A stretch of DNA of 33,917 nt from contig JAHBUB010000038.1 of NCBI GenBank assembly GCA_019638285.1, forward strand, positions 1 through 33,917, written 5' to 3'. The DNA comes from Cyclobacteriaceae bacterium. GTDB taxonomy: Bacteria; Bacteroidota; Bacteroidia; Cytophagales; Cyclobacteriaceae. Made by a program: the position numbers and the translations under genes. This document shows positions 1 to 33,917 of this stretch, in pieces (positions within the stretch are counted from its first letter, which is position 1; each line of letters starts with the position of its first letter). The notes below the pieces were generated by a model. The model was not told the DNA's origin and ran no database searches. It saw nothing but the letters and a program-made list of their open reading frames with translations.

Positions 1-246
1 CAGACTAATCACAAAGACCGAAATTTTTATATTGTGGCAAGAGCAACTGATAACTATAAGGCTACATTTTCCTGGGCTGAAATCTTTAATAATCCTACAG
101 GTGAAAATGTTTATGTGTTGTTCGAAGAAAATGGTATGCCAATAAAAAATCCTGGAGATATGATTTTAATATGTAAGAATGACATTAAAACCGGACCTCG
201 CCATGTGATTTGGCTAAAAAGCATTGAAGTAAATAGGGTGAACTGA
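1..246 (+). CDS. Molybdopterin-binding oxidoreductase, C-terminal fragment
   Basis: The reading frame is open from the first base of the window and stops at 244-246, so this is the last 81 residues of a gene that begins upstream. The stretch YIVARATDNYKATFSWAEI, followed by a GDMI strand and TGPRHVIWLKSIEV, matches the end of the sulfite-oxidase-type molybdopterin-binding fold (PF00174-like). In that family an 'A-DGY-v-fs-aEl' strand and a final 'p-RwV--v--I-v' strand close the domain. The Cys that would ligate molybdenum lies outside the window, so catalytic competence cannot be judged. Its stop is one base from the stop of the convergent RIC gene. The family is fairly likely; the substrate is unknown. 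Confidence 0.65.
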   Translation, partial: QTNHKDRNFYIVARATDNYKATFSWAEIFNNPTGENVYVLFEENGMPIKNPGDMILICKNDIKTGPRHVIWLKSIEVNRVN

Positions 247-247
247 T

Positions 248-1213
248 TTACTGCAAGGGACTACCTAATTTTCTTTTAAGGAGTTCTTTTTCTAATTTTA
301 ATGCCTTGGGAAATAAGATGTTATTTTCCAAATGGATATGTTGATGCAGGTCTTGTTGAAACTCCTGTAGCTTGGCAAACAATATTCTATAAGATGTACA
401 TCCATCATTAGGAGGTATAAATCCATTGCTTAGCTGCTCTATCGCTGCCATAGAGTCTCCAACCGTGTCATGTTCTTTTTCCATCATGGTAATTGGGTTA
501 GCAATGGTACCAAACTGTGGTGGAGTAAGGATTGAATTGTTCTGTTTGGCATCTACAAGTTCCTTGATGTATGGAAACAGTATCTTTTCCTCTTTATGCA
601 TGTGTGTCTCAAGCTCAAATTCAATTGTTTCGAAATGTGAGGCGATTGCCACTACCTCCGGATGAAGATCACCATGTACCCTTGCTACTTTATTGCTAAT
701 CTCAGAGAGGAATGGAAGTGATCTGGTAACATATAGGTGGTGATTGTTTATGATATAATCAACTAATAGACCGAGGTTCCAGGTACTAAAATCATGGGCA
801 TTGCGGCTCGGTTGACTTTCCACCTTGCGCAACTCACGCTCCACAAGGCTGGCATCTACGCCCCTCTTAGCACATGCCTCAGCAACAGTTTTTTTACCCC
901 CACAACAAAAATCAAGGCCATATTTTTCAAAAACTTCTGCTTTACGGAAATCCGCAGTTACCAATTCACCAATAGTGGGAATCTGGTTATTTTTCATTTT
1001 GGAAAGTTTCACTTTCCATCGATCCGGACCTTTTTGGATATATTCCCAATCAAACGTTTGGCCTCGCTCTGCCAGCAGTTGATAATACAATGGTTTTGGG
1101 TCATGGTCGTTGTCAATGATAAACCCTTCTCCATGCGACAGTGCATCAAAGCAATGGAAAATGGTTGGATGCTTAAGTTGGGGATCTATTTGGGTAATGT
1201 CTAATGAGTCCAT
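248..1213 (-). CDS. DUF2249-RIC fusion, di-iron Fe-S cluster repair protein (ScdA/YtfE family)
   Basis: A 321-residue cytoplasmic protein with three parts. Residues about 10-70 resemble DUF2249 (HCFDALSHGEGFIIDNDHDPKPLYYQ). Residues about 78-135 are the ScdA N-terminal domain with the CC pair at 103-104 (YGLDFCCGG) and a further Cys at 114. Residues about 145-315 form a hemerythrin-like four-helix bundle with His/Glu motifs (NNHHLY, HMHKEEKILFPY, KEHD, HIHLENNILFPK) that would hold a di-iron site. RIC proteins repair Fe-S clusters damaged by nitric oxide or oxidants; DUF2249 domains are common near denitrification genes. The DUF2249 fusion makes it longer than the roughly 220-240 residues of plain RIC. 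It is divergent from the DGC gene across a 145-bp gap. Family certain; NO as inducer is inferred. Confidence 0.9.
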   Translation of the reverse strand: MDSLDITQIDPQLKHPTIFHCFDALSHGEGFIIDNDHDPKPLYYQLLAERGQTFDWEYIQKGPDRWKVKLSKMKNNQIPTIGELVTADFRKAEVFEKYGLDFCCGGKKTVAEACAKRGVDASLVERELRKVESQPSRNAHDFSTWNLGLLVDYIINNHHLYVTRSLPFLSEISNKVARVHGDLHPEVVAIASHFETIEFELETHMHKEEKILFPYIKELVDAKQNNSILTPPQFGTIANPITMMEKEHDTVGDSMAAIEQLSNGFIPPNDGCTSYRILFAKLQEFQQDLHQHIHLENNILFPKALKLEKELLKRKLGSPLQ

Positions 1214-1329
1214 AATTCAAAAATTAAATATTTATTGATCAAATTCGGGGTCTTATATTCTGTAAATGGAATAGAAAAGTTAACTTCCTTTTTACCGTTC
1301 AATTAAAAGACTAAAATATCTTTATTTAT

Positions 1330-1337
1330 TATATTTG
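1330..1337 (+). promoter_or_regulatory. Bacteroidota -7 promoter element upstream of the DGC gene
   Basis: The sequence TATATTTG fits the TAnnTTTG -7 consensus. Transcription would begin near 1344. This excludes the upstream TTG codon at 1335 as the start and supports the ATG at 1359. No clear -33 TTG is seen 17-23 bases upstream, so an activator may be needed. Confidence 0.5.
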
Positions 1338-1358
1338 CACAATTTTATTTGTAATAAT

Positions 1359-1757
1359 ATGATTGAATCAGAAGAAGAGAGACCATTGGTTTATTCGTGC
1401 TCTGGCTGTTCGAGTGCGGCACAAATGGCCAATTATTTGGCAATAAAGCTTGATCGAAAAGGACTTGCCGAGATGTCTTGTATTGCGGGTGTAGGAGGAA
1501 ATGTAAAAAACCTGGTGCGGACAGCCAAATCAGGACGAAAGTTGATTGCTATCGATGGTTGCCCATTGGCATGCGTCAAAGCCTGCCTGAGTAATCACTC
1601 CTTACAACCAGATTGGCATATTGAGTTAAGGGGAATGGGGATTGCTAAAAAACAAGGAGAAGATTTTGACAGGGAAGAGGCAGAAGAGATTCTCGAAAAA
1701 ATTAGCAGTGAAGTGGAAATAAGATTTTCTTTGCGGGGTGAAAAGGAACTGGCATAG
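1359..1757 (+). CDS. DGC-domain protein, putative zinc-binding
   Basis: A 132-residue protein matching the DGC family (PF08859-like). It has YSCSGCSSAAQMANYLA near the N-terminus, then MSCIAGVGG, then the diagnostic AIDGCPLACVKACL. These Cys residues are the proposed metal ligands; the biochemical role of the family is not established. The ATG at 1359 is chosen because a -7 promoter box covers the alternative upstream TTG. The next gene starts at the base directly after the stop, so the two are probably co-translated. Genes of this family often sit near redox and anaerobic-respiration genes, which fits the RIC gene across the divergent intergenic region. Family confident, function unknown. 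Confidence 0.8.
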   Translation: MIESEEERPLVYSCSGCSSAAQMANYLAIKLDRKGLAEMSCIAGVGGNVKNLVRTAKSGRKLIAIDGCPLACVKACLSNHSLQPDWHIELRGMGIAKKQGEDFDREEAEEILEKISSEVEIRFSLRGEKELA

Positions 1758-2210
1758 GTGAATAAAAAACGAACACCCAAATACTCTAAAACAACTAAAA
1801 CGGAAGTGGTATGCCCTAATGATACCAATCCAATGGGTATTTTACAGGGCGGGCGTTTGGTACAGTGGATGGATATTGCAGCTGCTGTGTGCGCTCAAAC
1901 CCATGCTGGTAAAATTTGCGTTACCGCATCCATTGATACGGTAAGCTTTAAGCGACCCGCTTATGTGGGAGAAATTGTGACCATTGAAGCAAAGATTACT
2001 CGCGCTTTTAATACTTCTATGGAAATCATGGTTTCGGCTTGGTCGAAAAGTGTCTCCAGCACAAAGAAACATTTGATAAGCGAATCCTACTTTACTTTTG
2101 TAGCTATAGACGAGGCGGGTGAAGTGACTCCTGTTAATGCAGTAAAACCATTAACACCAGCTGATCGCAAACACTATGACGAAGCCTGGAAAAGAAAGAA
2201 ACGAAAATAG
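1758..2210 (+). CDS. Hotdog-fold acyl-CoA thioesterase (YciA/BACH-like)
   Basis: A 150-residue single hotdog domain. The segment CPNDTNPMGILQGGRLVQWMD corresponds to the 'HTNplGtlfGGrLlaWMD' region of acyl-CoA hydrolases. VTASIDTVSFKRPAYVGEIV is the central strand after the conserved helix. The reaction would be hydrolysis of acyl-CoA to free acid and CoA in the cytoplasm. Translation uses a GTG at the base after the upstream stop, with no room for an independent promoter. Its C-terminal 35 bases overlap the start of nadB in another frame, which suggests translational coupling. The tail is highly basic (AWKRKKRK). Acyl chain preference cannot be read from the sequence. Confidence 0.82.
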   Translation: MNKKRTPKYSKTTKTEVVCPNDTNPMGILQGGRLVQWMDIAAAVCAQTHAGKICVTASIDTVSFKRPAYVGEIVTIEAKITRAFNTSMEIMVSAWSKSVSSTKKHLISESYFTFVAIDEAGEVTPVNAVKPLTPADRKHYDEAWKRKKRK

Positions 2211-3765
2211 GCATTCCGATGTATTGATTATCGGAGCCGGAATTGCTGGGCTATGTCTTGGAATTAAAACAGCACAACGATTCCCTGATAAAAAAATAGC
2301 AATTCTTTCTAAAGACAGACCCGGTGAATCCAATACACAGTATGCACAAGGGGGTATAGCTGTAGTGACGGATTTGAAAAACGATTCATTTCAACAACAC
2401 ATTTCAGATACACTGCTTGCAGGTGATGGACTCTGTAATGAGGAAGTCGTGAGAAGTGTGGTGAAGGAGGGTCCGGAACGATTGAAAGAATTAATAGCGT
2501 GGGGTACTTTATTCGACAAGTCTTCCAATGGACTTGATCTTGGCTTAGAGGGCGGCCATTCCGCTCACCGGATTATACACAAGAAGGATAAAACGGGATT
2601 TCATATAATAGATTCCTTACTACGGATGATAGCAAAGTTCCCAAATGTGGAAATTCTTTGGAACACGCTTGCGGTGGATTTACTAATTGCTGAAGACAAA
2701 GAAAATAGCCGATGCATTGGGTCGACTTTTATTTCCCATGACTCAAGAATAATTCGTTCCATTCAGGCGTCATTTACTGTTCTGGCCACTGGAGGCATTG
2801 GCCAGGTGTACAGCGTAACTACGAATCCTAAAATTGCAAGTGGGGACGGCATTGCCATGGCCTATCGGGCGGGGGCTAAAATTAGAGATATGCAGTTTGT
2901 ACAATTTCATCCCACTGCCATTAATTCATCTCAAGGAGATATTACTTTTCTAATTTCAGAAGCCCTGCGCGGATTTGGCGCTTATCTAATTACGAGTGAT
3001 GGCAATCGTTTTATGTTCAAGTACGATAAGCGAGGGGAGATGGCCCCTAGGGATATCGTGTCACGCGCGATCTATAAGGAATCATTGCATCAGCTTGTGT
3101 ATATTGATTGTCGACACCTCGAGAAAGCAGAGCTGATAGATCATTTTCCTACCATTTATCAAAAGTGCCTTTCTTTAGGTTTGGATATCACTTGTGAGCC
3201 AGTTCCGGTTTTACCGGCTGCTCACTACCTCTGTGGAGGAATCGATACAAACCTTTGCGCACAAACATCAATTAATAGACTCTATGCCATTGGAGAGTGC
3301 GCTCGCACAGGCTTGCATGGGGCTAATCGGTTGGCATCTAATTCTTTGTTAGAAGCATTGGTGTTTGTACATCATTGTTTTCAGGACATTGAAACACGCA
3401 TGTATCACTTTGTTGGGACAGTACTTCCTTCCGAGATGCTTATTACACACAAAAGTCCATCCGAGAAACTTTTTACAATCCAATCAAAACTTAAATTGGT
3501 TATGTCGCAAAAAGCCGGAATTATAAGAACAAATCATGGATTAAAGATGGGTTTGGATTTGGTGAGAAGATTAAGTGTTGAGCTGGAATTAATTTTTCTG
3601 GAATTTGGTATATCTTGGATACTTTGCGAAACAAGAAACTTATTAATAGTAGCAAACCTTATTTTAGAACAATCGCTTGATCAAAAGGAGAATAGAGGTA
3701 CATTTTATAATCAAGATATTCAAAAGGTTGGTAACTCAATACTGAAACATCATGTCAAAATTTGA
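2176..3765 (+). CDS. nadB: L-aspartate oxidase
   Basis: A 529-residue flavoprotein that oxidises L-aspartate to iminoaspartate, the first step of NAD biosynthesis from aspartate. The N-terminus has the FAD-binding Rossmann motif IIGAGIAGLCLG (about 18-29), then SNTQYAQGGIA. The body has the FAD/substrate segments GGHSAHRIIH, ATGGIGQVYS, FVQFHPTA and EALRGFGAYL, the capping-domain end PAAHYLCGGI, and GLHGANRLASNSLLEALVF. Length is normal for NadB. The ATG at 2176 lies inside the thioesterase gene. The 3' end overlaps ctaA by 14 bases. nadA and nadC are not in the window, so the NAD pathway is not clustered here. Assignment firm. Confidence 0.95.
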   Translation: MTKPGKERNENRHSDVLIIGAGIAGLCLGIKTAQRFPDKKIAILSKDRPGESNTQYAQGGIAVVTDLKNDSFQQHISDTLLAGDGLCNEEVVRSVVKEGPERLKELIAWGTLFDKSSNGLDLGLEGGHSAHRIIHKKDKTGFHIIDSLLRMIAKFPNVEILWNTLAVDLLIAEDKENSRCIGSTFISHDSRIIRSIQASFTVLATGGIGQVYSVTTNPKIASGDGIAMAYRAGAKIRDMQFVQFHPTAINSSQGDITFLISEALRGFGAYLITSDGNRFMFKYDKRGEMAPRDIVSRAIYKESLHQLVYIDCRHLEKAELIDHFPTIYQKCLSLGLDITCEPVPVLPAAHYLCGGIDTNLCAQTSINRLYAIGECARTGLHGANRLASNSLLEALVFVHHCFQDIETRMYHFVGTVLPSEMLITHKSPSEKLFTIQSKLKLVMSQKAGIIRTNHGLKMGLDLVRRLSVELELIFLEFGISWILCETRNLLIVANLILEQSLDQKENRGTFYNQDIQKVGNSILKHHVKI

Positions 3766-4777
3766 TAATTATATAAAGTTGTGGTTGTGGACAGGGGTAT
3801 TCCTCATCGTTTTGATGATGGTGGTCGGTGGCATTACCCGTTTAACGGGGTCAGGGTTATCAATTGTGGAGTGGAATGTAATTTCAGGAACGATTCCCCC
3901 AATCACAGATGCTCAATGGCAGCATGCTTTTGATCAATATAAACAATTTCCGCAATATCAAAAGCTGAATCATGGAATGGACATGGCGCAATTCAAAGAA
4001 ATATTTTTTTGGGAATACATCCATCGGCTGTTAGGACGTTTCATTGGTCTTGTTTTCCTGTTTCCATTTATTTTTTTTTATTTTACACGTAAACTTTCGA
4101 GATCACTTATCAAAAAACTGATAGTGATTTTTGCACTGGGAGCATTGCAAGGCTTTATGGGTTGGTATATGGTGAAGAGCGGATTGAATGATAACCCTCA
4201 TGTCAGTCATTTTAGATTGGCCATCCATCAGGGTTTAGCTTTATTGCTCATTGCTTCCATTTTATGGACAATCTTAACGTTCCATAATAATAAGAAGTCA
4301 AGTGGGGACAATCGATCTTCAATGCTTCTTATAACCTATGCTTCTCTTATACTACTCTCTCTTCAGATAACACTGGGAGCATTTGTGGCAGGATTGAAGG
4401 CTGGGTTTTCCTATATAAATTTTCCATTTATGGGAGACTCCTTTTTTCCATCTACGAGTGTTATGAAAGTAGAACCCTATTTTTATAATGGTGTGATGCT
4501 TCAGTTTACACATAGATGGCTCGCCTTTGTTGTGTTCTTTTCTTTTCTGTGGATACTAAAAATATCGAAGCCATATCCGGAAGTACGCAAATATGCTCGG
4601 ATTCTTATTGTCATTGGGCTTACGCAGGTCGTCTTGGGGATCACCACACTTATGCTTCGAGTGCCAATGGCACTGGGTGTGATTCATCAGTTTATTGCGA
4701 TTATACTCCTCATGCTTTTGATCAAGATTATTTATACCATAAAGTATCTAATCGCCTCGGTAAGAGTAAAAACATAA
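3752..4777 (+). CDS. ctaA: Heme A synthase (COX15/CtaA family)
   Basis: A 341-residue integral membrane protein with about eight transmembrane helices. It oxidises the C8 methyl of heme O to give heme A for aa3-type oxidases. The first helix carries VVGGITRLTGSGLSIVEWN. The four expected heme-ligand histidines are visible in EYIHRLLGR (His91), LAIHQGLAL, QFTHRWLAF and GVIHQFIAI. Length and layout match proteobacterial and Bacteroidota CtaA. The start overlaps the end of nadB by 14 bases, so translation is probably coupled. The oxidase genes and ctaB are not in the window. A heme-A-containing oxidase elsewhere in the genome is inferred. Confidence 0.95.
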   Translation: MSKFDNYIKLWLWTGVFLIVLMMVVGGITRLTGSGLSIVEWNVISGTIPPITDAQWQHAFDQYKQFPQYQKLNHGMDMAQFKEIFFWEYIHRLLGRFIGLVFLFPFIFFYFTRKLSRSLIKKLIVIFALGALQGFMGWYMVKSGLNDNPHVSHFRLAIHQGLALLLIASILWTILTFHNNKKSSGDNRSSMLLITYASLILLSLQITLGAFVAGLKAGFSYINFPFMGDSFFPSTSVMKVEPYFYNGVMLQFTHRWLAFVVFFSFLWILKISKPYPEVRKYARILIVIGLTQVVLGITTLMLRVPMALGVIHQFIAIILLMLLIKIIYTIKYLIASVRVKT

Positions 4778-4869
4778 TGCTATCCCTACAGGACAAGCGG
4801 AATGATAATGCTATGTTGTTCTCTGTTGGTAGTAGGCAGGCATCTGAACTAAGATAAAAGGAATAAACA

Positions 4870-6123
4870 ATGAAATCAAGTGGAGAAAATGTGATGATCC
4901 TATCTCCGGCAGGCTCGTTTGAAGCATTGACGGCCGCAATACAGGCAGGGGCAAATGCAATCTATTTCGGGGTAGAGCAATTGAATATGCGTGCTCGGTC
5001 TGCCAACTATTTTACGATTGAAGATATGCAGTCGATTGCCCATCAGTGTAAGCAGTCTAACGTTAAAGCTTATCTTACATTGAATACGGTTTTGTATGAT
5101 TATGATATGCAATTGATGAGAAAGATTGTCTCATCAGCTAAAGAATCTGGCGTGGACTCAATTATTGCTTCTGACCATGCTGCTATGATGTATGCGAAAT
5201 CTATTGGTATTCCGCTCCATATTTCCACGCAGGCCAGTGTAAGCAATATTGAAACAGTAGAGTTTTATTCAAGCTTTGCTGATGTAATTGTATTAGCAAG
5301 GGAGTTAAGCCTTAAACAAGTAGCGGAGATCACACGTGAAATCACAAGAAGAGATATTAAGGGGCCATCCGGAAATCTCGTAAAGATTGAGGTGTTTGTA
5401 CATGGAGCATTGTGCATGGCCATTTCAGGTAAATGTCATTTAAGCTTGCATTCTCATTTTGCTTCGGCTAATCGAGGAGCGTGTTTGCAAAATTGCAGAA
5501 GGCCCTATGTGGTGACAGATAAGGAAGAAGGAATTGAATTTGAAGTTGACAATGAATACATCATGAGTGCAAAAGATTTATGCACGATTGACATATTGGA
5601 TCAGATGATTGATGCTGGGGTGTCTGTTTTAAAGATTGAAGGAAGAGGAAGGGCTGCCGATTATGTAAGCATGGTCACCAAATGTTATAAAGAAGCTGTT
5701 GATGCGATTGGCTCAGGAGGATATACACAGGAAAAAATTGTGTATTGGAAAAATGAATTGTCTAAAGTTTATAATCGTGGTTTTTGGGAAGGATATTATC
5801 TTGGTCGGCATTTGGGTGAATGGGCCGACCAACCAGGTTCCATAGCGACAGAGAAAAAAGTATATCTTGGTAAGGGAAGTCGATACTACCCAAAGATAGG
5901 AGTGGGTGAATTTGTGCTAGAAACCGGTACCCTAGTAACTGGAGACACGCTGATGGTAATTGGCCGATCAGAAGGTGTAAGCAGGGAGGAATTAAAGGAG
6001 TTGCGGGTAGATGGTGTTGAGACGAAAACAGCTAAAAAGGGTGATGTCATTTCAATGCCCTGGGCAACGAAGGTGTCTAAGGATGATAAGCTTTACAAAA
6101 TTCTTGAGGATAAGTATGTCTAG
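4870..6123 (+). CDS. Peptidase U32 family protein (TrhP/UbiU-like, Fe-S)
   Basis: A 417-residue protein of the U32 family. It opens with LSPAGSFEALTAAIQAGANAIYFG and has the family signature around HGALCMAISGKC and NRGACLQNCRRPY. Cys182, Cys189, Cys205 and Cys238 match the spacing of the [4Fe-4S] ligands known in UbiU-type proteins, with an extra Cys209. Family members act as RNA or ubiquinone hydroxylases (TrhP, RlhA, UbiU/V) rather than proven peptidases. The C-terminal region after about residue 330 is a beta-barrel-like extension, as in TrhP (tRNA uridine 5-hydroxylation). The last eight bases overlap the start of a ferredoxin gene. The family is certain; a tRNA-hydroxylase role is the best guess. 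Confidence 0.85.
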   Translation: MKSSGENVMILSPAGSFEALTAAIQAGANAIYFGVEQLNMRARSANYFTIEDMQSIAHQCKQSNVKAYLTLNTVLYDYDMQLMRKIVSSAKESGVDSIIASDHAAMMYAKSIGIPLHISTQASVSNIETVEFYSSFADVIVLARELSLKQVAEITREITRRDIKGPSGNLVKIEVFVHGALCMAISGKCHLSLHSHFASANRGACLQNCRRPYVVTDKEEGIEFEVDNEYIMSAKDLCTIDILDQMIDAGVSVLKIEGRGRAADYVSMVTKCYKEAVDAIGSGGYTQEKIVYWKNELSKVYNRGFWEGYYLGRHLGEWADQPGSIATEKKVYLGKGSRYYPKIGVGEFVLETGTLVTGDTLMVIGRSEGVSREELKELRVDGVETKTAKKGDVISMPWATKVSKDDKLYKILEDKYV

Positions 6124-6343
6124 AATTATTTATTATAGGAAAAAATGTATTGGCTGTGGCATCTGCTATGAACGCCAACCCGACTACTGGCGAATGTCCA
6201 GAAAAGATGGGAAGGCGAATTTGATAGGGTCAACTGAAAATAAAGAAATCCATATTAAGCTAATTTTCCCCCCTCTTCAACAGGCTATTTTAGTTGTAAA
6301 ATCTTGTCCGGCAAGGGCCATTAAATTGCTACCCCAAATGTAA
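6116..6343 (+). CDS. Single-cluster [4Fe-4S] ferredoxin
   Basis: A 75-residue protein starting MSRIIYYRKKCIGCGICYE. Cys11, Cys14 and Cys17, plus distant Cys64 in SCPARAIK, give a CxxCxxC...CP pattern for one [4Fe-4S] cluster. The ATG at 6116 is chosen because it puts the first Cys at the expected distance from the N-terminus and sits in an 8-base overlap with the upstream U32 gene, typical of translational coupling. Longer upstream frames are only read-through of the U32 gene in another frame. The acidic and basic residues between Cys17 and Cys64 form a short insert. Its likely job is to pass electrons to the U32 protein or keep its cluster reduced; that is inference from gene order. Confidence 0.85.
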   Translation: MSRIIYYRKKCIGCGICYERQPDYWRMSRKDGKANLIGSTENKEIHIKLIFPPLQQAILVVKSCPARAIKLLPQM

Positions 6344-6357
6344 TTCAAATACTTTTG
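6325..6357 (+). promoter_or_regulatory. Candidate Bacteroidota promoter for the histidine kinase gene
   Basis: TACTTTTG at 6350-6357 fits the TAnnTTTG -7 box, and a TTG at 6326-6328 lies 21 bases upstream as the -33 element. It starts inside the last codons of the ferredoxin gene. Transcription would begin near 6364, leaving a leader of about 128 bases. That leader contains an inverted repeat GTTGA-N4-TCAAC at 6445-6458. Confidence 0.45.
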
Positions 6358-6491
6358 GTGTTTCTGGTTTCCATTTGCAGCCATTATGGATACTTTATAC
6401 AAGATATTTTTTGATTTGTTGCCTATACCTGATAAAGGTCATGTGTTGAATTCTCAACGATAATTACATTAGCCCATTACTATTCTATTTA

Positions 6492-7940
6492 ATGAGCTCC
6501 AATCGCTTTATCACATGGCCTGTTTTTGCAGGCACTATTATGTTGCTGCTGGTATTGATTGCAGAACTATTAACACATGTGCTGGGTAACGTAGCTTATG
6601 TGGCCATAGCTGTCATTACGATGTGGCTTACTTTGGATAGAAAGCAGATTATTTCTATTGCAATTTTTGCCACAGTATTACTGGTATTGGGTTACATCAT
6701 GACCATTACCATTTCTGAACCAGTGAGTCAGGTTACTATTTTTGTCAATAGAATTTCCGCAATTGTTGTGATTTGGTTTGCCTGTTCCTTCACTATTGGA
6801 TATCAGAATGCAAGGGCAGAGGAAAATAGACAAAGACTTGAAATTGAGGAGAGGAAAATAACGGAAGCAAGGCTACGTAGCAGCCAGGAAATGCATGAGG
6901 CCATCGCTAGAAATTTTCCTGAGGGATGGATTGGGATTCTGGATGAAGACTTAAAATACGTATTTGCTGATGGCAGAGGATTGAGAAGAGCCGAAATACA
7001 GCCAGAAGATTTAATAGGGAAAAGGTTTGGAAAAATACTAGGGGAGGATGTGGAACTCTTTTTGGAAAGAGCTTTAAAAGGGGATCATGTTGCATTTGAT
7101 GTTGCATATAATGGTCGGAATTATGAAGTCAACATAGGACCATTTTTGAGTAACCTCCAGATAAAAAGATTGTTGGTGGTTGTCCACGATATTACCATGA
7201 TGAAGGAAACAGAGACAGGCCTCATCAAAGCGCTGGAAAGAGAACGAGAGCTTAGTGAATTAAAGTCTAGGTTTGTGACGATGGCATCACATGAATTCCG
7301 CACACCACTAACAACCATTCAGTCCTCATCTACCTTGCTGGGGAAGTATACCGGAGATACCTATGACAAAGAGAAAGCGACTCATGTGACAAGAATAAAG
7401 AACTCAGTAAAGTTACTGACTGAAGTTCTAAATGATTTTCTTTCTTTGGAAAGTCTTGAGAAGCGTAACCCTGTACCCAGATATGAGGCCATACACTTAC
7501 CTGATTTCTTAGATCAGGTTTTCAAAGAGGCGGAGTCACTCAAGCGCGATACGCAACAATTGGAATTTGAAAATGTTGGATCAAATGAAGTTGTTTCAGA
7601 CAAACGGTTTTTGAGAAACATTCTTTATAATCTTTTATCCAATGCCTTTAAATACAGTTCTGAAGATGGAAAGGTAGTTGTTAAATCAAAGGTTTTGGAC
7701 GGTAAGCTGACCATGAGTGTTATTGACCATGGGGTGGGCATACCATTGGAAGAGCAGGGGTATATCTTTGATAGATTTTTTCGCGCACATAATGTGGCTA
7801 ATATACATGGTACAGGGCTGGGGTTGACCATTGTAAAAAAATATCTTGATCTTTTGGGCGGTACACTCTCTTTTGTCAGTAACAACGGAGAAGAAACGAT
7901 TTTTACATTTGAACTTCCAATGGAATTGGCCTCGATTTAA
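6492..7940 (+). CDS. Membrane-bound PAS sensor histidine kinase (orphan)
   Basis: A 482-residue sensor kinase. Three or four N-terminal transmembrane helices (about 8-104) are followed by a charged linker that is probably coiled coil (105-135). A PAS-like domain spans about 135-235 (IGILDEDLKYVFADGRGLRR). HisKA is at about 250-315 with phosphoacceptor His267 in SHEFRTPLTTIQSS. HATPase_c is at about 365-478 with the N box NILYNLLSNAFKYS, G1 DHGVGIP, F box FDRFFRA and G2 GTGLGLTIV. All catalytic boxes are intact. No response regulator lies next to it, so its partner is elsewhere or lost. The signal is unknown. It sits between the ferredoxin gene and a His-rich membrane protein. A 177-bp spacer follows in which no strong feature is seen. 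Confidence 0.9.
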   Translation: MSSNRFITWPVFAGTIMLLLVLIAELLTHVLGNVAYVAIAVITMWLTLDRKQIISIAIFATVLLVLGYIMTITISEPVSQVTIFVNRISAIVVIWFACSFTIGYQNARAEENRQRLEIEERKITEARLRSSQEMHEAIARNFPEGWIGILDEDLKYVFADGRGLRRAEIQPEDLIGKRFGKILGEDVELFLERALKGDHVAFDVAYNGRNYEVNIGPFLSNLQIKRLLVVVHDITMMKETETGLIKALERERELSELKSRFVTMASHEFRTPLTTIQSSSTLLGKYTGDTYDKEKATHVTRIKNSVKLLTEVLNDFLSLESLEKRNPVPRYEAIHLPDFLDQVFKEAESLKRDTQQLEFENVGSNEVVSDKRFLRNILYNLLSNAFKYSSEDGKVVVKSKVLDGKLTMSVIDHGVGIPLEEQGYIFDRFFRAHNVANIHGTGLGLTIVKKYLDLLGGTLSFVSNNGEETIFTFELPMELASI

Positions 7941-8117
7941 GGATATCCTCTGAATCCTGAATAATAGAAATTGTATATTGTGCGCTGAATCCAAAGCATT
8001 GGCTATTCGTTTGGATAAATCTGGATGAAATTTCACTTAAACTTTTTTCTTTGTGCCAACTATGCACACCATCGTGCTGTTATCCCATGTTGATCAATAC
8101 CCTGCAGATCGTTCGTC

Positions 8118-9338
8118 ATGCAAAGACTGATTAAGTTTCCTTTGGTGTTTCTTTTTATTGCTGCTCTTATAGGGCTTGCATTGCGATGGCATTATTATCA
8201 GCCAATGACAGGGTTTACCTATCCATATTGGCTACACGCTCATTCTCACCTCATGTTTCTCGGATGGGTATTTAATGCATTATCCATCGGATATGTGATT
8301 TGTTTTTTGCCTGAAGAATTGCAGAGTTGGTATAAAAAGCCTTTTTATATTATTAACCTCTTGGTGTTGGGTATGCTCATTACTTTCCCCATTCAGGGAT
8401 ATGGGGTGTACTCGATTGTCGTGTCAACCCTCCATACAATGGTTGTTATTGTGGTGAGCATTCGATTTTTTAAAGACACAAATAAAAAGAAAAATGATAA
8501 TGCGGTTTGGTTCGCCAGGACTTCATTGTTGTTCTTTATTATCTCTGCATTTGGGCCTTTTGTTGTAGGCGCTCTCGCTGCCAATGGACTCGGACAATCA
8601 GATGGGTATTACCTTTCAATATATTATTATTTGCATTTTCAATACAATGGGGTATTCACTTTTGGGATTTTTGCTTTCTTTTTTTATTTGTTGAAGCAGA
8701 AGGGGGTCTATATAGATTTACAGTATATAAAAAAATTCCGTTGGATATTATTTATTTCTTGCTTTCCAGCTTATGCGCTTTCCACACTTTGGACAAGTCC
8801 ACCTATGTTTGTTTATATACTGGCGCTGTTAGGCGCTTTGGGACAATTAATTGCATTGTATTATTTATTACAATCGATGAGGAGTCACTGGATCCAATTC
8901 ATAAGCTTGATTTCACCACTTACGCGGGTATTGTTGATTATTCCCTTAATTGCATTTGTGCTAAAATTAATTCTTCAGCTTTTTTCAGTTCATCCATCTG
9001 TGGCGATGCTGGCCTATGAAAGACGTTTTTATGTTATCGCTTATCTGCATTTGGTATTGATAGGTATGATTTCACTTTTTTTGATTGCATGGTACAACGA
9101 ACAGCGCTGGATTACTTTAAAGCGAATATATGTCTATCTCTTGATAATTGGTTTTGTCACCTCCGAGTTAGTTATGATCAGTGTAGGTCAATGGCCAGGC
9201 TTGTTTAATATTCAAGAATGGATGATCATTACCTCAATAATCCTGGTAATTGGAATTACTGGAATTGTCATAGGGGGAATTCGTATGACTAATAAAAGAT
9301 CACACTCCTATCAAAAAGTAAACTCTAAAGAACAATAG
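8118..9338 (+). CDS. Polytopic membrane protein with an HAHSH motif (NnrS or heme-copper subunit I-like)
   Basis: A 406-residue protein with about 11-12 transmembrane helices and no catalytic domain I can name. The most striking motif is LHAHSHLMFLGWVFNA, with His40, His42 and His44 near a membrane edge. Further in-membrane histidines lie in VSTLHTMVV, YYYLHFQYNGVFTFG and IAYLHLVLIGM. Repeated His-Gly/His-Asn patterns of this kind resemble heme-binding membrane proteins such as NnrS and subunit I of heme-copper oxidases, but the canonical CuB triad is not evident. Heme binding is an inference. Nearby genes for RIC, CtaA and copper uptake suggest a respiratory or nitric-oxide link. Its last 28 bases overlap the 3' end of the convergent TonB receptor gene. 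Confidence 0.6.
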   Translation: MQRLIKFPLVFLFIAALIGLALRWHYYQPMTGFTYPYWLHAHSHLMFLGWVFNALSIGYVICFLPEELQSWYKKPFYIINLLVLGMLITFPIQGYGVYSIVVSTLHTMVVIVVSIRFFKDTNKKKNDNAVWFARTSLLFFIISAFGPFVVGALAANGLGQSDGYYLSIYYYLHFQYNGVFTFGIFAFFFYLLKQKGVYIDLQYIKKFRWILFISCFPAYALSTLWTSPPMFVYILALLGALGQLIALYYLLQSMRSHWIQFISLISPLTRVLLIIPLIAFVLKLILQLFSVHPSVAMLAYERRFYVIAYLHLVLIGMISLFLIAWYNEQRWITLKRIYVYLLIIGFVTSELVMISVGQWPGLFNIQEWMIITSIILVIGITGIVIGGIRMTNKRSHSYQKVNSKEQ

Positions 9339-11298
9339 AAATTCCTGCCTGGTCTTGGAATGCCACCCCAGTCAAGGTGTTCTCGATAGTATTTGTTTGT
9401 TAAATTTTCTATTCCCAAACCGAAACTCCATTCTCCAATTTTACTATTCATACTATAACCGGTTCTTATGTTGAATATTGAGTACCCAGGCGTATTCTTT
9501 TCTCCAAAATTGGAGCTAACATGAGTTTGTGCAAAAGCACCTTCCCATTCCATTTGCCCACTGAGTTTGTTTTTTTTATATCTTAGGGAAGTAACATTTT
9601 TAAATGCTGGAATAAACGGGAGTGGTTCTCTATTAAAAGCTTCTGCGCGTGTTCCTTTAAAATTGGTTATCAGCTGAAGGTAGGAGGTGAGTGCAACCAG
9701 CGCAGCAAACTCCACACCCCAAAAATTGGCGTATGATATATTTTCATACACTTTTACGCCACTGGCACCCGGGGTCATTGCATCAACGTCAGTGTCTACA
9801 TAAGCCAGAATATAGTTGGGAGCGTGTTGATAGAACACAGTTCCAGTCATTTCTACCCAGCCGTTAAAGAATTCGACACCAAAATCGGAGGCAAGACTTT
9901 TTTCGGCTCTCAGGTATGGGTTACCAAGATAATCATGGTTATCCTGCCTGTTGAAGAGGTAGAATCCGAATAACTCAGCATTGGTGGGAAGGCGTTCCCC
10001 ATAGCCGCCATGAAGTGTGAATATAAAGTTGTTAAAAAATGGTTTACTTACGGTGACGTTAAATGATTTGGTGATCTTTTGGGAAGATGAATTGAATGAA
10101 GAGTAAAACACTTCTAGTTGATCTTTTCCAAAGCCCTCTTCAATTGTGGTGCTGGATGCGTCTAACCTTGCGTTTAGATTCACTTTTATGCGGTTGGGTA
10201 GTTTGATGTCATCTCCAACATACATTCCTGCTACGGTACGGTGTGAGGATGGCCAGGTTTGCATATACATAGATGTACCATCATTAGGATACATCACCAT
10301 TTCAGCCAGCACTCGATTATGATATAAATCAGTTCGGACCTGTAGTTTGTGATTTTTCTGATTCTTTATTTTAGCTTCAGCATAAGCGCCATAAGTGTTG
10401 CTCCATCCCGGCATATCCATGTGCATTAATACTTCGCGTTGAGAATCATCCATTTGATGGTAGACCTCGTTAGCGTATACTTTCGCTTCAAAGCTTCTCA
10501 GCCAACTCACATCTGTATGTCTGATATAAGTTAATGCATACATGGAGGCCCTCGCCTTACCCACGTCCATTGGTAAGGCTGGAAAGCCGATGTTTTTTCC
10601 TTCATCAATCAGAAAGTTGGCTTTTAGTGTATCCTTATTAACTCTCCATTTCCGGTAATTGAAAAGTTTATCTTTTCAAATTGTGAAAAATTGACGGTTT
10701 GTCCGTTCCCAGCTTTATAATTCTGATTTTTTCTATAAATGAAACTGGCGCGATAAGCACTATTTGGTTGTGAGAAATTGGCATCTGTAAAATAATTAAA
10801 ACCATTAGATACAGATTGATATCCGCCACCTGCTCTTCCTGATACTCTTTTTTGATTTAAGATCGGTTCAGCCAATCTTAAATTTAAGCCGCCTCCAATG
10901 GTACTCCCCATCGAGTTGCCGTTGGTACCCAAAGACGCATCAATACTTTTTAGATTTTGTGGCTCTACGTAAATGGTAACTGGATCCATCTTGTCGGTGC
11001 AGGCACTGAACATGCGCATACCGTCAATAGTTACGTTGATTTGTCCTGCTGACATTCCACGGATAACAGGTTCCTGACCATAAGCGCTTCTTCTAATGAG
11101 ATAGACTCCGTTCATGCGAGATAGAATATCTTCAGTATTGGCCGATTGATTGGCACGATAGAAATTCTGAAGTGTATCTGCCTCTGTTTGTATTGACTGT
11201 ATAACTACTTCAGATAGGATGCGCGTTTGCAATGTATCCTGTGCCTGTGCAAAGCTTGAAGTAATTATTATTAGGGATAAATAGAATAATATTCTCAT
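9311..11298 (-). pseudogene. TonB-dependent copper receptor (OprC-like), one-base frameshift
   Basis: Two frames together encode an outer-membrane TonB receptor of about 662 residues. The first (from 11298) has a signal peptide ending SFAQAQ, then a plug domain with PVIRGMSAGQINVTIDGMRM and FSACTDKMDPVT. The Met/Cys/MDP pattern resembles the 'HGACPNRMDPPT' signature of OprC-type copper receptors. The second (to 9311) is the beta-barrel and ends with an aromatic residue (LEFTF). The junction is at about 10649-10651: ITG is followed in the -1 frame by KWRVNKDTLKANF and GFPALPMDVG, the usual TonB sequence. One missing A in an A-run restores the frame. It is either a recent mutation or a sequencing/assembly error. 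It belongs to the operon that starts at 12628. Confidence 0.85.
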
Positions 11299-11359
11299 AA
11301 TTCAAATGGTTGACCGGGACCAACCTTTTGAGTCAATCCCGGAAACCCAACCTTTATCT

Positions 11360-12172
11360 TTAGTCTATGTCAATATCGAAATACAATTCTTTGGCCAACT
11401 CACTCTTTGAAAGAGTAAGATGTATACGCCAGTCACCTGTCATGGTAAAGTTTACCTTACCAGCGTAGTGCCCGTTGCTCACATGTGTTGGAGATACGTT
11501 GTTAGGCGAACCATGACCCATAGAAGGCATTTCCGGATCCATTGCAATTGTAAAATCTGTGACTCCGGGAAAGGACTCCATACTTTGTTTGGTGTGAATC
11601 ATTACTTTGAAATCGTTTACACCCACTTTAGGTTTTTTCGCAAAGTGGTATGACACGAAATAATTCATTCCACCGTCTGTAGCGAATGATTGCATTCTTA
11701 CTTTTGCTGGAACTGCCACATTCAAATTCAGTTCCACGAAATCTTCTACATCTTTGATCTCGTTTCTAACTTTTACTTTCAGTTTCCAGCTACCAATGTC
11801 TGTTCCGGATGGCATGATAAAATTTACTGCTCCGGGGAAAAGAGTGTTAACGGCTTGTTCTGAAGTAGGATTGTCTACTGGCGCACTGTGACTCATTCCT
11901 GATACCATGCTCATCATAGGGATAAATTGCACCATTGATTCGGTAATGGATTCCCCAGTAGTAGCATCTGATAATTTAGCGTACAAAGTATTATAGCCTA
12001 CAAACAATTCTTCGTCAGCCCATATTTCCACTTTTGTATTGGCGTTGATGGCTACATCTTCGGCTATTTTAGTGAGGCCTTCAGTTGGATTTATTTGAAT
12101 TTCATCTTCGCTGCAGGAAAATGATAACAGTAGAGTCATTATGATCCCTGTTGAAATCAATTTTAATTTCAT
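11360..12172 (-). CDS. Met/His-rich lipoprotein with YtkA-like domains
   Basis: A 270-residue lipoprotein; the lipobox ends at Cys20 (LLLSFSCSEDE). The mature part looks like two immunoglobulin-like beta domains of the YtkA/FixH-type class. Domain 1 includes WADEELFVGYNTLYAKLSD and the metal-rich patch PMMSMVSGMSHSAP. Domain 2 includes AMDPEMPSMGHGSP and then GHYAGKVNFTMTGDWRIHL. Met/His clusters of this kind are typical of periplasmic copper(I)/copper(II) binding. It lies 61 bases upstream of the OprC-like receptor on the same strand, so it probably hands copper to or from that receptor. Membrane anchorage (inner leaflet of the outer membrane) is likely. Copper is inferred from composition and neighbours. 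Confidence 0.75.
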   Translation of the reverse strand: MKLKLISTGIIMTLLLSFSCSEDEIQINPTEGLTKIAEDVAINANTKVEIWADEELFVGYNTLYAKLSDATTGESITESMVQFIPMMSMVSGMSHSAPVDNPTSEQAVNTLFPGAVNFIMPSGTDIGSWKLKVKVRNEIKDVEDFVELNLNVAVPAKVRMQSFATDGGMNYFVSYHFAKKPKVGVNDFKVMIHTKQSMESFPGVTDFTIAMDPEMPSMGHGSPNNVSPTHVSNGHYAGKVNFTMTGDWRIHLTLSKSELAKELYFDIDID

Positions 12173-12244
12173 GATATAATTATTATTTAGTTTGAGATGT
12201 CACTTAAATGAAATGCCGCTCAATAAAAGAGTGGCAGCGTGACC

Positions 12245-12628
12245 TCAGCAGGGGGGGCGAAAAATATCGTAAACTGGATTATCTGGCCAATGGGTAATAT
12301 AACCAGAATGAGTGATGGCGTCTATACCAAATCTTGATGCCGTGTGATTTGCGAACTGTATAAATCCAATAGGATATTCTGTGAGATTTATTTTTTGTAG
12401 GGGCGGGCTATCGGAAGTTTGTTCTTCAGGAACAGCTGCGACTCGCTTTAGCTTCTGCATCAGTATACATTTTCCGTTGCAGGCCATTTCAGGCTTATCC
12501 TTATTGATACACAGTACTTTAGCAAAAAAATCCTGGTTGGCATAATATTCTACCAGAGGGTGAATAGGCCGGAGGAGAGCTACCCCATATAATGAGATGA
12601 ATAACCAGCCAAATAATATCTTCTTCAC
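12245..12628 (-). CDS. Small Cys/His protein of the copper-uptake operon, unknown function
   Basis: A 127-residue protein with an N-terminal hydrophobic segment (ILFGWLFISLYGVALL) that acts as signal peptide or anchor. The segment CINKDKPEMACNGKCILMQKLKR holds three Cys; the C-terminus holds His residues and ends FRPPC. I do not recognise a named family. The Cys/His content, first position in the operon and the downstream copper-type lipoprotein and receptor suggest a metal-handling role in the envelope. The start codon is GTG at 12628; the signal peptide supports it. A candidate -7 box is so close upstream that the message may have little or no leader. Function is inferred only from context. 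Confidence 0.6.
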   Translation of the reverse strand: MKKILFGWLFISLYGVALLRPIHPLVEYYANQDFFAKVLCINKDKPEMACNGKCILMQKLKRVAAVPEEQTSDSPPLQKINLTEYPIGFIQFANHTASRFGIDAITHSGYITHWPDNPVYDIFRPPC

Positions 12629-12632
12629 ATTA

Positions 12633-12660
12633 CAAATTTACAAATAAAAACTCACGGCAA
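12633..12660 (-). promoter_or_regulatory. Candidate promoter of the copper-uptake operon
   Basis: On the minus strand TAAATTTG (12640-12633) fits the -7 consensus, and a TTG (12660-12658) lies 17 bases upstream. The predicted start of transcription is close to 12627, almost on the GTG start codon. Either the message is nearly leaderless or another promoter is used. Confidence 0.4.
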
Positions 12661-12663
12661 CGG

Positions 12664-12677
12664 ATGATTTAAATCAT
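12664..12677. promoter_or_regulatory. Crp/Fnr-like palindrome (TGAT-N4-ATCA)
   Basis: ATGATTTAAATCAT is a perfect 14-bp palindrome matching the core of Fnr/Dnr-type boxes (TTGAT-N4-ATCAA) except for the outermost base on each side. It lies directly upstream of the candidate -33 element, about 43 bases before the predicted transcription start. That is near the usual place for a class II activator. Binding by a Crp/Fnr protein is inferred. Confidence 0.45.
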
Positions 12678-12681
12678 ACAC

Positions 12682-12720
12682 AATCATATTTATCATTAAT
12701 ATGATTTACTTGAATCAAGT
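12682..12720. repeat. Two further inverted repeats upstream of the copper operon
   Basis: AATCATATT at 12682-12690 pairs perfectly with AATATGATT at 12698-12706 across 7 bases. ACTTGAATCAAGT at 12708-12720 is a second inverted repeat with one central base. With the box at 12664 this makes three palindromes in under 60 bp. No T-run follows, so they look more like operator sites than a terminator for the M50 gene. Confidence 0.5.
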
Positions 12721-12741
12721 GTTAATTGAAGGGCTTAAATT

Positions 12742-13881
12742 TTACTTATATAATATTTTTACTTTATCAGAATCGTCAGGGGGGACTATAAGCTGTCTAA
12801 CATTACTCTTTTCTGTCGCTTCTCTAATCATCACAAACTCTAAAATGTTTTCATTGTCCAGTGCACCAATGAGCTTGCTACCATCGTAAATGGGAGCGAT
12901 AATCTGTCTGTTCATCTGCATTCTTGGCCACGCCTCTTTGAGGGGTGTGTTTTGCTGAAAGCTCAGAGCACTTTTATGCATAGCGTCTTCAATTTTACTG
13001 TCTTTGCCTTTTTCAGACAGGGCCTTAATAATCTGATTTCTATCTAGCGTACCGGCAGGTTTTTCATTTTGCATTACTAAAAAGTTCTTTTCCTGCCCGT
13101 TTAATAAAAGTTGCACAGCAGAGGAGATGGGGTCATTATAATCTAATGTGTGAAAATCCCTGATCATTGCATCCCTCACGGTAAAGTTAGCCATCATAAA
13201 CTGAGTCCTTGTTGAACCTGCCTCCGCCTGCGCGCCTAAAAAAATGAATATGCCAATGAAAACCAGAAAGGGATTATAAAACAATCCCAAAAGAATAAAC
13301 CCAACTGAAATCGCTTGCCCGATAGAGGCAGCAATGCGGGTAGCGATGTGCCGTTTAAACTTAAAACCCAGAAGTGCTCTTAAAACCCGTCCGCCATCCA
13401 TGGGAAAGGCGGGCAGCATGTTGAATACGGCCAGCACTATGTTTACACTAAATAAGTTTGGGAGTAGATTACCTGAATGGACAGCGACTATAGAATCTAC
13501 AGTGAAAACATCCGATGGATTAACGAATGGAATAAGAATGGCAGCAATCAATAAGTTAACTACAGGCCCTGCTATCGCTACTATTAATTCCTGTTTTGGC
13601 TTTTCTGGCATCGACTCAAGGCTTGCCAGCCCGCCTATTGGCAACAGAGTAATACTTCTGGTTTTTATCCCAAAGCGTTTGGCGGCAAAGGCATGGCCAA
13701 ACTCATGGAGAACTACACATCCAAAGATTAGCAATACAAAGAGAACACTCCATAAAGTATTCTCGGCAGTACTTCCCACTCTTAAATTGATGAATACTAT
13801 CCATCCAATGAGAAGGACGAAGGTCCAGTGTACCGTAACTTTAATTCCTCCTATGATTCCTAACTGCAGAGAATTCTTCAT
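12742..13881 (-). CDS. M50 site-2 metalloprotease with CBS domains
   Basis: A 379-residue intramembrane zinc protease of the SpoIVFB-like M50 type. The zinc motif VLHEFGHAFAAKRFG is intact, as is the third ligand motif NMLPAFPMDGGRVLRALL. About six transmembrane helices fill residues 1-220. Residues about 230-375 form a CBS pair (DFHTLDYNDPISSAVQLL; ...LKEAWPRMQMNRQIIAPIYDGSKLIGALD), which usually binds adenine nucleotides and would tune protease activity. Such enzymes cleave membrane-bound substrates such as anti-sigma factors; no candidate substrate is adjacent. The C-terminus is short and charged. It lies downstream of the LpxR-like gene with an 84-bp gap. Family certain, substrate unknown. 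Confidence 0.92.
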   Translation of the reverse strand: MKNSLQLGIIGGIKVTVHWTFVLLIGWIVFINLRVGSTAENTLWSVLFVLLIFGCVVLHEFGHAFAAKRFGIKTRSITLLPIGGLASLESMPEKPKQELIVAIAGPVVNLLIAAILIPFVNPSDVFTVDSIVAVHSGNLLPNLFSVNIVLAVFNMLPAFPMDGGRVLRALLGFKFKRHIATRIAASIGQAISVGFILLGLFYNPFLVFIGIFIFLGAQAEAGSTRTQFMMANFTVRDAMIRDFHTLDYNDPISSAVQLLLNGQEKNFLVMQNEKPAGTLDRNQIIKALSEKGKDSKIEDAMHKSALSFQQNTPLKEAWPRMQMNRQIIAPIYDGSKLIGALDNENILEFVMIREATEKSNVRQLIVPPDDSDKVKILYK

Positions 13882-13965
13882 TTCAGTATTTCGTTTTAGA
13901 ATTTATTTTATGTCAGACCCGCTAAGGCAAAACATCAGATTATCATCATTGGTTCTAATCTGGCT

Positions 13966-14967
13966 CTACAGTTTGAATTGTAAAATAAGGCTTCCGTATT
14001 CCTGATTATATTGCCCTTTAAATTCTGCCCCAATAGATTTTTGACTAATAATTACCCGGTACTTTGGCATTTCGAATGTAATTCCCACGTCATATAATAC
14101 AACTACTCTCTCTATTTGATCTTTGCTAAGTACATAGCCAGTTTCTTGAGATCTAAATTGATTTAAAAGGCCACCTTCCAAAAGTGCATTGCTTAACACA
14201 ATCCGAAAGATAGGTTTCATAAATACGTATAACTGTAACTTATTTCGTTCAGTTGCAAGTGGTACAGAAATATCATCAAAGTAATTATTGAATTTTCCAA
14301 CTCTTAGCATAAAACCAGACCCTGCGGCATTATAAGTTGTGCCACTAAATGTTTCAATTATACCTACCAGTATGATTTGTTTCGATGGTTGAAGTAATTG
14401 TTTTTCTATATTGATGTTATAATTCAATATTATATCGTTAGGCACCTGATTTTTCCAGCCAAGAGGTTTGGTGTCATTGATGATACGGTGAACCATTGTC
14501 TGGGTTTCTCTGGCAAAACTCAGGGGTCCAGTTACTCCCAAACGAATCTCAGTTGTTACTTTTGTTTTATCAAGCTTATTAATTGACTGAAGAGAATGTA
14601 TACTATAAAATGCACCTGCATATGGACGGTCATCATATTGAATATCTATTACCGAAATATTCTTAGGGGTAAACATAAATTGAGCGATTCCCCATCCGTA
14701 AATATTATTGTGCTCATCCGAAATATCCAATAAAAGTGATGATGGGAATCTTGCTTTTTGACTTTTTGTATAAAAGTAATCCACCCTCATGCCGTTGGTA
14801 TAATACCTATCTGTACCATCTCCGCGAACATTTATGAAATCGTTATCCCAAAGGATGCGGAATGAATGTTTGTTTTTCAGTAATTGTGCTGACGCATTGT
14901 TAACAATAATTGATAGCAGAAATATTCTGATCAAGTGTAACAGAATATTCGGAGCTCTTATGTTCAT
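13966..14967 (-). CDS. LpxR-like outer-membrane lipid A deacylase (DUF2219)
   Basis: A 333-residue beta-barrel protein with a signal peptide ending NNASAQ. LpxR family motifs are seen in order: WDNDFINVRGDGTDRYYTNG (the N-terminal Asn/Asp and YTNG), DDRPYAGAFYS, GVTGPLSFARE with a downstream QTMVHRI, and LGWKNQ. LpxR removes the 3'-acyloxyacyl chain of lipid A at the outer membrane in a calcium-dependent way. It starts 18 bases after the end of the RND pump gene on the same strand and is probably the last gene of that transcript. This links envelope remodelling to efflux. Family likely; activity not proven. Confidence 0.8.
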   Translation of the reverse strand: MNIRAPNILLHLIRIFLLSIIVNNASAQLLKNKHSFRILWDNDFINVRGDGTDRYYTNGMRVDYFYTKSQKARFPSSLLLDISDEHNNIYGWGIAQFMFTPKNISVIDIQYDDRPYAGAFYSIHSLQSINKLDKTKVTTEIRLGVTGPLSFARETQTMVHRIINDTKPLGWKNQVPNDIILNYNINIEKQLLQPSKQIILVGIIETFSGTTYNAAGSGFMLRVGKFNNYFDDISVPLATERNKLQLYVFMKPIFRIVLSNALLEGGLLNQFRSQETGYVLSKDQIERVVVLYDVGITFEMPKYRVIISQKSIGAEFKGQYNQEYGSLILQFKL

Positions 14968-14985
14968 TGTAATGCTTTATGTTGT

Positions 14986-17900
14986 CTATCTTTGCACTCT
15001 TTTCTTACTTAGACTCCCTTTTATTGTATCAACTACATAATAAACCATTGGTACTAAGTATACAGTCAGAATAAGCGATGATAGCAACCCACCAATAATA
15101 ACCCATGCTAACCCGTTTTTCCATTCACTAGCAGTTCCCTTGGCAAGTGCAATCGGTAACATTCCTATGACCATCGAAAGGGTTGTCATAAGAATGGGAC
15201 GCATTCTTTCCTTGCCTGCAATTATCAAAGCTTCTTTATAATGCTTTCCTGATTGCTTCAATTGATTGGTAAAATCCACGATAAGAATAGCATTCTTAGC
15301 GACCAAACCCATTAGCATGATCAACCCTAGGAGTGCAAATAAACTCAGGTTGTTTAGTGTCAGATTTAAACCTAGGAATGCTCCAATAGTGGCGACAGGT
15401 ATAGAGAATAGTACCACAAAAGGATAGATAAAGCTATCATAGAGTGCTACCATAATCAGGTAAATCAAAATGAATGAAATGAGAAGCACCGAGCCAAGAG
15501 CACCAAAACTATCGTTTTGTCTTTTAATGTCACTGCCCCAAGTCATTTCAACGCCTTCGGGTAGTGGGTTTTTATTAATGTAGGCTACCACTTCATCAGC
15601 CACTGTTCCAGAGGGTCGCCCGAGTGCATCACCAGTTAATGTAATAGCAGGCTGTCTGTCTAACCTTTCTAATAGCGATGGAGAATTGTTCTGGACAACT
15701 TCTGCGAATTGAGCGACCTCAATGGGCATACCTTTTGGATTAACAATTACTAATTTTTTCACATCTTCCATGTTCTGGCGATTGAAATCATCCAGCCATA
15801 CCCTCACTGGATATTCGATGCCCTGTTCAGTTAACATGGCATCATCGTTACCGGTAAGGGCTGTACGTATATTTAGCCCTACATACGCATGATTAAGCCC
15901 AAGTCGTTGCATCCGATTATTATCGGGAATGACTTGGAATTCGGGGCTTCCTTCTTCCACAGAAAGGCGGACATTGTCTGCCCCGGGTATTCTTTCCACT
16001 ACCGACTTTAAATCGCTTCCTAATTGCATCACCTGGGCTGCATCGCTTCCACTCAACGTAATTTCAATAGGAGCTGATCGTGGTACCAGACCCATTGCGG
16101 CCATTGAGTAATTGATACCTGGGAATTCATCTCTCAAAGCTTCGCGTAATTCTATCATGAATTCCTCTGTAGGTTGCTCACCTCGTTCAGCAGCAGGGTT
16201 TAATTGAATTGTTAACTCGGTGATATTAACTGACCCGACTCCCAAACTCCCGATTCCTGTACTGGGTCCGCCCACATTACTAAAGACGGTTGATACCGAT
16301 GGTTGAGCTGAAATGAAATTTTCGATCTTCTGCGATACAATATTGTTTTGCTGTAATGTTGTTGTCTTATCGAATTCAAGACTCATTCGGAATTTCCCCT
16401 GGTCTCCAGTGGCAATCAGCTCTTTTCCGATGATGCCTTGTCTCATTATTCCTATGGTTAGGATAAACAGGGCCAGGATTATACCTGTTGTGATTAACTT
16501 ATGGTCTAACACCCATTCTAATTGTCGCCCATACCAATTGATGAAACGATTTAATTGATGTTCGAACCAAAGTAAAAAACTGTTAAAGAGGTTTGTCGGT
16601 TGTAGATCTTCGGAATTTCCAATTCGAGAAGCCATCCAGGGTGTTAATGTAAATCCAACCAACAAACTTGTTAAGGTGGAGGTCACCACTACTACAGAAA
16701 ATTGCTTGAGCATATCCGCAACAAAAACCTGTAGGAATAAAATAGGGAGGAACACCACCACATCCACCAGGGTGATGGACAGTGCTGAAAATCCGATTTC
16801 CATACGACCATCTAAGGCCGCTACGCGCTTGTTCTTTTTCATGTCCAGATGACGTTGGATATTCTCCAACACCACTGTGGCATCATCTACCAGGATACCA
16901 ATGATCAAAGACATAGCCAACAAGGTCATCAGATTGAGTGTGTAACCCAACAACCACATGACTGCGAAAGCAGTTACCAATGAAGTGGGAATGGCTACCA
17001 ATACAATAAGTGAGTTTCGGATACTTCTTAAGAATAGAAGCATTACAATTGAAACCAGAATTACTGCTAAGGTGAGATCATATACTACAGAATTTACTGC
17101 TGCAATGGTATTGTCAGTAGAATCATCGGCTATAATAAATTTTACTCCCTCTGCCGTATACTGTTTTTCTATTTTTTCGAATTGACTGCGCACCAATTTT
17201 GATACATCCACTGCATTGGCATCTCCTTGTTTTTTTAATAATAGCCCGATGCCATTTTTACCATTGTAGCGGCTTACTGAAGTTATTTCTTTGATTCCGT
17301 CTGTTACTGTGGCAATATCTTTTACATAAACAGGACTTCCGGGGAAAGGCATTGCCACCTGCACGTATTTTATATCATCAATGCTTTTATACTTTCCAAT
17401 GAGGCGTACGGAATTGTTTGCTATGGACGACTGTACCTTTCCTGAAGGTACATCTAGGCCTGATCGATTGATTGCCTCCGTAACCTGATATAAGGAAAGT
17501 TTGTATAGTTTTAGTTTTTCCTGATCTACTTTTACCTGTATTTCCCTTTCTTCTCCACCCAACAATGTAATTTCAGCAACTCCCTTCAGTTGTTGAATTT
17601 GGGGTAGGAAATCATCTTTCATTTTTTGATAGAACTCAGTAGCCGGTAAATTACTGGTGGCACTGATTTGCATGATGGGCAAGTCATTGGGTGATACCTT
17701 GCTCATAACAGGATTTAAAATATCCTGGGGCAGATCTTTGCGGATATTGTCTATGTAGCGTTGGGCATCCTGCATTGTTTTGTCCAGGTCTGTTGCATAC
17801 TTGAGGTTGACAATCAGAATAGAGGCATTGGGCAACGATTTGGTGACAATAAAATCTACACCCTCCAAATTGGATAATGCATCTTCTATTTTTCGTGATA

Positions 17901-18087
17901 CGGATGTTTCCACCTCCGTTGGGTCAGCGCCTGGGTAGCCTGTTTTAATAACCACCACTGGTTGATTGAAATCGGGCATCAACTCATAGCTTAGGTTTTT
18001 GTAACCCAGGAAACCCGCCAGTATGAAAATACTGAATAAAACTATAATCAAGGAAGGGCGATTAATGGAGATTTCGGTTATGTTCAT
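14986..18087 (-). CDS. RND efflux pump inner-membrane subunit (HAE1/AcrB-like)
   Basis: A 1033-residue proton-driven RND transporter of normal length. It starts MNITEISINRPSLIIVLFSI and has the first periplasmic segment ELMPDFNQPVVVI, with GADPTEVETSVSRKIEDAL. The proton-relay residues are present: Asp401-Asp402 in ILVDDATVVLENI (TM4) and Lys931 in LVAKNAILIVDF (TM10). The sequence is of the HAE1 (drug/amphiphile) type rather than the CusA metal type, because the CusA Met ladder is not evident. The gene follows that of the membrane fusion protein by 6 bases and precedes the lpxR-like gene by 18. With TolC and the fusion protein it would form a tripartite pump. Substrate unknown. Confidence 0.95.
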   Translation of the reverse strand: MNITEISINRPSLIIVLFSIFILAGFLGYKNLSYELMPDFNQPVVVIKTGYPGADPTEVETSVSRKIEDALSNLEGVDFIVTKSLPNASILIVNLKYATDLDKTMQDAQRYIDNIRKDLPQDILNPVMSKVSPNDLPIMQISATSNLPATEFYQKMKDDFLPQIQQLKGVAEITLLGGEEREIQVKVDQEKLKLYKLSLYQVTEAINRSGLDVPSGKVQSSIANNSVRLIGKYKSIDDIKYVQVAMPFPGSPVYVKDIATVTDGIKEITSVSRYNGKNGIGLLLKKQGDANAVDVSKLVRSQFEKIEKQYTAEGVKFIIADDSTDNTIAAVNSVVYDLTLAVILVSIVMLLFLRSIRNSLIVLVAIPTSLVTAFAVMWLLGYTLNLMTLLAMSLIIGILVDDATVVLENIQRHLDMKKNKRVAALDGRMEIGFSALSITLVDVVVFLPILFLQVFVADMLKQFSVVVVTSTLTSLLVGFTLTPWMASRIGNSEDLQPTNLFNSFLLWFEHQLNRFINWYGRQLEWVLDHKLITTGIILALFILTIGIMRQGIIGKELIATGDQGKFRMSLEFDKTTTLQQNNIVSQKIENFISAQPSVSTVFSNVGGPSTGIGSLGVGSVNITELTIQLNPAAERGEQPTEEFMIELREALRDEFPGINYSMAAMGLVPRSAPIEITLSGSDAAQVMQLGSDLKSVVERIPGADNVRLSVEEGSPEFQVIPDNNRMQRLGLNHAYVGLNIRTALTGNDDAMLTEQGIEYPVRVWLDDFNRQNMEDVKKLVIVNPKGMPIEVAQFAEVVQNNSPSLLERLDRQPAITLTGDALGRPSGTVADEVVAYINKNPLPEGVEMTWGSDIKRQNDSFGALGSVLLISFILIYLIMVALYDSFIYPFVVLFSIPVATIGAFLGLNLTLNNLSLFALLGLIMLMGLVAKNAILIVDFTNQLKQSGKHYKEALIIAGKERMRPILMTTLSMVIGMLPIALAKGTASEWKNGLAWVIIGGLLSSLILTVYLVPMVYYVVDTIKGSLSKKRVQR

Positions 18088-18093
18088 TTTATT

Positions 18094-19146
18094 CTAATTC
18101 TTAATTGTGACATTAGCACCTTCAAAGAGATTAATGAGTCCATTGGTGATCACTAAATCACCTTCTTTTAATCCTGATTGTACTACAGCAATATTCTTTC
18201 TTCTTTCCACAATCTCAATATTTTGAAGTCTGGCCTTCCCCTGTTCCACCACGTATATCCGAGGTTGAACATTGGAACCTATAATGGCAGAGGCAGGGAT
18301 AATTAAATGTTGCGTATTGGGCGCCTCTTTGATCTGTACTTTACCGAACATCCCTGATTTAATTTTGAGATCTTGTGTGTTTTTCACAAGAAATTGAACA
18401 GGAAAAGTATTTGCCATATTGCCCTGGCTTCCTATTAGTGAAACCTTACCGGAAAGAGGTGTGGAAGTGTAAGTATCGGCCACAACCGTTACCGCATTGT
18501 TGATGTGAAATAAATTCAAATTATTTTCAGAAACATGGATGGTAAAACGTAGTGAAGTGATATCGGTCAATTGAAACAATGGAACCCCTGGCGCTGCGAA
18601 AGAACCTACTTCTGTCATCTTTGCTGTCACTATGGCTTCAAAGGGTGCGGTTACAACCGTACGACTAATTTGTTCCAACAAAGTACTGCGTTGCACCTGG
18701 GCAGATTTTAAACCAAGCTGGGCTTTTTCTAATTGTACTCCCTGGATAGCATCGGATGATGCTAATATGGAGTAACGTTTTACATCTGCTTCAAGCCCTT
18801 CTATCTGTACTTCTACAGATTGAAGTTGTAGCTTCAGCATCTTGTCATCCAGTTTAAGAAGGTTGTCACCTTTTTTTACTGGACTGCCGACATCAGCAAA
18901 CACTTGTACAACCTTGCCTTGAACATCAGCGCTCAATTTGGTTTCTTTATTGGGTTCAAAATTACCAGTGAAATATTTCACATCTTCATCTGCTCCATAC
19001 TTCACCACGTCTGCATTTACTTCAATGGCTTGCTCTTTGTCGTATGTATAAATGCGATTTTGAGCCATTTCCTTATTGCTTTTTAAACGCACCACCACAA
19101 TGACGATCAGTGCCAATGGGATAAGGATATAGAGAAACTTTTTCAT
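18094..19146 (-). CDS. RND membrane fusion protein (HlyD/AcrA-like)
   Basis: A 350-residue periplasmic adaptor. It has one N-terminal hydrophobic anchor (FLYILIPLALIVIVVV) and no lipobox. A biotinyl-lipoyl-like half (GKVVQVFADVGSPVKKGDNLLKLD) follows, then a helical hairpin about 95-160 of coiled-coil type. The returning half is TVVTAPFEAIVTAKMTEVGSFAAPG, and the beta-barrel and membrane-proximal domains run to the end (GLKEGDLVITNGLINLFEGANV). It bridges the RND pump and TolC. It lies 2 bases after TolC and 6 bases before the RND gene, so the three form one transcription unit. Confidence 0.93.
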   Translation of the reverse strand: MKKFLYILIPLALIVIVVVRLKSNKEMAQNRIYTYDKEQAIEVNADVVKYGADEDVKYFTGNFEPNKETKLSADVQGKVVQVFADVGSPVKKGDNLLKLDDKMLKLQLQSVEVQIEGLEADVKRYSILASSDAIQGVQLEKAQLGLKSAQVQRSTLLEQISRTVVTAPFEAIVTAKMTEVGSFAAPGVPLFQLTDITSLRFTIHVSENNLNLFHINNAVTVVADTYTSTPLSGKVSLIGSQGNMANTFPVQFLVKNTQDLKIKSGMFGKVQIKEAPNTQHLIIPASAIIGSNVQPRIYVVEQGKARLQNIEIVERRKNIAVVQSGLKEGDLVITNGLINLFEGANVTIKN

Positions 19147-19148
19147 TT

Positions 19149-20486
19149 TTATTTATTTAATAAGTTGCCAGTTATTTTTCTGAGGTCTAAATCTGCTTTC
19201 AGATAATCTACAATTGCCGATATATGTTGTTGTTGGGTTTCACTTAAGGTGTTATCAGCCATAAGCACATCATTAAGTGAAGCAAGTCCTTGATTTTGTT
19301 GGAGTAAGGTTTGATCGTAGATAGATTGAGCAAGTTTCGTTTGATCTAATGTTGTCTTGACCGATCGTTCGGCTACAGATCTTTGTTGTTTTGCAGTTTC
19401 AATCCCCAAGGAGGTTTGATCATTCAGTAAGCTTAATTGAAGATCGTTGTTACTTAGCTCCAATTTTTTCTGGTTTAACTTCCTGCTTGTGGTTGTGCCA
19501 TTAAACAATGGGTAAGAAAATTGAATTCCAGCAAAGCTTACTGGATAGAATTTCAAAAAATCGTTGGGGGTCTTATCATAGCCAAAACCAGTTTGCCCAT
19601 AGCTTCCGTACAATGACAATGAGGGTAGTCGTGAACTTTTTAGCGTATGCAATTCGCTGTTCAAAAGAAGATTTTGTTTTGTGATCAGGCGAAAGTCCAG
19701 TGAGGGGGTTTCTGTATATTCATTTATTGATGAGGGAGTAATACTGGTCTCCACTTCCAGATCTTGATCCAGACGGATGCCAATAGTTATTTTTAAAGCA
19801 TTGAGTACCTGCGTATACTTACTATAAACCTGTTCCCGCTGTGTGGTAAGTTGCTCTACTTGCAATTGAATTTTGGTTACATCAGTTTCTTTCGCCAGGA
19901 GTTGTTCTTTGAGCAATTGAATATTTCGCAAGAGCCTATTTGCATTGATTAGGTTTTCATCAATGAATGCAACCTGATAATTAAGTATTTGAGCGTTGTA
20001 ATACAGGTTGGTAATCTCATAAAGAATTTGCTCTTCTGTTTTTTGATACTGTAACAGGGTAAGTTCGGATGCTATTTTTGTGGTTTGAATAGCCCCATAC
20101 ACTTGTGGATTATATAAGGGCATTGTGAGTTGTAAATTGGCATTGATGTTATGGGGTACTCCAAATTGGACTTGTTTGAATTGGCCTTCGGGTCCACCAA
20201 AGACCGCTTGCGGCATAAACTGGTAAGGGAGGTCAATGAAATATTTATAGTCAGCATTGATACTTAATTTTGGTATGAGGTTGGCTTTGGCCTCTTTTAT
20301 TTTTTGTTGGCTAATCTCATTGTTGTTTTTGGCAATAAGCAAACTCTTGTTTTGCTGTTGTGCCGTGTCAAGACATTGCTGTAAAGACCACACTTGGGCA
20401 AAAGTTTCTTTGCTAAAAAGCAGGCCTGTGAGGATTATTAGTAATCCCACAAATCCTTTATTTAAAAAGTGAATATTCACTAACAT
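19149..20486 (-). CDS. TolC-family outer-membrane efflux protein
   Basis: A 445-residue outer-membrane factor. It begins with a signal peptide (FVGLLIILTGLLFSKETFAQ), then VWSLQQCLDTAQQQNKSLLIAKNN, the usual first helix of TolC proteins. Two repeats of long heptad-rich helices follow, with LSLYGSYGQTGFGYD and GIQFSYPLFNG typical of the second half. It provides the outer exit duct for the RND pump encoded just downstream. A perfect palindrome (AGTGAATATTCACT) covers codons 2-6, so the TetR-type operator reaches into the reading frame. If transcription starts near 20487 the leader is very short. A GTG at codon 13 is a possible alternative start but would lose the basic n-region. Confidence 0.93.
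   Translation of the reverse strand: MLVNIHFLNKGFVGLLIILTGLLFSKETFAQVWSLQQCLDTAQQQNKSLLIAKNNNEISQQKIKEAKANLIPKLSINADYKYFIDLPYQFMPQAVFGGPEGQFKQVQFGVPHNINANLQLTMPLYNPQVYGAIQTTKIASELTLLQYQKTEEQILYEITNLYYNAQILNYQVAFIDENLINANRLLRNIQLLKEQLLAKETDVTKIQLQVEQLTTQREQVYSKYTQVLNALKITIGIRLDQDLEVETSITPSSINEYTETPSLDFRLITKQNLLLNSELHTLKSSRLPSLSLYGSYGQTGFGYDKTPNDFLKFYPVSFAGIQFSYPLFNGTTTSRKLNQKKLELSNNDLQLSLLNDQTSLGIETAKQQRSVAERSVKTTLDQTKLAQSIYDQTLLQQNQGLASLNDVLMADNTLSETQQQHISAIVDYLKADLDLRKITGNLLNK
20468..20481. promoter_or_regulatory. TetR-type operator copy 2 (in the TolC gene start)
   Basis: AGTGAATATTCACT is a perfect 14-bp palindrome. It differs at one base from the operator at 24020-24033. It lies just downstream of a weak -7-like box (minus strand AAAATTTG, 20501-20494; -33-like TTTG at 20520-20517 with short 15-base spacing). 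A bound repressor would cover the first transcribed bases. Confidence 0.65.
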
Positions 20487-20501
20487 AATGATGCAAATTT
20501 T

Positions 20502-20786
20502 TTATTTTATTAATAACAAATCACTGTCTTTATTGGAAGTTAGCCAGTGCTTTACGTTTGGCATTATTTCCACAAAATCGCCTGATAAGAGTTTTTCTAT
20601 AACTCCTTCCTCATTTTCAAAAATCACTTCACCGGTAACACAAACGAGTAAGGCGGGTATTTTTGATTTATGTTCTTTCAATTGATTTCCACCCTTGATA
20701 TTGATGACGTTAACTCCTTCATTTGGGGAGAATATCTTTTTGGTCCCCAATGGCTTAACTTCCGTGAGTAATTCTTTTAGGTTCAT
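20502..20786 (-). CDS. Small cupin-domain protein
   Basis: A 94-residue protein with one cupin barrel. The two halves are visible as ALLVCVTGEVIFENEEG and KLLSGDFVEIMPNVKHWLTSNKDSDLLLIK; the first metal-binding motif (HxH..E) is largely missing, while one His remains in the second. The ATG at 20786 is chosen because the residues before it do not resemble the family and would overlap the transporter gene's end. Small cupins of this kind in Bacteroidota are often sensors or detoxifying enzymes, but no reaction can be assigned. It lies between the VIT1-like gene and TolC, 15 bases before the TolC start. Confidence 0.75.
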   Translation of the reverse strand: MNLKELLTEVKPLGTKKIFSPNEGVNVINIKGGNQLKEHKSKIPALLVCVTGEVIFENEEGVIEKLLSGDFVEIMPNVKHWLTSNKDSDLLLIK

Positions 20787-20835
20787 TTTTTGAAAGTTTA
20801 TTTTTATATATGGGATACAAGTTGAAATAGAGTAA

Positions 20836-21567
20836 CTAATACATAATTTTCCCCAAAAATTCTCCAACAAAATAGGCAACAAGCGCGGCCAAACCACCTA
20901 GTGTCACGGTTTCGCTAATTCCCTTTAAAATCCCTGATTGAGTAACAATAGACTTAAGGTATCCAATCAGAATAAAACCCAGTGCTGTTAAAGCACTCGA
21001 CCAAATAAATATATCTTGGATAGATGGAGAGAAGAAATCAAATACATATATGCTTAGTGGGATGATACCAATAAAAACAAATGACAAAAAGGTAACTAAT
21101 CCGGTTTGAAAAGGTGACTTTGTGTTTTCAATCAGGTTCAACTCATCCTTCATCATTTCGTTTACCCAACGATCTTTGTCCTGAGTGATTACATTCACTA
21201 CCTGACTTAGTAATGGTTCTTCAAATCCTTTCTTTCGATAAATATCTTCAATTTCTTCTCTTTCTATCTCCGGTAAATGCTCTACTTCCCAATACTCAAT
21301 ATTTTTATGCTTGGTATAGTTTTGTTTCTCACTTTTGGACGACATGTAGGCACCCACCGACATAGCAAATCCATCTGCAAAGAGATTGGCAAAACCTAAT
21401 ATCAATATCACAGAGCTATCCAAACCAGCACCCACGGCACCAGTAACTACAGCAAATGTGGTTACGCTGCCATCAATCCCACCATAAACAAATTCACCAA
21501 GATAGTCCTGATAGCTACCTAGGAATGAAGACCCTTCTTGATGAATATTTGATTCACTATTTTTCAT
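20836..21567 (-). CDS. VIT1/CCC1-family metal transporter
   Basis: A 243-residue membrane protein with about five transmembrane helices. The first is YLGEFVYGGIDGSVTTFAVVTGAVGAG, the standard VIT1/CCC1 opening with its Asp and Gly pairs. Next come ILGFANLFADGFAMSVGAYMSSKSE and a cytoplasmic loop (about 90-145) rich in Glu (EIEREEIEDIYRKKGF) that in VIT1 binds iron. The C-terminal helices end VTLGGLAALVAYFVGEFLG. The family moves Fe2+ or Mn2+ out of the cytoplasm. The neighbouring Dps gene supports a role in iron detoxification. Family firm; metal inferred. Confidence 0.88.
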   Translation of the reverse strand: MKNSESNIHQEGSSFLGSYQDYLGEFVYGGIDGSVTTFAVVTGAVGAGLDSSVILILGFANLFADGFAMSVGAYMSSKSEKQNYTKHKNIEYWEVEHLPEIEREEIEDIYRKKGFEEPLLSQVVNVITQDKDRWVNEMMKDELNLIENTKSPFQTGLVTFLSFVFIGIIPLSIYVFDFFSPSIQDIFIWSSALTALGFILIGYLKSIVTQSGILKGISETVTLGGLAALVAYFVGEFLGKIMY

Positions 21568-21606
21568 GGTGAACGATATTTAATGTTGCGTGGAGTGATT
21601 TTATTT

Positions 21607-22056
21607 TTATTCAAAATAGTTTTTGTAAGTAGAGAGATAAGATTTTATTTCTCCTAATGCTGCATTCTTATCGGTCTCGTCAAGATTTTCTATTTGATCT
21701 TTAAGGGGAAGCAAGTAGTTGTGTAATTGTTCATGAGATTCGCCAGTCATGGTGCATTTATTGAGTATGTCAGTAAATTCTAAAAGCAAGTTTTCTTTCA
21801 GCGGAGCAGCTGAAGAAGCAGGGTCGGCCAGAGCGACATCTACCATCTGTGCCATATTTTGAATTCCCTGCGTAGTTTCAATGTTGGCCATCCATTTATT
21901 TCCATTATCCAATTGTACTCCACCAGGAGCACCATGGGTGTCATGAACCTCCTCACCTTGGTTTTGATTGTCTTTGTGTTTCTCGGTTGAGCAACTGGTG
22001 AAGAAGAAAAGTAGGGCTACGAGAGATGCTGTGTAATAAAGAGTTGATTTTTTCAT
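21607..22056 (-). CDS. Putative lipoprotein of the TetR operon, unknown function
   Basis: A 149-residue protein with a lipoprotein signal peptide ending in a Cys (LLFFFTSCSTEKHKD). A short, polar, His-containing linker follows (EEVHDTHGAPGGVQLDNGNKW). The rest is helical: ETTQGIQNMAQMVD, LLEFTDILNKCTMTGESHEQLHNYLLPLKD and AALGEIKSYLSTYKNYF. The Cys-Thr-Met-Thr-Gly-Glu-Ser-His segment may bind a metal, as in some envelope metal-stress lipoproteins, but I do not recognise the family. It lies 16 bases after the 4-TM protein gene and 39 bases before the VIT1-like gene, in the same strand run as Dps and TetR. Function unknown. Confidence 0.7.
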   Translation of the reverse strand: MKKSTLYYTASLVALLFFFTSCSTEKHKDNQNQGEEVHDTHGAPGGVQLDNGNKWMANIETTQGIQNMAQMVDVALADPASSAAPLKENLLLEFTDILNKCTMTGESHEQLHNYLLPLKDQIENLDETDKNAALGEIKSYLSTYKNYFE

Positions 22057-22072
22057 TTTGTTAATTTTATAG

Positions 22073-22462
22073 TTATAGTTTATTTTTCTTTTTGGAAATA
22101 AGATACCAAGCTAAAACTGTAAAAGCTCCGGTTATACTTATTCTAAAAATCATTGCTTTTACTGTTTGTGCTTCATAGACCCCTCCAGAATTGATATGAA
22201 ATAGTAATCCAAGAAAACCGACAACCAGCATTACCGTGGTAATGGCGAGCAAGCGAGTAGTCCAGACTTTACCGTTGAATAAGCCATATGCACCAAACAG
22301 ATATAGAAATCCTGTCACGAAATTGGTGACGACAATAAACAGCACATAATTACCCTCCATCTCTCTAATGCCGAACAAATCAAAAATTACTGAGCTGCTC
22401 ATAAACAGTGTAGCGAGAGCAAACAAGGTAAGGACGATGGCAGCAAACTTTAGTAGTTTCAT
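22073..22462 (-). CDS. Four-helix membrane protein, unknown function
   Basis: A 129-residue protein with four predicted transmembrane helices: AAIVLTLFALATLFMSSSVIF, VLFIVVTNFVTGFLYLFGAYG, LLAITTVMLVVGFLGLLFH and ISITGAFTVLAWYLISKKK. It lacks charged catalytic motifs. The start codon overlaps the TetR stop by 4 bases, so translation is almost certainly coupled to the regulator. It could be a membrane partner or sensor of the regulator or part of a stress response; the sequence alone does not say. The next gene follows after 16 bases. Confidence 0.7.
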   Translation of the reverse strand: MKLLKFAAIVLTLFALATLFMSSSVIFDLFGIREMEGNYVLFIVVTNFVTGFLYLFGAYGLFNGKVWTTRLLAITTVMLVVGFLGLLFHINSGGVYEAQTVKAMIFRISITGAFTVLAWYLISKKKNKL

Positions 22463-23094
22463 AATGCTGATGCTTTAGGGTTCATTAAGGTGAATAGGTT
22501 GTTCATTAACTTATTTCCTTTCACTTTGAGATCAAATGCATATCCTGACATACGCCACTGCAACATGTGGAGCCTAAAACTCCCCATGAAGATGTGCAGG
22601 AGGTCTTCAGCTGGTAAGTCATTGGTAAATTGCTTTAGCTTTTGGCCTTCACGGATAATCTGTATTAAATGCTTTTTGGTAATTGCCATAATATTTGAGA
22701 TGGCTTTGTTAATTTCCTTACTGGCCTCCAGTAACCCATCCGAAAAGATAGCGATTAGGAAATGTGGCTTTTGTTTGAAAAATTCAAACTGACTGTTGAA
22801 TATCGCTTTAAGTTTTTCTTGTGGATTTTCAATATTTGAAATTGCATTTTCAATTCGCATATCCATATCCTTTGCAAGGTATTTCAACATAGTAATTACA
22901 ATTTCTTCTTTGCTTTTGAAGTGCCTGTAAAGGGCAGATTCACTAAACTCCATTTTGGCAGCCAGGTTCTTCGTAGTCAACCCCGCAAGACCTGATTGGG
23001 TAAGTATTTCACCTGCTGCCTCAATGATTTCCAGCTGCCTTTGTTTTATTTCCATCTTTGGTATTTGTAATTGATTAGACACTTGTTTCCTCAT
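22459..23094 (-). CDS. TetR/AcrR-family transcriptional repressor
   Basis: A 211-residue regulator. The N-terminal HTH is at about 18-65: RQLEIIEAAGEILTQSGLAG, then TTKNLAAKMEFSESALYRHFKSKEEIV. The remaining helices form the ligand-binding and dimerisation domain, with no recognisable ligand motif. It overlaps the Dps stop by 4 bases and the next gene start by 4 bases, so it is cotranscribed with them. Two near-identical 14-bp palindromes at the start of its own operon (24020-24033) and at the TolC start (20468-20481) are the obvious candidate operators. It probably represses its own operon and the RND pump, and is released by an unknown inducer. Confidence 0.92.
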   Translation of the reverse strand: MRKQVSNQLQIPKMEIKQRQLEIIEAAGEILTQSGLAGLTTKNLAAKMEFSESALYRHFKSKEEIVITMLKYLAKDMDMRIENAISNIENPQEKLKAIFNSQFEFFKQKPHFLIAIFSDGLLEASKEINKAISNIMAITKKHLIQIIREGQKLKQFTNDLPAEDLLHIFMGSFRLHMLQWRMSGYAFDLKVKGNKLMNNLFTLMNPKASAL

Positions 23095-23567
23095 TTATTA
23101 AGAAAGGAGGAATACATCCAAACTAACTTTTCCTGTGCCCGAAGGTAGTCGCTCATCAAGGCATTGGTTCCCTCATCGCCTGCTTCTCCGGCCAGTGTGA
23201 GCAGTTCGCGTTGAAGCGATATTATTGTTTTGAACGAATCAAGGATATTTCCAACAGCTTTCATTCCATCAGATACTTCTTTACTTTCTTTGATGGTCGA
23301 AACACTTTGATAATGGGTGTAATTATGATTGGGAGAAAATCCAAGAGTGAGTATTCTTTCGGCTATCTCATCTATTTTTAATAAAAGATCATTATAGAGC
23401 TCTTCGAATTTTAAATGTAGTTCAAAGAATTTTTCTCCCTTTATGTTCCAGTGGTATCCCCGCGTATTTTGATAAAAAAGTGAATAATTGGCCAGTAAAA
23501 CATTAAGTTTTTCTGCCATTATCTTTGCTTTATTGATATCCAAACCTATTGCATTTGTTGACTTCAT
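23091..23567 (-). CDS. dps: Dps-family DNA-binding/ferroxidase miniferritin
   Basis: A 158-residue four-helix protein with the Dps signature: TRGYHWNIKGEKFFELHLKFEELYNDLLLKIDEIAERI. His39, His51, Glu55 and Asp66 match the intersubunit ferroxidase ligands. Dps oxidises Fe2+ with H2O2, stores iron and shields DNA. The N-terminus is short, so DNA binding through a lysine tail is uncertain. It lies between the 4-TM HxH gene and the TetR gene, with a 4-base overlap to the latter. Being under a local TetR rather than OxyR or Fur is uncommon and is inferred from operon structure. Confidence 0.92.
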   Translation of the reverse strand: MKSTNAIGLDINKAKIMAEKLNVLLANYSLFYQNTRGYHWNIKGEKFFELHLKFEELYNDLLLKIDEIAERILTLGFSPNHNYTHYQSVSTIKESKEVSDGMKAVGNILDSFKTIISLQRELLTLAGEAGDEGTNALMSDYLRAQEKLVWMYSSFLNK

Positions 23568-23588
23568 GATTCTTATAGTGTTTTTGAA

Positions 23589-24002
23589 TTAAACATTTAT
23601 TGATTTCATTTTATAAAAGGCAACCCCAAGCCATAGCACAGAGGCTGTCATAGCAATTGCACCGATTAACACGAAAATAGGAGAGGCGCCCAGATAGACT
23701 TCTGCTAAAATTCCAATTGGCATGAGTAATCCGATTAATGCGAGCCACGAGATGGTTTTGGCATTTGTCAGGTTAGATTGAAAATGTAAAAGCAAATAGC
23801 CTATTAGAATATTAAGAAAAGCGAAGAGATTGCCATGTACGTGGGCAAGTCGTGTTTCGAAGTGCTTTCCAGAAGAGTAAGAAGCCACCCATTCCTCTTT
23901 GCCGGGGGCGAAATCCCTCAGGTAAATTAATAGGAATCCATAAGCCATAAATGCTCCCATTGTTAGAAATCCGATGGCAATATTGTTTTTACCTATTTTC
24001 AT
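23589..24002 (-). CDS. Four-helix membrane protein with an HxHG motif, unknown function
   Basis: A 137-residue protein with four predicted transmembrane helices, starting IAIGFLTMGAFMAYGFLLIYL. The most conserved-looking part is HFETRLAHVHGNLFAFLNILIGYLLLHF, with His47, His54 and His56 next to a membrane helix. The HVHGN pattern recalls small heme- or quinone-associated membrane proteins, and loosely the HAHSH motif of the protein at 8118-9338. It is the first gene of the TetR operon, downstream of a -33/-7 promoter and a palindrome that would overlap the transcription start. No reaction can be assigned. Heme binding is a guess from the histidines. Confidence 0.65.
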   Translation of the reverse strand: MKIGKNNIAIGFLTMGAFMAYGFLLIYLRDFAPGKEEWVASYSSGKHFETRLAHVHGNLFAFLNILIGYLLLHFQSNLTNAKTISWLALIGLLMPIGILAEVYLGASPIFVLIGAIAMTASVLWLGVAFYKMKSINV

Positions 24003-24019
24003 GTCCTTTTGATAAAGTT

Positions 24020-24033
24020 AGTGAATGTTCACT
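24020..24033. promoter_or_regulatory. TetR-type operator copy 1
   Basis: AGTGAATGTTCACT has perfect 6-bp arms (AGTGAA/TTCACT). It lies 17 bases upstream of the HxHG gene start codon and just downstream of the -7 box. It would cover the transcription start, a typical repressor site. The other copy is at 20468-20481. Confidence 0.7.
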
Positions 24034-24042
24034 GACAATACA

Positions 24043-24075
24043 TAAACATATTAAAAAAGGTTCTATTTTGACAAA
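24043..24075 (-). promoter_or_regulatory. Candidate promoter of the TetR/Dps operon
   Basis: On the minus strand a TTTG (24075-24072) lies 21 bases upstream of TATGTTTA (24050-24043), one base from the TAnnTTTG consensus. Predicted start is near 24036, giving a leader of about 34 bases that contains the operator. Confidence 0.5.
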
Positions 24076-24365
24076 AAATATGACAAGAAAGTATTCTATA
24101 TTGGATATGAGTTGACGAATAAGAGAAAAAAAATGGATTAAAAGAGACTAATTGCTTTTGCTCCATGCCTTGCGATTATTAAACTATGCGATTTTTATAG
24201 AAACGATCTTTGGATTGTTTGATGAATGTTTAACTATTTGGCGAGACTCAGGAGCATGGTAATCCTTGTCTATTTAAAAGCTTTTCTGTTTATAGGCTAA
24301 GTAGACACTATTAAGTAAGTCCCTCTCTGAGGATTGGAAAGCATAATGAATTTGACCTAACATTA
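24076..24365. other. Intergenic region between divergent genes
   Basis: AT-rich sequence with no coding potential seen in any frame. It separates the minus-strand TetR operon from the plus-strand FMN reductase. A half-match to the operator (TGAATGTTTAAC near 24224) is too degenerate to call. No clear promoter for the reductase was identified. Confidence 0.5.
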
Positions 24366-24902
24366 ATGGATAAGAAGAGGATAGCCGTTTTAGTTGGCAG
24401 TTTACGCAAGGAGTCTTACAATCGTAGGATTGCTAATGAATTAATCCGTTTAGCGCCTGATTCCCTCGAACTTCAGATTTTGGAAATAGGAGATCTACCT
24501 CTTTACAATGAGGATTTGGAAGAACATGCACCCTTACCCTGGGTAAAGTTTAGAGATAAGTTGAAGGGATATGATGGAGTGCTATTTGTTACCCCGGAAT
24601 ACAACCGCTCTATTCCTGGTGTCCTAAAAAATGCCATTGACGTTGGATCAAGACCCAGCGGTAAGAGCGTTTGGAAAGGTAAACCAGGCGCAGTGATAAG
24701 TGTTACCACGGGTAGATTGGGTGCGTTTGGGGCAAACCATATTTTACGGCAGTCCATGGTATTTTTGGACGTCTCCATAATGCAACAACCCGAAGCTTAC
24801 ATTAGTAATGTAGGCGAACTATTTGATGCAAACAGTCGCGTTTCAGGCAAAACTGAAATCCTTTTAAAGGACTTTATGGAATCGTATGTGAAGTGGATAT
24901 AA
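24366..24902 (+). CDS. NADPH-dependent FMN reductase (ChrR/azoreductase-like)
   Basis: A 178-residue flavodoxin-like protein. The FMN phosphate loop is VLVGSLRKESYNRRIANEL; the second binding loop is VTPEYNRSIPGVLKNAIDVGSRP; the third is SVTTGRLGAFGANHILRQ. The family reduces quinones, azo dyes, chromate or FMN with NAD(P)H in the cytoplasm and protects against redox stress. Length and motifs are normal. It is monocistronic and divergent from the TetR/Dps operon, but the sequence does not prove co-regulation. The 3' flank has no obvious terminator. Confidence 0.9.
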   Translation: MDKKRIAVLVGSLRKESYNRRIANELIRLAPDSLELQILEIGDLPLYNEDLEEHAPLPWVKFRDKLKGYDGVLFVTPEYNRSIPGVLKNAIDVGSRPSGKSVWKGKPGAVISVTTGRLGAFGANHILRQSMVFLDVSIMQQPEAYISNVGELFDANSRVSGKTEILLKDFMESYVKWI

Positions 24903-25369
24903 GCTGATAACCACATTTCTTGAATTAGGAGTAGAAGAGCGATGGTAAAGATTCAAATTGAAATGATGAACACACACATAATCTTCAATCTGATAGTTTC
25001 TGCCTATTATAAAATGATTTTTAAGGTTTGTCTTTTTAACTATTCCTAAATAGAATTTCCCCATGAGAAATAGACAATGTGATGTTCAAAACTATCGGAC
25101 AATAAAATGATGTTTCTCATAGAAACCTTACATCCCAAAATATTAATTACTGATGGTGACCAGAGCGCAAATCAAGGTTTACAATGTGCAATCAGCTTTC
25201 CTAAAGTCTATAGTGATGCCTTTCTACCCATATTTTGTTCAATGAATAATATCTCCTTACACGTAGTCCTTTCACAAATTAAAATCAGTTTTCTTCGCGT
25301 CAAGAAGTAGAGGTGTCGGGAACAATTGGGTCATATTAAGTTGCCCTTAAATAGAATAAATCATAAACT
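24903..25369. other. Long gene-poor spacer
   Basis: About 467 bases with no intact gene. The only coding-like trace is a short frame around 25083-25310 with a possible transposase motif, listed separately. No tRNA, hairpin terminator or recognised RNA motif is seen. Confidence 0.5.
25083..25310 (+). pseudogene. Possible relic of a MULE-type transposase
   Basis: A short open frame reads LIETLHPKILITDGDQSANQ, then a helix-like stretch and SFPKV. This resembles the 'hPk-iiTDgD-am--Ai--vFP' segment of MULE/FAR1-type transposases, which holds one catalytic Asp. The expected CxWH segment after FPxxxH is missing, there is no good start or flanking domain, and no terminal inverted repeats were found. 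It may be chance resemblance. If real, it is a decayed insertion next to the broken barrel gene. Confidence 0.2.
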
Positions 25370-26014
25370 ATGAAAAAAGTAATTATTTTTAGCTTAGTGC
25401 TTTGTGTTGTGACTGGCTATTCACAGGATTTAGGCGACACTAATGATAGTAATCTAGAATTCTCTGTCTTTGCTTGTATTGGACGATCAACTTTCAAATC
25501 CAATCCTTCCAGTCCAAACTCATTTGCAAGCCCCGAATTCCGACTTGGATTAAACGTATCCAAACCCGTTAATCGGTTTATCTCAGCAAAAACTGGTTTG
25601 GCTGGTGGAGTAAAAGTAAAAACCGAGGCACTCAACAAGCCTGGTTAATCTTTTGTACTTGGGGCTCCGTACTCAGATTTAGATGCTCTTGCCAGCGGTA
25701 GAAGTCACTATTTTCTAGAACTTCCATTGAGTGCACAATTTAATCTCACTAATAAAATTGGTTTTGAGGTAGGCGGGAACTATAGATTCTTTTTGCCAAA
25801 TAATAACGATGTGGATGCACTAACAAATCGAGGTGAGGTAGGGGTTGTCAGTGCTCTATCGTACAAGATTACCAGTCAACTCAATGTAGGGATTCAATAC
25901 TGCTACGGCCTTACCAAAGTATATACTTCTACGGGAATAATAAACTCAGAAGAATATTCTTTTGAAGCCTGGAATAAATTCGCGCAGCTAAAATTTGAGT
26001 TATTTCTAAAATAA
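25370..26014 (+). pseudogene. PorT-like outer-membrane beta-barrel protein, in-frame stop
   Basis: A single frame from 25370 to 26014 encodes a signal peptide (IIFSLVLCVVTGYSQ) and a beta-barrel of about 214 residues. It contains FSVFACIGRSTF, FRLGLNVSKPV, IGFEVGGNYRFF and ITSQLNVGIQYCYGL, and closes with QLKFELFLK. It is broken by a TAA at 25646-25648, after NKPG and before SFVLGAPYSDLDA. The frame on both sides is the same and the protein pattern continues, so one C-to-T change (CAA to TAA) would explain it. Family: outer-membrane protein beta-barrel (PorT/OmpW-like). A hairpin terminator follows at 26044. Alternatives are a sequencing error or stop-codon readthrough. Confidence 0.75.
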
Positions 26015-26043
26015 TGGAAGGTAAAATTAAATGATCCTTTAAG

Positions 26044-26076
26044 GGAGTGCAATTGTTAATTGTGCTCCTTTCTTTT
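26044..26076 (+). terminator. Rho-independent terminator after the barrel pseudogene
   Basis: GGAGTGCAATT (26044-26054) pairs with AATTGTGCTCC (26058-26068) through an 11-bp stem with two G-U pairs and a 3-base loop. A T-rich tract (TTTCTTTTTT) follows. Confidence 0.8.
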
Positions 26077-26137
26077 TTATAATGCCCTGGACTTTTGAGC
26101 ATAAAAATATCACAATCACTCTCTTGAGTGTTTGTCT

Positions 26138-26196
26138 AAAAAAGGAAACCTTTCAGCTATAGTGACGGTTAACCACATGCTGAAAGGTAATCCTTT
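26138..26196 (-). terminator. Rho-independent terminator of the XRE gene, long inverted repeat
   Basis: ACCTTTCAGC (26148-26157) and GCTGAAAGGT (26179-26188) are perfect arms. They are extended by AAAGGA (26141-26146) and TCCTTT (26191-26196) with a small bulge. On the minus strand the stem is followed by a run of six T (26143-26138), as expected for termination of the XRE gene that ends at 26203. The 21-base loop contains the palindrome GGTTAACC, which is unusual for a plain terminator. Confidence 0.7.
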
Positions 26197-26202
26197 AAGT
26201 CT

Positions 26203-26430
26203 TTACTTATTAAAAGGCTTTCCTTTTCCTAGGACCATCCAGTCCAGAGAAACATCCTTGAAAAATTTGGACAACTTAACAATAGTGGAGAGCTTCGGCT
26301 CCGTGTCACCACGTAGGAAGCTACCAGTTTGTCCATGATACAGTCCTGCTTTTGCATCCAGCGTCATTACGCGGATATCATAATAATCCAACAGGTAAGC
26401 GAGGCGGTCTTTAAAGGTTTTTTTTGACAT
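26203..26430 (-). CDS. Small XRE-like helix-turn-helix protein
   Basis: A 75-residue protein of one HTH domain: FKDRLAYLLDYYDI, then MTLDAKAGLYHGQTGSFLRGDTEPKLSTIVKLSKFF, and the C-terminal SLDWMVLGKGKPF. The pattern of helix, turn with xGxxxGxL-like spacing, and 'p-l-tl-kla--f-vs-dWLl-G' is that of Cro/C1-type regulators of Bacteroidota. The Gly at the turn and the 'LxWMxxGKGxPF' end are typical. It is monocistronic, with its own terminator just downstream. Target genes are unknown; the long upstream spacer may hold its operator. No toxin or prophage partner lies adjacent. Confidence 0.8.
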   Translation of the reverse strand: MSKKTFKDRLAYLLDYYDIRVMTLDAKAGLYHGQTGSFLRGDTEPKLSTIVKLSKFFKDVSLDWMVLGKGKPFNK

Positions 26431-26922
26431 AATTTTGGCTCATTTAATATAGACGAATATACACAATTCGGATTAAACTTACTTAATGTTAATGTGATAA
26501 TTCGGGAAATACTGATCATAAATTTGATAATTGGCGTAAGTATAATTTTAAGGATATCCTAACTATAAGAGTGGTGGCGTTCATTAACGCACTGATAATT
26601 AGATACTTACAGTTAATTTAATTTTTTTTACTACCCGTTTTGAACATCAAAGCGATAGGTAAAATATGTTACGAAAAGTAAAAAAATATTACATTAAGAA
26701 GTGAGTGCAAATTACCTACCAAGCAAATATTGACAGAACCTAATATGATAATGACTATTGTTCGTGGTTTTACCTTATAGATTTTCCAACTAATTTGGAC
26801 GAAAGAATACTTTATCTCTCCTTAATTTGGCTATTTCTTAACAAAATACCCCTATGAAAAGCGTTTTATAGGTGCTATATTGAACCTTTCAGTCACAAAA
26901 ATTCTATTATAAACATCGTATT
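26431..26922. other. Long spacer between the divergent XRE and iorA genes
   Basis: About 490 bases, AT-rich, no coding potential seen. It contains a perfect inverted repeat GCGTT-CATT-AACGC at 26577-26590. Two AATTCGG copies lie near 26466 and 26506, the first forming CGAAT-N7-ATTCG. No -7/-33 promoter pair for iorA was convincing. Confidence 0.5.
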
Positions 26923-27381
26923 ATGGCAATGTATAATCTACGTATCAATGGTATATCCTTCCAAGTGGATGCAGAACCAGATACCCCTATGTTGTGGGTG
27001 CTTCGTGATAATCTGAATTTAATGGGAACAAAATATGGTTGTGGAATTGGCCAATGCGGTGCGTGTACAGTTCATTTAGATGGTGCCGCTGTTCGCTCTT
27101 GCTCCTTGCCTGTTTCTAGAGTGGGCGATAAGGCAATTACTACTATTGAAGGACTTTCCGAGAAAGCAGATCATGTTTTACAATTGGCCTGGCGTGAACA
27201 TGATGTACCACAATGTGGTTATTGTCAGGCGGGGCAGATTATGAATGCAGCAGTTTTACTAAGTAATAATCCAAAACCTTCAGATCAGGAAATTGATCAT
27301 GCAATGCATGGAAATTTATGTCGTTGTGGTACTTATCTGAAAATCAAGGCTGCTATTAAAACAGCTTCAAGTAAATTGTAA
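26923..27381 (+). CDS. iorA: Isoquinoline 1-oxidoreductase-like small subunit, two [2Fe-2S] clusters
   Basis: A 152-residue protein of the xanthine dehydrogenase small-subunit type. The plant-ferredoxin-like N-terminal domain has [20 protein letters not shown] (three Cys) and a distal Cys in VRSCSLPVS. The C-terminal helical domain has [12 protein letters not shown] and [17 protein letters not shown]. It passes electrons from the molybdenum subunit. It has no signal peptide, although its partner does, so it is probably co-exported by the Tat system in complex. The next gene starts 21 bases later. Family firm; substrate (isoquinoline, aldehyde or other N-heterocycle) unknown. Confidence 0.9.
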
Positions 27382-27402
27382 TACCCCTAAATTGCTGATG
27401 TC

Positions 27403-29532
27403 ATGTCAATCATTAAAACAACATACAATAGAAGATCATTCCTTAAAGTGTCTTTGGCCGGAGGTGGGGGACTTATGCTTAGTTTCAGCTGGTTGGCCTC
27501 CTGTGCCCCTTCAGAGGCTATTAAAGAAGTTCCGTCAGCATGGTTTGACTTGAATGCTTATTTGTCCATTGCCAACAATGGTGAGGTTACAATCATGTCA
27601 CCAAATCCTGAAGTAGGGCAAAACGTAAAAACTTCCATGCCAATGATTGTTGCTGATGAATTGGATGTGGATTGGAAGAATGTAATTGTAAAGCAGGCAC
27701 CTCTTAACCCAGAAAGTTTCACCAGGCAGGTGGCAGGAGGAAGCCAGTCCATAAGACAAGGGTGGCATAGCTTGAGAATGGCGGGTGCTACTGCGCGAGA
27801 AATGTTAAAGAATGCTGCTGCTAAAAAGTGGAATGTAAATGCCTCAGATTGCACCACAGAAAATGGTTATGTGATTCATGGAAAGGATAAACTGAGCTAT
27901 GGTGAAATAGCCACGATGGCAGCGGGAATGGAGGTGCCTGCTGAAGTGAGACTAAAAGACCCCTCTGAATTTAGAATAATTGGAACCGATCGCAGAAACG
28001 TTGACATAGAAGGAATAATCACTGGTAAGCCATTATTTGGTCTCGATACCAAAAAAGAGGGAATGCAGTACGCAGTAGTATTGAGGCCACCTGCATTTGG
28101 TTTAAAATTGAAATCCTATGATGATACAGAGTCTCGTAAGGTAAATGGAGTGAACGATGTGATTCAATTTGGAAATAAGATAGCTGTTTTGTCAAAATCT
28201 ACCTGGGCCGCCATAAAAGGCCAGCGGGCTTTGAAGGCACAATGGGAAATGGATACCATGTTGGAGAGCACTTCTTACCATGATAAGACCATGCGTGCTA
28301 TGCTCGATAAGAAGGCATCAGAACCAAAACGCTCTGATGGGGATGCAAGGGCACAATTTGCCAATGCAGATAGCGTAATTGAAAAGGTGTATGAAGCACC
28401 ATTTTTGCCTCACAATGCCATGGAGCCTATGAATTTCTATGGTAATGTCACGGCTGAAAAGGCCGAGTTTATTGGTCCTATCCAAACACCAGAGCGTACG
28501 CGGAGTCAAATTGCCGAATTGTTGGGAAGACCAGAGAAGGAAATTACACTAGAAATGACACGCATGGGTGGTGCGTTCGGTAGAAGGCTCTATGGTGACT
28601 TTGCACTGGAAGCAGCCGCAATATCTAATTTGGCAAAAACACCCGTATTGGTTGTCTACACACGAGAAGATGACATGACGGCCGGCACCTACAGGCCAGC
28701 AGCGAAATACAAATTCAAGGCAGCAATTAAAAAAGGCGAGATGGTGGCTTACCATTTAGTGGCAGCGGGTGTAAATTCCGATAACGCAACCAGAGAGCAT
28801 AATTTTCCTGCATCAGCAGTAGCTCATTACCTGGTCGAATCACATAATCTGGAAAGCAATATCACAACGGGTGCCTGGCGCGCACCCATCACAAACTTTC
28901 TTGCGTATGCAGAACAAAGTTTTTTTGATGAGCTGGCAGGTGAACTAGGGAAAGACCCTGTTCAATTCAGATTGGATTTATTCGCCAGGGCAAAAGAAAA
29001 TCCAGTAGGAGAATTACAATATGATGTAGATAAATCCATAGGTGTAATTAAGCTTGCTGTGGAGAAGTCCGGATGGGGCAATGCTCCGGAAGGAATTTAC
29101 CAGGGTTTTAGTACTTACTACTCTCACAACACGTACGTGGCTGAGGTGGCCGAAGTATTGATGCAAGGAAATATGCCTATTGTAAAAAGGGTGGTGTGTG
29201 CCATTGATTGTGGAATTGTGGTGAACCCAATAGCCGCCATCAATCAGGTTCAAGGTGGTGTAATTGATGGTATTGGCCATGCTATGTATGGCGACTTCTC
29301 TTTTGAAAATGGTCAGCCGCAAACAAAGAATTTTGACAAATACAGGCTTATCCGAATGAAAGAAGCACCTCAAGTGGAAGTGCATTTTGTGAAAAGCGAT
29401 AATGATCCAACTGGCTTAGGAGAGCCTGCGCTGCCACCTGTGGGGGCAGCCGTGGCCAATGCAATTGCCAGAGCAACAGGAAAACGCCTTTACAAGCAGC
29501 CGTTTATTAAAGAGCAAATCATATTGGGATAG
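27403..29532 (+). CDS. iorB: Isoquinoline 1-oxidoreductase-like molybdopterin subunit, Tat-exported
   Basis: A 709-residue molybdenum hydroxylase large subunit. The N-terminus has a Tat motif (YNRRSFLKV, Arg10-Arg11). It also has a lipobox-like LASC with Cys34, so it may be a Tat lipoprotein. Moco-binding segments include MTRMGGAFGRRLYGDFALEAA, TGAWRAPITNFLAYAEQSFFDE, and the C-terminal GLGEPALPPVGAAVANA. There the catalytic base Glu674 is conserved. The enzyme hydroxylates an aromatic N-heterocycle or aldehyde with water as oxygen source. The usual cytochrome partner (AdhB-like) and XdhC-type maturation gene are not in the window. It ends 7 bases from the convergent barrel gene. Confidence 0.9.
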   Translation: MSIIKTTYNRRSFLKVSLAGGGGLMLSFSWLASCAPSEAIKEVPSAWFDLNAYLSIANNGEVTIMSPNPEVGQNVKTSMPMIVADELDVDWKNVIVKQAPLNPESFTRQVAGGSQSIRQGWHSLRMAGATAREMLKNAAAKKWNVNASDCTTENGYVIHGKDKLSYGEIATMAAGMEVPAEVRLKDPSEFRIIGTDRRNVDIEGIITGKPLFGLDTKKEGMQYAVVLRPPAFGLKLKSYDDTESRKVNGVNDVIQFGNKIAVLSKSTWAAIKGQRALKAQWEMDTMLESTSYHDKTMRAMLDKKASEPKRSDGDARAQFANADSVIEKVYEAPFLPHNAMEPMNFYGNVTAEKAEFIGPIQTPERTRSQIAELLGRPEKEITLEMTRMGGAFGRRLYGDFALEAAAISNLAKTPVLVVYTREDDMTAGTYRPAAKYKFKAAIKKGEMVAYHLVAAGVNSDNATREHNFPASAVAHYLVESHNLESNITTGAWRAPITNFLAYAEQSFFDELAGELGKDPVQFRLDLFARAKENPVGELQYDVDKSIGVIKLAVEKSGWGNAPEGIYQGFSTYYSHNTYVAEVAEVLMQGNMPIVKRVVCAIDCGIVVNPIAAINQVQGGVIDGIGHAMYGDFSFENGQPQTKNFDKYRLIRMKEAPQVEVHFVKSDNDPTGLGEPALPPVGAAVANAIARATGKRLYKQPFIKEQIILG

Positions 29533-29539
29533 AATAATA

Positions 29540-30463
29540 CTAATTCTTCTTTTTCTTCTTCTTGGTAAGAATTTTTTTGTTGTTGTGCTTTGGAGCAGAT
29601 GGCCTGTGGGTGACAATGGGTTTGCCGGAATTTTTGGACGCAAATTTTTCCTTTATTTGAAAGATCCTTGCAATCCCTATTTCTGCAGATAAATAAATCT
29701 CATGACGGACACCATAAAGACCAGGGGCGTTGCTTGTTTGTTGGAGTTGTTCAATATAATCCTTCTTACGAGGGTCAAATAATCCAAAGTTTGCCCGTCC
29801 GTCAAAATTTATGCTCCATTCATCACTAAGATCAAAATCAGAACGCAATCCTACAGCTGCAAAAAGTTGAAAGGGATTGTATTGATTTTTACTTACATAT
29901 TCCAGACCGTTTACTTCAGGCACCAACACACCGTCAAATACTTTTGTATAACCAGGTTCTGAAGGAATGAGCACACTGGATGGATACGTTTGCTTTGAAG
30001 CTGAGTAGGAAATAGTCTCTCTACCATTGAGTAAATAGGTGAAATTGAGGGCAGCCACCGCACTGAGGCGAAAAAAGGAGAGATCATTTAAGTGTAGCTT
30101 TAGGGCTACTGGCAAATTGAAATAATCCATTTGTACATCCCTGATGCCCACATCGCCACCTACGGTATTCTTGACTAAAAACTTCTGACCAATTTTTGTC
30201 AATGATGGTGTCAAAACAAAGCCAAAACCAACACGATCATAGCCATAAGTGAATCCTACTGGTGTGGCCCTAAAAGTCACTTTGCCCTCATAGCGAGGAT
30301 CTTTATTAAGGCCTTCATCGAATGTAACGGGCACATTGAAGCCACCAAAAACTCCGAAAGATTCTACATTTTGAGAATACCCATGTTTAAAGCCTACTAA
30401 CAATATCAAACTGAAAATAAGCCGCATCAATGGGTAACTGAAGTTTAGGTTCTTAGGATTCAA
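29540..30463 (-). CDS. Outer-membrane beta-barrel protein (PorT-like) with a Lys-rich tail
   Basis: A 307-residue envelope protein. A signal peptide ends at GYSQ and an eight-strand type beta-barrel follows (FGVFGGFNVPVTF, GFTYGYDRVGFGFVL, QMDYFNLPVALKLHL, FRLSAVAALNFTYLL, PFQLFAAVGLRSDF, GVRHEIYLSAEIGIARIF). The pattern is that of the 'outer membrane protein beta-barrel' family of Bacteroidota. After the last strand there is a basic tail of about 35 residues ending KKILTKKKKKKN. That is unusual for barrels of this class, which normally end at the last strand. The start may instead be the Met at 30427; both give a plausible signal peptide. Function unknown. Confidence 0.8.
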   Translation of the reverse strand: MNPKNLNFSYPLMRLIFSLILLVGFKHGYSQNVESFGVFGGFNVPVTFDEGLNKDPRYEGKVTFRATPVGFTYGYDRVGFGFVLTPSLTKIGQKFLVKNTVGGDVGIRDVQMDYFNLPVALKLHLNDLSFFRLSAVAALNFTYLLNGRETISYSASKQTYPSSVLIPSEPGYTKVFDGVLVPEVNGLEYVSKNQYNPFQLFAAVGLRSDFDLSDEWSINFDGRANFGLFDPRKKDYIEQLQQTSNAPGLYGVRHEIYLSAEIGIARIFQIKEKFASKNSGKPIVTHRPSAPKHNNKKILTKKKKKKN

Positions 30464-30502
30464 AATAATATAAAAAGCCGATTTTTAATATCCACAGAAT
30501 TA

Positions 30503-30510
30503 CAAAACTA
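30503..30510 (-). promoter_or_regulatory. -7 promoter element of the barrel gene
   Basis: TAGTTTTG on the minus strand fits TAnnTTTG. It would start transcription near 30497, about 34 bases before the ATG at 30463. No -33 TTG is seen at the usual distance. Confidence 0.35.
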
Positions 30511-30634
30511 AGACAAAAAGTGAAACCATAATGAGGTTCCTTAGGGTTGATTTGCCTTATTTTACGCTTAAATAACGGGATTTAAGCCCAAATTCGAGCT
30601 TAGTTCATGGTAATAACGTAAAAGCAACACATAC

Positions 30635-32611
30635 ATGCACCTTTTGGAGGGTATTTCATTGCGGAAAAATATCTATTGGGGGCTGATAAAGCGGCTTATG
30701 GTGGTAATGGTATTTTATACCATTTGCCGAATCAGTTTTTACTTCTTTAATCTTAGTTTCTTTCCTGATATGACATGGGATAGAATGTCCACGATTTTGC
30801 TGGGAGGCCTCAAATTTGATTTAGCAGCTGTTCTATACCTCAATTCTCTGTTTATTTTACTTACCATCCTGCCTCTGGCTATCAAATTTCATCCTACTTA
30901 CCAGAAAATACTTCACTATATATTTCTTATCACCAATGGAATAGGACTGGCAATAAATATTGCCGATAACGTTTATTACCGCTACACCTTGAGGAGAACA
31001 ACAATTACTGTTTTTTCTCAATTTGAAAATGAGCATAATTTTGGAGCTCTGTTCTTCTCTTTCCTGGTAGACTATTGGTATGGATTCGCATTTTTCTTTT
31101 TGATTCTTTATTTGTTTATCAAAGTTTCCAATCGGATTAAAGTTGCAGGACCTCAGTTAAAAAATAAATGGACCTTTTATGGCAGTGCTGTACTACTTAT
31201 GCCGGCCATCATTTACCTTTTTGTAGGTGGAGTGAGGGGAGGCTTTCGACATAGTACAAGACCCATTACTATTAGCAATGCAGCTGAGTATGCCACCATT
31301 CCCAAAGACATTAACCTGGTGCTCAATACTCCTTTTGCATTGATGCGCACGGCAAAGGCCAACGTGATTGAGAGAGTTGATTATTTTAAGTCTGAAGAAG
31401 CACTTTCAGAAGTGTACACGCCACTGCATGTACCATCGGATACCGCAGCTTTCAAATATGAAAATGTGGTCATTATAATATTAGAGAGTTTTTCCAAAGA
31501 GTTTGTGGGTGCGTACAATAAAAATATGGGGATAAAAAACTACAAAGGATATTCCCCTTATCTGGATTCACTAATTGGCAAGAGTAAAGCATTTCAATAT
31601 TCCCTGTCTAATGGAAGAAAGTCGATCGATGCCATGCCATCGGTGATTAGCAGTATCCCATCCATAGAGGTGCCCTATGTACTTTCCCACTATTCAGGTA
31701 ATAAAGTGAACAGCCTAGCGAGTTTGTTAAAAGAAAAAGGTTACTACACTTCATTCTTTCACGGTGCACCTAATGGATCAATGGGTCTTCAGGCCTTTGC
31801 TAAAATGGCGGGCTTTGATGATTACTATGGGATGACCGAATACAATAATGACGATGACTTTGACGGCATATGGGGAATATGGGATGAAAAATTTTTACAA
31901 TACTTTGCCAATACACTTAACACCTTTAAACCACCTTTTTTATCCACTTTATTTACAGTCACTTCACACCCACCACACATACTTCCGGATGAATACAAGA
32001 ATACTTTTAAGGGAGGGCCACTACCCATTCATAAAACGATTGAGTATACTGATTATTCGATAAAGCAATTTATGAAAACTGCTTCTAAAATGCCGTGGTA
32101 TAAAAACACGTTGTTTGTATTTACTGCCGATCATCCAACGGCTGCAATTCACTATCAGGTATATAATTCGGATTTGGGATATTACTCTATTCCACTGTTT
32201 TTTTATCAACCCGGTAGTGATTGGTCCTCGTTTTCAGATGACATTGTGCAGCAGATTGACATTATGCCTTCTGTGCTTGGATACCTTCATTATGATAAGC
32301 CCTACATTGCATATGGAAGAAATATATTTGATCCAACTGTTGAATCTTTTGCCTTTAATTATGCCGACAATGTTTATCAGGCATTTATAGGTAACTATCT
32401 ACTACAATTTGACGGTAAAAAGTCAATTGCCTTGTACGACTTCAGAAATGACAAAAGACTTAAGTCAAACTTACTGGATGAGAAGCCTGAAGTAGTGAAT
32501 AGAATGGAACGAAAACTGAAAGCTTTTATTCAACAGTATAACAACCGGATGGTAGATGATAACCTTACTATGGAGGGACCTCAATCGGGGCCCAATCGGG
32601 TGGGTAAATAA
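30635..32611 (+). CDS. LTA synthase-like membrane sulfatase / phosphoglycerol transferase
   Basis: A 658-residue protein with five N-terminal transmembrane helices (about 15-210) and a large periplasmic alkaline-phosphatase-fold domain. Metal and active-site motifs are NVVIIILESFSKEF, LSNGRKSIDAMPSVISSIPS (nucleophile expected at the Ser of RKSIDAMPS, where LtaS has Thr), FFHGAPNGSMG, FTVTSHPPHILP and VFTADHPTAAIH. Gram-negative homologues transfer phosphoglycerol or phosphoethanolamine to glycans or lipids. Length is normal for the family. No glycan cluster surrounds it, so the acceptor is unknown. The GIN-domain gene starts 70 bases downstream. Confidence 0.88.
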   Translation: MHLLEGISLRKNIYWGLIKRLMVVMVFYTICRISFYFFNLSFFPDMTWDRMSTILLGGLKFDLAAVLYLNSLFILLTILPLAIKFHPTYQKILHYIFLITNGIGLAINIADNVYYRYTLRRTTITVFSQFENEHNFGALFFSFLVDYWYGFAFFFLILYLFIKVSNRIKVAGPQLKNKWTFYGSAVLLMPAIIYLFVGGVRGGFRHSTRPITISNAAEYATIPKDINLVLNTPFALMRTAKANVIERVDYFKSEEALSEVYTPLHVPSDTAAFKYENVVIIILESFSKEFVGAYNKNMGIKNYKGYSPYLDSLIGKSKAFQYSLSNGRKSIDAMPSVISSIPSIEVPYVLSHYSGNKVNSLASLLKEKGYYTSFFHGAPNGSMGLQAFAKMAGFDDYYGMTEYNNDDDFDGIWGIWDEKFLQYFANTLNTFKPPFLSTLFTVTSHPPHILPDEYKNTFKGGPLPIHKTIEYTDYSIKQFMKTASKMPWYKNTLFVFTADHPTAAIHYQVYNSDLGYYSIPLFFYQPGSDWSSFSDDIVQQIDIMPSVLGYLHYDKPYIAYGRNIFDPTVESFAFNYADNVYQAFIGNYLLQFDGKKSIALYDFRNDKRLKSNLLDEKPEVVNRMERKLKAFIQQYNNRMVDDNLTMEGPQSGPNRVGK

Positions 32612-32681
32612 ATTTTCAATTCGCATGAGGGAGAATCAAGAATGGGTTGTCTTATTATCAAAACAACCAAAAATGATTTAT

Positions 32682-33386
32682 ATGCGATTTTTTAAGCCTT
32701 TTGTTCTAATTGCGATTCTGATTGTTGGACTAGCTTCTTGTACTGTACGTGAGGATCCAGGGTCAATTCAATATAATGAACAATCATTTGTTATAACTGA
32801 TTTTGACCAACTGGACATTGGAGATGCGATGTTCGTTACGATCACCCGCGGTGATTTTTTTTCTGTTTCGGCAAAAGGAGATAGGAGGAACCTGGATGAC
32901 CTTGAGCTAGTTAAAGTGGGAAATACATTATTGGTTAGGTTTACCAAGAACCGGAACAGAAAGCACACTACGTATATTACCATATCCATGCCTTCATTGA
33001 TATCAGCAAATTATTACGGTGCGGCAACTGCTTATGTCAGCGGGTTCAAGGAAGAAAGTTTTGCGCTCAATTTATCAGGAGCTTCATTTGCACAAGTTGA
33101 TGTTGAAGCAGCTATTAGTAAAATTAATTTGTCCGGAGCCTCCAATCTCACATTGGCGGGAAGTTCAGAGATACTAATCAGTGATTTGTCAGGTGCTTCT
33201 TTATTGAAGGCTTATAATATGAACGTGGAGGACTTAAACATAAAAGCTTCGGGTGCCAGCCATGCCTATGTGAAGGCAATCAGAACGCTGACTGCGGAGG
33301 CAAGTGGAGCAAGTTCAATATTGTATAGAGGGGAAGCTGTAGTAAAATCTTCTGCTACTGGTGCAAGTTCGATTCTTAAGGATTAG
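32682..33386 (+). CDS. GIN-domain (DUF2807) lipoprotein, beta-helix with GAS repeats
   Basis: A 234-residue lipoprotein. The start at 32682 is chosen because it gives a standard lipobox signal (VLIAILIVGLASC). After ITDFDQLDIGDAMFVTITRGD comes a repeated strand pattern in which Gly-Ala-Ser recurs at roughly 15-25-residue spacing: LNLSGASFAQVD, INLSGASNLTLA, ISDLSGASLLKAY, IKASGASHAYVK, AEASGASSILYR and SSATGASSILKD. DUF2807 proteins are thought to be beta-helical surface or adhesin-head proteins. In Bacteroidota they are often paired with a stress-sensing regulator, none of which is adjacent here. Role unknown. It ends just upstream of the heptamer-repeat hairpin. Confidence 0.85.
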   Translation: MRFFKPFVLIAILIVGLASCTVREDPGSIQYNEQSFVITDFDQLDIGDAMFVTITRGDFFSVSAKGDRRNLDDLELVKVGNTLLVRFTKNRNRKHTTYITISMPSLISANYYGAATAYVSGFKEESFALNLSGASFAQVDVEAAISKINLSGASNLTLAGSSEILISDLSGASLLKAYNMNVEDLNIKASGASHAYVKAIRTLTAEASGASSILYRGEAVVKSSATGASSILKD

Positions 33387-33396
33387 TCTTCCAAAA

Positions 33397-33438
33397 GTTT
33401 CAGGTTTCAGGTTTCAAGTTTCAAGTTTCAGGTTTCAG
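33397..33438. repeat. Tandem heptamer repeat (GTTTCAR) x6
   Basis: Six head-to-tail copies of GTTTCAG or GTTTCAA fill 42 bases without interruption. The last two copies also form the left arm of the hairpin at 33425-33466. The sequence is non-coding, between two convergent genes. Confidence 0.9.
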
Positions 33439-33473
33439 GTTAAACTTTACACCTGAGACCTGAAACTATTTTT
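33425..33473. terminator. Hairpin terminator between convergent genes, built from heptamers
   Basis: GTTTCAGGTTTCAGGT (33425-33440) pairs with ACCTGAGACCTGAAAC (33451-33466) as a 16-bp stem with one G-U pair and a 10-base loop. A T-rich tail (TATTTTT) follows on the plus strand. It lies 38 bases after the GIN-domain stop and just before the YebC stop on the other strand. Confidence 0.75.
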
Positions 33474-33917
33474 ATGCCAAATTGTGGTATACAGTCTGTA
33501 CATCATCATCTGCCTCGAGGGTAGTAATGCATTCCATTACTTCATCTTGTTCGGCCTCTGATAGCTCTTTAGTGGTGGTAGGTATGTAATGCAGTTCAGA
33601 ACTGATCACATCAAGATTTTTGGCTTCTACGAATTTTTGCATATTTCCAAAGTCGTTGAATTTGGTGTAGATTATCATTTCCTCTTCTCCTTGTTCAATT
33701 TCCTCAGCACCTGCATCTATCAGGTCCAGTTCCAATTCGTCCAGGTTGAGGCTTCCATTTGGGAACTTAAAAACACCTTTTCTTTCGAACATAAATGCAA
33801 CAGAACCGGAGTTCCCCATACTTCCTCCTTTTTTTGAAAAATGAAGACGAATGTTGGCTACGGTTCGTGTAGGATTATCTGTAGCACATTCAATAAGCAC
33901 GGGTACTCCGTGGGGTG
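33472..33917 (-). CDS. YebC/PmpR family protein, C-terminal fragment
   Basis: The gene runs off the right edge of the window; about the last 148 residues are present. The segment PHGVPVLIECATDNPTRTV and then ANIRLHFSKKGGSMGNSGSVAFMFERKG is the core of the YebC/TACO1/PmpR family. In related sequences it reads 'GPgGvallvE-lTDN-nRtva-vR--f-K-GG-lg--GsV-f-F'. The acidic loop DLIDAGAEEIEQGEEE and the C-terminal TTLEADDDVQTVYHNL are also typical. YebC proteins have been described as DNA-binding regulators and, more recently, as translation factors. A GTG at 33898-33900 is only an internal Val, not the start. No fault is seen in the part present. Confidence 0.93.
   Translation of the reverse strand, partial: PHGVPVLIECATDNPTRTVANIRLHFSKKGGSMGNSGSVAFMFERKGVFKFPNGSLNLDELELDLIDAGAEEIEQGEEEMIIYTKFNDFGNMQKFVEAKNLDVISSELHYIPTTTKELSEAEQDEVMECITTLEADDDVQTVYHNLA

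Follow-up and report, generated by a model that had tools for sequence, protein, structure and literature searches.

Two tetR-linked palindromes as probable operators of an RND efflux operon in a Cyclobacteriaceae bacterium

Two nearly identical palindromes lie in a minus-strand gene cluster that holds a tetR gene and the genes of an RND pump, raising the question of which protein reads them and what each of them controls. Analysis of the window (the whole stretch of 33,917 nucleotides, in which tetR and tolC-MFP-RND share one strand) and of related loci led us to a reading that we hold with considerable confidence, namely that the TetR protein represses its own RND efflux operon through two putative operators, one at the promoter (O1) and one fused to the start of tolC (O2).

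The palindromes and the genes around them

The features of the locus, in the order of transcription, are as follows.

24017..24036 (core 24020-24033), minus strand: candidate operator O1; core AGTGAACATTCACT on the minus strand, extended form GTCAGTGAACATTCACTAAC
24036..24043, minus strand: position of the -7 box; ATGTATTG in the window, degenerate, with three mismatches to TAnnTTTG
23589..24002, minus strand: HxHG small membrane protein, 137 aa; 72-86% identity to 18 aligned relatives
23091..23567, minus strand: Dps/ferritin-like protein; Pfam Ferritin 90.5 bits
22459..23094, minus strand: TetR-family regulator; N-terminal domain Pfam TetR_N (PF00440) 42.1 bits, cut-off 24; ligand domain TetR_C_4 36.6 bits, cut-off 21; recognition helix region SESALYRHFKSKEEIV
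22073..22462, minus strand: 4TM membrane protein without assigned family
21607..22056, minus strand: small lipoprotein; conserved CTMxG...HxxLH motif
20836..21567, minus strand: VIT1-family transporter; Pfam VIT1 213 bits
20502..20786, minus strand: small cupin; Pfam Cupin_2 20.1 bits, under the cut-off of 27.2; start at 20786 chosen by us to match the relatives' lengths of 88-95 aa
20495..20503, minus strand: AAAAAATTT element, 13 bases ahead of O2, a spacing kept in relatives
20465..20484 (core 20468-20481), minus strand: candidate operator O2; core AGTGAATATTCACT; overlaps the tolC start ATG TTA GTG AAT ATT CAC
19149..20486, minus strand: TolC-like outer membrane efflux protein; Pfam OEP 154.8 bits; ATG at 20486-20484
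18094..19146, minus strand: membrane fusion protein (MFP); Pfam HlyD_D23 58.2 bits
14986..18087, minus strand: RND transporter; Pfam ACR_tran 799.9 bits
13966..14967, minus strand: LpxR-like outer membrane protein; Pfam LpxR 200 bits

For the HxHG protein and the lipoprotein, no usable match came from family or PDB-sequence searches. The 4TM protein showed only weak, mixed Pfam matches; MARVEL, the best of them, matched 9 of 21 members (E 0.00079).

A check of the sequence confirmed several observations of the preliminary description: the two 14-mers at 24020-24033 (O1) and 20468-20481 (O2) differ by a single base, tetR (22459-23094) overlaps both dps (23091-23567) and the 4TM gene (22073-22462) by four bases, and the window holds no third copy, its remaining matches having three mismatches. 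The genome-wide search that it had proposed, carried out as a pattern search of the whole 3.98 Mb genome, gave exactly two AGTGAAYRTTCACT places, O1 and O2, both in TetR's operon. No AGTGAAYRTTCACT match with one mismatch was found in the genome, and the reversed-order pattern used as a control had no exact match. At up to two mismatches, AGTGAAYRTTCACT was found at 32 places compared to 49 for the control; given these counts and the absence of places with exactly one mismatch, O1 and O2 alone stand above background. The extended pattern, at up to three mismatches, gave 3 places compared to 6 for the control, and a third regulon member at C41:1869-1888, considered on the basis of this search, was judged to be a chance match.

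Sites of this kind in related loci

The preliminary description had also suggested a comparison with related genomes, which showed that such sites recur next to tetR and at the start of tolC. The comparison set consisted of 79 related loci, with the window left out of the counts; 27 of these loci extend only 1.5 kb to each side, some others stop at contig ends, and genomes and named records in the set may overlap. Within 1.5 kb of tetR, a site was found in 8, 30 and 61 of the 79 loci at zero, up to one and up to two mismatches, respectively. The corresponding values for 59 permuted palindromes in the same loci were 0, 0.12 and 4.1 on average (maxima 0, 2 and 25), a control that overstates significance because the related loci are not independent. 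No site at up to two mismatches was detected inside this distance in 18 of the 79 loci. Since related loci hold such sites far above the permuted controls, the palindromes are tied to the linked tetR, and the protein that reads both of them is very probably the linked TetR.

Sites of the O1/O2 kind accompany this tetR across genera and families. The exact word was absent from 13 of the 14 same-genus genomes without a close TetR, and the fourteenth (G241) had a single copy inside an unrelated reading frame. A close TetR was present in six genomes, two of which (G293 and G184) had no exact site and carried one-mismatch sites only. Judged from sequence, a palindromic site thus lies at TetR's own operon and is kept in relatives. 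A plasmid search with TetR returned only remote TetR proteins, all below 60% identity, with 31% for the top-listed one.

A site upstream of tetR at up to two mismatches was found in 53 of the 79 loci and was absent at this threshold from the other 26. In 32 of the 53, TTTG stands exactly at -6 to -3 from the site, and in 35 a TAnnTTTG at up to one mismatch stands two bases ahead of it (background 0.9% in each case). Because a box resembling the -7 element stands two bases upstream in 35 of 53 loci, O1 should cover the transcription start of the operon. The window's own box at O1 is poor (ATGTATTG), which counts against this explanation. O1 lies 17 bases upstream of the HxHG ATG, and where HxHG and Dps genes precede tetR, the position of O1 is before these two genes rather than directly before tetR (L033, L035, L036, L037 and L157). 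A scan with a sigma-70 type model, which was not made for Bacteroidota promoters, gave 10 promoter-like sites compared to 12.9 in shuffles.

Operon extent and the site at the tolC start

The 14-mer of O2 (20481-20468) occupies tolC codons 2-6. A site between the regulator and the outer-membrane gene, as at the tolC start of the window, was found at up to three mismatches in 40 of the 50 tolC-bearing loci (control mean 1.17, maximum 17), one of which (L163) has it off the usual place, possibly by chance; the remaining 10 had no tolC-start site at this threshold. Two other tolC-like genes of the genome (25 and 24% identity) are without such a site. A strict O2 pattern was found in 3 of 296 genomes phylum-wide, the present one included, but it demands an ATG beside the operator and is too narrow to gauge spread.

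According to the preliminary description, each palindrome marks the predicted start of its own transcription unit, and the two units, each with a promoter at its palindrome, form one regulon of Dps, iron transport, efflux and lipid A editing. Each of the two sites indeed marks the 5′ side of its set of genes, and the bmeR5-bmeC5 intergenic region is reported, in the part of the source available, as the place where BmeR5 acts (PMC4790292), making a start near tolC possible. However, O2 lies inside tolC, no conserved TAnnTTTG or -7 box stands ahead of it in 39 rows (G follows the TTT of AAAAAATTT in only 14 of them), and the genes almost abut across the supposed border. Because only 15 bases part cupin and tolC, one long operon is as likely as two units, and the claim of separate starts was not borne out.

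The regulon itself drew little support from the relatives beyond its efflux genes. Dps was found in 7 of the 79 loci, VIT1 in 1 (a remote protein of 25% identity some 7 kb away, with none at the place that VIT1 has in the window) and LpxR in none. What recurs is tetR-tolC-MFP-RND, often together with HxHG, 4TM, lipoprotein and cupin genes, and a same-strand RND gene lies within -2.5 to +9 kb of tetR in 30 of the 52 larger loci, some of which are ended by contig ends. Judged by this gene content, a Dps/iron/LpxR regulon is only local, and the iron-storage genes beside the efflux operon appear to be mostly local additions. We consider the combination of two units and a single regulon unlikely.

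Since O2 sits in coding sequence, it might instead be a feature of the RNA or the protein, such as a hairpin at the start codon or a conserved start of the signal peptide, with TetR binding O1 only. The 111-base tolC start region in the window gives a better fold than shuffled sequences do (z -2.78; 3 of 200 as good), and 41 of the 50 loci share an LV/LA motif at the N-terminus of TolC. MLVNIH conservation could be partly at the protein level. However, among 18 distinct sequences pair 4-11 of O2 is standard in 10 and pair 1-14 in 7; as the RNA pairs of the palindrome are not all kept, the hairpin was rejected. Moreover, the O2 word is the same as that of O1, and CAC occupies codon 6 in 36 of the 40 rows and CAT in none, compared with 96 CAT and 68 CAC elsewhere in the same genes, although the three-mismatch rule itself favours CAC at this codon. 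The codon choice at O2 points to selection on DNA, and an RNA or protein feature seems improbable.

The tolC ATG occupies the usual place in 28 rows, stands one codon earlier in 10 and two codons earlier in 1, and was not found in 1; while it shifts, the operator keeps its 13-base distance to the A-rich element (AAWTT spacing and GTT were selection criteria for the row alignment). This A-rich tract may represent the ordinary Bacteroidetes translation signal. In L062, GTTAGTAATTACTAAC is retained at the tolC start while the encoded residues are different. A GCG variant of O2 is rare (2 of 40 rows, L037 and L155) and occurs only where O1 also has GCG; L068 and L069 have GCG in O1, unmatched in O2.

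The regulator, its proposed action and known systems

Five TetR paralogues of at most 31% identity were detected in the genome. The best NCBIfam model for the linked TetR is SlmA (60.5 bits), its helix SESALYRHF resembles SlmA's SEAALYRHF, and only two symmetric positions distinguish the reported SlmA site GTGAGTACTCAC (PMC3116907, available in part) from GTGAATATTCAC. It is nevertheless highly improbable that the palindromes are sites for SlmA-type nucleoid occlusion and not gene-regulatory operators: the score is half of the model's cut-off of 120, and the genome has two exact AGTGAAYRTTCACT sites, both in the regulator's operon, compared with 50 reported along the E. coli genome in the same source (PMC3116907). 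That chance palindromes merely adjoin a tetR gene, as the background-level frequency of two-mismatch matches might suggest, is practically refuted by the lack of exact control matches and by the recurrence in relatives above permuted controls.

Returning to autorepression from two operators, we infer that TetR binds a palindrome of about 20 bp of the GTTAGTGAATATTCACTAAC type at two places. O1 would span the transcription start of the whole operon, where bound TetR would block initiation; Dps, VIT1 and the other genes located between O1 and O2 would for that reason be under O1 control. TetR bound at O2 would most likely halt RNA polymerase reading through from upstream, an alternative role being the block of a weak internal promoter; preferring the roadblock is a guess. 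O2 would hold the pump genes more tightly than the genes ahead of them, and both operators would be freed by an inducer, which may be a hydrophobic or acyl-type compound.

If this is true, one regulator gates the front genes and the pump to different degrees, and the opening codons of a membrane-channel gene seem to serve as a repressor site as well. For a class of efflux operons that recurs in Bacteroidota, the analysis offers a concrete candidate operator sequence. It also makes testable whether an operator in a coding region sets the ratio of pump parts to the accessory genes ahead, and by which signal the HxHG, 4TM and lipoprotein genes are induced. A Bacteroidota-wide scheme, with a second operator joined to the start codon of the channel gene, N-terminal tolC codons constrained at the DNA level, gating of initiation at O1 and of elongation at O2, and intermediate expression of inserted genes, is put forward tentatively, and we lean slightly against it.

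No published description of this operator or arrangement was found in the literature searched, which was available in part and had most subscription papers outside it. AcrR, which represses acrAB, and CmeR, whose targets are inverted repeats of the pump promoter, are likewise local TetR repressors of RND pumps (PMC4790292, available in part), but the present operon has two putative operators, one lying within the first codons of the gene for the outer-membrane channel. SlmA shares a similar DNA-reading helix and a similar palindrome core, whereas the present TetR falls under the model cut-off and has two sites only, in a regulatory position. In Corynebacterium glutamicum, the TetR proteins RolR and AtsR have been proposed to repress by a roadblock at a position downstream of the transcription start, as suggested here for O2, but in other operons and another genus, and the sites described in the part of that source available are not fused to a start codon (PMC9210681). 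FadR/YsiA share the TetR_C_4 ligand-domain family, but the present protein misses the cut-off of the NCBIfam FadR model (52.7 bits, cut-off 200) and no fatty-acid gene was recognised in the operon.

By description, the nearest known design is BmeR5 with bmeABC5, BmeC being the outer-membrane part of that pump. BmeR5 of Bacteroides fragilis, a TetR repressor reported to bind the bmeR5-bmeC5 intergenic region, likewise adjoins an RND operon in a member of the Bacteroidota (PMC4790292). It differs in that the part of that source available reports no operator sequence, no second operator at the operon front and no extra genes; the bmeR5-bmeC5 site is taken as the counterpart of O2 between regulator and outer-membrane gene.

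Operon genes and the two palindromes

The minus-strand operon has the gene order HxHG (a small membrane protein), dps, tetR, 4TM (a four-TM membrane protein), lipoprotein, VIT1, cupin, tolC, MFP (membrane fusion protein), RND (pump transporter) and lpxR. Pfam matches to Ferritin, TetR_N and TetR_C_4, VIT1, OEP, HlyD, ACR_tran and LpxR back these assignments; the cupin match was under its cut-off, and profile searches gave no convincing family match for HxHG, 4TM or the lipoprotein. As the preliminary description had stated, tetR overlaps both neighbours, dps and the 4TM gene, by 4 bases. The two near-identical palindromes that it reported were also recovered.

O1 core: 24020-24033, minus strand, palindrome at the operon front before the HxHG gene, AGTGAATGTTCACT
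O2 core: 20468-20481, minus strand, palindrome at the tolC start, AGTGAATATTCACT
A-rich element: 20495-20503, minus strand, fixed 13 bases from O2 and in the same place in relatives, AAAAAATTT

No third copy had been seen in the window, and the search agreed, every other match there having three or more mismatches to the palindrome pattern. Across the 3.98 Mb genome (85 contigs), AGTGAAYRTTCACT was found in two places, O1 and O2, and so is not scattered, while the reversed pattern used as a control had no occurrence. At exactly one mismatch the genome held no place for the palindrome pattern, and at up to two mismatches 32 places versus 49 for the control. O1 departs from the extended palindrome GTTAGTRAAYRTTYACTAAC at one position and O2 at three.

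Recurrence of the site beside tetR

TetR relatives were found in 36 of 295 family genomes (E ≤1e-15) and 36 of 295 class genomes (E ≤1e-25), the source genome included in both, and in named records, among others Flavobacterium psychrophilum, F. celericrescens, F. proteolyticum and several Bacteroidota MAGs. From this company the source genome would itself fall in Bacteroidota. The 79 related loci analysed, not counting the window, comprised 52 larger loci (35, plus the first 17 of 80 from named records, L068-L084) and 27 short loci (L153-L179), and excluded seven more class matches that lacked a stored locus. The short loci stop 1.5 kb from tetR, and some others at contig ends.

Comparison of these loci showed that the site recurs within 1.5 kb of tetR in 8, 30 and 61 of the 79 at up to 0, 1 and 2 mismatches, leaving 18 without a site at the last threshold. 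For 59 half-site permutations the corresponding means were 0, 0.12 and 4.1 and the maxima 0, 2 and 25, the value of 25 being due to AGTAAG, which closely resembles the true half-site. Twenty genomes were also chosen, six with a close TetR and 14 of the same genus without one. Exact sites occurred in four of the six, every one at the tetR locus, and the other two (G293, G184) had one-mismatch sites there; the single exact site among the 14 (G241) lies within an unrelated reading frame. Where HxHG and dps stand ahead of tetR, the site precedes those genes instead of tetR (L033, L035, L036, L037, L157). The linked TetR is thus predicted, with considerable confidence, to read both sites. The arrangement is real and conserved, and is predicted to act as a TetR switch with two operators on an efflux operon.

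A Cloacimonadota relative (L083, 32% identity) carries GTTAGTGAATATTAACT just upstream of tetR, hinting that the operator class extends beyond Bacteroidota.

O1 as a predicted promoter operator and O2 within tolC

Of the 79 loci, 53 carry a site with up to two mismatches upstream of tetR. TTTG stands exactly two bases before it in 32 of the 53, and TAnnTTTG, at up to one mismatch, precedes it in 35, each against a background of 0.9% (flank unfiltered). In Flavobacterium, TAnnTTTG is described as the sigma-A -7 box, spanning -12 to -5 (PMC9723704; PMC6847099). O1 is a predicted promoter operator, and because the box spans those positions and stands two bases before the site, transcription is calculated to start at about the third operator base. 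The window box reads ATGTATTG, with three mismatches to TAnnTTTG, making a strong promoter at precisely that register less likely in the window.

Divergent to O1, about 330 bases away, lies an FMN reductase gene (24366-24902, plus strand; Pfam FMN_red). None of the 79 loci has a relative of it on either strand, so O1 probably does not serve this gene as a rule.

The second palindrome had been placed at the start of a separate unit, a placement that was not sustained. The tolC ATG is at 20486-20484, so O2 forms tolC codons 2-6 (ATG TTA GTG AAT ATT CAC), and no -7 box before it is conserved among the aligned rows. In 50 loci tetR is followed by a tolC-like gene; around its frame start the site was found in 3, 7, 24 and 40 of them at up to 0, 1, 2 and 3 mismatches (permuted controls: means 0, 0, 0.08 and 1.17; maxima 0, 0, 3 and 17); in one of the 40 (L163) it lies away from the usual place. 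The ten loci without it all have TolC identity ≤45%, yet three at 43-44% have it.

Codons were compared in 40 of 80 rows, window included, picked by AAWTT-N13 ending in GTT plus up to three mismatches. Codon 6 is CAC in 36 rows and CAT in none, whereas the rest of these genes uses CAT 96 and CAC 68 times. The ATG directly precedes TTA in 28 rows and stands one codon earlier in ten and two earlier in one, with none found in one. At the tolC start of L062, GTTAGTAATTACTAAC, with two fewer central bases, encodes different residues. Two of the 40 rows (L037, L155) have GCG in O2, and their O1 carries GCG too; in L068 and L069 it is present in O1 and absent from O2. Within O2, RNA pairing is conserved only in part. 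From these comparisons we conclude that O2 appears to be kept as DNA.

The A-rich element stays at a constant distance from the operator while the ATG shifts; the AAWTT spacing part and GTT were selection criteria, and an A run at -22 to -19 lies outside them. In F. johnsoniae, translation is generally signalled by A-rich stretches at -14 to -11 (PMC6847099). AAAAAATTT may be no more than this, which leaves its tie to the operator instead of the ATG unexplained; it could be a translation signal or a hidden promoter element. Since no -7 box is conserved before O2, a predicted block to elongating polymerase is likelier than a second promoter, and we favour this roadblock role by a little over an even chance. 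It resembles the TetR roadblocks proposed for RolR and AtsR (PMC9210681).

Before tetR, L079 and L080 carry a variant palindrome, GTAAGTAATTACTTAC, with two fewer central bases; with L062, a change of operator spacing is possible.

TetR and the genes that accompany it

In the closest known design, BmeR5 reportedly represses bmeABC5, with binding to the intergenic region between bmeR5 and bmeC5 (PMC4790292). A literature search, with most subscription journals outside its reach, found no account of this operator, nor of one placed at the coding start of tolC.

The TetR HTH aligned as LTTKNLAAKMEFSESALYRHF with a 21-residue stretch of SlmA; since ALYRHF-type helices are widespread among TetR proteins, the SlmA-like helix and site are suggestive only. 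The SlmA site, GTGAGTACTCAC, differs from the operator GTGAATATTCAC at two symmetric bases (PMC3116907). That TetR is SlmA itself was rejected (60.5 bits, with the model's cut-off at 120).

Five other TetR proteins in the genome matched the query (E ≤0.001), at ≤31% identity. Its two other tolC-like genes (E ≤1e-10) lack the palindrome, and one follows a TetR gene (L187). By eye, this second pair shows an inverted repeat of its own, GGAAACTTTGG-N6-CCAAAGTTTCC (L187:782-809), before the TetR gene and none at the tolC start.

Same-strand neighbours (E ≤1e-8, -2.5 to +9 kb of tetR) in the 79 loci included TolC in at least 47, RND in 31 and MFP in 31, lower bounds given the loci ending at 1.5 kb or contig ends; the lipoprotein occurred in 25, 4TM in 23, HxHG in 21 and cupin in 12. 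The proposed regulon joining Dps, iron, efflux and lipid A finds support for the pump genes, which recur with tetR, and little for the remainder: Dps was found in 7, VIT1 in one (remote, 25% identity) and LpxR in none on either strand, although the 27 short loci could not have shown LpxR. Given the Dps and VIT1 counts, the iron theme is a local trait of a few genomes and not what the system is for; a share for iron handling in its physiological meaning in this genome is doubtful.

The HxHG protein (23589-24002) shows 72-86% identity in 18 of 20 relatives, the 18 that were aligned, yet Pfam and NCBIfam gave no family for it. Alignments of 4TM and the lipoprotein gave lower values; HxHG is the most conserved of these three accessory proteins and deserves attention.

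Elsewhere on the minus strand, the plug and the barrel of a TonB receptor occupy neighbouring but distinct frames (9311-10570 and 10624-11298), which may represent a receptor gene that is split or broken.
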